A stretch of 59,958 bases of DNA, from positions 1-59,958 of IMG/VR virus record IMGVR_UViG_3300033996_002205; one strand, 5' to 3'. A program made the translations under genes and the position numbers. Positions 1-59,958 of this stretch are shown here, piece by piece. The first letter of the stretch is position 1, and every line of letters starts with the position of its first letter. The notes beneath the pieces were generated by a model. It was not told the origin of the DNA. It saw nothing but the letters and a program-made list of their open reading frames with translations, and did not search any database. This DNA comes from a virus.

Positions 1-94
1 TCTGACAGGTCTCCAGAGGCATTTTCACAATATGCTTGTCTGGAAGTACCGCAGCAGAAAGCACAGGACATTCATCAGTCACAAAAATGTTCAA
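1..94 (-). CDS. Partial phage conserved protein with DKHxVKM motif (N-terminus only)
   Basis: The first 31 codons of a minus-strand gene run off the left edge. The frame opens with TTG at 92-94, eight bases after a GAGG Shine-Dalgarno sequence; no ATG fits the frame. The peptide begins (M)NIFVTDECPVLSAA and contains LPDKHIVKMPLETCQ. A DKHxVKMxLExxQ signature is one I associate with conserved phage proteins of unknown function, but I cannot name the family securely. It lies downstream of the sliding clamp and the HExxH gene, where T4 relatives carry clamp-loader genes, but it is not gp44. The TTG start is inferred from the Shine-Dalgarno spacing. Confidence 0.6.
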   Translation of the reverse strand, partial: MNIFVTDECPVLSAAVLPDKHIVKMPLETCQ

Positions 95-177
95 GGTTAG
101 TTCCTCAAAGTTTTCTAATAATTAAAAAGTTGTTCTAACTATTCAAATATATTATCTCTTTTAGAAAGTTTGCTCTT

Positions 178-594
178 CTAGAAACAATACTTTTGAATTA
201 CATACTTAACTTGTTCTGGTTTATCTTCCATCCAATAGGCTTCGTGTTCTATCTGTCTGGATGAAGTAGACATTCTAACAGAGTTTTCAATATCTTGAAG
301 TTTATTTTGTGGAAGAGGCATATCTTTTAATGGAATATAAAAAGGTTTATATCCTCTGCACATATGAGCAACATGAGTTGCTTCGTGATATACAGTTTCA
401 TTTACATAAAACTTAACATCATTCCCACTATGTTTAATGTTATTCGTACAAATAACTAATTTGTTAGTATTAACATATCCAAAAAAGTTTTTGTCCCTAC
501 AAAACTCAACATTTTCTTTAACTGAATACTTTGCACGAATAACATTTTGAATAATCTCACGACCTATAGGAGTCAAATAAAGAAGAAATTCCAT
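178..594 (-). CDS. Small HExxH metallopeptidase-like protein
   Basis: A 138-aa protein with an HEATH motif at residues 70-74, a textbook HExxH zinc site, followed about 40 residues later by IEHEAYWME (around 115-123), which could give the third glutamate ligand of a gluzincin-type minimal metallopeptidase. No signal peptide or membrane segment is visible. The ATG overlaps the sliding-clamp stop (TGATG), so it is probably translated in tandem with the clamp. The frame is open a codon further upstream through a TTG, but the overlapping ATG is the better start. Substrate is unknown. The zinc role is inferred from motif geometry and is not proven. Confidence 0.75.
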   Translation of the reverse strand: MEFLLYLTPIGREIIQNVIRAKYSVKENVEFCRDKNFFGYVNTNKLVICTNNIKHSGNDVKFYVNETVYHEATHVAHMCRGYKPFYIPLKDMPLPQNKLQDIENSVRMSTSSRQIEHEAYWMEDKPEQVKYVIQKYCF

Positions 595-1259
595 CAACCA
601 AAAGTACTATCTGGTTCCAAAGCAATCCAGTAAGAAAGATTATACTTTGTATTCTTGAACTGTGACAGTAGTTTTTCTGACACAACCACATCATAAGATC
701 CGGGAATGATCTTGATGTTCTCAACCTTGAAGTTGAAGGTAAATTCCTTGTTCGTTTCACCAACAACGATGGAGTATTCGTTAGAAGTATCGTTTTTCTT
801 GTCCCGAACCACCAGACGGATCACTCCTGCCTCACCGACCGCAGAAAGATCGGGAAGTTGATAAACACCTGCTGCCTTGACCAGTTTCTCCAGAGTTACA
901 CTATCAACTTGGAAACAAACGTCCTTTGAAGGAAGTTGGATCTCCTTTTCGGGAGGAGAAATGATCACATTAGGATCGGCATAGAAATACTTCACCCTAC
1001 GCTTACCTTCACGAATAGTGATATAAGATTCTTCAGTAAAATCAAGATCGGGATCCTGATGAAGACTAATACCATTTAGAAACTGGTTCAGATCATAAAT
1101 GGCAAAATCACGGGGGAACTCTTCGGTGATCTCTGCCTCTGCCAGAATGTTTTTGGCAACAGAAATAGTACGAAGACGATTACCCTTTTTCACAAGAATT
1201 GAATTATTAATACCAGCAAAGTTCTTGAGAAGAGCGCAGGTATTGTCAGAGAGTTTCAT
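594..1259 (-). CDS. 45: DNA polymerase sliding clamp gp45
   Basis: A 221-aa homologue of T4 gp45, the trimeric processivity clamp for the replicative polymerase and the co-activator that couples replication to gp55-dependent late transcription. The N-terminus MKLSDNTCALLKNFAGIN matches T4 MKLSKDTTALLKNFATIN, AIYDLNQFLNGISL matches the T4 AIYDLNGFLGILSL block, and the C-terminus ALEPDSTFG corresponds to T4 ALEADSTHDF. An in-frame ATG at 1280 would add seven residues; 1259 is chosen by alignment to T4. It follows a DUF3310-like gene closely and overlaps the HExxH gene downstream. Confidence 0.93.
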   Translation of the reverse strand: MKLSDNTCALLKNFAGINNSILVKKGNRLRTISVAKNILAEAEITEEFPRDFAIYDLNQFLNGISLHQDPDLDFTEESYITIREGKRRVKYFYADPNVIISPPEKEIQLPSKDVCFQVDSVTLEKLVKAAGVYQLPDLSAVGEAGVIRLVVRDKKNDTSNEYSIVVGETNKEFTFNFKVENIKIIPGSYDVVVSEKLLSQFKNTKYNLSYWIALEPDSTFG

Positions 1260-1282
1260 AGTTTTGTCTTGGATTTTCATAA

Positions 1283-1594
1283 TCAATATTGGTATTGGTC
1301 AGATTTGTTTTCATGAAGACCAGCAAAATTATAAAGAAGAATGCAGTAATGAATTGCCTTCAAAATATCCATCTTAGATTTGCCATTTTTCTTACCAAAG
1401 CGAGAAAGATACTTGATTGCATTTGAACGAGTAAATGCTTCGGCATCACCAATACTTTCAATCAAATCAAGAGTTTGAGTTTTGGATTGCTCAGAAGTAT
1501 AATGTGAATGGTAGGTACTGGCAAGATACTCTTCAATTTCTTTCAGAGTCTTATCTTCGTTGTATTTCCAAAAATGATCTTTGTTATCTGCCAT
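1283..1594 (-). CDS. DUF3310-like protein
   Basis: A 103-aa protein. The C-terminal half carries AIKYLSRFGKKNGKSKMDILKAIHYC written here in pieces: AIKYLSRFGKK (around 59-69) and then MDILKAIHY (around 75-83). This reproduces the DUF3310 pattern (xxKYxxRxGKK...DLxKAxxY) found in phage proteins sometimes labelled nucleotide kinase or SaV-like. No P-loop is present, so no kinase activity is claimed. It sits between the cobS terminator and the sliding clamp and ends a few bases before the clamp start region, suggesting co-expression with replication genes. Confidence 0.7.
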   Translation of the reverse strand: MADNKDHFWKYNEDKTLKEIEEYLASTYHSHYTSEQSKTQTLDLIESIGDAEAFTRSNAIKYLSRFGKKNGKSKMDILKAIHYCILLYNFAGLHENKSDQYQY

Positions 1595-1605
1595 AGTAAA
1601 AATAA

Positions 1606-1640
1606 AATAAGGGGGAAGTCATAATTAACCTCCCCCAATT
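1606..1640 (-). terminator. Rho-independent terminator after cobS
   Basis: Read on the minus strand, GGGGGA (1631-1636) pairs with TCCCCC (1611-1616) and is followed by a T-rich tract (TTATTTTATTTT). The hairpin starts eight bases beyond the cobS stop. The T tract is interrupted, so efficiency is uncertain. Confidence 0.6.
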
Positions 1641-1643
1641 ATA

Positions 1644-2765
1644 TCAGAATTGAGGTTGCTCGTCAACCTTGAGTTCACTTTGAACAGGCATCACGAAGTC
1701 AGCATCAACCTTATCGTACAGTTCCAAGAAGGCAGTCTTGGTCTCATCGTCAAAACGATTGATGCAAACCTTAATTGCCTTTGCTTTATCAGTGAAGATG
1801 CTATAGGCACGGATGATATGAACCAGGCGGCGAGTGCTGATGATTTCCTCAATACCACCATCATAGAAGGTCTTACGGATCACGTCCGCCCAATCAACTA
1901 ACCGCTTACAGAAATCACGATCCTCAAGACCAAGATCCAGAGAAATACCCTCAAGGATCTTCTGTTCGGTGGCAACGGCAGGATAATCCTGTTCCAGAGT
2001 TACAGGGAAACGCTCTAGGAACGCTTCGTTGAGAACGTTAGTGCCGATAAATCGCCCATCATCAGAACCCTTACCCTTAGTGTTTGCGGTGGCAAATACG
2101 TTAAATCCTGCAGCAGGTTTCACGAAACGTCCGATCTTCTTCAGGAAGATACCTTTTCCTTCAAGAACAGATTGAAGGCACAGAATCTTGTTAGAAGCAA
2201 GGTCAATCTCATCCAGAAGCAGAATTGCTCCTCGCTGCAGTGCCTCAATCACGGGTCCATTGTGCCAAACAGTTTCACCATTGACCAGGCGGAAACCACC
2301 AATCAGGTCATCCTCGTCAGTTTCAATTGTAACGTTAACACGAATCAGTTCACGCTTCAGTTGAGCACACGCTTGCTCCACACTGAACGTTTTACCATTA
2401 CCCGAAAGACCCGTAATGAACGTAGGATAGAAAAGACGGGACTGAATAATTTTTTTAATATCGTTAAAGTTACCAAACTTGACGAAGGTATCATCTTTAT
2501 CAGGAATCAGGTTTTGTTCGACAGCAGGAAGAGCAGCAGGAGATTGGAAAGTGCGTTCAATCTCTTCAACACGCTCTTGAGTCACTTCAAGGTTCCAGCG
2601 ACCACGATCTGTCTTGAAGGATTCAAGGCGACGAGTAACAGTCTGATAATTGAGACTGCGAGAGGCACAGAATCCGCGAATGTCACCAGCGGAAATTTCA
2701 GTACCAAAGGAAGATCGGAGATCAGAAATCAGTTGTTCGTCAGTCACGGAAATTTTGCGAGGCAT
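1644..2765 (-). CDS. cobS: CobS-like AAA+ ATPase (MoxR type)
   Basis: A 373-aa AAA+ ATPase. Walker A GLSGNGKT lies at about 119-126 and Walker B AILLLDEIDLA at about 179-189; a sensor-1 region NVFATANTKG follows. The first 60 residues form a small N-terminal domain and a linker joins it to the ATPase core. Cyanophages widely carry this gene annotated as cobalt chelatase subunit CobS. In bacteria CobS pairs with CobT, a VWA-domain protein, and a CobT-like gene lies 2 kb upstream here. True cobalt insertion would also need host CobN, so a MoxR/VWA chaperone role is equally possible. It has its own sigma70-like promoter and terminator. Confidence 0.88.
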   Translation of the reverse strand: MPRKISVTDEQLISDLRSSFGTEISAGDIRGFCASRSLNYQTVTRRLESFKTDRGRWNLEVTQERVEEIERTFQSPAALPAVEQNLIPDKDDTFVKFGNFNDIKKIIQSRLFYPTFITGLSGNGKTFSVEQACAQLKRELIRVNVTIETDEDDLIGGFRLVNGETVWHNGPVIEALQRGAILLLDEIDLASNKILCLQSVLEGKGIFLKKIGRFVKPAAGFNVFATANTKGKGSDDGRFIGTNVLNEAFLERFPVTLEQDYPAVATEQKILEGISLDLGLEDRDFCKRLVDWADVIRKTFYDGGIEEIISTRRLVHIIRAYSIFTDKAKAIKVCINRFDDETKTAFLELYDKVDADFVMPVQSELKVDEQPQF

Positions 2766-2799
2766 AATGTAGTTAGGTGTGTTTCATTTGAACTCTCAT

Positions 2800-2805
2800 A
2801 TTATA
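2800..2805 (-). promoter_or_regulatory. Sigma70-like -10 element for cobS
   Basis: On the minus strand TATAAT occurs 35 bases before the cobS ATG, immediately after the terminator of the preceding gene. The -35 region 17 bases upstream (CTTACC) is poor, so an activator or host RNA polymerase modification may be needed. No late TATAAATA box is present. Confidence 0.55.
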
Positions 2806-2810
2806 CACAT

Positions 2811-2834
2811 AAAAAAGGGGCAGGTAAGTGCCCC
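2811..2834 (-). terminator. Rho-independent terminator after the 647-aa virion-like gene
   Basis: On the minus strand GGGGCA, a six-base loop, TGCCCC and then six T residues: a classic intrinsic terminator, located 38 bases beyond the stop of the upstream gene. Confidence 0.85.
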
Positions 2835-2871
2835 ATGTGACGGTTTGGAAAGTGGCATCACCTTCTCAGAT

Positions 2872-4815
2872 TCAATTAATATTTGGTCTGGTTTTTATTT
2901 TTCTCAAATCTTGACCATGCATGGTATTTCTTGGATCACCACCAGCATCGACAGTAGATTTAATCGCTCTCATTTTTTTAGATTTTAACTTAGAGCTTTG
3001 TCCAACATAAGAATTTGGTCTTTTGAGATAATCACGCTCATGTTTAGCAGCCTTCTTATTTACTTTATCACTCGGAAATTCTTTTTTTTCCTCACCAAAG
3101 ATTTCTTCGACAATACTATGTCTCCACTCTTCACTCATATTTGTCATAATTACTAATGCATTCTGATTGGTATCAGCATAACCTTCGGCAACTAGGTACT
3201 CAAGAATATAATCAAAATTATCTACAAATTCTTCTGCCATTTTAGTAGTATAAGTTCCTGCTTTTCCAGTTGAAGGATTTGTCCATTTAAAAGTACCTTT
3301 CGACCCTTTTAATCTTCTTTCTGTTGCAAAAGCAGCATCAAAACTCTTTCTTACATCTTCACCAGTAAATTTTGTCTTTGGTTTTTCGATATTTGATACA
3401 CCTGATGGGGATGTTGCTTTTTGTTGTTTCTTTTGCTGCCTTTCAGAATCAGCAGCGGCTGCTCCAGCTGCAGCAACTCCAATTGCTGGACCAAGTAAGG
3501 ATTTTTTAGATGGTTTTGCTCCACCAGTTCCAGGTCCAGATCCAGTTGCATATTTTTCTAAACCTGGATATCTCATATTTCCAGTTTTTTCTGTTGGTGA
3601 TAAAGTTGCACGAACAGTATGAGTTAATCCACCTCCTCTTGGTGGTTTACCTCCACCAGTAGGTGGTTCTGGAGTTTTTTGGGATGGTTTGGTTGCTGGT
3701 TTAGTTGAAGGTGCTACAACGCTTCTCTGTGCTTGTCCAGGAGTAGTTTTAGATTTGGATGAAGAATCTGATCCCCATGCTGGTTTTGGTGCTGCAGTAG
3801 ATTTTGGTAGTTTTCTAGTTCCTACAATACCACCACCAATCATTTTATTTAATCTTTGAATTTCCTGCCCTTGAGGTGATAATCCAGTTTTTAGAGTAGT
3901 AGTTGTTGCTAATTTTCCTCCTGTTGTTGCTGAAGGTGTTGGTTTTGGAAGTGCTTCAGGTTTAAATTTTGGTTTTGGACCTCTAGTTGTTGCTAATTTT
4001 CCTCCTGTTGTTGCTGAAGGTGTTGGTTTTGGAAGTGCTTCAGGTTTAAATTTTGGTTTTGGACCTCTAGAAGTTTGACCAGCAGCAGGAAGTGCTTTTG
4101 GAGCAGATTTAGGTACAGATGCCGCAACAGTTCTGACAATAGGAGTGGTCATTTGCTTTAAGGCATTAGTAACAGGTTTAAGTCCTGCCATATGACCCAT
4201 ACCTAATGCTAAGCTTGTTGCTAAAGTATCAGTAATTCCTCGTTTTGCAACATAACTAGGAGTCATTCTTCCAGATTTTGCTGCTGGTTTTGATGCTGAA
4301 GTAGGAGTTGCTGCTTTTTTTTGAGCAAGCATTTCACCATACCTATTTGCCTTTTCTGGTTCTGGTGGTTTTCTTGCTGCTCTTGCTGCTTGTGTTCTAG
4401 CAATATCATCAGTCTTAGCAGCACCACTTAATGCTTTTCCTTTAGAACTTAATCCAGTTGGTCTAAGTCCTTTCTTGACCATTGTTTTGGTAGAAAGTCC
4501 TCTTGCAGCGGGCGTAGTTTTTTTAAAAAGACCACCAGCAAATTTTAATCCTTTCGATATGGCACCTGCACTAACTTCAGTAATATAAGATTCATCTAAT
4601 AATTCTTCTTGAAGACAATACTCAAATACATCATCTACAAAAGTTTCTACAAGATCATTATAAATGATTAAGTTTGCAAAATATTCAGTTTCTTCAATAC
4701 TTTCAAAAATATTTGCATCTAAACAAAATTCTACAATATCATCAAATATATTTTCTTGCGTATAATATATTGATTCGTATACATCCCTAATATCTTTTAT
4801 ATTATATGAATCCAT
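2872..4815 (-). CDS. Low-complexity, probably virion-associated protein with repeats
   Basis: A 647-aa protein in three parts. Residues 1-75 are acidic and hydrophobic (FDDIVEFCLDANIF, ETFVDDVFEYCLQEELLDE). Residues 80-480 are Ala/Lys/Pro/Thr-rich, disordered in appearance, and include a perfect 28-residue tandem repeat (TRGPKPKFKPEALPKPTPSA plus 8 residues). Residues 530-575 hold a module ILEYLVAEGYADTNQNA followed by MSEEWR, shared almost unchanged with the 168-aa gene at 7116-7622. The end is basic. It has a T4-type late promoter, which argues for a structural or internal head role. Sites such as ITE/VSAG resemble the L/I-x-E cleavage consensus of the gp21 protease. The role is inferred; I cannot name a function. 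Confidence 0.7.
   Translation of the reverse strand: MDSYNIKDIRDVYESIYYTQENIFDDIVEFCLDANIFESIEETEYFANLIIYNDLVETFVDDVFEYCLQEELLDESYITEVSAGAISKGLKFAGGLFKKTTPAARGLSTKTMVKKGLRPTGLSSKGKALSGAAKTDDIARTQAARAARKPPEPEKANRYGEMLAQKKAATPTSASKPAAKSGRMTPSYVAKRGITDTLATSLALGMGHMAGLKPVTNALKQMTTPIVRTVAASVPKSAPKALPAAGQTSRGPKPKFKPEALPKPTPSATTGGKLATTRGPKPKFKPEALPKPTPSATTGGKLATTTTLKTGLSPQGQEIQRLNKMIGGGIVGTRKLPKSTAAPKPAWGSDSSSKSKTTPGQAQRSVVAPSTKPATKPSQKTPEPPTGGGKPPRGGGLTHTVRATLSPTEKTGNMRYPGLEKYATGSGPGTGGAKPSKKSLLGPAIGVAAAGAAAADSERQQKKQQKATSPSGVSNIEKPKTKFTGEDVRKSFDAAFATERRLKGSKGTFKWTNPSTGKAGTYTTKMAEEFVDNFDYILEYLVAEGYADTNQNALVIMTNMSEEWRHSIVEEIFGEEKKEFPSDKVNKKAAKHERDYLKRPNSYVGQSSKLKSKKMRAIKSTVDAGGDPRNTMHGQDLRKIKTRPNIN
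3901..4068 (-). repeat. Perfect 84-bp tandem repeat, two copies
   Basis: Units 3901-3984 and 3985-4068 read the same, encoding a 28-residue Pro/Lys/Thr-rich repeat within the 647-aa protein. Identity at third codon positions shows a recent duplication. Confidence 0.9.
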
Positions 4816-4836
4816 ATGAGTTGTTAATTTTTTAAA

Positions 4837-4844
4837 TATTTATA
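4837..4844 (-). promoter_or_regulatory. T4-type late promoter for the 647-aa gene
   Basis: The octamer TATAAATA on the minus strand lies 22 bases before the ATG at 4815. It directly follows the T run of the cobT terminator, so the terminator and promoter are fused. Confidence 0.8.
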
Positions 4845-4875
4845 AAAAAGGGGGTGAGAATTGAATCCTCCCCCC
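4845..4875 (-). terminator. Rho-independent terminator after the cobT-like gene
   Basis: On the minus strand CCCCC/GGGGG plus CTC/GAG pair around a short loop with a single bulged base, followed by T residues that run into the late promoter TATAAATA. It begins ten bases after the stop codon at 4885. Confidence 0.75.
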
Positions 4876-4884
4876 ATAATGCTA

Positions 4885-7035
4885 TTAAGCAACCAACTCA
4901 ATAAACTCACCCAGAACTTTTTTGTTCATTTTCTTGGTTTTCAGACTCTTCACAAAGGCACTTTTAATTTGTGACTTGGAAGCATCTTCAGACACAGAGA
5001 ACTCAGTATCTTGAGAAAGGGCACTTCCAGAAAGACCAAAGTAAATGTGATACCCAGCATTTTTGAGAGAAAATGCCTTTTCTTTCTTCCAACTATTCAT
5101 CGCCTTGTCGTATTGATCACCATAATACCCACAGTAACGACGGATAAAGGAACCATGATCCCGACTCTCAAGAACACGAATACCGATGAAGTTAATATCG
5201 GTAAATTTATCCCGAAGATTGCGAAGAAGAATATTGGTAATATCCCACCAGTTACCACCAAGATTATAGGTGTTTCCAGTTTTACGATCCCGAAGAATCG
5301 TGGTGGAATCTAAACTACATGTTCCAAGATAGGGTTCGTTTTCCCACCTACGATTGAATTCCTTGTGATAATTAATGGCCTGTCCTTCACCATCAGTAAG
5401 AACAACACACTGAACCTTCTGAAGTTTATTCTCCTTCTGAAATTTGGGAAGAATTTCATGAAGGGAAATCATCGCCTCATTCAGAGGAGTTCCAGAAAGA
5501 GTGAGACCAGGTGGAATGGGATAGGAATAACCCCCAAGAGACTTAGCAACACGAAAGATGTTCTTCATTTGCTCCTCAAGAGTTTTACCATTTACTTTAC
5601 TGGTAAAGAGATTCATCATAGAGAACCATTCACCAATTTGAAGAAGACCATTACGCTTCTGATAGGCAGTTTGGCGAGTCTTACTAACCTTACCGTCTTC
5701 ATAGGAAACAACAGGATAGTCATTAGTGAAGGCATAAACCTCAAAAGGAATAGCAACCTTCTTACAGAACCACATCAGGTTATAAAGTTGCTTGATAGTA
5801 TCAAGCATAACGTCTTGCATAGATCCAGACCAATCCAGAATAAACACAAGACCGTGATTCTTACCGTTGGCAAGAGTAGTCACTTTCTTGAACAGATCCT
5901 CATTATACTTGTAGGTATGAAGTTTAGAACAGTCCAGAATACCAGTTCGGGCAGTTGTGGCACGGGCATAAGAATCTGCTGCCTTACGACATTCAAACTC
6001 TTTTACCAGATAGTTGACTTCCTTTTGAGCATTACGCTTGAACTCAAGAAACTGCTTATCAAAATGATCAAAAGACACATAAGAAGAATTCTCTTCCCAA
6101 GTCTTCTTACATTTATCGTGAATTTCCTTGTTAGAAACGATAATCTGCTTCAGATCAAGTTTAGGAATCTCCACATAGGTGTTCTCCTGAACATTATGAG
6201 AAACAAGATTCTTAAGAGATTCCTCAAGAGAATTCATCGTTTTCACTTCAGGATCATTCGTTTCTCCACCTTCGGAAGAAGTCTTATCGGGTTTTTCAGT
6301 TTTTTCAGAAGAAGTTTTCTTCTCACTTTGCTCACCCTGATCTGAATCAGGGCGATTATTACCATCAGTTTCTTCAGCATCATTCTCACCCTCTTCCAGA
6401 TTCTCAAAATCAGAGGCACCAGAATTAGAAGAAGACCCGCTGGTTTGATTTTCAGGAGAATTCATATCATCAACAGATTCTTCCTGTTTGTCTTGCTTAC
6501 AGAAATTATACAAAACTTCTGCGGCATCAAGAACCTGTTCAAAGGTTTCGGTGACACCAATCATATCAACAATTTCTTGCTCATTAGCATTAAAATCAAT
6601 CTTCAGGAAGTTGCCAACCTTGAAGTAAAGATTTACCTTGTCGGCAAGATTATAGTTGGTGACATTATCATCACCAATCAAGAAGAAATCTTGATCCTGA
6701 AGTTCCTTATAACCACTGTAGAAGGTCTTGGCAAGACCAGGATAACGACGCTTCATCAGTTTCTCAACACGCACATCCTCCACCACATTCACAAACTGCG
6801 GAGGAATCTTGCGGTCTTTGATCCAGTCCTCATCGGGAGTTTCAAGAGCATGTCCAACTTCATGCCCCACCAGAAGGTCATAGACGGTACTACTTGCCTT
6901 TTCCCACATAGGAAGCGTGAGCACACGGGTGTGAACATTAAAGCAGGCAGTCTCTACCTTCTTGTGCTCAACCACAAGGTCTTCGGTAGCAAGCAGGCGG
7001 GCAAGGTGGGACTTGATTTCGTGATTGACGGTCAT
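4885..7035 (-). CDS. CobT-like VWA-domain protein with HExxH motif
   Basis: A 716-aa protein. The N-terminal domain has GHEVGHALE with HEVGH at 58-62. An acidic Ser/Glu/Asp-rich linker spans about 190-265. A C-terminal von Willebrand A domain starts near 395 with the MIDAS sequence FILDWSGSM (around 398-406) and continues through VVLTDGEG. This layout matches CobT-like cobaltochelatase subunits and is often annotated as peptidase in cyanophages. VWA proteins of this kind are partners of MoxR/CobS AAA+ ATPases, and the phage cobS gene lies next but one downstream. Whether it is a chelatase subunit, a protease or a chaperone adaptor cannot be decided from sequence. It has its own promoter and terminator. 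Confidence 0.83.
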   Translation of the reverse strand: MTVNHEIKSHLARLLATEDLVVEHKKVETACFNVHTRVLTLPMWEKASSTVYDLLVGHEVGHALETPDEDWIKDRKIPPQFVNVVEDVRVEKLMKRRYPGLAKTFYSGYKELQDQDFFLIGDDNVTNYNLADKVNLYFKVGNFLKIDFNANEQEIVDMIGVTETFEQVLDAAEVLYNFCKQDKQEESVDDMNSPENQTSGSSSNSGASDFENLEEGENDAEETDGNNRPDSDQGEQSEKKTSSEKTEKPDKTSSEGGETNDPEVKTMNSLEESLKNLVSHNVQENTYVEIPKLDLKQIIVSNKEIHDKCKKTWEENSSYVSFDHFDKQFLEFKRNAQKEVNYLVKEFECRKAADSYARATTARTGILDCSKLHTYKYNEDLFKKVTTLANGKNHGLVFILDWSGSMQDVMLDTIKQLYNLMWFCKKVAIPFEVYAFTNDYPVVSYEDGKVSKTRQTAYQKRNGLLQIGEWFSMMNLFTSKVNGKTLEEQMKNIFRVAKSLGGYSYPIPPGLTLSGTPLNEAMISLHEILPKFQKENKLQKVQCVVLTDGEGQAINYHKEFNRRWENEPYLGTCSLDSTTILRDRKTGNTYNLGGNWWDITNILLRNLRDKFTDINFIGIRVLESRDHGSFIRRYCGYYGDQYDKAMNSWKKEKAFSLKNAGYHIYFGLSGSALSQDTEFSVSEDASKSQIKSAFVKSLKTKKMNKKVLGEFIELVA

Positions 7036-7058
7036 AGTGATTTGCTTTGAATGGGCAC

Positions 7059-7064
7059 ATCATA
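7059..7064 (-). promoter_or_regulatory. Sigma70-like -10 element for the cobT-like gene
   Basis: TATGAT on the minus strand, 24 bases before the ATG, just after the terminator of the 168-aa gene. The layout is the same as at cobS. No convincing -35 is seen because the terminator occupies that position. Confidence 0.45.
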
Positions 7065-7065
7065 C

Positions 7066-7091
7066 AAAAAAAGAGGGTGGTGAGACCCTCT
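7066..7091 (-). terminator. Rho-independent terminator after the 168-aa gene
   Basis: On the minus strand AGAGGGT (7085-7091), a six-base loop and ACCCTCT (7072-7078) are followed by a run of T residues. Confidence 0.85.
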
Positions 7092-7115
7092 AGTGTGCCA
7101 GTTTTGGAAGTGGTT

Positions 7116-7622
7116 TCAGTTATTAGAATAATACTTATCTGGATTTTCCTGTTTAGATAATGGTTTTTCTTTATTATACTTCCCTACAACATTTCTAATA
7201 GTTTGCCTATCTCCAAGTTCCTTTGCCCTTTTTGACCTTTCTTCTTTACTTCTTCTTGGTGGCCTAGATTCCTCAACAATACTCTCTCTCCACTCTTCAC
7301 TCATATTTGTCATAATTGCCAATGCATTCTGATTAGTATCAGCATAACCTTCAGCAACCAGATACTCAAGAATGTAATCAAATAAATCATTTTCTTCCTT
7401 TACTGGACGATAATCTCCACTTGATTTTGTTGGGGTTTTTCTACCTTTACCGACAGGAGCAATTACTTTACCGATTGCTTTGATTACCGGATTCTTAGCA
7501 GCCGCATCAAGTGCTTTACCTACATTCTGCTGAAGATCTTCGGAAAGAATTTCCTGATCTTCGGATTGAGTGTAGACAGAAGCATAAGCTTCCATCAATC
7601 CTAACATTTCTTGATCTCTCAT
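7116..7622 (-). CDS. Probable virion-associated protein sharing a module with the 647-aa protein
   Basis: A 168-aa protein, start set at the ATG (an in-frame TTG nine bases upstream is ignored). The N-terminus is acidic with EMLGLMEAYASVY, the middle is basic and Gly/Pro-rich, and around residue 90 begins YILEYLVAEGYADTNQNA then MSEEWRESIVEE, almost identical to the C-terminal region of the 647-aa protein. The tail is rich in Lys and Arg. It has a T4 late promoter and an intrinsic terminator, hence a single-gene late unit between gp46 and the cobT-like gene. I infer an internal-head or structural role; no enzymatic motif is present. Confidence 0.7.
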   Translation of the reverse strand: MRDQEMLGLMEAYASVYTQSEDQEILSEDLQQNVGKALDAAAKNPVIKAIGKVIAPVGKGRKTPTKSSGDYRPVKEENDLFDYILEYLVAEGYADTNQNALAIMTNMSEEWRESIVEESRPPRRSKEERSKRAKELGDRQTIRNVVGKYNKEKPLSKQENPDKYYSNN

Positions 7623-7643
7623 TTTACACAAAGACTTTTTAAA

Positions 7644-7651
7644 TATTTATA
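7644..7651 (-). promoter_or_regulatory. T4-type late promoter for the 168-aa gene
   Basis: TATAAATA on the minus strand, 21 bases before the ATG. It overlaps the stop region of the 45-aa gene and abuts the terminator T run, as at 4837-4875. Confidence 0.8.
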
Positions 7652-7784
7652 AAAAAGAAGCGTCTCTAGAGTTGAGACGCTTCTTGAGTGCTTGGCGACG
7701 TGCCTTTGCTTGTCGGAGTGCTTGCGGTTTTAGTTTACGCTTCTGAGGTTTCCCAGAGTTGTGTTGCCAGTTGGGGAGTTTCAT
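7647..7784 (-). CDS. 45-aa very basic protein coupled to gp46
   Basis: The ATG overlaps the gp46 stop (ATGA). The product begins MKLPNWQHNSGKPQKRK and continues with an Arg/Lys/Gln/Ala helix-forming stretch (ALRQAKARRQALKKR). About a third of the residues are Lys or Arg, suggesting nucleic-acid or acidic-protein binding. The last codons lie inside the stem of the downstream terminator. I do not recognise a family. The gene is supported by the start/stop overlap, the ordered codon content and its exact fit between gp46 and the terminator. Confidence 0.65.
   Translation of the reverse strand: MKLPNWQHNSGKPQKRKLKPQALRQAKARRQALKKRLNSRDASFL
7651..7685 (-). terminator. Strong rho-independent terminator at the end of the gp47-gp46 operon
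   Basis: A perfect 12-bp stem, AAGAAGCGTCTC pairing with GAGACGCTTCTT, encloses a seven-base loop and is followed on the minus strand by T residues leading into TATAAATA. It ends the gp55-gp47-DUF3110-gp46-45-aa run. Confidence 0.92.
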
Positions 7785-9511
7785 TTGTCCTCTGTTTCTT
7801 TGGATATCATACGAGAAAAACCCTTTACCTTTTCAAACTGAAGGACACTTTCAAATTTGTCATGCAGATCTGCCTTATGAGAAATCACAAATATATTAGC
7901 ATCCTTTATGACATAACGAATAATCTTAAGAAACTCATCGGTTCCAAATCCATCAAGTGAAGAATCAAATACCTCATCCATAATCAGCAAGTTCGTATTC
8001 GCAGAATTCTTAACTCTTGCCACTTCTCTCCAAGTAAAAAGTAGTGCCAAATCAATTCTCATTTTTTCACCCTCACTGAAGGAACTATAAGAAAAGTCTT
8101 CATGAATGGGAGATTTTACAGTTTCATTAAACTCTTCATCAAGATGGAAATTAATATAAAAATCCATCATCTGAAGATAACGATTGACCTGCTGATTAAT
8201 GAATGGAAGATACTTCTTGATGATCTTCGTCTTTACACCATCATCCTTGAGTAAGGAATAGGCAAAATCGTAATAAACGATTTCTTCTTTTTTCTCTGAA
8301 AGGTCTTCAAATGTTTTTTGGAGATTGTCTTTAAATTCTTCTAACTTCTCATGTTCAGTATTTCGGTTTTCAAGTTGATTGGCAATTGTTTGAATTTCAG
8401 TTTCAAGATCTCGGATTTGTCGCTGGTTAAGTGATATCCGAGTATTGTTTTGAGAAATCTCATGATTGAGTTTCGTAATCTCCTTAGATAGAACTAGAAA
8501 TTGACGCTCTCTTTCTTGTTCTAATTTTATAGTCTCCTCAAGTTCATTAAAACCTTTCTGGAGTTCTTTTGCTTTATTTTGAGCGTCTTCAATTCTATTT
8601 AAACGAAATTCATCTTCAATCGTTTGAGTACAGGTGGGGCATACCGTATTTTCAGAGAAAAACTTATGGTCTTTGGTAATCACAGATACCTTTTGAGATA
8701 ATTTGCCCTTAAGATTATTTAATTTTACTAACTTATCACCAGCACCAATTACTTCTTCTTGTTCCTTTGTGAAAGAAAACACTTCTTCTTCCGTTCTAGA
8801 ATTTTCCTTTATATAAAGTTCAATTTCAGTATCTAAATCGAAAATTTTCCGTTTATTGTTACTTATATTAGTATTGCCACGATTCTCAAGTTCTTCAATA
8901 AAGTTCTGCTGCATCTTCATCTTTTCCTTAAGAGTCTCTTTCTTAAGATCAAGAGATTTAATTTGATCCTTCTTTTCACGAATTTTATCTTTAATGAGAG
9001 AATTCATTGCAGAGAAAATACGAATATCCAGAAGATCTTCAATTACTTCCCGACGATGTGCGGTAGTTAGTTGCATGAAAGGTACAAAATTACTTGAACC
9101 CAGGATTACAATTTGGACGAAACTACGATAATTTACCTTTAAGATATTTTCTTCTAAAATTTTTTGATTTGCTCTATCGTCTGCTTCTTTGTGAAGTTGA
9201 ACACCATTTACTTCAATATCAAATATGTTTGGTTTAATACCCCTACGAACAAGATACTTTCTACTGTTGATGGAAAACTCAATTTCCACAACACAATCTT
9301 TTTCATTTACAGTATTAACTAATTGAGGTTTATTGATCTTACGAAATGGTTTATTAAAAAGAACAAACGTAAGTGCATCTAGAACAGTAGATTTACCTGC
9401 ACCATTTGTTCCAATAATTAAATTTGTATGATGTTTTTCAAAATTAACTTCTGTCCAGTTATTACCAGTGGAAAGAAAATTTTTCCATTTAATCTTGTGA
9501 AATACTAACAT
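7781..9511 (-). CDS. 46: Recombination endonuclease subunit gp46 (Rad50/SbcC-like)
   Basis: A 576-aa SMC-type ATPase. Walker A GTNGAGKST is at 34-42; long coiled coils flank a zinc-hook CPTC near 290; the ABC signature YSSFSEGEKMR lies near 470 and Walker B LLIMDEVFDSSLD near 505. With gp47 it resects DNA ends for recombination-dependent replication and host DNA breakdown. Size is close to T4 gp46 (560 aa). Its start overlaps the end of the DUF3110 gene, and its stop overlaps the start of the 45-aa gene. Confidence 0.96.
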   Translation of the reverse strand: MLVFHKIKWKNFLSTGNNWTEVNFEKHHTNLIIGTNGAGKSTVLDALTFVLFNKPFRKINKPQLVNTVNEKDCVVEIEFSINSRKYLVRRGIKPNIFDIEVNGVQLHKEADDRANQKILEENILKVNYRSFVQIVILGSSNFVPFMQLTTAHRREVIEDLLDIRIFSAMNSLIKDKIREKKDQIKSLDLKKETLKEKMKMQQNFIEELENRGNTNISNNKRKIFDLDTEIELYIKENSRTEEEVFSFTKEQEEVIGAGDKLVKLNNLKGKLSQKVSVITKDHKFFSENTVCPTCTQTIEDEFRLNRIEDAQNKAKELQKGFNELEETIKLEQERERQFLVLSKEITKLNHEISQNNTRISLNQRQIRDLETEIQTIANQLENRNTEHEKLEEFKDNLQKTFEDLSEKKEEIVYYDFAYSLLKDDGVKTKIIKKYLPFINQQVNRYLQMMDFYINFHLDEEFNETVKSPIHEDFSYSSFSEGEKMRIDLALLFTWREVARVKNSANTNLLIMDEVFDSSLDGFGTDEFLKIIRYVIKDANIFVISHKADLHDKFESVLQFEKVKGFSRMISKETEDK

Positions 9512-9764
9512 TTTTAGGGGGAATTACAATATCGTCAGGTGTAATCACGGCATAAAGGTAATTATACATCTTACAAGTCTTTATGGCAAGTTCATCATCA
9601 ACTTCAACCACATCCATTTCAGTTTCTTCTTGATCTTCTAGCATTAAAGCATAACGAGTTGCATCATCTTCTTCTTCAAAGAGAAATAAAACCTTATGAC
9701 CATATTGATCTTGAACTGCATATGCTCCGTCGTCTTTTCTGTCCTTAAGTGTAAGAAGAAACAT
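9489..9764 (-). CDS. DUF3110 protein between gp47 and gp46
   Basis: A 91-aa protein. The start ATG overlaps the gp47 stop (TAATG). The sequence VLFLFEEEDDATRYALMLEDQ is typical of DUF3110, a small family common in cyanobacteria, so acquisition from a host is likely. The region around residues 57-70 is acidic. There are no membrane segments or catalytic motifs. Being translationally wedged between the two nuclease subunits, it is expected to be made in step with them; whether it binds gp46/47 is unknown. Confidence 0.75.
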   Translation of the reverse strand: MFLLTLKDRKDDGAYAVQDQYGHKVLFLFEEEDDATRYALMLEDQEETEMDVVEVDDELAIKTCKMYNYLYAVITPDDIVIPPKNVSISQD

Positions 9765-10801
9765 TATTCTATTTCGCAAGCTTGTTGATATAAATCTTGA
9801 AAAATTTCTTTGATGGTGTTCTTATCAAACTTAAATTCTGCTTCATCAATATAACGATTTAAAATAGTAAGAGTATTCTCATCTTCACCAATTTCAAAAT
9901 CTTCATTTTCTTGTACTTCAAAGTTCTCAATAATTTTTAATTCTTGAACACCTGATGTATAGAGTTTATCAATAAATTTTTCAAAATCCTTTGGTTTTGA
10001 TTTTTTACGAACAATTACCTTCACGATTTTATTTTTATACTCAGTTGGATCAAATAATTGATATGGAGTGTCCTCGTAATAAATGTTGTAAAATAATTTA
10101 TAAGGATTGTTAACTGGAGTATGTATAAGGGTTTCCGTATCAAAGATATGAAATCCACGAGTATCATTTACATCCGTCCAATACATTTCGTAAGGATTAC
10201 CAAGATAGAAGATATATCCATTATCAGAACGAGTGTGGTAATGACCAGAAAATACCTTCTTGAACTTTGCAAAAATATTCGAGTCCAGTCCATGTTCCTC
10301 CATAATCAGATTGCGATTTACGCGAAAACCCTGTAGTTCAAGGTGCCCCATCGCAACCTTTGCATTAGTCTTATTAATTTGATTCAAAGTTTCATCATAG
10401 TTTTCACTACAAATCCAAGGAACCATTAGGATATTCAGACCACCAACATTAATAGTTTGTGGAGAACTATAAGTTTTAACATTCGGATAGGTTTGAAGAA
10501 GCAAACTTGGAGAATTAACGCTATTGGTATTCTTGTAGTAACAATCATGATTACCAATAATCATATGAACATCATATCCCCGAAGAGGTTCAAATACAAC
10601 TCTCTTTGCCCATTCAAGACTTTGATAATCAATTGACTTACGACTATCAAAGGCATCACCCATATGAATGACTGCTTCTACCCCGTGTTCTTCAAGGGCA
10701 GGGAAAAATACATTCTTATAGAAAAGTTCAAAATGATCGTGCAAGTGTTTAGAACCTTTGCGGGCACCATAATGAGTATCTGTTAAAATTGCAACTTTCA
10801 T
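9764..10801 (-). CDS. 47: Recombination endonuclease subunit gp47 (Mre11/SbcD-like)
   Basis: A 345-aa calcineurin-like phosphoesterase. Metal-binding motifs appear in order: DTHYG at 8-12, GDAFD at 48-52, GNHD at 83-86 and GHYHTR near 187. It is the nuclease partner of gp46. Length matches T4 gp47 (339 aa). The start overlaps the gp55 stop (ATGA), and the stop overlaps the DUF3110 start, giving one operon from the gp55 promoter. Confidence 0.96.
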   Translation of the reverse strand: MKVAILTDTHYGARKGSKHLHDHFELFYKNVFFPALEEHGVEAVIHMGDAFDSRKSIDYQSLEWAKRVVFEPLRGYDVHMIIGNHDCYYKNTNSVNSPSLLLQTYPNVKTYSSPQTINVGGLNILMVPWICSENYDETLNQINKTNAKVAMGHLELQGFRVNRNLIMEEHGLDSNIFAKFKKVFSGHYHTRSDNGYIFYLGNPYEMYWTDVNDTRGFHIFDTETLIHTPVNNPYKLFYNIYYEDTPYQLFDPTEYKNKIVKVIVRKKSKPKDFEKFIDKLYTSGVQELKIIENFEVQENEDFEIGEDENTLTILNRYIDEAEFKFDKNTIKEIFQDLYQQACEIE

Positions 10802-11274
10802 CGATTACTGCGGTATTGAATATTATCCTTCATTGAATTATATTCCGAATTGTTGCCAGAAAGTAATCCGTCATCAATTGTCATAACCTCATCAAACCCA
10901 GTACGCTCAATAATCTTAGTTTTAATTTCTAACTGTTTCTTTTCCTTTTGAATTCTTCTCAAAAATGCATAATGAATAATCTGAGTAAAATATGCAAAAG
11001 GATTCTGTGACCTTTCTGGATTGAAATTATGAATATATTGAACACAATTTTCAATCCCGTCAGAAATCATATCCTCACGGAACATATAATTCACAAAGTT
11101 TGGTTTATATGATAAATGAGTCGCAATCTTTAGAAAACACTCTCCCAAATAGTTTGTAATACGTGGTTTAGGAAGACCTGCCTCTTTAGCAGCTGCAACC
11201 TTTGTACGATATACAATAAGTGCTTCTAATAATTCTTTATTATTTACATAATGTTCTGGTTTTTTCTTGGACAT
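10798..11274 (-). CDS. 55: Late-transcription sigma factor gp55
   Basis: A 158-aa homologue of T4 gp55, which redirects host RNA polymerase to TATAAATA late promoters together with the gp45 clamp. Recognisable blocks are EDMISDGIENCVQYIHNFNPE (region 2-like, roughly 77-97) and NPFAYFTQIIHYAFLRRIQKE. T4 gp55 is 185 aa. It heads the recombination operon and has a strong host-type promoter, which is logical for an early or middle gene that switches on the late genes. Confidence 0.93.
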   Translation of the reverse strand: MSKKKPEHYVNNKELLEALIVYRTKVAAAKEAGLPKPRITNYLGECFLKIATHLSYKPNFVNYMFREDMISDGIENCVQYIHNFNPERSQNPFAYFTQIIHYAFLRRIQKEKKQLEIKTKIIERTGFDEVMTIDDGLLSGNNSEYNSMKDNIQYRSNR

Positions 11275-11305
11275 ACATCGGACTCATTTACGATAACTTT
11301 TGTTT

Positions 11306-11335
11306 ATTATAGCACATCATCAAAGGGCTTGACAA
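11306..11335 (-). promoter_or_regulatory. Extended -10 sigma70 promoter for gp55
   Basis: On the minus strand TTGTCA (11330-11335) is separated by 18 bases from TATAAT (11306-11311), with TGC directly before TATAAT, i.e. an extended -10 TGnTATAAT. Transcription would start about 25 bases before the gp55 ATG. Confidence 0.85.
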
Positions 11336-11384
11336 GATGCTCAAATACCAGTAGACTAGGTTTGTCTCCATTGAAGATGAGAAC

Positions 11385-11792
11385 TTAGCTTTCTTTAATA
11401 CCTTTAAAGATCTTTTCAAGCCTTTCCCTGGCATGTTCAACTGATGATATATATCCCATTTTAGATGAAGGTTTTACGATACCTGAAGAATTATAAGAGT
11501 CAATTGTTTCTCTATCGTTCAGATAATTATTATAAAGTTCAATTATTTTAATATCTTTACTTTCAGTCATTGTAATAACTTTATCAAGTCTTATGATAAA
11601 GAAATCATCAGATGATAAATCAATCCATGGTTTAACTTTTACATATGTATTTTTATATTCTTTTGTTATTTTAATTGTAACTGGATTTTGAAGAACAATT
11701 AAAGTATCTCCATCATTTTCATCTATAACCACTAGTGAAAATATTTCTTCACCAGACACTAATTTTAAAACGCAATAAAATTCTTCACTCAT
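11385..11792 (-). CDS. Conserved cyanophage hypothetical, possible Sm-like fold
   Basis: A 135-aa protein. The N-terminal 75 residues alternate short beta-strand-like segments (YCVLKLVSGEEIFSLVV, DTLIVLQNPVTIKI) in a pattern that resembles LSm/Hfq-type small barrels: a strand, SGE turn, strand, then xxxNPxxI. The C-terminal half is helical and basic (HARERLEKIFKGIKES). The start overlaps the uvsW stop (ATGA), so it is co-translated with the helicase. The fold suggestion is a weak pattern judgement; no function is assigned. Confidence 0.6.
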   Translation of the reverse strand: MSEEFYCVLKLVSGEEIFSLVVIDENDGDTLIVLQNPVTIKITKEYKNTYVKVKPWIDLSSDDFFIIRLDKVITMTESKDIKIIELYNNYLNDRETIDSYNSSGIVKPSSKMGYISSVEHARERLEKIFKGIKES

Positions 11793-13255
11793 TGATCTTT
11801 TAGAGGAATATTTACAATTTCATAATTAAAGTTTTCTTCGTTATAAATTTTGATACGTTCCATTAGATGATTGAGCGTATAGTTTTTTCTTGACTTATAA
11901 CTAATATCATCAGCAATATCATATAAAGTTGCTTTTGTCTTTTGATTTCCTTTTCTTAAAACTCTTCCAATTGATTGAAGGTTTCTAATTCTTGATTTTG
12001 ATGGTGATGCAAAGATTACATTATGTAAGTTTTTGATATTAATTCCTGTGGAAAAAGTTCCATATGAAGCAACAATAATTGCATTATTTTCTTTTTCAGT
12101 AATTTCTCTTACCTGTTCACGATCTTCAGTAGCAACCCCTCCATGAACAAAAAATATTTGACGATTTTCAGAGATACTCTTATTTATGAGTTCGTATAAT
12201 GGTTGACCATGACCTTCAACTCTTGAAAAAAGTATAAGGGTATTTCCTTTAAGATCAATTGCAAGATTTTTAATAAATTTATTCCTTCTTTCATGATTGA
12301 TAATATATTGAACTTCTTCTTCAAAGTTATCAAATCGATGAGGATTATGTTTAAGTAAAAGAATATTAATATCCAATGTTGCAACATGACCCTTCTGCAT
12401 TAACTCATCTGTACGAATAATCTTGTAAGAAGGCCCAAATAAACCTTCTAAAACCCACTTATGAGTTTCTGAACCATCAAGAGTTCCAGTAAATCCAAAC
12501 CGATACTTTGCATCAGAAAGTTTTGTCATTATAGATACTAATGACTTAGATTTGAACTGGTGTGCTTCATCTCCAACTACCACATTAAATCTTGAGAAAT
12601 ATTGTCGGGGAAGTTTGTAGATAGATTGCCAGGTTGTGATGATTACCTGAGAGTCTGTTTCTCTTTCTTTTCCAGCATAGATCTTGTGGCAAAATGAACC
12701 CACATCCCATCCATAATCTGCAAAATCTTTATACATCTGTTCTACAAGGGATGTCGTCGGAACGACTATCAGAGTATTTTGTCCTTTCTCAACGTAATAT
12801 CGGACAATCGAATATATCATCAACGACTTTCCAGAAGCAGTTGGAGATATCAGTAACTTGCGATTATGTCTTAAAGCGTCGTATACTCCCTCAACTTGGT
12901 AATCGCGGGGAGCATACTTGCAAATAGAAGTCATATAGTCTTTTACACCTTCATGTGAAATCATTTCATTGACTTCAAATGGAAGACCATAATACTTATT
13001 GTTTCGAAACTCATAAGTGTAATTGTGATTCTCACAAAATCTTATAAGTTTATCTAATAAACCAACGTATATTTCTTTCGTGTTTACATTAAACAAATAA
13101 ATGATTCCATCCCACCATTTGTTCTTATATGCTGGTGAGAATTTAGCGTTGGGAACATCGAATTGAAATGCATCTCTCAATTCATAATATACATGAGGTT
13201 CTGCTTCTATTTGCAAGTAAACCTCATTCTTTTTTGATATGACCAAATGAGACAT
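11789..13255 (-). CDS. uvsW: RNA-DNA/DNA helicase UvsW
   Basis: A 488-aa superfamily 2 helicase. RDYQVEGVYDAL precedes Walker A SPTASGKSL (around 137-145); the DEAH box GDEAHQF is near 228; SGTLDGSE-type motif III appears as GFTGTLDGSE; motif VI reads QSIGRVLRKG. T4 UvsW (about 500 aa) unwinds R-loops and branched recombination intermediates and drives fork regression, ending origin-dependent initiation. Downstream of uvsY; an AATAAATA late-like box lies at 13277-13284. Confidence 0.94.
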   Translation of the reverse strand: MSHLVISKKNEVYLQIEAEPHVYYELRDAFQFDVPNAKFSPAYKNKWWDGIIYLFNVNTKEIYVGLLDKLIRFCENHNYTYEFRNNKYYGLPFEVNEMISHEGVKDYMTSICKYAPRDYQVEGVYDALRHNRKLLISPTASGKSLMIYSIVRYYVEKGQNTLIVVPTTSLVEQMYKDFADYGWDVGSFCHKIYAGKERETDSQVIITTWQSIYKLPRQYFSRFNVVVGDEAHQFKSKSLVSIMTKLSDAKYRFGFTGTLDGSETHKWVLEGLFGPSYKIIRTDELMQKGHVATLDINILLLKHNPHRFDNFEEEVQYIINHERRNKFIKNLAIDLKGNTLILFSRVEGHGQPLYELINKSISENRQIFFVHGGVATEDREQVREITEKENNAIIVASYGTFSTGINIKNLHNVIFASPSKSRIRNLQSIGRVLRKGNQKTKATLYDIADDISYKSRKNYTLNHLMERIKIYNEENFNYEIVNIPLKDQ

Positions 13256-13287
13256 TCATAAAATATCAGTTATGAATATTTATTTGA

Positions 13288-13719
13288 TCAATTAAATCCT
13301 GCTTGGAACCTATGCCATTCCAGAGCATTTTTTATTTGATAAGTTCGATTAGAAACTGTCTTAATAATTTCCTCAAGGAACTTTAAGATAATGTCGTAAT
13401 ATCTGATTTTGAGATCAATTTTATTCAATCTCTCATCGGCGTCCATATGCCTCTGTAACGCCTCTTTGTCCCGAACTTTATATGGAAAAGGTTCTTCTAC
13501 ATAAACCTCTGCTGGTGCCTTTCCTGTGTAGTAGTTATAGCGTTCCAATCTGACTCTATTATAAGTTTCTCTTGCCTTTTCACGGAGAAGGGTAATGGTA
13601 TTATAGATTGTATAATACTTTGAATGTAACTGAGGAATTTTTAAAGATTCATCGTGTAAATTATCAGGATCGATGACAGAATCTCTCTGCCACATCTCCT
13701 GGATTTCATCAAGATTCAT
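13288..13719 (-). CDS. uvsY: Recombination mediator UvsY
   Basis: A 143-aa protein that aligns end to end with T4 UvsY (137 aa): IDPDNLHDESLKIPQLHSKY matches the T4 FIDSTKLQYEA...YSKW block, RLERYNYYTGKAP matches ARLDYYSGRG, and LKIRYYDIILKFLEEIIKTV matches the T4 LQYWGILLDFC region. UvsY loads the UvsX recombinase onto single-stranded DNA coated with gp32. Its start overlaps the stop of the tail-tube-like gene (ATGA), as uvsY follows gp25 in T4. Confidence 0.88.
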   Translation of the reverse strand: MNLDEIQEMWQRDSVIDPDNLHDESLKIPQLHSKYYTIYNTITLLREKARETYNRVRLERYNYYTGKAPAEVYVEEPFPYKVRDKEALQRHMDADERLNKIDLKIRYYDIILKFLEEIIKTVSNRTYQIKNALEWHRFQAGFN

Positions 13720-14264
13720 AGGGGACTATTGTTTTTGTCTAGGATATTGTAGATAGTATACTTGAAAATTACCTCTGCTGTAAAGTACTGAACATCAGTT
13801 TTAGTTGCATCAAAATCTAAAGAAGATAAAGAAACTGGAAATAAATCTTTAAATTTTACGACTGCATTGGTATTATAATTATTGTCTAAAATATATAAAC
13901 TTCCATCACTAAATGCTTTTTTTGGATCTTGTAGTTCATCTTCAGTTTGAATTAAATTTTTATATTGCTCTGTTGTTTCTGGAAATCCAAGTCCTGTAAT
14001 CCAATTATGAATTGCCATATAATTAACAAGATCTTCATCAACTAAAAATTTTAATGATAAATCACCATAAGTTATAATATCACCTGGAACATCAAGAATT
14101 TTTAAATATGATGGTTGCATTTCAATACCTAAAGTAATTTCTGGAATTTTTGCACTATTGCAAAAAAATGATACTTTAGGATTTTTGGCAAGAGTAAATT
14201 TAAATCCTACAGGAGATAAAAAATTTCTGTTTGAAATTTGATTAGCAGAAATTGGATTGGACAT
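13716..14264 (-). CDS. Tail-tube-fold virion protein (gp19/gp54-like)
   Basis: A 182-aa protein distantly like the tail-tube family: N-terminal SPVGFKFTLAKNPKVSFFCNSAKIPEI followed by LKILDVPGDIITYGDLSLKFLVDEDL and a helix YMAIHNWITGLGFP, mirroring the gp19 and gp54 layout (fibre-of-strands, GD...L.F.VDE, then xxxxxWI). It is not the main tube protein, which is at 20111. It occupies the T4 gp24/gp25 slot between gp23 and uvsY. A TCTAAATA late-like box precedes it. A tube-end or baseplate-hub role is inferred. Confidence 0.65.
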   Translation of the reverse strand: MSNPISANQISNRNFLSPVGFKFTLAKNPKVSFFCNSAKIPEITLGIEMQPSYLKILDVPGDIITYGDLSLKFLVDEDLVNYMAIHNWITGLGFPETTEQYKNLIQTEDELQDPKKAFSDGSLYILDNNYNTNAVVKFKDLFPVSLSSLDFDATKTDVQYFTAEVIFKYTIYNILDKNNSPL

Positions 14265-14276
14265 TATTTTTATTTG

Positions 14277-14284
14277 TATTTAGA
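14277..14284 (-). promoter_or_regulatory. Late-promoter variant TCTAAATA
   Basis: One base off TATAAATA, 13 bases before the ATG of the tail-tube-like gene and two bases after the T run of the gp23 terminator. The leader would be very short. Confidence 0.5.
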
Positions 14285-14285
14285 T

Positions 14286-14312
14286 AAAAAAAGAGGGTCT
14301 TTCGACCCTCTT
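14286..14312 (-). terminator. Rho-independent terminator after gp23
   Basis: A perfect 9-bp stem AAGAGGGTC/GACCCTCTT capped by a GAAA (GNRA) tetraloop on the minus-strand transcript and followed by seven T residues. It should limit read-through from the very highly expressed capsid gene. Confidence 0.93.
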
Positions 14313-14331
14313 GAACAGATTGTGAATTAAC

Positions 14332-15729
14332 TCACATGAGGTTGCTGACCTTAACTCTTCTGTAGTAAACGTTTGAGTTGGTTGCAATGTTATCTGGGGC
14401 AGTAGGAGCAGTAGCACCCTTAGCAAATGGATTCGCAACAACTCCATAACGAGTTTTGAATCCAATTTTTGGCTGGAAGGTTTGCTCACCTACAGCACGT
14501 ACCATCTGGAGAGGTACATATGGGCAGTAGAAGAGACCAGCATCATAAGGAGATGCACCCTTATAACCAACAACATAGAACTGGTTAGCAGCAACGTTTG
14601 CTGCATATGGGTCGATATAGACTCTATACTTACCTTGGAGAACACCAGCAAAAGTATTACCAGTGTCATCAACCTGAAGGTTAGCATTGAGTGCTGGGGT
14701 GTAGTCAAGAACACCTGCCATGGTGAGTGCCGAAGCAACGTCAGCAGAACAGAGGATCATGTTACCCTTCCCTCTACGAGTTTGCTGTGCGATAGCGTTA
14801 GCATCGCGCTCGATTTGGAAAATAAGACCCTTGAACTTCTCAACTGACCAACGACCGTTGGAGTCAACGTCGAGGTCAAAAGTACCCTGAGTAGCAGTGT
14901 TAACCTGAGCACCAGGAACAGCAACCTTATAAATGGTACGAATGATTTCGCGGTTGATCTCAGCAAGAATCTCAGTTGAGAGAATATTTGCAAGTTCCGC
15001 TTCAGCATTCAGACCGTGAATTGCCTTGAGGTCTTGTGCGAGTTCTAAACTATACTCAGCCTTGAGTGCGCGTGACTTAGCAGTAACGGTAAGCTTCTCG
15101 ATTGAGAAAGCCATTTCGTTAAAGTAATTGGTATTTCCGTCGCCAAGAGCTTCGGAATCACCAGTTGTCATACCTTCGCCAACATTATATGCTTGCTGGT
15201 TAGCATTGGTTGCATCAAGGATTGAAGGATTAGAACCTGCTTGACTGGTAGTACCTAAACCAACAGTACCATCAATAAATCCTGCGGTACGATTACGACT
15301 GTTGTTCTGACCAGAGAATGCCGAATCTGCTTCGTTGTAGAATGCTTCAGTTCCAGACTGGTTCTGATAACGTGAACGCATTGCGAAGATAAGTCCAGTA
15401 GGACCATTCATTGGTTGAACGCCACAAAGATCATAAGCGATCAAATTAGGCATTGAACGGCGAATAAGACTAATCAGAACAGGGTCGAAACCTGCTACTG
15501 GGCTTCCAGTGCCACCTGCAGCACTGCCACTAAATCCGCCAGTACCGGCAGAGTTGGTTGGGGAAGCTTCGTAAAGGAATGAACGCTCTTCACGAAGTTC
15601 TCTTTCTTGGTTTTCGAGCAGGATAGCGGTTACCGATCTACGATGTGAATCTTTGATTGGATCCATTCCTTGATAATCAAGGATTGGTGCCCACTTCTCC
15701 TGCAGATATTCTGCGTTGTACATCTGCAT
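14332..15729 (-). CDS. 23: Major capsid protein gp23
   Basis: A 465-aa T4-type major head protein. The N-terminal propeptide ends with SFLYE/ASPTN; LYE at 52-54 fits the L/I-x-E cleavage consensus of the gp21 protease, equivalent to E65 in T4. The mature part has VQPMNGPTGLIFAMRSRY, EMAFSIEKLTVTAKSRALKAEYS split by a short gap, and FYCPYVPLQMVRAVG near the end, all diagnostic of gp23. A Shine-Dalgarno AGAGGT lies nine bases before the ATG. It follows gp22 and has its own terminator. Confidence 0.98.
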   Translation of the reverse strand: MQMYNAEYLQEKWAPILDYQGMDPIKDSHRRSVTAILLENQERELREERSFLYEASPTNSAGTGGFSGSAAGGTGSPVAGFDPVLISLIRRSMPNLIAYDLCGVQPMNGPTGLIFAMRSRYQNQSGTEAFYNEADSAFSGQNNSRNRTAGFIDGTVGLGTTSQAGSNPSILDATNANQQAYNVGEGMTTGDSEALGDGNTNYFNEMAFSIEKLTVTAKSRALKAEYSLELAQDLKAIHGLNAEAELANILSTEILAEINREIIRTIYKVAVPGAQVNTATQGTFDLDVDSNGRWSVEKFKGLIFQIERDANAIAQQTRRGKGNMILCSADVASALTMAGVLDYTPALNANLQVDDTGNTFAGVLQGKYRVYIDPYAANVAANQFYVVGYKGASPYDAGLFYCPYVPLQMVRAVGEQTFQPKIGFKTRYGVVANPFAKGATAPTAPDNIATNSNVYYRRVKVSNLM

Positions 15730-15780
15730 TGAAATTTACCTCTTTGAAAAAAAGTTTTGTTTGACTTTATAATCTAAAAA

Positions 15781-16977
15781 TCAGTTTTTAGCGACTCTGC
15801 TAAGAGTTTGAAGATATGCTTCCATTATTGGTGAAACTGAGTGATCAGGTTCATTATAAGAAACTTCTTCTGATAAATTTTCAGAGTCATTTCTTTGAGC
15901 ACTAGTATTTGATGAGAAATAAGATTCTCTCAGTGTTACCAGTTTCTCACGATAGTTTTCCTCACCATCAAACTCAACATTTTCGGCAAGAGAAGCGAGT
16001 TTGTCTTTCTGAGAAAGTGCAAGACCCTCAGCGACATCTGCAAAAATTACATCAGCAACTGACTCTGCTAATCTTTTATTAAGAGCAACATTTCTTTCGA
16101 TTTGCTCGTTGAGTTTTTCTTCCATGTCATCAAGTTTATCTACCATACTCTCGATTACATCATATCTATCTTCAGGGATTGAAACATAATGATCTTCAAA
16201 AAGTTGCTTCATTCCATTAAGGAATGATTCAGTCATTTCGGTTTTAATACCTTGCTCAATTGCAAGAGCATTTTCTTGAATCCATTCATCAGCAACATAC
16301 TCAAGATAGGAATCAACTCTTTCAGTTAATTCTTCCTTGATAAATTCAACTTCTTCGATTAAAGCATTTTCGTAGGTTTCTTGAAGTTGCTCTTTGATTT
16401 CACTAACTTTAGTTTTAATAGCAGCTTCAAAAATAGTACGTGCTTTTTCTTGGAATTCTTCAGAAAGATCTTCACCTGCAAGAAGAGCATTTACATCTTC
16501 TTCGATGTCGAACTCTTCTTCCACTTTCTTTTTACCTTTTTTCTTATCTTCTTCCTCTTCTTCGTCCTCGTCTTCTTCGTCTTCGTCTTCTTCAGAAGCT
16601 TCAGAAACTACTTCTTCATCTTCATCAAATTCTTCTTCATCAATAAGATCTTCATCATCTTCGGTCTCTTCTCTCACACCTTGACCTGGAGCAGCAACAG
16701 GAGTAGCGGAAGTTCTTGGGCCTTCTGCAGCACTAGCTTTTGCATTAACTACATTCTTAACTTGAGCAAGAGTTGCTCCAGGAGTTCTTAATGCTGCGGA
16801 ACTATCATCTGGGCGATAATTCTGTGGAGTTGGACCGCCTAAGTCTTCCCAAGCACCAGTTTGTCCTGGAATCATTACGCCAGAAGGATTCTGTGCAATG
16901 TTGTGCATTGGTTCGGCAGATGCAGCCCCTTTGGTTACTACGTTTTCCATTTCTTGTAAATTTCTACCAACGGACAT
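15781..16977 (-). CDS. 22: Prohead core scaffold protein gp22
   Basis: A 398-aa scaffold. A Gly/Ala/Pro-rich N-terminus leads to an extremely acidic segment (EEDEDEEDEDEEEEEDKKKG, around 135-155), then a long helical coiled-coil region with IKEELTERVDSYLEYVADEW and MEAYLQTLSRVAKN at the C-terminus. T4 gp22 is 269 aa, so the acidic insertion makes this one longer. It forms the prohead core and is degraded by gp21. A TATAAATA late promoter lies 30 bases upstream. Confidence 0.92.
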   Translation of the reverse strand: MSVGRNLQEMENVVTKGAASAEPMHNIAQNPSGVMIPGQTGAWEDLGGPTPQNYRPDDSSAALRTPGATLAQVKNVVNAKASAAEGPRTSATPVAAPGQGVREETEDDEDLIDEEEFDEDEEVVSEASEEDEDEEDEDEEEEEDKKKGKKKVEEEFDIEEDVNALLAGEDLSEEFQEKARTIFEAAIKTKVSEIKEQLQETYENALIEEVEFIKEELTERVDSYLEYVADEWIQENALAIEQGIKTEMTESFLNGMKQLFEDHYVSIPEDRYDVIESMVDKLDDMEEKLNEQIERNVALNKRLAESVADVIFADVAEGLALSQKDKLASLAENVEFDGEENYREKLVTLRESYFSSNTSAQRNDSENLSEEVSYNEPDHSVSPIMEAYLQTLSRVAKN

Positions 16978-17006
16978 TTTAGATTGATTGTGTTATAATC
17001 TATATT

Positions 17007-17014
17007 TATTTATA
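17007..17014 (-). promoter_or_regulatory. T4-type late promoter for gp22
   Basis: TATAAATA on the minus strand, 30 bases before the gp22 ATG and just before the gp21 stop. Confidence 0.75.
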
Positions 17015-17016
17015 AT

Positions 17017-17667
17017 TTAAAGATTTGAAAGAAACTCTTGAAATAAATTAACTTTATGTTCACTGAGAGTTCTTTCATCTACTAAAGTATTAATTCTACG
17101 TTTTGTAGATTCTAGGAGTTTTTCACGAAGTATTCCTCCATCCCAAATCCATTCTTTGCCTTCCATAATTCCCTGAACAAATGCATCAGGAGCAGAAGGA
17201 TCAGCAACAATATCAGCAGCGGTTGCTAACATAAAATCTTCACCAACAATTTTATGACCTTCATTGGTCATTTTTAATGATCCAACACCGCGAGAAGAAA
17301 CACCAAGCATTACTCCTTCATCAATGAGAGATTTTGCAATCTTACCCATAGGAGTTTCAAGAAGTTGTGCTTTTCCTCTAAAGTTTGTTCCATTCTGTTC
17401 GAGGGAAACAATCTTATGAGAAACACGATCTAGATTTACTGTAGGTCCATCAGGATGTCCTAGTTCACCAAGAGCACGACCTTTATTGATAAAGGACTCT
17501 GTATATCTCTTTACCTCACGAGAAAGAGTATCCATTGGATACATTCTTCCATTACGGTTACAAATATCACCTTGAAGGAAAACTCCCTCAATGTACAGTT
17601 TTTTCTGAGATCCTTTTCCTTCAGTAATAAATTTAACTTGTGATACTTCTTCTGTGATGAGTTTCAT
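17017..17667 (-). CDS. 21: Prohead core protease gp21
   Basis: A 216-aa serine protease of the herpesvirus-assemblin-like fold, same size as T4 gp21 (212 aa). NRNGRMYP (around 38-45), GELGHPDGP with catalytic His71, and GVSSRGVGS with the catalytic serine at 124 or 125 are all visible. It cleaves prohead proteins after L/I-x-E or L/I-x-x-E. It sits between gp22 and the 175-aa gene as part of the gp20-67-21-22 head operon. Confidence 0.95.
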   Translation of the reverse strand: MKLITEEVSQVKFITEGKGSQKKLYIEGVFLQGDICNRNGRMYPMDTLSREVKRYTESFINKGRALGELGHPDGPTVNLDRVSHKIVSLEQNGTNFRGKAQLLETPMGKIAKSLIDEGVMLGVSSRGVGSLKMTNEGHKIVGEDFMLATAADIVADPSAPDAFVQGIMEGKEWIWDGGILREKLLESTKRRINTLVDERTLSEHKVNLFQEFLSNL

Positions 17668-17672
17668 TTTTT

Positions 17673-18200
17673 TTATTCGGAAACTAATTGGACTATTTCT
17701 GTTATACTGACATTTGTCGAAGAACTTTCAGCAATAGCAGACACTTTCACACTTCTCGAAACAGTAGATCCTGAAGTTGTAATTATTCCAACAATACTTG
17801 ATGTATTTGCTGATATTGTGATTGATGAATCTGTCAATGATGTAACTAATTGGTGAACTGTATTAATTCCAGATGGTTGTGCATTTTCAATTGTTACATA
17901 ATCTCCCAAGAGAAAGGGATTGCCAGCATTATTTGAAAATAAAATTACAGTTGATGTTCCTGTAGTAATACCTGCAATTTGTTGCTTAGCAATTCTTTCT
18001 TTCAATACTTCGCTACCATAAGGTGGCAAATGGAAAGAATTATTGGTTACAATTGGATCACCACCAGTTTCAACATACACTGCAGTGACTCCAGTAGATA
18101 CTCTAATATATCCACTTTTTAACGCAATAGGATTACTAGTAGCAGCCGTAGAAACTGTGGGGGAAATTCTATTGACGTTTTGAACTATTTTTATAGCCAT
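17673..18200 (-). CDS. Cyanophage virion-type protein between gp67 and gp21
   Basis: A 175-aa protein rich in Ser, Thr, Val and Ile with predicted beta structure throughout (VSTGVTAVYVETGGDPIVTN, GTSTVILFSNNAGNP, SSITISANTSSIVG). No cysteines or catalytic motif. It takes the position of T4 gp68. The ATG overlaps the gp67 stop (TAATG), so it belongs to the head operon. A head decoration or core protein is inferred, not shown. Confidence 0.65.
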   Translation of the reverse strand: MAIKIVQNVNRISPTVSTAATSNPIALKSGYIRVSTGVTAVYVETGGDPIVTNNSFHLPPYGSEVLKERIAKQQIAGITTGTSTVILFSNNAGNPFLLGDYVTIENAQPSGINTVHQLVTSLTDSSITISANTSSIVGIITTSGSTVSRSVKVSAIAESSSTNVSITEIVQLVSE

Positions 18201-18367
18201 TATTCATCATCTCCAGAAGTCTCTTCATTATCAAACATTATTGATGCAACTTCTGGACGAACAGCATCTATTCTGTTTGCAGTTTTTGCATATAGTAATT
18301 CTTTAATTTTTTCGGACACCTTTGAAGGTGATTCATCAGTAGCAATCAAATCGATAAGTTCTTCCAT
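18200..18367 (-). CDS. 67: Prohead core protein gp67
   Basis: A 55-aa gene. The product begins MEELIDLIATDESPSKV and includes ELLYAKTANRIDAVRPEVAS, ending in an acidic tail NEETSGDDE. It lines up with T4 gp67 (80 aa), which starts MEGLIEAIKSND, has MAARTIDLIKEEKIAIA in the middle and ends in an acidic tail. Position between gp20 and gp21 is the T4 position. gp67 forms internal peptides of the core and affects head length. Confidence 0.85.
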   Translation of the reverse strand: MEELIDLIATDESPSKVSEKIKELLYAKTANRIDAVRPEVASIMFDNEETSGDDE

Positions 18368-18396
18368 AAAAATTGATTTTATATTTATACGATTAT

Positions 18397-20079
18397 TTAT
18401 ATTTTCCCACCTTTAGGTTGTGGAATTTCTAAAGAGGAAGTATCTACAGATGGTTCCATAGGTACTTCTCCACTTGCTCCTTGTTGAATATCTTGCGGTT
18501 GCTGATCTTGTGGGATTGGATTTCCCATTTCATCTACGGGGGCATTTGGATCTGGTAAAATACCTTTAGCAATTTCATCTTCAATTTGGAGATCAATTTC
18601 AATAATCTCAGAATCAGTCTGACGTAGTATTTTTTTACGAACATACTCCGTAGAATAATATTTTCCAATAAATGGTTCTACAGTTGTTGCTAATGTTAAT
18701 CTGTTTGTAAGTAGTTCTGCTTCTTTTAATTCGGCAAAATGATTATCATATAAAAAGTCATACTGAATGTGATCACACATTTGTTCCCAATCTTTTGGGG
18801 AAACGACATTTTTTAGTAATAATTGTGTGCGTAAAATATCATTAAATAAATTTGAGAATCTTTTTCTCAATCTACCTACAAATTTCGAGAACATTAATTC
18901 ATCACGAAGAATTTCTGAGGATCTTCCAAGATTAAATCCATCACCACCACCAGCAATTCTAGTTTCAGGAACTCCTAGTGCTCTGTAAAGTTTCTTTTGG
19001 AAGTATTCAATATCTGAAAGTTCTCCAAGATTTTGTCCACCTGGAAGAGTAGTGATTTCAGTACCTCTACCACCTTCACGGCGAGGAAGCCAGAAATCTT
19101 CAAGCATACTCATAAACTTTCTATCATCACGAACTTCTCCAGTGTTTGCATCGTAAACAAGTTTATTACGATAACGACTCATCACTTCTTTGAGATATTG
19201 TTCTGCCTTTACTTTAGGAAGATTTCCAACATCAATATAAAAAATTCTTCTTTCTGGTGCTCTCGAAAGACGATAAATGACTAAAGAATCCTCAATCATA
19301 CGAAGTTGATTGAGTGCCTTGATTGCTTTATGTAAATATGAAAGTATTGTACCTTTATTTCTATCTACTAATCCTGAAGTACAATAAGTTACTGAATCTT
19401 TTGCAATTTTGACTCCTTTTTTAGATCCACCACTAATTGTTCCTGATGGAAAATTGGGAGTTGGAGTATAAACAAAATACTCTTCTATTTCTGGAAAAGC
19501 ATATTGATCTGCATCATTTCCAGATCTTAAATTTAAATTTCTATATCCTTCTAATTGATTTTCAGTCTTTTTTTCTTGACGAACATGCTTCATTTTCATT
19601 GGATCAACATATCTCAATTCCTGAATACCTGATTCTGGATTTTTTTGATCAATGACTTTTAAATAAAATAAACGTCCATCAATGTACCAATTTCTAAAAA
19701 TTTCATGGCACTTTTTATCAAAGTCCATCATTTCTTTAATATATCTAAATTCTGCTCTAATAATTTCCTTCAAACGATCACTAGCATTTAAATTAGATAA
19801 TTCAATTTCTACTGGAGAATCATATAAATCACTAACTATTGCTTCATTAACAACACTTTCTATGGCATTATCACATTCTGGGTGAAGTGCCATTTCACGA
19901 TATCTTCTAATTAGATCATATTCTGTTCTATAGACTCCTTCAATATCTACATATTGGCCATAAAATCCAGATTGAATAAAATAATCAACCCCGTCCTCAT
20001 TATTTGGAGGTACGGGGGAAACTATAGACTTAGATTTTTTATCATTATTTTCAATTGAAAAACCAAAAAGTTTCGCCAT
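18397..20079 (-). CDS. 20: Portal vertex protein gp20
   Basis: A 560-aa portal, near the T4 length (524 aa). Typical portal blocks are YRTEYDLIRRYREMALHPEC (around 48-67), AIVSDLYDSPVEIEL, SRAPERRIFYIDVGNLPKVK and NTGEVRDDRKFMSMLEDFW, the region widely used as the cyanomyovirus g20 marker. The dodecameric ring is the head entry point for DNA and binds gp17. The C-terminus is Pro/Gln-rich. ACTAAATA, a late-like box, is at 20108-20115. Confidence 0.97.
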   Translation of the reverse strand: MAKLFGFSIENNDKKSKSIVSPVPPNNEDGVDYFIQSGFYGQYVDIEGVYRTEYDLIRRYREMALHPECDNAIESVVNEAIVSDLYDSPVEIELSNLNASDRLKEIIRAEFRYIKEMMDFDKKCHEIFRNWYIDGRLFYLKVIDQKNPESGIQELRYVDPMKMKHVRQEKKTENQLEGYRNLNLRSGNDADQYAFPEIEEYFVYTPTPNFPSGTISGGSKKGVKIAKDSVTYCTSGLVDRNKGTILSYLHKAIKALNQLRMIEDSLVIYRLSRAPERRIFYIDVGNLPKVKAEQYLKEVMSRYRNKLVYDANTGEVRDDRKFMSMLEDFWLPRREGGRGTEITTLPGGQNLGELSDIEYFQKKLYRALGVPETRIAGGGDGFNLGRSSEILRDELMFSKFVGRLRKRFSNLFNDILRTQLLLKNVVSPKDWEQMCDHIQYDFLYDNHFAELKEAELLTNRLTLATTVEPFIGKYYSTEYVRKKILRQTDSEIIEIDLQIEDEIAKGILPDPNAPVDEMGNPIPQDQQPQDIQQGASGEVPMEPSVDTSSLEIPQPKGGKI

Positions 20080-20110
20080 TTTATAAACTTAAATTGCTTG
20101 TATAAACTAT

Positions 20111-20701
20111 TTAGTTGATGTCTTCCCCACCAGCAGAAGGTGAATTACCTTTAACAGCTTCCCACCAAAGAATTTGAAACTCTACGGGGAATTCCTGAAT
20201 TGTACTTGTATTATAATCCAAAGGAATTGCTCCAATTGATGTTGGGAAAATGTCATAGAAATGATATGCTCTTAAAGTAGATCCATCACGATCAAGTTGG
20301 TATACAAATGCATCTGCAGTATATGATGCTGGATTAGTTTCACCAGTGTTATCAGAAACTCTGTTAATTTTATTCATCCAATTTTCCATAGCAGAACGGA
20401 TTGAAAAATCGGTGTCATTGATTACAGTTACTGTCCAACTTTCAAATGATCTGTCTCCAGCAACTTTTAAAGTTCTTCCTCTAAATGGAACATCTAGTGG
20501 AGCTACATTTGATGCTGGTAAATTTGCACCTTTGACCAAAAATCTTGCTTTATCTAGAACATTAATGTCTGCTGCAGCAATATCTGGGAAAGAAAGAACG
20601 ACTTCAAATAAGTTAGAACGAGCACCACCACCAGTTAACTTACTTTTGAAGTCAGTAATCTTTCTTAGTGGAGGTGGATTTAGTTGTTGTCTAGTTGCCA
20701 T
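20111..20701 (-). CDS. 19: Tail tube protein gp19
   Basis: A 196-aa tube subunit (T4: 163 aa). The central stretch GRTLKVAGDRSFESWTVTV followed by NDTDF matches T4 INVAGDRTFDDWTVTVMNDE, and YHFYDIFPTSIGAIPLDY matches the T4 GLWPTNVGELQLDW block. It assembles inside the gp18 sheath. It lies between gp18 and gp20 as in T4. Confidence 0.96.
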   Translation of the reverse strand: MATRQQLNPPPLRKITDFKSKLTGGGARSNLFEVVLSFPDIAAADINVLDKARFLVKGANLPASNVAPLDVPFRGRTLKVAGDRSFESWTVTVINDTDFSIRSAMENWMNKINRVSDNTGETNPASYTADAFVYQLDRDGSTLRAYHFYDIFPTSIGAIPLDYNTSTIQEFPVEFQILWWEAVKGNSPSAGGEDIN

Positions 20702-20720
20702 AGTTTTTTAAACCTCTAAA

Positions 20721-22892
20721 TTAAAAGTTACCGATGACTTCTTGGAAATCAACACCAGTTTTGGTGGCAATAAAATTAAGTCCAATATAATTGATTGATC
20801 TTGATGGTTTGATGTAAATATCGGCAATAAATTCATTATTGTCGATCACTGCACTAGTGTTGTTTGTTTCATCACAAACAACGATATAATCAAAAATTCC
20901 TCTCTTTGATTGAACATCACGAAGGAATGGTTCAATAGTATTTACAAAGTTTGTTCTGGTAATCTCATCATTAAATTCAAATAAAACATCCTTTGCTGCT
21001 CTTGAAATAGCATCCTCAAGATATACAAAAAGACGACGAACATTAATACGATCAAATGCTGATGCTTTTGCTAAACCAGTCTTATCTCCAAATAGAATAA
21101 TTCCAGCTCCAGGTGAGAAGATTACTGGATTGATTCTATTGCTATAAAGAACATCTCTTTGAGATTTTGTTGGATTGTATGCAAGTTTAACTGCATTTAA
21201 AATCGCACCTCTTGTTGTTCCTGCTGGAGAATACCATGGGAAGTTATTAATATCATTACGAGCACAAAGTCCAGCCATATCACCATTTAATGGGACATAT
21301 CTGAAAGTATTTGAGAATCTATCATACATGTACTTATATCCACTATCAAATACTCCATATGATGAAGATGCTACTGGGGAATAGAATGAAATCAGTTTAT
21401 CTGTAATATCCGCAGCAGATCTCACTGTCACACTGGTTTGAGAAGAAGTGTCAGTTAGTTGAGAACCTCTATATGGTGAAACAAATGCAATTGCATCCTT
21501 TCTCAATTCTGCAACAGAAATAATTTTATTTGCAAGTGCCTGTGCAGTTTCTTTCTCATATGCGGCAGAACCCATTAAGAGAAAATCTACTTTAAAGTTT
21601 TCAGTATTTTCAAATAAATCATATCCAGATGAAAGACCTGAAAGATCAACTTTAAGGGAATTAGTTTCTTCAATGTTAGCATTTCCACTATAATCTTTAC
21701 CTTCAGTTAAAGTGTTTGTTGATGATCCAGAGGCTGCAAAGATTATTCCATCTGCTTCTTGATCCCATGCAACATCATCTGCAAGATTAAAATCGGAAGA
21801 GTATCCTGTAGTTACAATTCCTGTAGGTGCTCCAAGTCCAAAGATATATGAAGAATTGCTTGAAAGATAAGATCTCCAATATGAAGGATCTCCAACGGAG
21901 AATGTTGCATTAGATGCTTTAGAAAGACCTGTGTGCTTTTCTAAAATTGCTCCGGCATTACCTGTGATTGTTCCAAGAGCATCAATTACAACTACATGAA
22001 CTTCATCAAATCTTGAGTTTCTTGCTGCAGCATATGCAGAAGTTCCTGGTCTTGGTGCAATATTATTCCAATAAATTGATGAAGTACTTGTAAGACCTAT
22101 AGTTTGTTGATCAAACCAATCAAGTGTAGATGTATAAGTAGTTGATCCGAATGAAGTTGTCTGTGAAGTTGAAGTAAATCCTACTGTCCCAGACGTTGAA
22201 AATGCATATACACCAGATGGTTGATAATCTACTACACTTTCATTTCCAACATTAGATACATGATTGAGAACTTTTACCGAAATGGATGAAGAACCAATTT
22301 CGGTAATGATTCCTTTGAGATATCCATCAAGAACAGAAGTAGATCCAACACCTGCAAGTTGTCTTCCATCAACTGATTGAGTTACTCCCATTCCAATTGA
22401 TAAACTAGAGGTAACAATTCCAGATAAAGTTTGATCTGCTTTACTGTCAATAATTGCTACTCTAATGCCATTAGACCAAGAACCTGGATTTCTTGATGCA
22501 ACTACAACTCCATTGAGAGTGTTTTCATCATATCCCAGTTCTTTATAGTGCTCTAAACTTTTGATTTTTACACTAGAAGCAGCACCATCTGAAGTAGGAA
22601 CAAATCCATTTCTTAAATCATCATCATCTGCTCTTACTACTCTTAAAGATCCACCATATGCTAGATATGATGATGCACTTAACCAATGCTCATAATGTTT
22701 ATCGGTAGCATATGGCTCTCCGAAATTTTTTAATAAATCGTTCTCATTTTCTACTAAAGTTGGTACTTCTACAGGTCCTTTAGCAAAGGGTGCAACAATT
22801 GCTCCAGTTTTATTGGACGATGGTTGTGTTCTTCCAGTGGTTAAATCAATTTCCCTTACTACAATTCCAGGAGATGCTAAATTTAGCGGCAT
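20721..22892 (-). CDS. 18: Contractile tail sheath protein gp18
   Basis: A 723-aa sheath subunit (T4: 659 aa). The N-terminus LASPGIVVREIDLTTGR and the C-terminal domain with YVPLNGDMAGLCARND, INVRRLFVYLEDAISRAAK and FEFNDEITRTNFVNTIEPFL are standard sheath signatures. Ser/Thr-rich variable regions occupy the middle. It has a TATAAATA late promoter and a GGAG Shine-Dalgarno sequence. Confidence 0.97.
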   Translation of the reverse strand: MPLNLASPGIVVREIDLTTGRTQPSSNKTGAIVAPFAKGPVEVPTLVENENDLLKNFGEPYATDKHYEHWLSASSYLAYGGSLRVVRADDDDLRNGFVPTSDGAASSVKIKSLEHYKELGYDENTLNGVVVASRNPGSWSNGIRVAIIDSKADQTLSGIVTSSLSIGMGVTQSVDGRQLAGVGSTSVLDGYLKGIITEIGSSSISVKVLNHVSNVGNESVVDYQPSGVYAFSTSGTVGFTSTSQTTSFGSTTYTSTLDWFDQQTIGLTSTSSIYWNNIAPRPGTSAYAAARNSRFDEVHVVVIDALGTITGNAGAILEKHTGLSKASNATFSVGDPSYWRSYLSSNSSYIFGLGAPTGIVTTGYSSDFNLADDVAWDQEADGIIFAASGSSTNTLTEGKDYSGNANIEETNSLKVDLSGLSSGYDLFENTENFKVDFLLMGSAAYEKETAQALANKIISVAELRKDAIAFVSPYRGSQLTDTSSQTSVTVRSAADITDKLISFYSPVASSSYGVFDSGYKYMYDRFSNTFRYVPLNGDMAGLCARNDINNFPWYSPAGTTRGAILNAVKLAYNPTKSQRDVLYSNRINPVIFSPGAGIILFGDKTGLAKASAFDRINVRRLFVYLEDAISRAAKDVLFEFNDEITRTNFVNTIEPFLRDVQSKRGIFDYIVVCDETNNTSAVIDNNEFIADIYIKPSRSINYIGLNFIATKTGVDFQEVIGNF

Positions 22893-22927
22893 CTTTATTC
22901 TCCGTACTATCCAGAATTATCTAAAAG

Positions 22928-22935
22928 TATTTATA
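22928..22935 (-). promoter_or_regulatory. T4-type late promoter for gp18
   Basis: TATAAATA on the minus strand, 36 bases upstream of the gp18 ATG and downstream of the gp17 stop. Confidence 0.8.
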
Positions 22936-22951
22936 ATTTCCTACCCTTTAA

Positions 22952-24652
22952 TTAATTATATTCCCACATATATGACCTATCACCATATTCATCTAAATTC
23001 CATGTCTCTAAAGGATTATTTTCATCACCATTTTTTGTTGCTACAATCCACCTATCTCCCGTTTCAACATCAATTGTTACATTCATATCTTCCAACCCAT
23101 CTGAAATAAATCCAAAAGGTGACATATCTTGTTCAATTTGATTTTTCTGCTCCTCATAAATTCTTTTACGAACATCATTGTCCGTCATTTCTTTAAAGTA
23201 ATCCTGAGCAACCAACCAAGAAAAAATTACAAGGCACATTGCTAAATCATCATTACAACCTTCTTCTGCCTCAAAAGAATTGTGTTTTTGTGCAAAAGTA
23301 GTCAGTTCTGAGATAATATCATAATCATTAGTTAATAATTTATCATCTTCCATCAAAGTTTTCAAGTTAGAACAACCTAACTTCTTAACTGCGGCAGTCA
23401 TTCTGACACCTAGTTGAGATTTTTTACCACTAAAACCAGAACCAACAATTTGTCCTGCCCTACCTCTCATAGAGCACATTAAAACATTATCATACTCTAA
23501 ATCAAAATGAAGAATATTTGCTACCTGATCTCCAATATCATTGACTTCAATTAATAACCAAGAATTATTATATCCCTTTGCAACTTCATGAATAATACTT
23601 GGGAATAGCATTGGTTTAATTTCATTATTTCTATATTTTGCAACAGCTTTATATGGAAAATTTGTGATATCAAACACAATAAAGGCAGAGTAATCATTAC
23701 CAATACCGCGAGCAACATCAACCGTAATCAAATAATTATGGTCTTCTTTTGGATGTTCATAAACATCCAGTCCAGCATTTCTTTTTATTGGATCATCATA
23801 AACTAGGTTGCGAAGTTTTGCCGCATTAATTAATGTATTGACCGAACCTAAGAATTCACATTCAAACTCAACCTTGAACTGCTGCTCACTAGTGTTTGCA
23901 ATCGTCTGTGCCTTCCATGCTTCGTCTCTACCGGGCACTTCCGACCAATGGACATCTGTAGGAATATATTCATTCTTACCCCTCTCAGCGTCATGCCACA
24001 TGCGGTAGAAGTGATTCATACCGCGAGGTGTGGAAACAATAATTACCTTCGTACTCTGTCCAGAAGAAATAGTAGGATAAACAGATGCAAAGAAGTCATC
24101 AGCAATGTGATTTGGAATGAAAGCAAATTCGTCCAAAAAGATGACATTATAAGATCCACCACGAACAGCAGATGATGAGGTTGAGTTGGATGAAATTTTA
24201 GATCCATTTTCTAATTCAAGTGATCCTTTATTCCATGATATAATACCCTGCTGCATCCACTTCGGTAGATTCTCATATGCAAGTTGCAATCTTCCCAAAA
24301 GATCCCTTGCAGTAGATGCTTTGTTTGCTAAGATAGCAATATTCACATTATCATTAAACACGGCATAGTGGAGCAGGTAGGATACGCAGGTGGTTGATTT
24401 ACCAGTCTGCCGTGGCATCTTACAAATGTTAAATCTATTTTCGTGGAAGTTCTTTACAAGTTTCTCTTGAAATGGATACATTTCAAACGGAACAAGACCA
24501 TGATCCAGAGAAACAATCTTGATATAATTCTTTGCAAAATAAACAGGATCTTCCTTACACTTTAAGAATTCAATGATTTGTTCTTCAGTGAATTGTATTT
24601 GTGTATTTGCCCTTTTCAGGTTTGGATTTCCCAAATAGATATTATCAGACAT
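22952..24652 (-). CDS. 17: Terminase large subunit gp17
   Basis: A 566-aa packaging motor with N-terminal ATPase and C-terminal nuclease. Walker A is MPRQTGKST (around 79-87), Walker B with catalytic glutamate is VIFLDEFAF (around 170), VSTPRG is the coupling motif, and TVDVARG near 310 holds the first nuclease aspartate, with a later Asp-Asp in EEGCNDDLAMC. T4 gp17 is 610 aa. It packages concatemeric DNA through gp20 with help from gp16. Confidence 0.97.
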   Translation of the reverse strand: MSDNIYLGNPNLKRANTQIQFTEEQIIEFLKCKEDPVYFAKNYIKIVSLDHGLVPFEMYPFQEKLVKNFHENRFNICKMPRQTGKSTTCVSYLLHYAVFNDNVNIAILANKASTARDLLGRLQLAYENLPKWMQQGIISWNKGSLELENGSKISSNSTSSSAVRGGSYNVIFLDEFAFIPNHIADDFFASVYPTISSGQSTKVIIVSTPRGMNHFYRMWHDAERGKNEYIPTDVHWSEVPGRDEAWKAQTIANTSEQQFKVEFECEFLGSVNTLINAAKLRNLVYDDPIKRNAGLDVYEHPKEDHNYLITVDVARGIGNDYSAFIVFDITNFPYKAVAKYRNNEIKPMLFPSIIHEVAKGYNNSWLLIEVNDIGDQVANILHFDLEYDNVLMCSMRGRAGQIVGSGFSGKKSQLGVRMTAAVKKLGCSNLKTLMEDDKLLTNDYDIISELTTFAQKHNSFEAEEGCNDDLAMCLVIFSWLVAQDYFKEMTDNDVRKRIYEEQKNQIEQDMSPFGFISDGLEDMNVTIDVETGDRWIVATKNGDENNPLETWNLDEYGDRSYMWEYN

Positions 24653-24657
24653 AGTTG

Positions 24658-26259
24658 TTACCTACTAATTTCTTCCCAGTCCATAGAAGCGTGAATATCT
24701 GCACCATTAGCATTAGAAGCACATACAATAGAAAGTTCATAAGGTGTTCCTGTTAATGCATCCCTTTCCAACTGAAACTTAAATAATGCCTCTTTAAGAA
24801 TATCTACTGATGATGAACCTTGATTGGAACCATACGTATATCCAGATGCTAGTATTCTTCCGCCAGTATAAGTTCCTCCACCAATCTTATATTCAACAGC
24901 ACTATCTAGACCAGCATCAGTCCAAGTTCCACCATTAGACGTTCCACTTGCTCTTACTTGCCAGTTATAGGTTGCATTGTTTGTAATACCTAAAATAGAA
25001 AGTGCAGTTAGAATTACAATTGCATCTAATCTATTTGGCGTTGTTTTAAGACGAATTGATGAAACTGTATAATAAGTTCCTGCTGTTGTTAAATCAACTG
25101 GTGTTTGAACTGGTGTTCCTATTGCTTGCTGCAATCCACGAAGTTCATATCCACCTTCTGAAATTACAGTAGAGCAAACTTGTTTGAGTGTGCTTGCACT
25201 GGTTGTAATTCCCGTATTAGCAATTTCATATCTTAAAGGTAGTGATGCTGTTGTGATGTAAGTTGTGTTAATTCTATTTGCGTGATGAAATGAATGACAA
25301 TGAATAAACTTACCATCAACTACAAAACCCAATCTAACTGTTCCAAGTCCCAACCATTCAATATCCATCCAAAGAATTTGTGCCTTACTAATATCTAATG
25401 TGACCTCTGATGGATTGCGGTGCCCTGCACCAAGCATCGTATCAATATTCCAATCTGCTTGTGCTACTCTTGTTTCTGTTGTAATTCCCGGAACATAAGT
25501 TCTTTCTACAAAATATAAACTACTTCCATCAAGTTCCAGATACATTCCATTATCTGCACCAAAGTATCCTACTCTTTGGCGAAGATTTGCTTTTGCTGGG
25601 TTCATTACAAAAGTAGTTAAAATTTCTAATGACTTTCCTGGTTGATATGAGAATACTTTTGTCGTTTCTCTGATGATTGATGCGGTGCTTCCAACACCAA
25701 CAGTTAAATTTACTAAACCTTGTGCAGTTACAAATCCAACTGTTGAACCAGTACCAACAACTAGACTACTCCAAAGATTATTGTCCCTGTATCTGTGGGA
25801 ACTATCAAAAAGTGTAAGTGGTGTTGAAGTTCTTAAACGACCAAATGCATCAGTTGCTATTGGTGGTAATTCAATATCAATATTTCCAGTAACAGGAAAT
25901 GGATTTGTGGTGCTGACTGGTGAATTGTTGAGGTTGATTGATACTTGCCCAGTGGTTCCAATACCTACAGTATTCAGTAATGTAGAAATACCGACTGGAA
26001 GATATGGAGTTGTTAATGTTCCACCTGTCCCAACTTCAACTATGTGATTATGAACTGGATTATCTGGAGTGCTTGTAACTGTTACTATTCCTGGAATTGT
26101 AATATTACCATTAATAGTAATATTGGAACTTCCAAGAGATACTGGAAATGGATTATCAATTGTAACGACTTCGCCATTCTTATTGGCGATCATATTCACT
26201 TCAAACAGTGTTCTTTCCTGATTCAGGAAATCTTGTTCATTCTTATTAAATTGTGCCAT
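24658..26259 (-). CDS. Cyanophage virion structural protein (unnamed)
   Basis: A 533-aa beta-rich protein. The first 150 residues are Gly/Thr/Val-rich with repeated NPFPVS/NPFPVT turns; ATDAFGRLRTSTPLTLFDSSH (broken here at 20) marks a block that I know from structural proteins of marine phages, followed by a region like a carbohydrate-binding or jelly-roll sheet. It lies between gp17 and the gp16 group, where T4 has no counterpart. Capsid or tail fibre decoration is possible; no enzyme motif seen. Confidence 0.65.
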   Translation of the reverse strand: MAQFNKNEQDFLNQERTLFEVNMIANKNGEVVTIDNPFPVSLGSSNITINGNITIPGIVTVTSTPDNPVHNHIVEVGTGGTLTTPYLPVGISTLLNTVGIGTTGQVSINLNNSPVSTTNPFPVTGNIDIELPPIATDAFGRLRTSTPLTLFDSSHRYRDNNLWSSLVVGTGSTVGFVTAQGLVNLTVGVGSTASIIRETTKVFSYQPGKSLEILTTFVMNPAKANLRQRVGYFGADNGMYLELDGSSLYFVERTYVPGITTETRVAQADWNIDTMLGAGHRNPSEVTLDISKAQILWMDIEWLGLGTVRLGFVVDGKFIHCHSFHHANRINTTYITTASLPLRYEIANTGITTSASTLKQVCSTVISEGGYELRGLQQAIGTPVQTPVDLTTAGTYYTVSSIRLKTTPNRLDAIVILTALSILGITNNATYNWQVRASGTSNGGTWTDAGLDSAVEYKIGGGTYTGGRILASGYTYGSNQGSSSVDILKEALFKFQLERDALTGTPYELSIVCASNANGADIHASMDWEEISR

Positions 26260-26262
26260 GAA

Positions 26263-26571
26263 TCAATCACTCCATGATAATCTTTCTGGTCTGTATCTTT
26301 GTGCGTTTTTAACTGTTAATGAATTTTCTGTTACTGGGTAAATGTTATGAACAATTGCCCCAGGATATTCTCTTTGAAGTTGTTCAGCAAGTTCATTCTT
26401 GTTCATCATTTTACCTTCAACTTCCATGCGATATAATCTTCCTTTCCAAACTACATCAGCAAGAAAAGATTCGTTTGCCGTTTCTGGTTCGGAAGAATTC
26501 ATATAAAGATTGCCGTTAAAATCTCCGGCAATATTGATGCTTTCTGAAATAAACTGTTGAAATGATTTCAT
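26263..26571 (-). CDS. Small protein with capsid-targeting-like N-terminus
   Basis: A 102-aa protein starting MKSFQQFISES. This closely resembles the capsid-targeting sequence of T4 internal proteins (MKTYQEFIAEA), including an I-S-E/S site that fits the gp21 cleavage consensus. The rest contains NIAGDFNGNLYMNS and VVWKGRLYRMEVEG, a compact alpha/beta small domain, and no catalytic motif. It is tightly linked to the 533-aa and 429-aa genes. I infer an internal head protein packaged with the DNA. Confidence 0.65.
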   Translation of the reverse strand: MKSFQQFISESINIAGDFNGNLYMNSSEPETANESFLADVVWKGRLYRMEVEGKMMNKNELAEQLQREYPGAIVHNIYPVTENSLTVKNAQRYRPERLSWSD

Positions 26572-26572
26572 T

Positions 26573-27862
26573 TTAGTTACAGTTCCAACGACGTAGTGTT
26601 TTATTGATATCTGAATCCGGATTTCTTGCAGTTTTTGCAGAAGTGAGTTTGTCCTTCATTCCAGACATACGACTACAGAATCTTTTACGACGCCCTGCCC
26701 TTTTTCCTTTTGGATTCTTTTCAGTTACTGCAGTTTGAAGTTTTGAACCTGGATTTTCTTTACGATAAGCATTAACTGCTTTTTGACTTAATCCATCGGT
26801 CTTATCTTTACGATTTACTTTTTGCCAATCTTCAGATAATCCAAATTCTACTCTCCAATTTGAGTATTCGTAAGAATCTGCAAGAGGTAATGAAGGTCCA
26901 GAAAGTTTTCTTTGTGCAGCAGATTTTTCATTTTGGTTAGTAGTTCTCTCTGCAAGATTTCTAATTTTTGCCTGTTTTTGTACCTGTTTATGACCAGAAC
27001 CGATTTCAAAACTAATTTCTTCACGCATACCACGATATATTTGTGCAGCTTGTTTAAGAGCACCTATTTTTTGAGAATCTGGTAGTTTTCTTTTTCCAAT
27101 TGCTTTAATTGCTGTACTAAATCTTTCAATATTTGGGTTATCTGCTGGAGAATCAGTACCTGCAACCTGCTCTTTCATTTCACCACTATCAACATAATCC
27201 GCTGCAGTATCAAGATAATCTGCTGCTTTAGTAATCTTTGATTGAACCCATGCTTCTATATTTCCTTCACCTTTCATTTTTTTCTTAAGTCTTTTTACTG
27301 CAGATGCAATAGTTGAGAGTTCTGATCTTGCCATCGAATGCTCATGATCATAAGATTCTGGAAAGTTTCCTGGATGAGGCGAATTTGCATGATAATCTTT
27401 ACCCAAAGTTTTTGGTAAAGAATACATATCCCAGAATTTTGGACCATACTTACACTCTGAACGAGTCTCATCTTTTTGACATTTGGGGCAATATCTCATC
27501 ATTCCATTTTCTTCCTTCACTGGAACGCAATTTGGAACCTCTTTACCATTTTTTTTCTTTTTACCAACCATCTGATATCCCTTCCAACAAGGATCTTCAC
27601 CTTTCATTTTTTTTCCTTCAGTAACATCCTTATATTTTTTATGCGATTTCTTTGCTGAGGATTCCATTTTTTTTAGTCGTGTATAGTAATCGGGAATTTC
27701 ATCAAGATGTTGAAGAGCAATGTCAGTAGCAAGATCCTTATCTTTTGTGTGTTCATGCTCAATAGGAATTCCCATTTTAAGTTGATTCTTCACAAAAGAA
27801 ACTTCAAGGCGATGTTTCTTGGCAATTTGTTCAACTGTTTTATGGGACTTTAACTTATTCAC
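26573..27862 (-). CDS. Multi-motif cyanophage protein (DUF5661-like and DUF6321-like)
   Basis: A 429-aa basic protein made of short conserved modules: HEHTKDKDLATDIALQHLDE then IPDYYTRL (DUF5661-like, around 35-65); DPCWKGYQMVGKKKK; a zinc-like CPKC...C cluster near 124; EAWVQSKITKAADYLDTAAD near 203; and a C-terminal DUF6321-like domain with DGLSQKAVNAYRKENPGSKL, RFCSRMSGM and NPDSDINKTLRRWNC. Such mosaic proteins recur in cyanophage genomes without assigned function. It sits between gp16 and the structural genes, so a virion or internal-head role is plausible. Confidence 0.65.
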   Translation of the reverse strand: MNKLKSHKTVEQIAKKHRLEVSFVKNQLKMGIPIEHEHTKDKDLATDIALQHLDEIPDYYTRLKKMESSAKKSHKKYKDVTEGKKMKGEDPCWKGYQMVGKKKKNGKEVPNCVPVKEENGMMRYCPKCQKDETRSECKYGPKFWDMYSLPKTLGKDYHANSPHPGNFPESYDHEHSMARSELSTIASAVKRLKKKMKGEGNIEAWVQSKITKAADYLDTAADYVDSGEMKEQVAGTDSPADNPNIERFSTAIKAIGKRKLPDSQKIGALKQAAQIYRGMREEISFEIGSGHKQVQKQAKIRNLAERTTNQNEKSAAQRKLSGPSLPLADSYEYSNWRVEFGLSEDWQKVNRKDKTDGLSQKAVNAYRKENPGSKLQTAVTEKNPKGKRAGRRKRFCSRMSGMKDKLTSAKTARNPDSDINKTLRRWNCN

Positions 27863-27874
27863 AGAATTAAAAAG

Positions 27875-28297
27875 TTACTCTTTATTATTTAGAAAACCTT
27901 GCTTGAGTAATTTTGATAATTCTGAAGTTGAACCAACAAAAATAGCATTATTCGTAGTATTAGTTGTCGTTTTGATGGTATCTTCTTCGACTTCTTTAAG
28001 TTTTTTCTGTAAATCTATTAATTTATCTGTTACATCTCCAACACTTTTTATGAGTTGTCCAGCAACTTCATATGCTCTTGAACTTCCACCTTCTCCAGCA
28101 AGTTCCATGATTCCATTAATTGCCTCTTGCCCCTTTTCAATTAAAGAGTATAAATTAGCACGAGTGTACTCATAATCTTTTTGAATGTCATCTGGTTTTA
28201 ATGGAGAAATATTGAGTTGATCATTTACATTCTCTACCTCAACAATTTTACTTTCAATGTTAAAAGTAGAATCCAAATTTTCATAGTTATTTTTCAT
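27875..28297 (-). CDS. 16: Terminase small subunit gp16
   Basis: A 140-aa protein, slightly shorter than T4 gp16 (164 aa). PLKPDDIQKDYEYTRANLYS leads into a central coiled-coil region with LIEKGQEAINGIMELA and YEVAGQLIKSVGDVTDKLID, the oligomerisation core seen in T4-type small terminases. It stimulates gp17 and recognises DNA at packaging initiation. Position between gp15 and gp17 is as in T4. Confidence 0.92.
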   Translation of the reverse strand: MKNNYENLDSTFNIESKIVEVENVNDQLNISPLKPDDIQKDYEYTRANLYSLIEKGQEAINGIMELAGEGGSSRAYEVAGQLIKSVGDVTDKLIDLQKKLKEVEEDTIKTTTNTTNNAIFVGSTSELSKLLKQGFLNNKE

Positions 28298-28299
28298 AA

Positions 28300-29148
28300 T
28301 TAAAAGGGCATAGGACCTTCATTAGCAGTTCCACTACCACTTTGTATATAGTCTATGTCTTGTTGTTGTGTTGGACTATATTCTTTACCATCAAAGAACA
28401 TCTCTATTGATTCATTAAATCCAAAGTCTTCATATGGTTCAGCATCTATTGGATCGGGAGTAACAGTATATCTCATCTCTCTCTTAGCAGTTTGAGTATC
28501 TGTTCCAGTATAATAATCAACTTGAACCTTACGAATAAGTCCATCAGTACTATCAGCAATTGGACCAAAGAGATAAGTTTTTGCTGTAAAGTTAAAGGTA
28601 TAAATTAATATTCTTCTTGTAGAAAAATCACCCTCATAATCATCAGTAAAAGATACACTATCCAAAACAACTGGTATGTCTCTTTTTTCTCCAATTGAAT
28701 CTATTAAATTTACAGTTAAGTTGAATGCTGGTTGAAAATATGGTAATATTTGTTCTATAACCTGTAAAGCATCATCTTGCAATTTACTGATCAAATTAAG
28801 TTGAAATCCAATATTATATGGAACTGGTAAAAATACTTTTTTAAAATTATTTCCATCTGAAGCTTTAAATGTTTGAGTAATATTTGCTTTTCTTGATGGA
28901 TCATACTGAATTGAGGTCATTTCGAATGCCATTCTTGGCAAAGTCATTGCAATAGGTTTATTTAATTCTGGTTGTTGTTCAATTCTAGCTAAGAACTTTT
29001 GAATTGGTCCGTAGGCAAGAGGAACTTTTATTTCACTTATATTTTCATCTGATGAATTTTTATGCCTTATATTAATATTATTAAATAAAGTACCAAAAGA
29101 TATAACAGTTCTTCGTATAATTTCGTGATAAAAATAAGTTCCTAGCAT
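28300..29148 (-). CDS. 15: Tail sheath stabiliser gp15
   Basis: A 282-aa protein (T4: 272 aa). LGTYFYHEIIRRTVISFGTL matches the start of T4 gp15 (FGYFYNSSFRRYATLMGDL), and ALQVIEQILPYFQPAFNLTV is almost the T4 sequence MFQIVEQILPYFQPHFNTTM. It caps the completed tail and joins it to the neck. It overlaps gp14 by one base. Confidence 0.95.
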   Translation of the reverse strand: MLGTYFYHEIIRRTVISFGTLFNNINIRHKNSSDENISEIKVPLAYGPIQKFLARIEQQPELNKPIAMTLPRMAFEMTSIQYDPSRKANITQTFKASDGNNFKKVFLPVPYNIGFQLNLISKLQDDALQVIEQILPYFQPAFNLTVNLIDSIGEKRDIPVVLDSVSFTDDYEGDFSTRRILIYTFNFTAKTYLFGPIADSTDGLIRKVQVDYYTGTDTQTAKREMRYTVTPDPIDAEPYEDFGFNESIEMFFDGKEYSPTQQQDIDYIQSGSGTANEGPMPF

Positions 29149-30548
29149 CAGTAAGTACCAAATGGATTTTTTTCTGAGAAGTCTATTATTTGTTCAGCTT
29201 CTGTTTCAATTGTTTTATTCTCACTATATTTATCATTATTATCAAAAGAATCAAATGATACCGTAGCATAAGACGTATTGGAATCAGATCCAGTAATAAT
29301 TTCTCCAGGATAAAATCCCTTTGCACTAACATCATCTATAAATGAAACTTTTAAAACTTTAGTATCTAAATCCCAAGATTTTACTCTTGCAGTTGTTCCT
29401 GATATAGATCCAGTTACAATTTCATTAAATTTATAATTGATAATAGAAGTGTCTATACCTGAAGTTGGTGGTGGAGAAATGGTTATAATCGGAGCAGAAC
29501 TATAACCTATTCCAGAATTTGATAACAATATTGCCTCAATCTGTCCCATATTTGATAGTGAAGATATTCCTATAGGTGTTACTCCAATACCTGGAATTGG
29601 GGAAGAAAAGGATATTGAAGGTTTAGACATATATCCAGAACCTTTGTTAATCATAGATATGCTTGTTATTCCTGTATTAACAGTTTCTATAGCACATGTT
29701 GCCGAAGCACCTACACCACCACCACCAGTTATTGTAATTTTTGGTGGGATAGTATATCCAAAACCTGGATTAGATAGTATTATTTCCTTAATTGATCTGA
29801 AAGAACCATATGATGAAGTAATGGCAACCGCAGATGCATTAGATCCACCAAAAGGTGCTGGAGATATTTCTATAGATGGAGTGGAAGTATATCCATAACC
29901 ATCATTAGTTAAATAAATCTTATTTACATATCCAGTTCCAATAGAAGCAATCGCAGTTGCTGTCTCACCACTTCTAGTTAATTGAATTTCAGTAATATAT
30001 CCTTCATTCTTAATACTGGTATCAATTTCATCAACTGTAGTATCTATTATCTCATCTTCATATTCAAATAGTTCACACTTCAATTCATAAACATAAAGTT
30101 TTCCAAGTTGATAGAATGAACTTTCATGTTCAACAAATTTAACCTCAAATAATCTTTTTCCTAAAGGAAAATATACCAAATCACCTTCTCTTGGTCGAGA
30201 ATTTAACTCTATTTCTGGATCATCTTCGTCTAAGAAATATGAAATAAAATCTTCATATCTTTCTTTGGAAATTAATAAACTAACTTCATCTTTCAAACTA
30301 ACTCCAAACTTAGTTAATAAATCACCTTGTCCAGTATATCCATCATAATTAACTAAGTAAGCTTCTATTGCAAAATTATCATTGAATTTTGAGGATGAAA
30401 TTTCTTTAAGTACTGTTTCTTTTCTTACTATTTTTCTTGGAATATAGTATATTTCAATTCCAGCTAACCTTAGATTTTCATTTACTAGATCTTGTATGAG
30501 TCTTTGCTCATTTGGGGAATTATTTAAAAAAAATGAATTAAGTGTCAT
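29148..30548 (-). CDS. 14: Neck protein gp14 with beta-repeat insertion
   Basis: A 466-aa protein, far longer than T4 gp14 (256 aa). The N-terminal 170 residues (NEQRLIQDLVNENLRLAGIE, YYIPRK) and the C-terminal EQIIDFSEKNPFGTY are gp14-like. The extra central part, about residues 175-380, holds four repeats of the type NxGxGYxxxPxIxIxxP (DGYGYTSTPSIEIS, NPGFGYTIPPKITIT, NKGSGYMSKPSISFS, NSGIGYSSAPIITIS). These probably form surface beta modules on the neck. It starts at the gp13 stop. Confidence 0.92.
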   Translation of the reverse strand: MTLNSFFLNNSPNEQRLIQDLVNENLRLAGIEIYYIPRKIVRKETVLKEISSSKFNDNFAIEAYLVNYDGYTGQGDLLTKFGVSLKDEVSLLISKERYEDFISYFLDEDDPEIELNSRPREGDLVYFPLGKRLFEVKFVEHESSFYQLGKLYVYELKCELFEYEDEIIDTTVDEIDTSIKNEGYITEIQLTRSGETATAIASIGTGYVNKIYLTNDGYGYTSTPSIEISPAPFGGSNASAVAITSSYGSFRSIKEIILSNPGFGYTIPPKITITGGGGVGASATCAIETVNTGITSISMINKGSGYMSKPSISFSSPIPGIGVTPIGISSLSNMGQIEAILLSNSGIGYSSAPIITISPPPTSGIDTSIINYKFNEIVTGSISGTTARVKSWDLDTKVLKVSFIDDVSAKGFYPGEIITGSDSNTSYATVSFDSFDNNDKYSENKTIETEAEQIIDFSEKNPFGTY

Positions 30549-31390
30549 TATCCAATAAAATCGTAAGGAGGTAATTCATAATCCATTGACATTCTTTCTT
30601 TAATCTGCTGCAATTCCCTTTCACCATCTTCGTATATTCTTTCACCATTTAATTCAACACCACCTGGAAGTTTTACACCTCTCAATTTAATTAAATTTTG
30701 CCCCCATTGTCTTTTCATTAATGCAGTTAAATATTTTTTCAAAAAACTATCATTATACACTTTTGTATATTCATTGGGATTTAATATTCTGTAGCAGTCT
30801 ATAACTATAAAGGTATCTTTAGACTTTGCTCCCCAATCAATATCTAGATATAATCTATTTTGTCTTTTGTTAAATCTAATTTGCTTATCTGGAGATAATA
30901 GAAAATCAATATCTTCTAAATATGATTTCACCATCGCATATTGTAAAAGTTCAACTGAATTAAAGTAATATAGATCATTTAAAAATAATTGATATTTTAT
31001 ACTCCACATTCCACCAGAAACAGAACTAGTGTCAAATTTAAAAACTTTTTCAATACCAATTATACTATCAGGAACTTGAATGAAATTGGAATTTTCATAG
31101 AAATTATATGTTACCGTTCCAATTCCCGAAATATTTGCTTCTGATGTTGTTGTTACAATTCCTACACCACTTGTGTTTTTTGCCTTTCCCCTATCTATAT
31201 CATCTTGAGTAACTTTGTATTTTAAATACATTCTTTCGACACCATCAAAATGCCTTTCATAGAAGTATTGTAATGCATCATCGACTAAATCATCAATTTG
31301 TTCATCTGCAATATTAATCTCCAATATTGGAGCTCCCAATCTTCTTAAACAATAATCAATTAATTCTTGTCTACTTGAAGGTTTTGACAT
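30548..31390 (-). CDS. 13: Neck protein gp13
   Basis: A 280-aa protein (T4: 309 aa). SRQELIDYCLRRLGAPILEI and NIADEQIDDLVDDALQYFYE are hallmark gp13 sequences; SYLEDIDFLLSPDKQIRFN and LYLDIDWG follow. gp13 and gp14 form the neck that seals the filled head and accepts the tail. A CATAAATA late-promoter variant is upstream; gp14 begins immediately downstream. Confidence 0.94.
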   Translation of the reverse strand: MSKPSSRQELIDYCLRRLGAPILEINIADEQIDDLVDDALQYFYERHFDGVERMYLKYKVTQDDIDRGKAKNTSGVGIVTTTSEANISGIGTVTYNFYENSNFIQVPDSIIGIEKVFKFDTSSVSGGMWSIKYQLFLNDLYYFNSVELLQYAMVKSYLEDIDFLLSPDKQIRFNKRQNRLYLDIDWGAKSKDTFIVIDCYRILNPNEYTKVYNDSFLKKYLTALMKRQWGQNLIKLRGVKLPGGVELNGERIYEDGERELQQIKERMSMDYELPPYDFIG

Positions 31391-31430
31391 TAGTATAATT
31401 CTTTATTTTCTAAAAGTAGCATTCTTTGAT

Positions 31431-31438
31431 TATTTATG
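31431..31438 (-). promoter_or_regulatory. Late-promoter variant CATAAATA for gp13
   Basis: CATAAATA on the minus strand, 41 bases before the gp13 ATG and just after the stop of the 54-aa gene. Confidence 0.6.
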
Positions 31439-31445
31439 ATTTACT

Positions 31446-31610
31446 TTAATTAATTGATGCCAAAACTTCTTGCTGTTTCAAATATAATTTGCAGTATAAT
31501 TTTGCAAAATTTTTTAATTCTTCTACATCCAATTTATCAATAAGTCTAACATGTTTTTCATATTCAAATAATCTGTCAAAAGATTCTAAATTAATTTCCT
31601 CTGGATTCAT
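31446..31610 (-). CDS. 54-aa helical protein
   Basis: The frame begins at ATG 31608-31610 and ends with TAA at 31446. The product starts MNPEEINLESFDRLFEYEK and contains LDKLDVEELKNFAK in part (DVEELKNFAKLYCKLYLKQQ). It is predicted to be almost entirely helical. The start lies inside the end of the 68-aa gene, giving a 20-base overlap. I do not recognise it with confidence; a loose resemblance in size and helical pattern to the phycobilisome-degradation protein NblA is noted but not claimed. Confidence 0.6.
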   Translation of the reverse strand: MNPEEINLESFDRLFEYEKHVRLIDKLDVEELKNFAKLYCKLYLKQQEVLASIN

Positions 31611-31797
31611 CTATAAACTCCTTTAATAAAGATTTAATCTCATTGATGTCTTTTTTTATTTGATCTATTTCTTTTTGTTGCAGTTGTCTATTTTTCACTG
31701 CATTCATATATTGATTGTATGATTTATCATCACAATTAATTATAGCATTACTTTGCTCATCACGATATAAATTTGGATACCCTTTTACTGGAATCAT
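31591..31797 (-). CDS. 68-aa coiled-coil protein
   Basis: The product begins MIPVKGYPNLYRDEQSNAII and ends in a strong coiled coil with heptads (IDQIKKDINEIKSLLKEFID). It overlaps the 2434-aa gene stop by one base and the 54-aa gene start. The position in the tail module suggests a small virion or assembly protein. Function unknown. Confidence 0.7.
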   Translation of the reverse strand: MIPVKGYPNLYRDEQSNAIINCDDKSYNQYMNAVKNRQLQQKEIDQIKKDINEIKSLLKEFIDESRGN

Positions 31798-34700
31798 TAT
31801 GCCAATGCAATAGTTCTTAGATCTTTAATTCTTGGTGGATATGCTTGATTTGTTGTAGTCATTACAATCTTAATGGTGTATCCAGTAAAACTTCCAAGAT
31901 TATTTGCAGAAAATTCATATTCTAGAAATTCATTTGCTTTACTTTCACGAACAAGAGTATCAGGCAGTCCATTATTATTTTTTGAATCGACAACATCTAA
32001 ATACCCATCATTATTATTATCTATTGTAAGATTATCATAACCTGGGAATAATTCAAATACTTGTTCAACCTCACTAGAATCTGGTCTAATTAATTTATAC
32101 AGAACTCTAAAGTCTGCACTTGCATGTCTATATGCAGATAAAATAACTTTTAGAGAAGTTGCTGATTGAGATAGCAATACAGTATTTGAAATGTAAATAG
32201 CAACATGTGGATCATTGAAAATAGAATTAACTCTACCATCTAATGCATAGTCTGATACTGGTGAATTTATTCTATTACTATGGAAATCAGTAAACGAACC
32301 ATCTAAAAATATTTGAGGAGAAAGGTACTTATTTGAAGAATATAATGTTAGTGCAGTTGTAAATGACTTTTTCCTTGGAAGTGCAGTTAGATATGCTTCT
32401 TCATTCGGTTTGGAGCAAACTATTCTAGATGAATATAGTCTATTCAATGTATTCAACTGAATATCTTCATATCCCAAATCATCAAAGGATTTTTCATTTC
32501 CACTTACACTGGTTCCACTGACAGATCTAATTTTTGCAGTTACCGAAGTTAATGGCGATGGAGTTATTAAATCATAAAATGGAATTAATGCATCATATTG
32601 AATATTTTCTGAGGCAAATACATCAGATCCTCCTCCGGTCAATTCTGAGGAGAAAGATAACTGAGGATGTTCAGTTGGTGTACCATCAGTTGATCTATTT
32701 ACACCATTGGTTGTTCTATCAAATTCAATATAGTAACTATCAATATCTAAACCAACATCACTAATATCATGAGTATTATTGATTCTTCTTAAAGAAACAC
32801 CTTCAAATTCATATTTGTAAACTTGATCACCAACATTATGAGGAATTGCTATTGTATAATCTTGTGCTCTTGATATTGCAGTTAATGAGTTTACATTAAC
32901 ACTTTCATATTTAATGATTTCATTTCCAACGATTATATATCCAGGATTTAAATTACCCACAGACTTACCTTCAAAAGTTGCAAAATTTGCAGTACTTGCA
33001 ACTGAAATTGTAGTTGAAGATGTAATGATAGGTTGTGTTAAAGTAGTTGGCAATACATTAGAAAATACTCCAGAAATTGAAACTTTATTGTTTTTAGAAT
33101 ACATACCATGATTAAAATGATTCACACGAATAAAGTTTCCATCGTAAATAGAACCTATTGGGGTTGAATTTGCTATTGTTGTTGATGCTAAAGAAATGGC
33201 AGTATTCGATGAATCGTAATATACCAAATTTTTTCCTGAAGTGAATGAATTTCCCTGAACATTTGATAAGTATAATGTATCAATTCCATTATTGTTTCCG
33301 GTAATTGTTATTCTAGCATCTCTTCCGCTAGAACTTGTAACACTAGAAGTTACTATTCCAACTATATCACCAATTGCATAACCATTTCCAGGATTTGCAA
33401 TAGTAGCATTGGTAATTAGTCCACCACTTGCAGTGATATTAAGAGTTAATCCTGAACCATTTCCATTGATATTATATGTTGATACTGGAGAAGATGTAAC
33501 ATAGTTAAATCCACCAGTAGTAATACCCACAGAAGAAACGGAACATCCAGTACCGAAAACATATCCATAGTTATAAGTTTTAGAACTTACACCACCTTCA
33601 CTAATTTTTCTACCATTATTGAAAATTTGTACTAGGTTTGAATCTGTTATAGTAGTAATACCAACTTTTAATTTTCTAGGAATTACCGTAATTGGATTTG
33701 TTTGTAAATTTTTAACATATCCATTACTTCTATCTAATGATGGATTGTAGAAATAAACTGTAGATGGAGTATCAGAAATAAATTCAGCTCTATATAATCT
33801 AAATTTCATATCTTGATATTGATTTGCAGTCCAAATAGATCCATTTTGAGATTTAAATAGACTTCCAAGAGCAAACTGCTGAGTATATACTACAGATTCT
33901 GAATCTGGGAGATTTGCACTTTGAATTGTTTTCTTGCCCATTTCAGCGATGAAAACTTCATATTCTACACTTTCTGGAGCAAGTAATACAATACAATATT
34001 CTAATCCAGGATCAAGATATACTGGATAATCAAATGTAACTTTTGTTGCAACACTCGAATCTTCTGAGGTATTAATTTGATCTGGTCTCAATGTAACAGA
34101 ATTTCCTAAAATAGTTCTAGTTGGAGTTCCTAATTCAACTGTTCTTATCTGAACAGTTAATGGATTTGTTCCAGAATCTTTTTTATAGAAATAAAGATCA
34201 ACTGATGTTAGGAATATTCCATTTTCATCATCATTTCTGGTTTGACTACCACCAACACTAAAAGATTGTGCTAGGGGATCGTAGTAATTAGTGACTGTTG
34301 TTGTATTTGTTAAGGTAGTTGTTCTTGTTCTGGTAGTAGTTACATTGGTCGTATTTGTGATTGTAGTTTCATAAAATTCTATTGTTCCAACTGAAATATA
34401 GTTAGTTTCTCCACTAGAAATTGTTGTACTACCAGCAGCAGCAGTCTCATTTGTTGGACTGGATGTAATTTTATAAGTTTTATTTCCAGTATTAATTCTC
34501 ACATTTGGGGGAGGACTTGTATGAGGATCTCTAATATAGAAGGTTCCTATTAAATCTCCATAATTATCAGATATTAATCTGAGATCTTTAACATATGCTA
34601 TAGCACCACTACTCTGCCCAACTAATTTTGCACCCTTAACTAAAAATCCTGAATATAATCCTTGAGCCTCTTCTGATAATGAATAAGTATCTACATTCAA

Positions 34701-37700
34701 TACTTTAGATGATGGACTGTAACCATCTGAAATATTTTCATTTTTATTATAAGGATTGGTATCAAATACTGTTGATGGTAAATTATAACTACCAGACTTG
34801 TGATTTGATGCGGCAACTCTAAAGGATATAATCAAATTATTATTTGCATCATATCCTAAAACTTTCTCACCAACATTGAATGTGGATGAAGAACCAAAAT
34901 CATTTAAAGAACTATTGCTTGATATTTCAACAAGTTTTGGAACAAAGTCTACAGAACCATTACCATCTAAAAATTGATAGTATTGAGTATATGGTTTCAA
35001 ATTAGAAATACTAAATTCAGTATTTCTTGATCTCATGAATTCTTCTGGACTTGTTTGAGTTAAGTTTGTTACACTTGATGTTGTTGTAGTTCTATTTGTA
35101 CTTTCTGAAATATTCTGAGATGCAGATAACTGAGGAGAACTTACTTCTACTTCTCCTCTTCTTTCAACATTAGCAACATTTACAACATTAGTTCTTTCTT
35201 CGAATAAAACTTGATCTCTTTCTAATAACAGATTATTTGTAACTGATATACTCTTATTGGGTAATTGTATTGTTCTTACCCAATTATCCCTATTTGGTGA
35301 TAATTTTACTGATCCAGTATATGATACTACATGAAATGGATTTACATTTTCTACTTGAGTTGCCAGTGGTTGTTCAATCCATTTTTTAGACTCATATTTC
35401 AATGTTACTGTGGTTCCGGTTTTTTGAACATTTGAATCTACTAAATTATAATTAGATGAAAGATCTATTTCTTCATCAATTATACTTAATTGTGGTGCCA
35501 AATAATTCTTTAAACTATTTCTAGATACTATAGGTGTTAATTCTTGAGAATCGGAATCAACTTCAATCAGGGATAAGTTTGAATTAATTCTTTCATAATT
35601 TTTAAAATCATCAACAAAAAATCCAGTCTTAAATCGATTAAATCCTTCAGAATCTTGTATTTGTAGTGTTTGAGTGCTTAACTCTAGTAGAGAAAGGGAT
35701 GTAACTCTTTCAAGGTTTTGCACCCTGTTTTCAATAGATCCAATGTCTCTCATAGTATATCTTCTATTGTCAACTAGTGAAATAGAAGCATTTTTTACAT
35801 TGTAAAGATATGGTGGTAAAGTAATGGTAGCCAACTCCATTACATCATTAGTTTTAATTGGGGATTTTGGATCAAGAGTTGATAAACCTTTTAAATATAT
35901 AAAATCTCCATTTTTATCCAAATAAATTTTATCTATTCTACCCACATAATAATCGTAACTTACAATGCTACTTTCATTTGAGGTAAGATTAAATTTAATT
36001 GATGAATCAAAGTTTCTGTTTGTAAAGTGGAATGGTGAAGATGCAATACTTGAAAATACAGGAACTATTGGTCTAAAATCCAAAGTATCAGTTGCTCTTA
36101 TATTATTCGAACCTAAAAGTGGTACATTTTCAGCAAACTGTTCTTTTTTATAACTGAGAGCAGTGAAAACATCTCCATTATCTGTCTGAGGAACATTATA
36201 ATAATCAAAAATAATTAATAATCTTTTTGATGGTGATGTTTCACCCTCTGCTCTAATAATTTTTGAGTAATCATAATATTGCCCTTTTTGTCCCTTTTCC
36301 AATTTGAATCTATTTGTTATATCAGTATAACTTCCTAGAGTTAATGTATCAATTTCACCAATTATATTACTCTCATTAAATTTTACATTTTCATTATTTA
36401 AAAATCTGTTTGAATTTAAATAGATAATACCTACACTATTTCCAAACTTAGTAACAATTCTAGCAATACAACCACTTTCAGAACCTGTAATATTTTCCCC
36501 AATTAATGCATTTGTACCAACATTTAATGTAACACTAAATGAAAGAGAATCTAAAATTGGATTATTTGTATCCAAAGATTCATAAATTGCTAAAACTTTA
36601 GATACATCTGGATAATTAAGACAAATTTCTTCATCTTGAACTCTAAGTCCATAATATGGATTATAAATTAATCCATCATTTACTGATGTACTGATTCCAG
36701 TACCAGATTCTGGATATTTTGAATAAATTACATTTATTGTTTGACTTCTATTAAATTGTTTTTGTTTACTTTGAACACCATTTTTTATAAATGTTGCATT
36801 AATTGCTGATGTTGTTTTCCCTGGTGTTAAATTTGATAATGTAACTTGATTGTTGATAAGTGAGAATTTATCTGGTGTTAAAGATTCTGTGGTTCCATCA
36901 CTATAATGTACTGAGTATCTCTCTTCATCAAAACTTTGAAATAATGCTGTTGATATTCCTGAAGGTAGAGGAAAATCTGATACAGATAATACTATAGGAC
37001 TATTTGAGGATTTTGAACTTGTAGATTGAGCGCAGAATGTTAAAATTGAATCATTCAAATCTACAGAAGAAATATTAGAATTTGGTAATTCTGCATATAA
37101 AAATCCCTTTTCATTATTTCTAATTGTTGGATATCCAATGCTAAATGATATGTTTGTTGCTACTCCAACAGACCCATCACAAATACCATTAACATTTGCG
37201 ACACTTACGAGGGTCATTGATGAACCAGTAGAACTTACACTGGATACTCTATTATACTTTTCTAAAGATCCTGATGATGGTTGGTATCTAATAATACTAC
37301 CAGGTTTGATTGAATTAAAAAACTTTCCTGGGCAAGTAACTGTTCCTGAAGAATTAATATTAATAGTATCAGAAGCATTAAATCCTATAGGTAAATTTTT
37401 AGTTAATACAGAATCTCCTATAAAAGGTGCGCCAAATAGAGATACAGAAGTTGACTGATAAATTTGTTTAATATCTGATGCATCATAAACATCTATATTT
37501 ACAATAGATCTAGAATATAACTCAATGCCATTAATATAAATTTGCTCACCTTTTATAAATGTTCCAGATGTTTGAGTTAATGTAACTGTTGTTGTATTAT
37601 TTCCCGCAGAAACTGCAAATCCACTAGCACCACTACTCTTACCTTTAACAAAAGATGTAGTTGGTAGTTCTGAACTTGATAAAGGTTGATTCAAAGTCAA

Positions 37701-39101
37701 TACAGTATATGTCTGTATATCATAAAGATATAGATCCCAATTAGTAGTTTCATCTTTATACGCAGCATCAGTAACTCTAAAATTATAAACTCTAGCATCC
37801 CCAATTTTCGTAGAAGAGGAAGGAGTTCCCGATGCACTTCTTCTTACTGAGTGTAATTCTACAGGTAAATTTTGTTTTGGTGATCCCGTTACATTATTAA
37901 TCCTCAACAAATTGCCCATTTCAAATGGAATTGAAACATTTTCAACTTTTTGAGTTGTTCTTGGTTTTTCTACATCTAAAATAGTAGTATTTGTTTTTTC
38001 AATATCATATCCCTTAACGTATGATTTTCCTGGAGATAACTTTATACACATCAAATCATCGGAAGGAGTGTTACCTGCTTCTGTTTTTTGATTTTCTAAA
38101 AATAATCCATCATTACCAAGTCTATTATTTAAAGAATTGTGTAAAGATATTTTAAATGGAGTTATTGAATAATTTCCAGATTCATCAAAAGTTCTTTGTG
38201 CAAGATAATCTCTAATTAGAGAATATTGTGTTTTTGTACTTACCTTTTTTATTTCTCCATTTTCAACTCTCAGAAGTTCAATAAAATCAGTATCAGTTTC
38301 TACACTGTCTATGCTTTTTTTTGTTAATGATAAAGATATTTTAAATCTATCTGCACCAGGGGCAGCATAATTTGTGAATCCTTTTGCATTATCATACAAT
38401 GAAGGATCTTCTTTGGCTGTTATTATTTCTTCAGATACTTTCAATCCTATGCGATAAGTTGGAATATTTGAATAATAATCTAAAATTATAGTTTCTTTTG
38501 TTATCGCTACAAAAGATCCCCTTACAAAATAAACTCCATCATTAATAGATGCTGCAGATCCAGTAGATGTGGATTCTGATGAAATTAATGTTGCAAATGG
38601 AGTTCCTGAAAAAATAGTTGTAGTTCCATAAAGGATACTTTCAGTTGATATTAAAGATTCACCATCTGTAAATGGATTTATTGTGAAATTATTATCAGAA
38701 TCTAAGTATTTTACATATATTGTAATATATTCTAGATCATTTGTATTATTTGGAATTTCAACCTTTTGTACTATAGCAGTTATTCCTGATATTTGCCCTT
38801 CAATTTTTTTACCAACATATTGCTCAATATAATTTGATATATTGACTCCCAAAGAAGTTGAATTTAACTTAACTGCAAAAAATTGAGAATCGTAAGTGAC
38901 ATTTCCAGGAATTACTACAGAACCTTCCTTAAAAATGTGACTACCAAAAGATTCAATTTGATTTTGTAAAATTGATTGAATATTGTTTAGTTCTCTTGTT
39001 TGTACTGGCCTTCCCGGATTAAAAAGAACTCTATAAAAGTTTTTTTCAGAGTCAAAATCATCAAAATATGGACTTACATTTAAATTTGTTTTTTGGGCCA
39101 T
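31797..39101 (-). CDS. Giant DUF4815-type baseplate or fibre protein
   Basis: A 2434-aa virion protein. The N-terminus (LNVSPYFDDFDSEKNFYRVL, FNPGRPVQTRELNNIQSIL) is a DUF4815-type domain found in phage baseplate-associated proteins. Near the C-terminal third lie YDPLAQSFSVGG and GIFLTSVDLYFYKKDSG, a common tail-protein block, then Gly-rich repeats with GFNYVT and NPGNGYAIGD and a late domain with ISRAQDYTIAIPH. It lies where T4 carries gp9-gp12 and wac, so a fibre-connector or adhesin-carrier role is inferred. No gp10 identity is claimed. Confidence 0.82.
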   Translation of the reverse strand: MAQKTNLNVSPYFDDFDSEKNFYRVLFNPGRPVQTRELNNIQSILQNQIESFGSHIFKEGSVVIPGNVTYDSQFFAVKLNSTSLGVNISNYIEQYVGKKIEGQISGITAIVQKVEIPNNTNDLEYITIYVKYLDSDNNFTINPFTDGESLISTESILYGTTTIFSGTPFATLISSESTSTGSAASINDGVYFVRGSFVAITKETIILDYYSNIPTYRIGLKVSEEIITAKEDPSLYDNAKGFTNYAAPGADRFKISLSLTKKSIDSVETDTDFIELLRVENGEIKKVSTKTQYSLIRDYLAQRTFDESGNYSITPFKISLHNSLNNRLGNDGLFLENQKTEAGNTPSDDLMCIKLSPGKSYVKGYDIEKTNTTILDVEKPRTTQKVENVSIPFEMGNLLRINNVTGSPKQNLPVELHSVRRSASGTPSSSTKIGDARVYNFRVTDAAYKDETTNWDLYLYDIQTYTVLTLNQPLSSSELPTTSFVKGKSSGASGFAVSAGNNTTTVTLTQTSGTFIKGEQIYINGIELYSRSIVNIDVYDASDIKQIYQSTSVSLFGAPFIGDSVLTKNLPIGFNASDTININSSGTVTCPGKFFNSIKPGSIIRYQPSSGSLEKYNRVSSVSSTGSSMTLVSVANVNGICDGSVGVATNISFSIGYPTIRNNEKGFLYAELPNSNISSVDLNDSILTFCAQSTSSKSSNSPIVLSVSDFPLPSGISTALFQSFDEERYSVHYSDGTTESLTPDKFSLINNQVTLSNLTPGKTTSAINATFIKNGVQSKQKQFNRSQTINVIYSKYPESGTGISTSVNDGLIYNPYYGLRVQDEEICLNYPDVSKVLAIYESLDTNNPILDSLSFSVTLNVGTNALIGENITGSESGCIARIVTKFGNSVGIIYLNSNRFLNNENVKFNESNIIGEIDTLTLGSYTDITNRFKLEKGQKGQYYDYSKIIRAEGETSPSKRLLIIFDYYNVPQTDNGDVFTALSYKKEQFAENVPLLGSNNIRATDTLDFRPIVPVFSSIASSPFHFTNRNFDSSIKFNLTSNESSIVSYDYYVGRIDKIYLDKNGDFIYLKGLSTLDPKSPIKTNDVMELATITLPPYLYNVKNASISLVDNRRYTMRDIGSIENRVQNLERVTSLSLLELSTQTLQIQDSEGFNRFKTGFFVDDFKNYERINSNLSLIEVDSDSQELTPIVSRNSLKNYLAPQLSIIDEEIDLSSNYNLVDSNVQKTGTTVTLKYESKKWIEQPLATQVENVNPFHVVSYTGSVKLSPNRDNWVRTIQLPNKSISVTNNLLLERDQVLFEERTNVVNVANVERRGEVEVSSPQLSASQNISESTNRTTTTSSVTNLTQTSPEEFMRSRNTEFSISNLKPYTQYYQFLDGNGSVDFVPKLVEISSNSSLNDFGSSSTFNVGEKVLGYDANNNLIISFRVAASNHKSGSYNLPSTVFDTNPYNKNENISDGYSPSSKVLNVDTYSLSEEAQGLYSGFLVKGAKLVGQSSGAIAYVKDLRLISDNYGDLIGTFYIRDPHTSPPPNVRINTGNKTYKITSSPTNETAAAGSTTISSGETNYISVGTIEFYETTITNTTNVTTTRTRTTTLTNTTTVTNYYDPLAQSFSVGGSQTRNDDENGIFLTSVDLYFYKKDSGTNPLTVQIRTVELGTPTRTILGNSVTLRPDQINTSEDSSVATKVTFDYPVYLDPGLEYCIVLLAPESVEYEVFIAEMGKKTIQSANLPDSESVVYTQQFALGSLFKSQNGSIWTANQYQDMKFRLYRAEFISDTPSTVYFYNPSLDRSNGYVKNLQTNPITVIPRKLKVGITTITDSNLVQIFNNGRKISEGGVSSKTYNYGYVFGTGCSVSSVGITTGGFNYVTSSPVSTYNINGNGSGLTLNITASGGLITNATIANPGNGYAIGDIVGIVTSSVTSSSGRDARITITGNNNGIDTLYLSNVQGNSFTSGKNLVYYDSSNTAISLASTTIANSTPIGSIYDGNFIRVNHFNHGMYSKNNKVSISGVFSNVLPTTLTQPIITSSTTISVASTANFATFEGKSVGNLNPGYIIVGNEIIKYESVNVNSLTAISRAQDYTIAIPHNVGDQVYKYEFEGVSLRRINNTHDISDVGLDIDSYYIEFDRTTNGVNRSTDGTPTEHPQLSFSSELTGGGSDVFASENIQYDALIPFYDLITPSPLTSVTAKIRSVSGTSVSGNEKSFDDLGYEDIQLNTLNRLYSSRIVCSKPNEEAYLTALPRKKSFTTALTLYSSNKYLSPQIFLDGSFTDFHSNRINSPVSDYALDGRVNSIFNDPHVAIYISNTVLLSQSATSLKVILSAYRHASADFRVLYKLIRPDSSEVEQVFELFPGYDNLTIDNNNDGYLDVVDSKNNNGLPDTLVRESKANEFLEYEFSANNLGSFTGYTIKIVMTTTNQAYPPRIKDLRTIALA

Positions 39102-39104
39102 TTT

Positions 39105-40709
39105 TTAGAATTCCAGAATAATTTTAATGTCTTCTTTTTGCCTAATATTTCTTGATACTAGGGGTCTATTGTCAATGTAGATAATATCTCCCGTCTTTTT
39201 ATTTATCTCAGGATTGGCAAGACCATTTGTGAAAGAACTACCCAAATTTATAACGGAACCATTAATAGTTGTGGTGATTCCGGTTAGAGATGAAATTTGA
39301 GTTCCATTGAATCCACTATTGGTTCCAACTATGGTATCTTCTGATGTTGGTATTTGTGGATTAATAAAATTCACATTAGCATTTTTACTACTAGATATTC
39401 CAATATAATCAGTTTGATCATATGATGATCCATAATATAAAGATCTATCTTTAAAATATTTTAAAACTTTAGTGTCTGTGTCATATGAAGCAATATAACC
39501 AAATGCCCCTGTAGAATTTTGAATGATTTTTTCTCCAATCTGAGGGGCAATTTGGTTTACACTACTAAACTGTATTGCATAAAGTCCCGAAAACTGTGAG
39601 TCTGTGAAAGTTCCAATAGATCCATATTTTTCTGGATTTTTAAGAATTCCAATTTGACAAAATTTAGTATTAATTGGGAAATCTCTTGTCGAATCATCAA
39701 ATCTAGAATAAATCATAATTTTATCCGCACCAAGTTCTTTATATAAATCATATCCATGCCCTTTAGATGGTGGAATTATTGGGATTAATTTTGCAGGATT
39801 TGAAATATTTCCAGATGGTTGCATTGTTCCCAAATCAACTATTCCATAGGTATATCCTGTTCCCCCAGAAGTGACATTTGTTTCTATTATTTCTCCATTA
39901 GCATTTACTGTTATAGAAACTTTTCCTCCAGTACCATCACCTAAAATATCAACTTCTTTTACATTATTTTCACCTCCCTGATAATTTTTTCCAGGATTAT
40001 CAATGTATACAGTTTTTATTTGATTATTATTGATACTAGAATCTCCATTTTCTCTAACAGAAACAATTTGAGAATCTGTAGAACTGTTCCAATTATTTGG
40101 CAAAGTAATATATTCTGTAGAATCAAATTTTACAATGTCACTAGGAGAGACTGTAAATAAGTATTTCCAAAGATATCCATCATTTCCTAGTCCAGAAACT
40201 GATGGTTCAAGATCAGTAAAATCTGGTTCATATAATGATTGATTTCCCGTGGAATTAATCCCACTTGATCCATTTCGTATACAAATATAAACTTTATAAT
40301 CAGTGTTCATAACATAATATTCAGAATCATAAAGTCTTGCTCTTTGAGCTATAGGACTTTTGTTAAGAATACTATAGTCATGCCTATACATGTCATATTT
40401 CTTTCCTCTTACCCAATCAACTCTTTTAATAACTCTTCGTATATTTGTTCCTGTAATTTTTTTACCAAAAAGAATAGTATCACTATAATGAGTTAAATAA
40501 TCTAAATTATCTATTGGATTTGGGACAACAGCATTTAATGGATCTGCAGTCTCAGATCCATCCCAATTTGCATCTCGCGCAAATCCAGTATATATTCCAG
40601 GATTTGCCAATCCAACCCAAACATAAAAGGAATTTGATTGATTTTCTACCGAATCTATAAAATTGGTAGCATTCAATATTCTAAATTGATCTGTTACTAT
40701 TGCAGACAT
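39105..40709 (-). CDS. 8: Baseplate wedge protein gp8
   Basis: A 534-aa protein, larger than T4 gp8 (334 aa). AIVTDQFRILNATNFIDS matches T4 AIVTSKFRTEKMLNFYNS, GNDGYLWKYLFTVSPSD matches GDGYVWEYLFEIPPD, and the end IIYIDNRPLVSRNIRQKEDI matches MIYMENRPPIIMAMDQTEEI. The insertion at about 220-450 includes a GxGY beta-repeat (NPGKNYQGGENN, SGGTGYTYGI). Part of the six-wedge baseplate with gp6, gp7 and gp25. A TATAAATA late promoter precedes it. Confidence 0.94.
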   Translation of the reverse strand: MSAIVTDQFRILNATNFIDSVENQSNSFYVWVGLANPGIYTGFARDANWDGSETADPLNAVVPNPIDNLDYLTHYSDTILFGKKITGTNIRRVIKRVDWVRGKKYDMYRHDYSILNKSPIAQRARLYDSEYYVMNTDYKVYICIRNGSSGINSTGNQSLYEPDFTDLEPSVSGLGNDGYLWKYLFTVSPSDIVKFDSTEYITLPNNWNSSTDSQIVSVRENGDSSINNNQIKTVYIDNPGKNYQGGENNVKEVDILGDGTGGKVSITVNANGEIIETNVTSGGTGYTYGIVDLGTMQPSGNISNPAKLIPIIPPSKGHGYDLYKELGADKIMIYSRFDDSTRDFPINTKFCQIGILKNPEKYGSIGTFTDSQFSGLYAIQFSSVNQIAPQIGEKIIQNSTGAFGYIASYDTDTKVLKYFKDRSLYYGSSYDQTDYIGISSSKNANVNFINPQIPTSEDTIVGTNSGFNGTQISSLTGITTTINGSVINLGSSFTNGLANPEINKKTGDIIYIDNRPLVSRNIRQKEDIKIILEF

Positions 40710-40728
40710 TTATATGATTCTTTTTTTA

Positions 40729-40736
40729 TATTTATA
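40729..40736 (-). promoter_or_regulatory. T4-type late promoter for gp8
   Basis: TATAAATA on the minus strand, 20 bases before the gp8 ATG and downstream of the 3902-aa gene stop. Confidence 0.75.
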
Positions 40737-40751
40737 TGTTTAAGCATATGA

Positions 40752-43700
40752 TTAGAAATCAGCAGAATTGAGTAAATTATCCTTAATAATTGAACCATTA
40801 TCATTAAATCCAATATTTCTTCTCTGAATAAATGGATAGGTAGATAATCCAGCACCATATCCTTCAGTGCTTATTCCTATGCTAGAAACCGCACCAGTTA
40901 TTGCAATAGAAATTGGTGATGATGATCTAGTAAAACCAGATAATTTGCCCCATGATATTTTTCCAACGGGATAATTTAAACTTCCTGTAGTTGCAACTCC
41001 AACAATTGAAGTATTAGAATGAATGTTACAAGTTATAATTCCTGTTACCGAGTCAAATGCATGAACAAAGTAAATATTATTCAAATGAGATGTACTTATT
41101 GCAAGAACATCTGAATCATTTGTATTGATGGAAGTAACACCAGATCCAACTATAGTGTTTGAAATATAAATTGGATATCCAACTTGAAGATCAGAAATAT
41201 CTCCATATTGATTTACTGAATTTACTGATGGGATATTAATTTGAAACTTAATTGCCAATGGTGCTCCAATACCTGATGTAGTTCCTATTCCTGTAATAGA
41301 TGCATCAAATCCTCTAAGACCTGACATATTGATGTCAGTTATTTTTTCATACTGAGTAGAAAAATTAGTAGTAGCAATTCCCACATTATTATTTGAAAAT
41401 ATAATACAATCAAATTGATCAGATGTTTGTCGCTCATAATTGAATAAAGAAGCACTATCTACGAAGATTTCACCATCACTAGGATTGAAATTTTTTATAA
41501 TACTTGCAGTTGGATAAATTTGTGGTTCAATAGATTCTCTAGATTTATATACAATATCTCCATTGATTTCGAGGTCAATTTTTTGCTTTGTCCAATACAA
41601 TGGTTTTTTATTTACACTATCAATACCTTGATAAGTATATGTCTCAGTCTGAATTTTATCAGAACCAGATATATTTGATACAATTCTCTTGTTTTGTGTA
41701 ATTGTATTATTAATATTTTTGTTATTGCTATAAATCTGAACAGTATCTCCAACTTTAATAGTTTCTGTAATATTAAACAGAAGACTATCTTGATCCCTAG
41801 TTCCTCTATAGAAGAATATTGAAATATTATCTTCTGGTTTAGGTGCAGTAGTGAATGTAAATGATGTTCCGCCACTAAATTCGTAAGAAATATTTGGTTC
41901 CTGAGGAATTCCATTTATAAAAATTAATAAAACTGATGCCAAATCTATTAACTGAGAATCATTAACCCCAGAATCAACTTCAAAACTTAAAAGATCTGAG
42001 TTATAATATAAAGGAAATCTAGTTCTTATTCCATCTTGATAATTTTTAACTGAATCTATATAATCCAATTCTCCAAATTGCCATGCAGCAAATGAATCAG
42101 TAAAAGTATCAAGAACTGTTAGTTCAAATTCACTAATTGGTTCCGACAAACCTAAAGCAGTTACTAGTCCAATCGGTTTAAATACATCACCTCTCCTAAA
42201 TGAGTATCCATTTCTTACAATTTTGAAGTTTGTGACTTCAAATAGTGTAGATCCTATTCCTGTAGTAGAACTTGCTCCAACTTCAACATTCAATAATAAT
42301 CCTGTTCCAGTGTCTGTTGTTGTTCCTATTCCAATTCTAGAAACTCCAATAATAGGAAGATTTTCATATGATGGTGAAGATATATTAATCATTGGTTCAC
42401 TATATCCAGATCCTCCATCTATAATATTAAATGAAAGTGTTCCACCAGCACCAACTGAAGCAATAATATTGGCAACTGAACCACTATGACCATATTCAGT
42501 AACTGCTACAGATACCACTCCATTATATCCAGATCCAATAATGTCCATTGTCCCCAATCCTACAGATACAATAGATCCACCAACACCAATAACTGCAGTT
42601 ACTGAAGATCCTACAAGGGGAGCATAACCTAAACCTGGAGTAGATCCTAAGGACACTATAATACCACCTCTAGGTAATTGATTCATATTAATATCATAAT
42701 CTGATATAAACAAACCAGAATTTGATGATACTCCGGTAAATAATATACTACTAATTCCAACAGCAGTATCTTCTTCAATGATATAATTATTATTTGAATT
42801 ATTCAGAGTAGTTGGTGATTGGAAAATATTATTAATAAAAACAATACCATTTCCACCACTTGTACCCAATCCAACGGTATTAATTCCTTGAGATGTTAAA
42901 ATAAAAGTTTGTCCAATTCCTGTAAATTGATTTGAAATATCATCATATATTTGATTTGATGTATAATCTTGTCTCAAGAATACCCGTCCAGTAAAAGTTG
43001 CTCTTTCTCTAGGAAGATTACTTTCATCTGGTCCGATTAAATCTAATTGATTACCTCTTGGAGGTTCTGTAAAATAAATTTTATTTCCAAAAATATTATA
43101 TGAACCTCTATGAATATCAACATTAGAAGTATCAGTATGAATTCCGGAACTAGAACCCAAAAATGCTCTAGTAACTTCAACTAAAGGTACATCTCCTGAG
43201 AAAGTTATTGGCCCAGCATTTGTTGTTCCCAATCCAACATTCGTTACTTTCATATATTCATTATCTACTTTTAATAAATCATTTGGATTTATTGAAGAAA
43301 TACCACTAAGAGAAAATATAGTAGATGCTGCACTAATTTGACCATCATTTCCAGATAAAGTATGAGTTACATTGGAATATGTAACTGGATATTGAACAAG
43401 ATTATTAATTGTAATTAATGACTTTTCATTTTTTTTGAACATCTCCAATTCATGAGCATTTCCAGTACCAAAAGAAGTAAAAGATACTCCAATTCCTTGA
43501 TCAGCATATTCTTTTTTAGTTGCTAATCTGAAAGTATTACTATCAATTCTAATTGCATAAAGAACTTCTGGTAATAATGTTGTAACTATACCGACATAGT
43601 TTTCTGTTGCACCTATTCCTATTGCTGATGTACCTATGCCAATAAAAGTAGATTTTGGATTGTAAATCAATCTTTCTCCAGTATTGAAGAAATGATTAGG

Positions 43701-46700
43701 AATTGTACATATTCCAGTTGATATATCAATAGTTGTTATTGGATCAAAAGTTTTCATGAATATTGGAATATCATTTGAATATGATTCAAAATCTAATTTA
43801 TCAATAAATGGTGAATTTTTGCCATAAAACTTAGAAGCACTTACAGATTGTCTGATTGGAGAATAAACTAAATCTGGGGGAAGGTTTACAAGATCCAAAT
43901 CAGAATAGAAACATTCGTTAAAAGAAATTATTTCTTTTTCTTCAGATATTAAAGGATCTGGATAAAAATTCAGTATGATATTTGTAGAATCTACGGTCGC
44001 ACCAAATGAACCTATTCCTGTAGTACTTCCTACAGATAAGAATGGGTATTGAGTTATGAAGATATCAGATCCATCATAAACAGTCATTATTTGATGTAAA
44101 GAACTTGTTTGTCCTACACCAATTTTTACTGTAGATTTTACTGAATTGAATAAATTTTTATCCAAAACAAAAATACTTGTAGATCCTGAAGATACATTAT
44201 TGTAGTTTGATTCAAAAACCACAGTTCTCTCATTACCATCTATTTGCCCAGGTAACTTAAATCTATAGAAATCTGTTCCTAAAGAAGTTGATCCAAATCC
44301 AATATTTTTTGATCTTACTATAATATTTTCATTTTCTGTATTTGTATAGTTTAAGGATAAAATTCCACCATTTAAAGATGCTCCAAAAGATCCTATAAAT
44401 CCATAACTTTCATAACTTTCATCGTCAAAATAATATTCACTGATATAAGTATCAGTTCCATCATGAACTAGATAAATTTGAACATAGTTCATGTTAGAAC
44501 TATTTGTATTTAATATGTGAATATTGGAGTAGATTGAAGAATATTTGGAAGAATCTAAACTTATGATTGAGGTAGTTATTCCACTTGCAACTACTTTATT
44601 TTGAGCAATTAAATCAACACAATTTAAATTTTCAGTAGATCCTATTGCAGTTTTACTTGTAAAGGTATCTCTTAATATTTTAATATTGTAATTTGAATTG
44701 TACGGATCAGATGGGTCAAATTTTAGATAAAAATTGTTATCTTCAGTAACATATCCACTGATGTTTGCTAAAGTACTATTACTTACAATTTCCGAAACGG
44801 ATAAAGTAAAAATATTTTCATTATCATTTAAAGTGATTATTTCATTAAATTGAATTTCATTAGATAAAATATTTTTAACTTGAACAAGAAATCTATTATA
44901 TCCACTTTCTGAATTCAATGGTAAAATATTCGCAACATTCTCTATTTCGTCATTAGAACTTGAAAACTCATTACTAATATCATCAATTTGTAAGACTCTA
45001 TTTGTTTTACATAGAATATAATCACTAAGTCTGACTTTTTCAAATTTTATAAATTTAGATTTATTTCCAATAACATCCACATCAACAACTAAATCAAAAT
45101 TATTAATTGTATCTACTCTATTTTCCTCAACAAACATACTAACTAACGATAAAATAGATTCAACAGTTCCTATTCCTGATTGTGCATTTTCAATAAATTG
45201 AGTATCTGAAAAATTTTTAGTTCCACTAGTATGTAATAAATCATATACTGGGGATGATATCTCTTCCCAAGTTTTAGTGCTTTTTACCGTATATGAAAGA
45301 TTTTGATAGTAATCATTATCTGGAGTTACTTGAGTATCATAACTAAGTTTTCCAGTATCATTCTCCCATCCAAAATTTTGAAGATTAAAGGAATTAGTAT
45401 TATAAATTCCATTTGTTGAAGATAATGAGTCTATAACTGCTACATTATCTGATTGCAATCCTCTTATTTTTTCCCCAATAGATAGAGAATAACTACCTAC
45501 TACTCTAATTACATTTTCTCGACAATCAACAACTTTCAAATTTCTAGAAATAAATCCAAATCCATTATCGGAAGATAATTGCTCTCCAATAGAAAAAGGA
45601 GAGAATTTTTGAATTACTTTAAATTCTGGATAATTTTTATAATTTACAATTGAAGCATTTGATTCTTGAATAGTTTTTGCTACTCCCGGATTATTTGTAA
45701 AGTCTGATATATCAAATTCTACTTTGTCTGGATTTAATGCATAGTAATTTTTAACTTCAAAAAAATTATATCCATGATCTGGAGAATTAAATCCATCTCC
45801 AGAGGAATTTGTTTTTTCTATTCCTTCTACAAATATCCTATCTCCAGGTTGGAATGGTTGTATTGAAAATCCAAGTAAAGGAGTAGTGATAAAACAAGTA
45901 ACTATTCCTGAAGAAGAACTTTGAACTTTATCAATTGTTATCCCATTTGTATTGTTAATTGATTTAATTGTAACGGGATTAATTGGTAAACCTTTTGGGG
46001 GTATTTCAATATCTACTGAACCAATAGAAGATCCATTTAACTTTGCTTTTAAAAATCCAGAGTTAATAGATTCTTCAGTACTGGAATCTATTAAAATTAG
46101 ATCAGGGGGTGAAATATAATTTTTACCACCACTTAATACATCAATCGTATCAATAGTATTTGATGATGCTATATAAGCAACTTGTGGAATTGCTGCTGTT
46201 GGTCTCAGTGTTTTATCTGAAGAATATTCAAATCCTTCATTTATAATTCTACTTTTTGTTATTTTTCCAATAGTATTTGAATATGGAATAATAAATGCAC
46301 CTTTTCCATTTAAAGAATTTGAACCTATAAAATCTGGTAAAGATTTATATCCATATCCACCGGATAAGAGATTTATTTTACTGATTCCTCCAGTTGAAGT
46401 TTTAGATGTAGTATTATATTTTAAAATATCACATTCAGACTGATAATAGTTTAATTTCTCTGGAGTATTTTTTAGTGAAATTGTAAAAGTAGTTGTTCCA
46501 ATTCCACTTACATTATAAGTACCATAATATAAACTATCGGTAAACAGTATTTCAGAGTAATTATTTACTTCTGAATCTGCAGTACTAATATACCCAGATT
46601 TTTCTAAATTATAATAAATTTTTTCAGGAACAAAATCTTTATAATTTATAGTCAATGATGCATTTGTGGACACTCCAACAGTTCCAACACCCGATACTAC

Positions 46701-49700
46701 TTTTGTATTAGAATTTTCAATTGAAACAAATTCCTTTTTAAAATCTTTATCTGAGTAAATTTTAAAGTTGTATCCAGACAGAGAAGAATCTGATAAATCA
46801 AAAATTAAATTATTATTTTTGATTTGATTTATTTTTGGATTAATTAAACTAATTTCGTGAATTCCACTTCCCTGAGTGGTTAATTTCAATGTTTCAGGTG
46901 GATTAACCACTGAATCGTAATATGTTTCACATAATTTGATATTATCATTATCTACTTTGTATATAAAATAGCAACCAGTTGTTATTCCTGAAGGTATAGA
47001 ACCAAGTGTATTAAAAATAATTTTATCGCCAGTATTTAAACTATGAGAATTTAATAGAATAGTATCAGATGTTGTGTTTATTCCCGAAGAACTAAATTGA
47101 GTAGGATTGATAATTATTTTCTGAATCAGAGGATCAAGTTTAATCTTTACTGATGTTGAGGTTCCAATACCAACATTTAAATTTGGATTTACTCTTAAAG
47201 ATATTTTGTCACCAATCTGTAAGTTATGAGATGTTGAAACAGATACTACAGATTTTATTTTGCTGATATCTACTTTAATTTGATTTAAATCTGATTCTAT
47301 AGAATATTGATAACTATCATGACCAGAATTCCACGTAGTATTTCTAAAGAATAAACCAGAACTATTTGTCGTTAATCCTACATTAGTGACAATACCAATA
47401 TAATCTAATGACTTATTGATAACATACAATACTTCAGAACTTCCACTTAGAATATTGAAAGATAGACTTGTAGGAGTTTCAGATACAGCAATAGAATCTC
47501 CACCAGTTGGTTTTTTGAATATTACTTTTTGACCTGTTTTGAAGCGGTGATTTGGTATAAAAATACTTTGTGTCGGTATAAATTCTGAATAAGATGTAAT
47601 TCCAATGTTATAATTAACATTTGTTCCTACACCAACTATTGTACCAATGCCAACAGATTTTGTTGGATTAAAAAATACTTTTGAATTTACTGTAGAATCA
47701 AAATATTCTGTTAATTTGTTTATTGTAAATGTATCCGGGAGAAAGTATATTGAAGATGATTGAGTGTGTATTCCGCCACTAGTTTCCCTACTTACTCTTA
47801 TAACTCCATAGTTGTTGTAAATATTTAAAATTGAAAATAGTTCATTGTTGATTTTAAAACTACTTCCTACAGAAATATTTTCAGGAATAGATGTTAAATA
47901 AATGTCAGTAACTATTCCAGTAAGTGAATATGCAGGTATTTCCTTTTCTAATTTAGCGAAATAAGAAGTTACTCCAATTTGATATGATCCATCTAAAACA
48001 GAAACCTGAGTTGATACTCCTGATATATTGATAATATCTTTATTCGATAGATTATGATATGGGTAAATGTGTACATTTATGGAATTACCATTTTCCCAAG
48101 TTACTACTGAATCATTGTAATAATCTACAGTTGTCTCGATTTGTTCAATTTCTTTTCCGGTTATTTCGGAAACTTTTGCTAAAATTCCCCCACCACTATC
48201 ATTGGATTCGAAATTTATTTGATCTCCTACTTTATAGTCAGAACCAGAATTTAAAATTTTCAATTCTGAAACACTACCATATGAAACGGATTCAATTAAA
48301 GTTTTTTGCTCAATGATTTCATTTGATTCTACAATAAAATCATTATCGGCATATTCTTCTTTGACTTTATATGGAGTAGTATTTCTAATTAAATTTGAAC
48401 TATTGAAACTAAAAGATTGATCTAAGTTTGAATTTTCATTCAAATTCATAGATCTGTATTTGTTTCCAATAAAATATGGAAATTTACCAATATTGTTACC
48501 ATCATTATTGGATTCAATAGTTGTGAAATAAGCATATGTTCCATTTGGAAAATCTTTAGTCTTACCAAATCTTCCATTATATTCATCTAAATCACCTGCA
48601 TTAGTAAATGCATAATCTTCTACAAAATATCCTTCTGGGAAATTTGGTCTATTTTCAACAGTTACTTTAGAATATCCAGAACTTAATACTTTAACTGATG
48701 AAGATGAATATGGGTCAGAATAACCATAAGGCCCATAAATTGGATTTCCATCATATGCCCATCCAATAATATCCGAATGTGTTGAGGCATTTCCGGCATC
48801 TTTAATATGTGTGGTATATCCTACAATTGCATATTTGAGATTATTCTCAGTTTCTACTAAAATTTCACTAGCAGGATCTCTATATAATGCATTTTGAATA
48901 CCATACTTATAAGAATTATTTAATGTTAATGATCTTATATTTGGTTGAAGTTTTGCATTTTGACCTGCAGAAATTGCAATTATAGAGGTAGTATTCTCAT
49001 CATATCCTGCCCCAGAGTTAATAACTATAATGCTTGAAATTTTATTATTTGTAACTACTGGTCTTAATGATGCACCAACTCCATTACCCAAAACAAGTAA
49101 ATCTGGAGTTGAGTAATATTCAAAACCTCCATATAGAACTTGAACTGATGTAATTCTTCCATTTATAATAACTGGTTTTAATTCTGCTTCTCTTCCATTT
49201 TTAATAGTAATTTGAGGTCTTTGGTGATTATTTAAAATAAGAGATCCGTAATCTGATCCTTTTTCATAGATATAAACATCTTCAATAGATCCTCTAATTA
49301 ATGGAACTGCATTAATTAAACCTCTGACTTGAGTACTCCCAAGACCAACAGAAGTATAATCAACTGATAAGATAATTTTTGGGTAACTAAAAAACTGATA
49401 TCCCGAACCAGTAGATGAAAATTTTACATAATTTTTTCTAGTAAAATTGGAATTATCAGTTCCACCTATTCCAATATCACAAATCCTAAAATTATCAGAA
49501 TTTAGTTTTAGAACTTTATATGAATTTGATGTTGTTAATCCAGAAATATTGGAAGTTTGATATTCATATGAGACTACTTCTCCATCAGAAAACCCATGAT
49601 TTTTAAAATTTATAGTATGATCAAAAGTTGAAATTCCAGATGGAGATACTCTAATTTTTCTATTTGAATAACCACTTCCTTCGGAAATAACTTGTATATC

Positions 49701-52460
49701 AACTAATCTATTTTTTACTTCAGTTTTGAACTTATGAGTTCCAGAATTTCCAATAGTAGTGAATCCTACAGTATTGATTCCTGATGAATAGTCTGAAAAA
49801 TTTTGATATAGTCGAATTGTTTTATCATTAATTACTTCTGTATAATAAATTGCATTTTTTACTAATGTTTTACCTTGATCCAAATTAGAACCCTTAAAAG
49901 TTCCTATTCCAATAGAATTAAAGTTGTTGTTATTATAAACAAGTGGTTGTCCATTAATTAGATTGTGATTTTCTTTGAATGCTATAACTTCATCTACAGA
50001 ATCTATTCCACCACCATTTAAAATAGATCTAGCATCAAATTCAATTTCTCTCGCATACTTTTCAAAAATTGGTTTAAATGAAGAATTTGATCCATTTCCA
50101 CCACTTAATTGTATTGATATATTTACATCAATATCAAATTCTTGAGGATCTACAAATATTTTTTTAACGGAACCAGTTATCACTGGATAAAGAACAGCAG
50201 ACCCTGTAGATATTGTTAAGACTGGTGGATTTATTACATCATAATTATTTCCACCACTTAAAACGTCTACATTTTCTAAAGGTCCATAATAAATTTTATC
50301 ATTTGTTTTATAATTGTATATTTCAACTCCATTTTTTAACATTCCAATTGATCCTGGAATTGTTTCGTAAATTTTATTATCTGAAGTTTTTCTATCTAAT
50401 GGAAACTTTTTTAGTAATTTTTGTGGAGAAATAGTTTTAGATTTTTGAGAATAAAGTATAACCTTATGATTTCCTACGATTGAACCATTCGAAAATTGTC
50501 CAAATGTTACAAAATCACTACTACCAATTGTAGAGGAACTTAAATGAAGTTTAATTGATTTTTTGTCCGATAAAACCTCCACAAAATAAGGACCTTCCAC
50601 CAAACCTACAATTGTGGAATTTTCATCTGTGTAGTATAATACCTTATCTCCGGTTATGAATGAAATTACATCATTAAACTCAATGATACTATACTCATCA
50701 TCGTCATTCTTTCCACTCAGTTTGGTTATAGTATATTCAAATACATTTTTTTGTATTTGATAGGATGGTAAAGAATTAGATGCAACATACATATATGCAT
50801 CATTTTCATTGTATACATTTTGAATATCGGATGTAATCTTATCATTTCCAAATTCGATTGGAACTATTGGCGAATTTGCCTTTTTAAGTATTCTTCTAAT
50901 ATCATAATTTCCAGATAAATTAATATTCTGATTTATTGTAATTTGATTGGCGTTAAGATCAATACCAGTAATAATTGCAGTAGAAATTACATTTTCAGTA
51001 TTTCTATCAAGTATTTCAATTGTGTCACCAACTGAAATACTTACAGAATCTATTTTTGATTTTATAGTAATTGTAAATCCAGAAAAATTATCTACTTGAT
51101 ATCTTGAACTTGTATTGTAAATCCAACTATTTGCAAAAATTTGCTTATTACTTTTTCCTTGCGAAATAATCTCACCTAAATTTTGAGGATATATTTCATC
51201 TCCTTCAATAAAATTGTAAGAATTATCACTTACAAAAATATCAGATATAACTCCAGTGATTATAAATTCTACTTTTTTTTCTAAATCGCCATTTTCATAT
51301 CCATAATAAGTTTCATTTGAAATCAATAAAGATTTTTTGAGTACATTGACTGATTCATTAGAATTAATATAACAACCTAAAAATTGGTTGATTGTTTTTC
51401 TGGAATAAAATACCTCATAGTCCTCATAAAAAAAACTTCCAGATTCCGCAAATCCAATTGTAGAATCTACTGTAACTACTCCAGTTTTAGTAGAAGATAA
51501 TATTACATTATCAATTACTTTTGTATTTGGAGTGACTGAAAACGTGCCAGTAATATTTGGATAACTATCATCATATCCAACAAAAAAGTTAAGTTTATAG
51601 TATGTCTTACTTTTTCTTGTGATTGTTTCTACTTCAGAAACTGAAGCACTGGTTCCCTCATCGGTAGATTTTTTAATTGTTTGTCCAGTTAATTTAGTTG
51701 GGTCTCCGGAAATTGCTTTAATTACTGCTACATTTCTTCTTATATAATCTGAATCGGATGACTTAATTAAAAATTGTTCTAGGTTAATTATTTTTGGAGT
51801 TTCTCCAAAAAGAACATTAAATAATATTCTAAAAGATTCTGGAGTTCCTTTTGTTTCATACAAACTCTTTGATTCTTTTATAAAATTGCCTACATTTAAA
51901 TTTTCATTGAAATTTAATTCTTCTAATCCTGGAGTTAAAGTAAATTTAATTTTTTTATAAAATTCTTTTAAAAATAAGGAACTAAGATTTTCTACCTTTG
52001 ATTCAAAATTATGAGGTTCTGATACTGATTCGCTAAAAACCAATTCTTCATATTGCAAATTCTTATGATAATTTGTAATTCCACTAAATCCACGAATGCA
52101 ACCAGTAAAGGTATTCGTAGTTATTCCAGTATAAGTAATAATTTCATCATCTATTTTCAACAACCCATATTTCGAAGGGAATCCTTTGGTTGAATTAACG
52201 ACAATATTTGTAGAAGATGAAGAAATACCAGATGTTAAACTCGTAAATCCTACAATAACTTCTGGAAGTAAATTATCTAATTTTAAATATTGATCTAAAT
52301 TTTCAACAATATCAATTGGGCCACCTTGATATTCTTGTGAAATATAATATTGCTTTAGAAATTCCGCTGCTTTTGGATTTTCATCTAAAATAAATTCTGG
52401 AATCTGACTATCAATAATTTGTTGAATTTTAACTCTAGAATCAAATTTTGAATTTACCAT
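40752..52460 (-). CDS. 7: Giant baseplate wedge protein, gp7-like
   Basis: A 3902-aa single frame of 11.7 kb between gp6 and gp8, the T4 gp7 position (T4 gp7: 1032 aa). The N-terminal 220 residues (DSQIPEFILDENPKAAEFLK, QYYISQEYQGGPID, FKESKSLYETKGTPESFRIL-like ETKGTPESFRILFNVLFGE) are typical of cyanophage gp7-like proteins. The rest is a long series of beta-rich modules: GxGY repeats, KVDNEY-type turns and a YHYH-like domain at about 1215-1345 (IGWAYDGNPIYGPYGYSD, DLDEYNGRFGKTKDFPNGTY). No break or frameshift is seen. It probably forms extended arms of the baseplate. Assignment rests on position and the N-terminus. Confidence 0.85.
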   Translation of the reverse strand: MVNSKFDSRVKIQQIIDSQIPEFILDENPKAAEFLKQYYISQEYQGGPIDIVENLDQYLKLDNLLPEVIVGFTSLTSGISSSSTNIVVNSTKGFPSKYGLLKIDDEIITYTGITTNTFTGCIRGFSGITNYHKNLQYEELVFSESVSEPHNFESKVENLSSLFLKEFYKKIKFTLTPGLEELNFNENLNVGNFIKESKSLYETKGTPESFRILFNVLFGETPKIINLEQFLIKSSDSDYIRRNVAVIKAISGDPTKLTGQTIKKSTDEGTSASVSEVETITRKSKTYYKLNFFVGYDDSYPNITGTFSVTPNTKVIDNVILSSTKTGVVTVDSTIGFAESGSFFYEDYEVFYSRKTINQFLGCYINSNESVNVLKKSLLISNETYYGYENGDLEKKVEFIITGVISDIFVSDNSYNFIEGDEIYPQNLGEIISQGKSNKQIFANSWIYNTSSRYQVDNFSGFTITIKSKIDSVSISVGDTIEILDRNTENVISTAIITGIDLNANQITINQNINLSGNYDIRRILKKANSPIVPIEFGNDKITSDIQNVYNENDAYMYVASNSLPSYQIQKNVFEYTITKLSGKNDDDEYSIIEFNDVISFITGDKVLYYTDENSTIVGLVEGPYFVEVLSDKKSIKLHLSSSTIGSSDFVTFGQFSNGSIVGNHKVILYSQKSKTISPQKLLKKFPLDRKTSDNKIYETIPGSIGMLKNGVEIYNYKTNDKIYYGPLENVDVLSGGNNYDVINPPVLTISTGSAVLYPVITGSVKKIFVDPQEFDIDVNISIQLSGGNGSNSSFKPIFEKYAREIEFDARSILNGGGIDSVDEVIAFKENHNLINGQPLVYNNNNFNSIGIGTFKGSNLDQGKTLVKNAIYYTEVINDKTIRLYQNFSDYSSGINTVGFTTIGNSGTHKFKTEVKNRLVDIQVISEGSGYSNRKIRVSPSGISTFDHTINFKNHGFSDGEVVSYEYQTSNISGLTTSNSYKVLKLNSDNFRICDIGIGGTDNSNFTRKNYVKFSSTGSGYQFFSYPKIILSVDYTSVGLGSTQVRGLINAVPLIRGSIEDVYIYEKGSDYGSLILNNHQRPQITIKNGREAELKPVIINGRITSVQVLYGGFEYYSTPDLLVLGNGVGASLRPVVTNNKISSIIVINSGAGYDENTTSIIAISAGQNAKLQPNIRSLTLNNSYKYGIQNALYRDPASEILVETENNLKYAIVGYTTHIKDAGNASTHSDIIGWAYDGNPIYGPYGYSDPYSSSSVKVLSSGYSKVTVENRPNFPEGYFVEDYAFTNAGDLDEYNGRFGKTKDFPNGTYAYFTTIESNNDGNNIGKFPYFIGNKYRSMNLNENSNLDQSFSFNSSNLIRNTTPYKVKEEYADNDFIVESNEIIEQKTLIESVSYGSVSELKILNSGSDYKVGDQINFESNDSGGGILAKVSEITGKEIEQIETTVDYYNDSVVTWENGNSINVHIYPYHNLSNKDIINISGVSTQVSVLDGSYQIGVTSYFAKLEKEIPAYSLTGIVTDIYLTSIPENISVGSSFKINNELFSILNIYNNYGVIRVSRETSGGIHTQSSSIYFLPDTFTINKLTEYFDSTVNSKVFFNPTKSVGIGTIVGVGTNVNYNIGITSYSEFIPTQSIFIPNHRFKTGQKVIFKKPTGGDSIAVSETPTSLSFNILSGSSEVLYVINKSLDYIGIVTNVGLTTNSSGLFFRNTTWNSGHDSYQYSIESDLNQIKVDISKIKSVVSVSTSHNLQIGDKISLRVNPNLNVGIGTSTSVKIKLDPLIQKIIINPTQFSSSGINTTSDTILLNSHSLNTGDKIIFNTLGSIPSGITTGCYFIYKVDNDNIKLCETYYDSVVNPPETLKLTTQGSGIHEISLINPKINQIKNNNLIFDLSDSSLSGYNFKIYSDKDFKKEFVSIENSNTKVVSGVGTVGVSTNASLTINYKDFVPEKIYYNLEKSGYISTADSEVNNYSEILFTDSLYYGTYNVSGIGTTTFTISLKNTPEKLNYYQSECDILKYNTTSKTSTGGISKINLLSGGYGYKSLPDFIGSNSLNGKGAFIIPYSNTIGKITKSRIINEGFEYSSDKTLRPTAAIPQVAYIASSNTIDTIDVLSGGKNYISPPDLILIDSSTEESINSGFLKAKLNGSSIGSVDIEIPPKGLPINPVTIKSINNTNGITIDKVQSSSSGIVTCFITTPLLGFSIQPFQPGDRIFVEGIEKTNSSGDGFNSPDHGYNFFEVKNYYALNPDKVEFDISDFTNNPGVAKTIQESNASIVNYKNYPEFKVIQKFSPFSIGEQLSSDNGFGFISRNLKVVDCRENVIRVVGSYSLSIGEKIRGLQSDNVAVIDSLSSTNGIYNTNSFNLQNFGWENDTGKLSYDTQVTPDNDYYQNLSYTVKSTKTWEEISSPVYDLLHTSGTKNFSDTQFIENAQSGIGTVESILSLVSMFVEENRVDTINNFDLVVDVDVIGNKSKFIKFEKVRLSDYILCKTNRVLQIDDISNEFSSSNDEIENVANILPLNSESGYNRFLVQVKNILSNEIQFNEIITLNDNENIFTLSVSEIVSNSTLANISGYVTEDNNFYLKFDPSDPYNSNYNIKILRDTFTSKTAIGSTENLNCVDLIAQNKVVASGITTSIISLDSSKYSSIYSNIHILNTNSSNMNYVQIYLVHDGTDTYISEYYFDDESYESYGFIGSFGASLNGGILSLNYTNTENENIIVRSKNIGFGSTSLGTDFYRFKLPGQIDGNERTVVFESNYNNVSSGSTSIFVLDKNLFNSVKSTVKIGVGQTSSLHQIMTVYDGSDIFITQYPFLSVGSTTGIGSFGATVDSTNIILNFYPDPLISEEKEIISFNECFYSDLDLVNLPPDLVYSPIRQSVSASKFYGKNSPFIDKLDFESYSNDIPIFMKTFDPITTIDISTGICTIPNHFFNTGERLIYNPKSTFIGIGTSAIGIGATENYVGIVTTLLPEVLYAIRIDSNTFRLATKKEYADQGIGVSFTSFGTGNAHELEMFKKNEKSLITINNLVQYPVTYSNVTHTLSGNDGQISAASTIFSLSGISSINPNDLLKVDNEYMKVTNVGLGTTNAGPITFSGDVPLVEVTRAFLGSSSGIHTDTSNVDIHRGSYNIFGNKIYFTEPPRGNQLDLIGPDESNLPRERATFTGRVFLRQDYTSNQIYDDISNQFTGIGQTFILTSQGINTVGLGTSGGNGIVFINNIFQSPTTLNNSNNNYIIEEDTAVGISSILFTGVSSNSGLFISDYDINMNQLPRGGIIVSLGSTPGLGYAPLVGSSVTAVIGVGGSIVSVGLGTMDIIGSGYNGVVSVAVTEYGHSGSVANIIASVGAGGTLSFNIIDGGSGYSEPMINISSPSYENLPIIGVSRIGIGTTTDTGTGLLLNVEVGASSTTGIGSTLFEVTNFKIVRNGYSFRRGDVFKPIGLVTALGLSEPISEFELTVLDTFTDSFAAWQFGELDYIDSVKNYQDGIRTRFPLYYNSDLLSFEVDSGVNDSQLIDLASVLLIFINGIPQEPNISYEFSGGTSFTFTTAPKPEDNISIFFYRGTRDQDSLLFNITETIKVGDTVQIYSNNKNINNTITQNKRIVSNISGSDKIQTETYTYQGIDSVNKKPLYWTKQKIDLEINGDIVYKSRESIEPQIYPTASIIKNFNPSDGEIFVDSASLFNYERQTSDQFDCIIFSNNNVGIATTNFSTQYEKITDINMSGLRGFDASITGIGTTSGIGAPLAIKFQINIPSVNSVNQYGDISDLQVGYPIYISNTIVGSGVTSINTNDSDVLAISTSHLNNIYFVHAFDSVTGIITCNIHSNTSIVGVATTGSLNYPVGKISWGKLSGFTRSSSPISIAITGAVSSIGISTEGYGAGLSTYPFIQRRNIGFNDNGSIIKDNLLNSADF

Positions 52461-52461
52461 A

Positions 52462-54408
52462 TTACGACCTCTTTAGATCCCCATTTGAATAACTTGAACT
52501 GTAATAATCATTAGAAGAGAATAAAACTCCAGACATATCTTCACCAGAAGACATAATATCTTTAATCATATTTATTTTACTTTTTGAAACATCAAATGAT
52601 AGATATAGATCTTTTAATCCAACAATATCATTTGATTCTGGAAAAGCTTGTATTTCTATAATATCTTCATTAAGAACTGTAGAAGTAATCGTAATCGCAT
52701 TTAACTTTATTTCGCCAGTTTCATAATTTACTACTCCAGCAGACTGAACCGCAATTGATGTTTTAAAAATTGGTGTAGATTCAGAAGTTATTGATGTTAA
52801 CTTTTCTCTTATAATTGATATGTCTCCGAAGTTAGATACAGTTCCATCAGATTTTTTCCTAGGAGTATCAGTAAAATAAACCATATCAGGTTCATTTGCA
52901 ATCTTAAATCCCGTAGATTTAATATTTTTACCTTCAGGATTTACATGAAACTTATTTCCATAACAAATTTCATACTGAGTTTGGGCATTAATTTTTACTT
53001 TTAAATCTCTTCTGATTCTTACCTTTGTAATATTTGATGTAATTGATAAATCAGTATTATCAATTATCTGTAAAACTTTACTATATTTGAATCTTCCACC
53101 AAATGAATTCAAATTAGTTGATTGTGAATATTCATTTAAGGATTTGATTACTTTAGTTTTTAAATCTTCTATACTTGAAATCTTCGAATAATTATAATAT
53201 ACTGATGAATCAATTTCAACATACAATATTTTAAGATCAATAATTTCTGGATTAATACCAATTACAGAATAATTTTTAAGTTTATCCTTTATTTGTTTTT
53301 TATCAAAATCCGAAACAAAGGTTCCATTTTTTGGTTTAATACTGATCAATACTTTTCCATATTGTGGAGGAATTAATTCTTCTCCACCTACAACTGATAT
53401 TGATTCAGTATTTGGATATATTTTTGATTTGATAATTGACTCATAATCTTTTACAGTAACAGCCCTATTTTGTGCTGAATAGAGTTTTGGTGCAAAATTT
53501 CGAATTGAATCAATATTTTCAATATCAGATCCATTCTGAGAATTTTGTAAAGTTGTAATTGTTACTACTGTATTATCATTTAAAATTGCAATATTATCAT
53601 CTTCATCTCGAAATGTTCCAGAAAAAGTAAAAGAACCTGCTCCATTTCCTTCTTTTCCGTCAGTAATGATATAAGTTACTGTAATAATCTCATTGTTCTG
53701 AAGTTTTTTTCCAAATATTCCATCACCAAAGATAATTTCGTATTTTTCATCTTTGATTTCTTGAATCAAATAAATTTCAGAATTTGAATCAATATTTAAA
53801 ATATCATCTACTTGTTTATATGATCTTCCGATTCCATTATCACTTATTCCCTTCACATAAACTCTTATAGTGGACGTATCAATATATGCGTTATCTAGTA
53901 TAAATTTTTGATCTATAGATCCATCAACTGTAAATTGCTTTTTTAAAAATGTTCCCTGTTTAATTGTAATATTTTTAAAGTTGGCAATATTGTTTTTAAC
54001 AGGAACAGTAACGTTGTCTGGTATTGAAAACACATAAGAAGTACCACTCACAGATCCAGTACATACCAATCCAGATTGTAAAGTTAAAGTTGTCGTTAAA
54101 ACCTTTGGTTGAGCACTAAAAGACACAACAGCACTTGCTGCCGTTCTGGATTTTGGAACATAACCAATATTTCTTGCCAAGGACACGACATTTTCTCTTA
54201 CAGTTGCAGAGTCTAGAAAAGACTCATTAACAACCATATTTGAATTAAATGCAGTAATATAAGTGTTATATGCTAATGTATCAATTAAAATTGAAAAATT
54301 AGAACCTTCAAAATCAAAGTCCGTGAAATTTGAATTCGCACGAAGATAATCTTTGATTGAGGTTTTTATCTGATCAAAATCTAAATTGGTAAATTTTGTA
54401 AAAGGCAT
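52462..54408 (-). CDS. 6: Baseplate wedge protein gp6
   Basis: A 648-aa protein matching T4 gp6 (660 aa). The N-terminal DFDFEGSNFSILIDTLAYNT and NMVVNESFLDSATVRENVVS then LARNIGYVPKS are the gp6/gpJ family signature, and VKDYESIIKSKIYPNTESIS marks the central domain. It forms the iris ring of the baseplate with gp7 and contacts gp25. It starts next to gp25 and ends next to the gp7-like gene. Confidence 0.96.
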   Translation of the reverse strand: MPFTKFTNLDFDQIKTSIKDYLRANSNFTDFDFEGSNFSILIDTLAYNTYITAFNSNMVVNESFLDSATVRENVVSLARNIGYVPKSRTAASAVVSFSAQPKVLTTTLTLQSGLVCTGSVSGTSYVFSIPDNVTVPVKNNIANFKNITIKQGTFLKKQFTVDGSIDQKFILDNAYIDTSTIRVYVKGISDNGIGRSYKQVDDILNIDSNSEIYLIQEIKDEKYEIIFGDGIFGKKLQNNEIITVTYIITDGKEGNGAGSFTFSGTFRDEDDNIAILNDNTVVTITTLQNSQNGSDIENIDSIRNFAPKLYSAQNRAVTVKDYESIIKSKIYPNTESISVVGGEELIPPQYGKVLISIKPKNGTFVSDFDKKQIKDKLKNYSVIGINPEIIDLKILYVEIDSSVYYNYSKISSIEDLKTKVIKSLNEYSQSTNLNSFGGRFKYSKVLQIIDNTDLSITSNITKVRIRRDLKVKINAQTQYEICYGNKFHVNPEGKNIKSTGFKIANEPDMVYFTDTPRKKSDGTVSNFGDISIIREKLTSITSESTPIFKTSIAVQSAGVVNYETGEIKLNAITITSTVLNEDIIEIQAFPESNDIVGLKDLYLSFDVSKSKINMIKDIMSSGEDMSGVLFSSNDYYSSSYSNGDLKRS

Positions 54409-54409
54409 T

Positions 54410-54811
54410 TTATCTTGTTGCCTCTAATATGAATGAAAATTGTTGAGATGGAATTTCTTGACCAATAATAACAAATTGAATAGTCACTTCAAATTCATTT
54501 GAATCTGGTTTGGGATCTACTTGAACGATTAAATCAGATACTCTCGGCTCATAATTTGTAACAACTTCTTTAATTTGATCTTGTATGATTGATGCTGATG
54601 CATAATCGACAAATTCAAACAAACTTGATCTTACATTTGAACCGAGAGAAGAATTAAAAAATCTTTCAGTACGAATTGTTTCAACTAAATTGCGAACGGA
54701 TCTTATAATCGCTCTTTCGTTATTAAGAATAGGCAGATCACGAGTCACAGGATGTGGTTCAAAGGATAAACTAATATCTCTAAAGGATCTAGATATCCTA
54801 GTTATTGCCAT
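54410..54811 (-). CDS. 25: Baseplate wedge protein gp25
   Basis: A 133-aa gpW/gp25-fold protein (T4: 132 aa). RSFRDISLSFEPHPVTRDLP, NERAIIRSVRNLVETIRTE and RFFNSSLGSNVRSSLFE are family hallmarks; the FEP/NxxA(I)xxSxxxLxxT pattern matches the EPR-type core of gp25. It primes sheath polymerisation on the baseplate. A CATAAATA late-promoter variant is 23 bases upstream. Confidence 0.96.
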   Translation of the reverse strand: MAITRISRSFRDISLSFEPHPVTRDLPILNNERAIIRSVRNLVETIRTERFFNSSLGSNVRSSLFEFVDYASASIIQDQIKEVVTNYEPRVSDLIVQVDPKPDSNEFEVTIQFVIIGQEIPSQQFSFILEATR

Positions 54812-54833
54812 TGTACATAGAAAATTCTTTATC

Positions 54834-54841
54834 TATTTATG
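54834..54841 (-). promoter_or_regulatory. Late-promoter variant CATAAATA for gp25
   Basis: CATAAATA on the minus strand, 23 bases before the gp25 ATG, straddling the stop region of the 80-aa gene. Confidence 0.65.
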
Positions 54842-54842
54842 C

Positions 54843-55085
54843 CTATTTCCAGGATGATCCGTATGTTGGTTCAGTTCCATAATTCCAATCATCATAATCT
54901 TCATCGTTTCTTATTTTTTCATGTAGATCAGTCTGTTTTTTGAGATTATGCTTCGGTGCAAGATCATGCATAACTTCTTGAATGACTCTCTTTGGTTTCA
55001 TTTCATCATAATCAGTGATCAATTTTTTAGTTCCCCACATCTCATACATGTAATTACTATCTCTATCGACTGGTAAATTAGACAT
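54843..55085 (-). CDS. 80-aa cyanophage hypothetical
   Basis: The start is set at ATG 55083-55085, which has AGGAGC eight bases upstream; a longer in-frame start at 55145 lacks any Shine-Dalgarno. The product begins MSNLPVDRDSNYMYEMWGTK and is charged and helical, ending DDWNYGTEPTYGSSWK. No known domain. It lies between speD and gp25 and has the look of a small virion-associated or accessory protein. Confidence 0.7.
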   Translation of the reverse strand: MSNLPVDRDSNYMYEMWGTKKLITDYDEMKPKRVIQEVMHDLAPKHNLKKQTDLHEKIRNDEDYDDWNYGTEPTYGSSWK

Positions 55086-55151
55086 TTTAGCTCCTGTTTT
55101 AAAGAATAAAACAGAACTTTTATAAAGGAGGTTGCTATCTCCCATAAGTAT

Positions 55152-55478
55152 TTAACGATCTAATTCTCTTAACTTATAATTATCTGAATTTAAGTATTTT
55201 AGTAGTTCTAATGCTATTAATTTTGGATTTCCTTCACCACAGGTATAAACATCAATCGCAATACATCCATTTTCGGGCCAAGTATGGCATGAAACATGAC
55301 TTTCTGAAAGGGCAATGACTATGGTACATCCCTGAGGAATAAAACAATGTTGGTAAATGTTGAGAATTGTCATTCCAGCACGATTTATACCATTTTCCAT
55401 AATTGCTTGGATGGCAATTCCGTCATTTAAAAGGTTAAAATCGACATTGTAAACCTCTAAAAGTAGATGTTTACCCAT
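55152..55478 (-). CDS. speD: S-adenosylmethionine decarboxylase proenzyme
   Basis: A 108-aa bacterial-type (SpeH/SpeD class 1B) enzyme that makes decarboxylated SAM for spermidine synthesis. It self-cleaves to a pyruvoyl enzyme. SESHVSCHTWPE holds the Glu59-Ser60 cleavage site and His65, and DVYTCG holds Cys80; the 5- and 20-residue spacings equal those of the Thermotoga enzyme (S63/H68/C83). Start at MGKHLLLEVYN; a TTG 15 bases upstream is ignored. AATAAATA at 55514-55521 may be a late-like promoter. A known cyanophage auxiliary metabolic gene. Confidence 0.95.
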   Translation of the reverse strand: MGKHLLLEVYNVDFNLLNDGIAIQAIMENGINRAGMTILNIYQHCFIPQGCTIVIALSESHVSCHTWPENGCIAIDVYTCGEGNPKLIALELLKYLNSDNYKLRELDR

Positions 55479-55516
55479 CGAAAACTGTTTCAATTTACTT
55501 TTTGCGAAAAATTTAT

Positions 55517-56107
55517 TTATTGAATATAAAATCCCTTACGAAAATAGTCACTATCTTCAATAAAATTCATATTTTTAATTTTTTCATCGTCCCAAACTGG
55601 TATAGCAATCGAATTTCCATATCTAAAATTAGGATTTTGTCGAAAATGAACCTCAATTAACTTATTTCCAATAAATTCACAGTTAATATAGTCATAGTTC
55701 CCCTTTAACTGTTTTAAAATTTCAGGAAATTCAACCTCTTTATTGATTTTTTCCCACTTTTTCCATTTGTAAAGTGGATCATTCTCAGATTTAGTACCTA
55801 AGATCACTAATTCTGCTTTTTGCTGATAAAAATCAACACTTAAGTGATCACCAGTAAATATCTCACACCAAAATTCTGCTGGATGAAAATGATCAGTGCT
55901 TTTTTCTATCCATTCTTTACGAGCAAGACGGCCCATTCCGAGTAAATTAAAGGATGGACGAACAATATAAAAGTCGGATTCGGGAACAGTGGTTCCAACA
56001 GGACCACATGTATAACCCAATATCCGACTTAGAAATAATTTATTATAAACCCAGAGGTCTGATGGATGTATATGATTCCATTCATCATTGACATCTAGGT
56101 GATACAT
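55517..56107 (-). CDS. ATP-grasp-like protein of unknown function
   Basis: A 196-aa protein. DFYIVRPSFNLLGMGRLARK (around 46-65) resembles the ATP-grasp VRPxxNxxGxG loop; FWCEIFTGDHLSVDF is like the ATP-grasp xExxxGxxxxxD block; and INCEFIGNKLIEVHFRQNPNF resembles the terminal LIEVNxRxNP metal-binding motif. The protein is shorter than most ATP-grasp enzymes (about 300 aa). It could be a ligase acting on a small molecule or peptide. It starts by overlapping the 51-aa gene stop (TAATG). Family is inferred by motif only. Confidence 0.6.
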   Translation of the reverse strand: MYHLDVNDEWNHIHPSDLWVYNKLFLSRILGYTCGPVGTTVPESDFYIVRPSFNLLGMGRLARKEWIEKSTDHFHPAEFWCEIFTGDHLSVDFYQQKAELVILGTKSENDPLYKWKKWEKINKEVEFPEILKQLKGNYDYINCEFIGNKLIEVHFRQNPNFRYGNSIAIPVWDDEKIKNMNFIEDSDYFRKGFYIQ

Positions 56108-56262
56108 TATCCTTTCCCCTGTCCTCTATACTTTTTTCTTGCCCCATTACGAGATGTTGCAGAATACTTAGTACCATCTCCATCTCCCTGACGGGATTTC
56201 TTAGGAGGTCCAGGAATATAAGAACTGCTTTTATTCAGTCCACCTTTTGCTTTTGTAGCCAT
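56107..56262 (-). CDS. 51-aa basic disordered protein
   Basis: The product begins MATKAKGGLNKSSSYIPGPP and ends ARKKYRGQGKG, rich in Lys, Arg, Gly and Ser, with no predicted structure. It overlaps the 64-aa gene end by 28 bases and the ATP-grasp-like gene by one base (TAATG). Tight coupling on both sides and regular codon content support a real gene. DNA or RNA binding is possible on charge alone. Confidence 0.7.
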   Translation of the reverse strand: MATKAKGGLNKSSSYIPGPPKKSRQGDGDGTKYSATSRNGARKKYRGQGKG

Positions 56263-56429
56263 AAGTTATTCTCCACTAAAATTTCAGTTTCAAGATCTTC
56301 AGGTTTTGGAGAACCTGTCTGATAAAAATCAATTGACAGATCCTCCATTGTATTGAAATATTCTTCCTCTGTAAGACAAGTATAAATTTTTCTTCCCTTA
56401 CAGAGAATATTGTAACGCTCGTTGCTCAT
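56235..56429 (-). CDS. 64-aa hypothetical
   Basis: Start at MSNERYNILCKGRKIYTCLT, chosen because the ATG overlaps the glycosyltransferase stop (TGATG). The sequence continues TEEEYFNTMEDLSIDFYQTG and EILVENNLWLQKQKVD. It is a small mixed alpha/beta protein without known motifs. Part of the GT to ATP-grasp translational cluster. Confidence 0.7.
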   Translation of the reverse strand: MSNERYNILCKGRKIYTCLTEEEYFNTMEDLSIDFYQTGSPKPEDLETEILVENNLWLQKQKVD

Positions 56430-57187
56430 CAAATCACTCTTGTTTTTTCGTGACCAACTCTGATACGTGGATCGCACCAAATTTGGAAACCTGCCTCTAT
56501 TGCATCCAGACAGAATGATACATCTTCTCCACACATATCCTGAACTTCTCCAGATTCAAAGACTTGCATCTTTGGAGCAAACCAAGGATACTTCATTTCA
56601 GAATGTTCAAAGACTCCATTCTTAATCAGAACCCAGCCAAATCCAGTATAGTCAACTGTGAATGGTTTACGACGCTTGGAAATGCTTTCAACGGTCTCAT
56701 GATTCATGACACCACCATTTCCTCTGAAATCTTCTTCATCCAACCAATGTGCGACTGATGTTGTATGACCATCTTCTGTGGCATACCAACCTGCCGCAAT
56801 ATCTTTGTCCATCAGAACCAGTTGCCAAAACTTTTCAGTATTGAAAACAATATCTGAGTCAATCCAGAGTTGCCAATCATATTGAAGTTTTCCATCCCAA
56901 GGAATTTGATTCGGTCCTCTTAGAACATTCGCACCTAAACATTTGCATCTTGCAAAGTTTACCATGGATGAATAGTCTTGCGAGATCTGAATACTTGCTC
57001 CTGACTGTACTAGATCAAAACACAGTTGAACAAAACTCTTGAGGTAAGTATAAGAAACTCCCCTGCCAGGCAGACAGAAGACGATAGATTTTCCTCTTAC
57101 CATCTCTCTTGCCAAATTATAGTCCCATTCTTGTTCTTGCTGAACTGAGGGACTTTTTGCTGCTTTTACAGTAAATCCTTTAGCCAT
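56429..57187 (-). CDS. GT-A type glycosyltransferase-like protein
   Basis: A 252-aa protein with a nucleotide-sugar-transferase pattern: SIVFCLPGRGVSYTYLKSF near the N-terminus, an LWIDSDIVF DxD-type motif at 110-112 for metal and UDP-sugar binding, and GEDVSFCLDAIEAGFQIWCD with VGHEK near the end. Family 2-like glycosyltransferases of this size occur in cyanophages and may modify surface sugars, DNA or proteins; the acceptor is unknown. A near-consensus sigma70 promoter stands upstream. Confidence 0.75.
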   Translation of the reverse strand: MAKGFTVKAAKSPSVQQEQEWDYNLAREMVRGKSIVFCLPGRGVSYTYLKSFVQLCFDLVQSGASIQISQDYSSMVNFARCKCLGANVLRGPNQIPWDGKLQYDWQLWIDSDIVFNTEKFWQLVLMDKDIAAGWYATEDGHTTSVAHWLDEEDFRGNGGVMNHETVESISKRRKPFTVDYTGFGWVLIKNGVFEHSEMKYPWFAPKMQVFESGEVQDMCGEDVSFCLDAIEAGFQIWCDPRIRVGHEKTRVI

Positions 57188-57209
57188 AATTTTTTGTAAT
57201 TACTTCAGT

Positions 57210-57238
57210 ATCATACAGTATTATCTATATGATGTCAA
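57210..57238 (-). promoter_or_regulatory. Strong sigma70 promoter for the glycosyltransferase
   Basis: On the minus strand TTGACA (57233-57238) is followed by a 17-base spacer and TATGAT (57210-57215). The -35 is perfect and the -10 is five of six. It lies over the stop codon of the 57-aa gene and should serve the GT, 64-aa, 51-aa and ATP-grasp-like genes. Confidence 0.88.
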
Positions 57239-57408
57239 GAACTGCGTTCTGACAGAATTAGTTCATTTCCTTCAAGATTAAATGAGATTTCTGTGTCTTC
57301 ATACCATTCTAAGTCATTCATGATTTGCTCAGGAATTGTGATGAAGTATTGACCACTGATTGGATCGATCTCTATGGGCGCAAAAATATCCCCGGAATTT
57401 TTTTTCAT
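57235..57408 (-). CDS. 57-aa AbrB/SpoVT-like small protein
   Basis: The product begins MKKNSGDIFAPIEIDPISGQ and continues YFITIPEQIMNDLEWYEDTE then SFNLEGNELILSE. The order strand, IPxxIxxxL helix, EGD-like turn, strand, strand matches SpoVT/AbrB swapped-hairpin DNA-binding proteins and antitoxins (xxxIPkxixexLglxxGdxvxi). Typical members are 50-90 aa. It could be a transcriptional regulator acting on nearby promoters. No toxin gene is adjacent. Assignment is by pattern. Confidence 0.7.
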   Translation of the reverse strand: MKKNSGDIFAPIEIDPISGQYFITIPEQIMNDLEWYEDTEISFNLEGNELILSERSS

Positions 57409-57477
57409 TTGAGTGAATATAAGTTTTGATTTTATATATGCGGGGTTTTTGAAATTTTTTGGTGGGGGGATTTTTTT

Positions 57478-57483
57478 ATTATA
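57478..57483 (-). promoter_or_regulatory. Possible -10 element for the 57-aa gene
   Basis: TATAAT on the minus strand, 70 bases before the ATG, followed by a run of A and then C tracts. The -35 region (around 57501-57506) is weak. Confidence 0.4.
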
Positions 57484-57568
57484 GAGTCTTATATTTCTCT
57501 CGCTTCCGTAACACTTTGTAGGTTAGGGTAGTGTTGGGTTTTTCAATTAGGATCGCTTAACTGTCAAA

Positions 57569-57600
57569 CACGAACGAATAAGGAATACTAATCGTTCGTG
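57569..57600. repeat. Perfect 9-bp inverted repeat (hairpin)
   Basis: CACGAACGA and TCGTTCGTG surround a 14-base spacer. No T run follows on either strand. It stands directly beside the next hairpin between the 110-aa gene stop and the 57-aa gene promoter. Confidence 0.85.
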
Positions 57601-57604
57601 ATTA

Positions 57605-57633
57605 GGGCGGCAGAGTATACCTAACTGCCGCCC
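57605..57633. repeat. Perfect 9-bp GC-rich inverted repeat (hairpin)
   Basis: GGGCGGCAG and CTGCCGCCC surround an 11-base loop, 13 bases after the 110-aa gene stop. A strong stem but without a T run, so it may act as a weak terminator, an RNA-stability element or an operator. Confidence 0.85.
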
Positions 57634-57645
57634 ACTAACTAACAA

Positions 57646-57978
57646 TTAACCCAGCAACATGCCGCAGACGATGCTGTTGTAACGGTTGCAGATAGCGTCA
57701 TCAGCATCATAATCGGGTTCGGATTCGGGGCGAAACGCTATCTCAACTGCCACACAATCGCAGGCAAGGATACCATAATCACGAAAATCATGGCATCGTG
57801 TGAAATAATTATCCTCATCAGATGGGGCAACAAAAAGATAACGATCTCCCAAATCTTCTAGGAATTGAGATACAATCGCTTCCTCTTTATCATCAAGTCC
57901 CGTATAATCATCGTTGACAATTGCACACATAAAGTGTGAAGGAATCACGTAAGGTTGTAGGTCGATTGTAGCGGTCAT
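57646..57978 (-). CDS. DUF6926-like hypothetical protein
   Basis: A 110-aa protein. Start chosen at MTATIDLQPYVIPSHFMCAI; a GTG 48 bases upstream would add a hydrophobic stretch that is encoded over the preceding terminator hairpin and is rejected. IPSHFMCAIVNDDYTGLDDKE has the pattern of small phage proteins with an IPsxxxxxxxNgDxxGLxdxE motif (DUF6926-like). The rest is acidic (FRPESEPDYDADDAICNRYN). Function unknown. Confidence 0.6.
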   Translation of the reverse strand: MTATIDLQPYVIPSHFMCAIVNDDYTGLDDKEEAIVSQFLEDLGDRYLFVAPSDEDNYFTRCHDFRDYGILACDCVAVEIAFRPESEPDYDADDAICNRYNSIVCGMLLG

Positions 57979-58010
57979 GACAAGAATAACGGTGGAAAGT
58001 GTAAAGAATA

Positions 58011-58029
58011 GGGGTGAGAACGTCACCCC
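58011..58029 (-). terminator. Hairpin terminator after the 112-aa gene
   Basis: On the minus strand GGGGTGA, a five-base loop and TCACCCC, followed by TATTCTTT. It starts 11 bases after the stop. The T tract is short, so efficiency may be moderate. Confidence 0.65.
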
Positions 58030-58039
58030 TGAATGTAAC

Positions 58040-58378
58040 TTACTTCGCCCAAGTTACGCGGATAAACTTATCACCCTCTGCAACTTTAGCGATTCCAGTT
58101 GCAACCTCTTTATCCTTTTCTGCCTTAAGGTTAATCTCAAGAACCTTAATCGCGGGAGAATACGTAACTTTATCGCGGGAGGTTAGTGATACCAACCCCC
58201 AGCAAGTGCGCTCAGAGGTTACATCAGCGGCCATCATGATGCCAGCGATCTCATCACGCAGACGCTTGCATTCTGCCTCCGCCTCTTTACACTTAGCGTC
58301 AGCAGTTGCGAGATGCCCCATAAGGGTTTCGAGCGTATCCGAAACGATGGCGGCGGGCAGATCGTAGGAGTTTGCCAT
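58040..58378 (-). CDS. 112-aa coiled-coil hypothetical
   Basis: The N-terminal half is a coiled coil (HLATADAKCKEAEAECKRLR, DEIAGIMMAADV), then a beta-like section with CWGLVSLTSRDKVTYSP and a Lys/Glu-rich region ending DKFIRVTWAK. Three cysteines are present. The layout resembles small phage host-takeover or nuclease-modifier proteins, but I do not recognise a family. Codon use is more GC-rich than the virion genes. A promoter-proximal repeat lies upstream. Confidence 0.65.
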   Translation of the reverse strand: MANSYDLPAAIVSDTLETLMGHLATADAKCKEAEAECKRLRDEIAGIMMAADVTSERTCWGLVSLTSRDKVTYSPAIKVLEINLKAEKDKEVATGIAKVAEGDKFIRVTWAK

Positions 58379-58468
58379 TGGTCTGGGGCGGATCGGTTGA
58401 AAGGTCGTTTTCGATCCGTTGAAACAACATTAACCGCCAGCGCCCCGAGCAGACTGTATCAACCAATA

Positions 58469-58508
58469 CCAAACGGCAACCCCATTCATCAGCAACGCTA
58501 ATGGGTCA
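58469..58508 (-). promoter_or_regulatory. Upstream element, copy B (before the 112-aa gene)
   Basis: On the minus strand TGACCCATTAGCGTTGCTGA and then TGCCGTTTGG, about 100 bases upstream of the 112-aa gene. The same two blocks, with one mismatch in the first, stand upstream of the 116-aa gene. Likely shared regulatory DNA; no clear -10 is seen in this copy. Confidence 0.6.
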
Positions 58509-58573
58509 AACGCTTGACGGATGGGCGGTTGGCGTGGTTGGAATCGCACCAGCGTCAGGCAGTTTGTATAAAG

Positions 58574-58673
58574 AACTCAAACAGTGCTAAATGAATTAAA
58601 CTCAAACAGTGCTAAGTATAAAAAACTAAGACAGGACTAAATGTAGAAAACTAAACCACACCACTGACTAACA
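58574..58673. repeat. Four 25-bp tandem repeats
   Basis: Units start at 58574, 58599, 58624 and 58649, an exact 25-bp period. The first two share AACTCAAACAGTGCTAA; the third is AACTAAGACAGGACTAA; the fourth keeps AACTAAACCAC only. The decay along the array suggests an old array with the first two conserved. Confidence 0.85.
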
Positions 58674-58698
58674 TTCTACACTTAATCCTGAGTTAGTT
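58624..58698. repeat. Imperfect 25-bp inverted repeat containing array units
   Basis: Unit three (58624-58648) is repeated as its reverse complement at 58674-58698 with 21 of 25 matches, enclosing unit four as a 25-base loop. It would form a long hairpin in RNA or single-stranded DNA. Confidence 0.75.
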
Positions 58699-58764
58699 CT
58701 TTATGCTCAGGAAAAGTATAAAGAATAAAGAACTACTTAAGATTCATTCTCTATTCTTTATACT
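58695..58764. repeat. Nested inverted repeats
   Basis: AGTATAAAGAATA (58715-58727) pairs perfectly with TATTCTTTATACT (58752-58764). Overlapping it, AGTTCTTTAT (58695-58704) pairs perfectly with ATAAAGAACT (58725-58734). The two hairpins are mutually exclusive, so alternative structures are possible. Confidence 0.8.
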
Positions 58765-58776
58765 TTCATTCTTCAT

Positions 58777-58911
58777 TCATTTAACTAACTCTGCAGGTGA
58801 TCCACAAGACTTATAAAATGCAATCATTCTTTCTGCCTCTTGAATTGTGGTGAATGATTGTGTGCGCCATTCACAATTATTGTAAGGAGTTTGATAACGA
58901 ATGATGAACAT
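58777..58911 (-). CDS. 44-aa hypothetical
   Basis: The product begins MFIIRYQTPYNNCEWRTQSF and continues TTIQEAERMIAFYKSCGSPA ending ELVK. Strands followed by an amphipathic helix give a compact small fold. The ordered codons and plausible fold favour a real gene over an accidental frame. A longer overlapping frame in another phase (58824-59018) looks non-coding. Function unknown. Confidence 0.6.
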   Translation of the reverse strand: MFIIRYQTPYNNCEWRTQSFTTIQEAERMIAFYKSCGSPAELVK

Positions 58912-58944
58912 GAATCTAGTTGCGAATGTGTGTGAAATGTGTGT

Positions 58945-58991
58945 AATCTCGTCGAGATCATGTGAACTTGTGTGCGCGTCTCGACGAGATT
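58945..58991. repeat. Perfect 13-bp inverted repeat of palindromic arms
   Basis: AATCTCGTCGAGA (58945-58957) and TCTCGACGAGATT (58979-58991) are perfect reverse complements, and each arm is itself a near palindrome (TCTCG, one central base, CGAGA). The centres are 34 bp apart, about three helical turns, between the 62-aa and 44-aa genes. Either a paired operator or a strong RNA hairpin. Confidence 0.85.
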
Positions 58992-59179
58992 CAATAATGA
59001 TGCCTTGACATTACACAATTCGGATCATTAAACCAATCAGAATCCTCATAAGATTCTGTGATTTTGGTATCAACAAGATCGCAGAATTGCTTCATGCGAA
59101 TCATAAGATCATCGGTAAGAGTCACCTTTCCGGTAGTATTCAGTTCGGTGATTTCTTCGGGGGTGAGAATAGTTTCCAT
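58991..59179 (-). CDS. 62-aa hypothetical
   Basis: The product begins METILTPEEITELNTTGKVT and continues LTDDLMIRMKQFCDLV with an acidic, helical C-terminal part (SYEDSDWFNDPNC). No known motif. The stop codon falls at the edge of the inverted repeat. A GC-rich hairpin (59200-59219) stands upstream. Confidence 0.65.
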   Translation of the reverse strand: METILTPEEITELNTTGKVTLTDDLMIRMKQFCDLVDTKITESYEDSDWFNDPNCVMSRHHY

Positions 59180-59199
59180 GATGAAAGGGTGAAGAATGT

Positions 59200-59219
59200 G
59201 GGGAGGATTGTGCCTCCCC
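59200..59219. repeat. GC-rich 7-bp hairpin
   Basis: GGGGAGG and CCTCCCC around a six-base loop, between the 40-aa and 62-aa frames. No T run follows on the minus strand, so it is not a clear intrinsic terminator. Confidence 0.6.
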
Positions 59220-59233
59220 TGTATTGTATCAGA

Positions 59234-59356
59234 TCAGAGGCGACCGTTGCGCCCCAGTGCCGCCCAGGTTGCTGCTGGTGCTGAGTGAATCTTAACGCCA
59301 TTGCGGACCCAGACCAGTTGGCGAGTCTGCAGGGAGGTGGCAGGTGAGAGAGTCAC
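59234..59356 (-). CDS. Possible 40-aa protein with GTG start
   Basis: The frame (M)TLSPATSLQTRQLVWVRNGV and KIHSAPAATWAALGRNGRL begins at GTG 59354-59356. The frame stays open upstream to 59443 but that part overlaps the 116-aa gene end and looks non-coding. The sequence is balanced and protein-like, and GC-rich relative to its neighbours. Not recognised; a weak call. Confidence 0.4.
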   Translation of the reverse strand: MTLSPATSLQTRQLVWVRNGVKIHSAPAATWAALGRNGRL

Positions 59357-59430
59357 GGGTGGTGTGGTGTGAACTGAGAGAATTCTACAGGATGGGTGGG
59401 GACCGTTGCCGATCCCCTTGTGCCAGTGCC

Positions 59431-59781
59431 TCAATTGGCACATTTCACAGTTTCAAAGCATTCCACCCATTCTGCTTCGGGATATAAGAATGCAACGCAA
59501 TCATCAGTGAATGATGTTACATCTCCGGGAAATGCAGTATAGGTTGTACGCTCTTCACAATAATCATCCCACTGTGCATCTTGCCATTCAATTTCATTCC
59601 AACAAGATTCTTCATTCTTTACATTTTCATTCATCGTATTAAATTCTTCCCTGGTCATCACTACCTCTTCCAAAATGATGCGATGGCGTACTACAGTAAC
59701 CAAATTATCATTTGAGGCAGCATCAATATCCCATCCAAGATTTGCAGCAATTGCAGGATGAATTTCTGTCGGTTTAGTCAT
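59431..59781 (-). CDS. 116-aa acidic hypothetical
   Basis: Start at MTKPTEIHPAIAANLGWDID, since the frame upstream (24 more codons) covers promoter DNA. The C-terminal half is acidic with many aromatic and cysteine residues (WNEIEWQDAQWDDYCEERTT, DDCVAFLYPEAEWVECFE). Cytoplasmic, no membrane segments. Possibly a DNA-mimic or host-modifying early protein by charge alone; no family recognised. Confidence 0.65.
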   Translation of the reverse strand: MTKPTEIHPAIAANLGWDIDAASNDNLVTVVRHRIILEEVVMTREEFNTMNENVKNEESCWNEIEWQDAQWDDYCEERTTYTAFPGDVTSFTDDCVAFLYPEAEWVECFETVKCAN

Positions 59782-59805
59782 TGTGTAATGTGGTGAACTG
59801 ATACC

Positions 59806-59834
59806 AGTATTGCCCCAAACGGCACCAGAGTCAA
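59806..59834 (-). promoter_or_regulatory. Sigma70-like promoter for the 116-aa gene
   Basis: On the minus strand TTGACT (59829-59834), a 17-base spacer and AATACT (59806-59811), 25 bases before the ATG. The -35 is five of six. It overlaps the second block of upstream element copy A. Confidence 0.55.
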
Positions 59835-59866
59835 GGGGTTGAACGATCAGCAATGCTAATGGGTCA
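59815..59866 (-). promoter_or_regulatory. Upstream element, copy A (before the 116-aa gene)
   Basis: TGACCCATTAGCATTGCTGA followed by TGCCGTTTGG on the minus strand, matching copy B at 58469-58508. A TTGTCAATCCCC stretch just upstream recalls TTGTCAAGCCC at the gp55 promoter. Confidence 0.6.
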
Positions 59867-59936
59867 GGGGATTGACAAGGGGTGCGGGTGCCGTGCTAGG
59901 ATGAAGGTAGAACCTATTTTTGGTGGGGTTAGGTAT

Positions 59937-59958
59937 AAAAAAAGGGAGGCGATTGCCC
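59937..59958 (-). terminator. Partial terminator of an off-window gene
   Basis: On the minus strand GCCTCCC is followed by seven T residues at the right edge. The other stem arm would lie beyond the window, so this is half an intrinsic terminator. Confidence 0.5.

Follow-up and report, generated by a model that had tools for sequence, protein, structure and literature searches.

The window, the whole 59,958-nt stretch of DNA analysed here, covers part of the genome of a T4-like freshwater cyanophage; among named phages it stands closest to Synechococcus phage S-SRM01 and other Kyanoviridae. Its long genes all lie on the − strand, and neither tRNA nor tmRNA genes were found in it. The element under study is non-coding and lies between two short ORFs, gene X and gene Y, neither of which has a Pfam or PHROGs family, inside a GC-rich (0.42-0.49) island of short genes; the adjoining structural genes are AT-rich (0.28-0.33). 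Elsewhere, at 3900-4070, the window carries an exact 84-bp (28-codon) tandem duplication, two copies at 100% identity. The features of the locus are as follows.

58040..58378, − strand: gene Y, a 112-aa ORF that follows the element in the gene direction
58487..58543, + strand: early-class promoter-like site directed into the array, with the upstream motif CATCAGCAACGCTAATGGGTCAAAC (58487-58511), −35 TTGACG (58514-58519) and a weak, putative −10 TTGGAA (58538-58543)
58574..58623: optional 25-nt array, whose two intact units (AACTCAAACAGTGCTAA...) are similar to the 5' arm of HP1
58612..58710, − (gene) strand preferred: HP1, the conserved core, an imperfect hairpin of ~35 bp with compensatory pairs among 44 distinct homologues; predicted arms 58612-58648 and 58674-58710, predicted inner 17-bp stem 58632-58648/58674-58690
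58649..58673: HP1 loop, with an invariant core at 58654-58668 reading AACCACACCACTGAC on + and GTCAGTGGTGTGGTT on −
58713..58766: HP2, a 20-bp hairpin with arms 58713-58732 and 58747-58766, loop CTACTTAAGATTCA and an outer stem common to HP1
58777..58911, − strand: gene X, a 44-aa ORF whose stop lies just before HP2 in the gene direction
59357..59375, − strand: shared early-gene leader AGTTCACACCACACCACCC ahead of the GTG start codon at 59356, with 10 nt perfectly antisense to the HP1 loop; a candidate target or counterpart of that loop
59782..59799, − strand: second leader, AGTTCACCACATTACACA, before the ATG at 59781 of a 116-aa ORF

A conserved hairpin behind an optional array

The first-pass annotation had described the patch at 58565-58775 as an exact array of four 25-bp units followed by an inverted copy of the third and two mutually exclusive inverted repeats. 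The periodicity is real, with a TRF score of 89 for a 25-nt array at 58567-58656, but its exactness is not: the units at 58574 and 58599 share 20 of 25 positions, the first 17 being identical, and unit three (58624) matches them at only 18 of 25. Unit four (58649) can hardly be called a repeat, at 11-14/25 identity to the others; it is the loop of HP1. The inverted copy of unit three at 58674-58698 is present (21/25), and the two overlapping inverted repeats (58695-58704/58725-58734 and 58715-58727/58752-58764) are exact. What had been missed is the dominant structure, HP1, together with the near-perfect 20-bp HP2. In the predicted fold, HP1 takes its 5' arm from unit three, its loop from unit four and its 3' arm from the inverted unit three, and the inverted repeats exclude each other because HP1 and HP2 use a common outer stem sequence, AGTATAAAGAA. 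The predicted minimum-energy fold places HP1 and then HP2 in sequence on both strands, with z scores against dinucleotide shuffles of −7.55 on the − strand and −4.99 on the + strand.

HP1 recurs in ~90 IMG/VR contigs, each time at the same locus of T4-like freshwater cyanophages. A scan with a loop pattern matched 89 contigs against ~12 expected by chance (as estimated from the size of the collection); with further scans the total came to 91 hairpin-bearing loci. There is one copy per contig or record, in records of up to 175 kb, and the weaker matches within those records are the hairpin read from the opposite strand, the adjoining neighbourhood or borderline scores. Wherever a glycosyltransferase-like gene family was seen, in 61 loci, it sat ~2-4 kb upstream on the other strand; the gene that adjoins the element varies from locus to locus. 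A mobile repeat was rejected on the grounds of the single, syntenic locus, and an earlier proposal of a recombination or packaging site finds no support, the place being fixed and single-copy.

Across 44 distinct HP1 sequences, standard pairs occupy 96.5% of pair cells, and both sides have changed in a compensatory manner at 11 of the 17 stem pairs. The covariation score of 0.380, against 0.141 for shuffled data, was reached by none of 500 shuffles, and shifting the partner by a single base lowers pairing to ~40%. Stems have even been replaced whole while the loop stayed unchanged, giving CCATTGAGAAGT, CTTTGAGGATTG and CTTTGAGGTGTG types; differing stems with an identical loop occur in contigs L001, L017, L254 and L283. 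These data are evidence that the HP1 fold is under selection, with conservation of the RNA type. The idea of a structured non-coding RNA with two folds is supported in its first half, through the compensatory changes and the ~90 loci; the paired element is the previously unnoticed hairpin, not a two-state switch. Since the loop had itself served as a search key, the scan was repeated with patterns from the stem only. The loop core at 58654-58668 was intact in 36 of 37 contigs found through the 3' arm and in all 18 found through the 5' arm, and the sole exception to the exact loop, contig L242, still keeps AACCACACCAC.

The array behaves differently. Its units number from 0 to 13 per locus in relatives: AACTCAAACA units are missing from 68 of the 88 loci with adequate upstream sequence, and the remainder have 1-13. 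The array 17-mer matched 20 IMG/VR contigs, 16 of which are this same locus, with variable unit number in a 25-nt register. Unit number differs even among contigs of identical hairpin sequence (L006, L008, L014), and the hairpin is kept throughout, also in relatives with the same flanking genes, where the 25-nt period is often missing. The hairpin, not the array, is the core of the element.

The loop and a leader shared by island genes

The early genes of the island carry a leader directly 3' of the −10 element, of the form ...TATACTGATCTC-AGTTCACACCACACCACTGA-ATG, and the invariant loop sequence AACCACACCAC(TGAC) is the same as the sequence found just 5' of their starts (−10...AGTTCACACCACACCACTGA-ATG). 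On the + strand the loop is sense-identical to these leaders; on the gene strand it is their antisense, perfectly complementary over 8-13 nt. In some genes the loop sequence AACCACACCACTGAC includes the leader up to the last base before the ATG, as in contigs L119 and L192, whose leaders hold ACACCACTGAC-ATG verbatim, and in the isolate S-SRM01 a leader AGTTCACACCACTGAACC-ATG lies 5' of an annotated start. With the element itself excluded, the gene strand has 249 copies of CACACCAC and the opposite strand 17, most of them followed by an ATG 5-20 nt downstream. This leader is confined to the island: in five 40-kb neighbourhoods, all gene-strand copies of CACACCAC within 20 kb lie no more than ~6 kb from the element, with the exception of one copy 2-4 kb on the element's other side.

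Predicted duplexes point the same way. The antisense loop pairs below −12 kcal/mol with 42.6% of island starts and 9.9% of distant genes, while 40 shuffled loops reach a mean of 21.7% and a maximum of 40.2% of island starts. Inside the window the best predicted duplex is with the leader at 59782..59799 (−16.8 kcal/mol), and the match between leader and loop is poorer here (10 nt) than in relatives. In L254 and L242 the variant loops look like leaders of the same contig, an anecdotal observation that is suggestive only.

Since a conserved hairpin loop copies or complements the leaders of the early genes around it, the element is probably an RNA that controls those neighbouring viral genes as a group. 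That it acts through the leader match, from whichever strand, we regard as likely on this sequence evidence.

Promoters and other repeated sites of the island deserve separate mention. Early promoters in the window (59782-59840 and 58487-58543) and in relatives have a common extended upstream motif, GATCAGCAATGCTTATGG-TCAAAC..TTGAC. Another group has TGGCACAAGG, with a GGGG..CCCC inverted repeat in place of the expected −35. A palindrome, TCTCGWCKAGA, forms clusters with a spacing of ~25-50 bp; it stands at 58945-58957 and 58979-58991, 5' of the 44-aa gene, and is likewise present in S-SRM01 (L139, ~4908-5010), in the marine Prochlorococcus phage P-SSM2 (L236, 2067-2170) and in freshwater relatives (L244, L246, L248). 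This repeated non-coding site, also conserved, may be an operator. Two further candidates were rejected for the element. One was a late promoter: TATAAAGAA resembles the T4 late motif, but the phage's own late motif TATAAATA occurs 7 times on − and 0 times on +, and TATAAAGA is enriched on neither strand. The other was mimicry of a host sequence: 84,980 bacterial and archaeal genomes yielded 35 exact loop matches, in unrelated taxa, where ~60 are expected by chance (an estimate).

Which strand, and what kind of element

Folding energy was not used to choose the strand, because the raw difference between strands equals that of shuffled sequence and the composition-controlled z scores of 57 elements (−8.17 on +, −7.96 on −, p = 0.20) favour neither. 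The only structural evidence is the wobble pattern. Transition mismatches in HP1 appear as C-A on the + strand, that is as G-U on the − strand, 53 times against 10 for the reverse; these counts include related sequences, and as distinct events over the whole stem the ratio is ~15:5. The inner stem has ~7 distinct events of C-A on + and none of G-U on +, and HP2 shows a similar tendency, 7 to 4. In the window the 17-bp inner stem is uninterrupted on −, with two G-U pairs, and has two C-A mismatches on +. This pattern favours the gene strand to a moderate degree.

Could the gene-strand hairpin be an antisense regulator? HP1 would be transcribed on the − strand during infection, presumably in RNA downstream of gene X, and would fold into an imperfect hairpin of ~35 bp whose open loop presents 5'-GUCAGUGGUGUGGUU-3'. 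The loop would pair in trans, over 8-13 nt, with a leader that many island early genes share, AGUUCACACCACACCAC(UGA)-AUG, which has no Shine-Dalgarno sequence; such pairing might cover the ribosome entry site or alter the fate of the mRNA, so that the island early genes would be repressed or otherwise co-ordinated jointly, the sign of the effect being our supposition. The array and HP2 would be accessory parts. Two mismatches, one G-G and the other C-A or A-A, are found again and again at constant distances from the loop. The stem interruptions may be comparable to those seen in natural antisense RNAs, which escape RNase III; conserved mismatches that remain C-C or U-U on the − strand count against the antisense reading. 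No dedicated − strand promoter for the element was found. The antisense model is nevertheless preferred, since it agrees with the wobble pattern and invokes no unknown protein, and we give it a probability of roughly 0.42. Still more tentative is its broadest form, in which the island uses the leader AGUUCACACCACACCAC-AUG as an address instead of a Shine-Dalgarno sequence, and a single hairpin RNA reads it to control translation of an otherwise unrelated set of genes.

The promoter-like site at 58487-58543 suggests the + strand instead. A + transcript from this site could be a decoy that mimics the leaders, its array and loop exposing CACACCACTGA to titrate a leader-binding factor, as CsrB does with CsrA. 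The site (GATCAGCAACGCTAATGGGTCAAAC..TTGACG) is of the early class and directed into the element, its upstream motif and TTGAC being identical to those of neighbouring early-gene promoters, and near-consensus sites occupy the equivalent place in L189 (TTGACA-17-TATAAT) and L116 (TTGACA-17-TAGACT). A + strand TTGAC site accompanies all 20 array-bearing loci against 21 of the 68 without an array, and in S-SRM01 a homologous site is directed at an HNH gene. On this strand the loop reads the same as the leaders, and B-type array units (TCAAACACCACTGA) are leader-like too. However, a recognisable + promoter is missing in about half of the loci, most loci have a single loop copy, the leader-like B units occur in some arrays only, and on the + strand C-A mismatches are preferred over G-U. 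We know of no leader-binding protein, and consider the decoy rather unlikely. Both strands may be transcribed.

A site acting as DNA would suit the AT-rich, repetitive sequence, the nearby promoter and the single, fixed place that the element occupies in each genome. It could be an iteron origin, a protein-binding site or a cruciform, and its inverted repeat could be maintained by template-switch correction from arm to arm; the compensated pairs do come with very few one-sided (G-U) intermediates, as such copying might leave them. Yet copying would erase mismatches, and conserved positions stay mismatched throughout differing stems, and the loop matches mRNA leaders. The first-pass proposal of origin iterons, in particular, is not supported: the array is optional, being missing from most loci, and no GC-skew switch lies at the element within 20 kb in five contigs. 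We judge a DNA-level role improbable as a whole. Slimmer still are the chances that HP2 and HP1 merely stabilise, cleave or terminate the − strand mRNA of gene X, with no role in trans. Their position immediately past the gene X stop codon and the U-rich arms on both strands would suit a processing or 3'-end element, but no intrinsic terminator was called over 58565-58775, HP1 and HP2 included, the loop is invariant and the adjoining gene is not constant among loci. Least credible is a homing or modular-shuffling cassette for gene exchange, PeSL-like or an HNH landing site, which the short-gene-rich island and the HNH endonuclease gene at the equivalent place in S-SRM01 would favour and which the single copy, always at one syntenic locus with no copies at others, speaks against.

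Named phages vary at the homologous place. No HP1 homologue was found in S-SRM01, S-T4 or S-BM1, and DSL-LC03 and P-SSM2 gave borderline, unsyntenic scores only, probably by chance. In S-SRM01 (L139) the HNH gene, at 5022-5459, stands exactly at the hairpin's place, behind the homologous promoter-like site. DSL-LC03 (L234) has, syntenically at 5150-5360, a promoter TTGACG..TAGAAT and a perfect AT-rich hairpin different from HP1, with loop GTGTGAATT, which may be a diverged counterpart of the element. Unannotated gaps of ~1 kb or more lie in the same region of S-T4 (L235, 7176-8189), P-SSM2 (L236, 4264-5223) and S-BM1 (L237, 4033-7585).

Comparison with known regulatory systems

Little is known of regulatory RNAs in T4-like cyanophages, and most of the small early genes of these phages are orphans whose control is obscure. 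With its sequence link to a common leader, the conserved hairpin offers a concrete, testable handle on how such gene islands are switched as units, and the element and leader together mark a clade of freshwater cyanophages in metagenomes. If the model is true, one RNA would address many leaders, an unusual arrangement for a virus.

Antisense hairpin RNAs are known from plasmids and phages, among them those of the CopA/RNAI type, P22 sar and lambda OOP. HP1 is like them in its long, bulged stem and in a loop complementary to a translation-initiation region; it differs from them in that its loop is predicted to match the leader of many genes rather than one cis-encoded target. Decoy RNAs such as CsrB and RsmZ show copies of an mRNA-leader motif, and CsrB titrates CsrA. 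The element likewise holds a leader motif in its loop and, in some loci, also in its repeats. Unlike them, it has another motif, usually one loop copy and no identified leader-binding protein.

No Rfam family matches the window at gathering score, the element giving sub-threshold hits only. One of these is RF00238 (ctRNA_pND324), a counter-transcribed hairpin RNA, on the + strand at 58686-58775; at 26.8 bits, far below the gathering score of 45, and E = 0.088 the match is at chance level and no homology is claimed. A functional analogue is T4 RegA, a general repressor of early leaders that contends with the ribosome for about 30 start regions on early mRNAs (PMC3014915). RegA itself is a protein and its sites are A+U-rich, whereas the present case has an RNA hairpin and a C/A-rich leader. 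The PeSL cassettes of T4-like phages, discussed in the S-PM2 'ORFanage' paper (PMC4503421) and distinct from the element, also combine an early promoter with stem-loops in an ORFan-rich region. The element is unlike PeSLs in its fixed locus, its promoter opposed to the genes, its stems with no terminator-like call and its conserved loop; a PeSL cassette would be expected in many copies at different intergenic places, whereas the element has one per contig. The S-SRM01 genome paper mentions no non-coding, intergenic or promoter features (PMC8557907), and no description of the element was found in the open-licence literature, where absence is weak evidence of novelty. The element would appear to be new as an RNA element while belonging to a familiar general kind, antisense or decoy; its match to a common leader is unusual.
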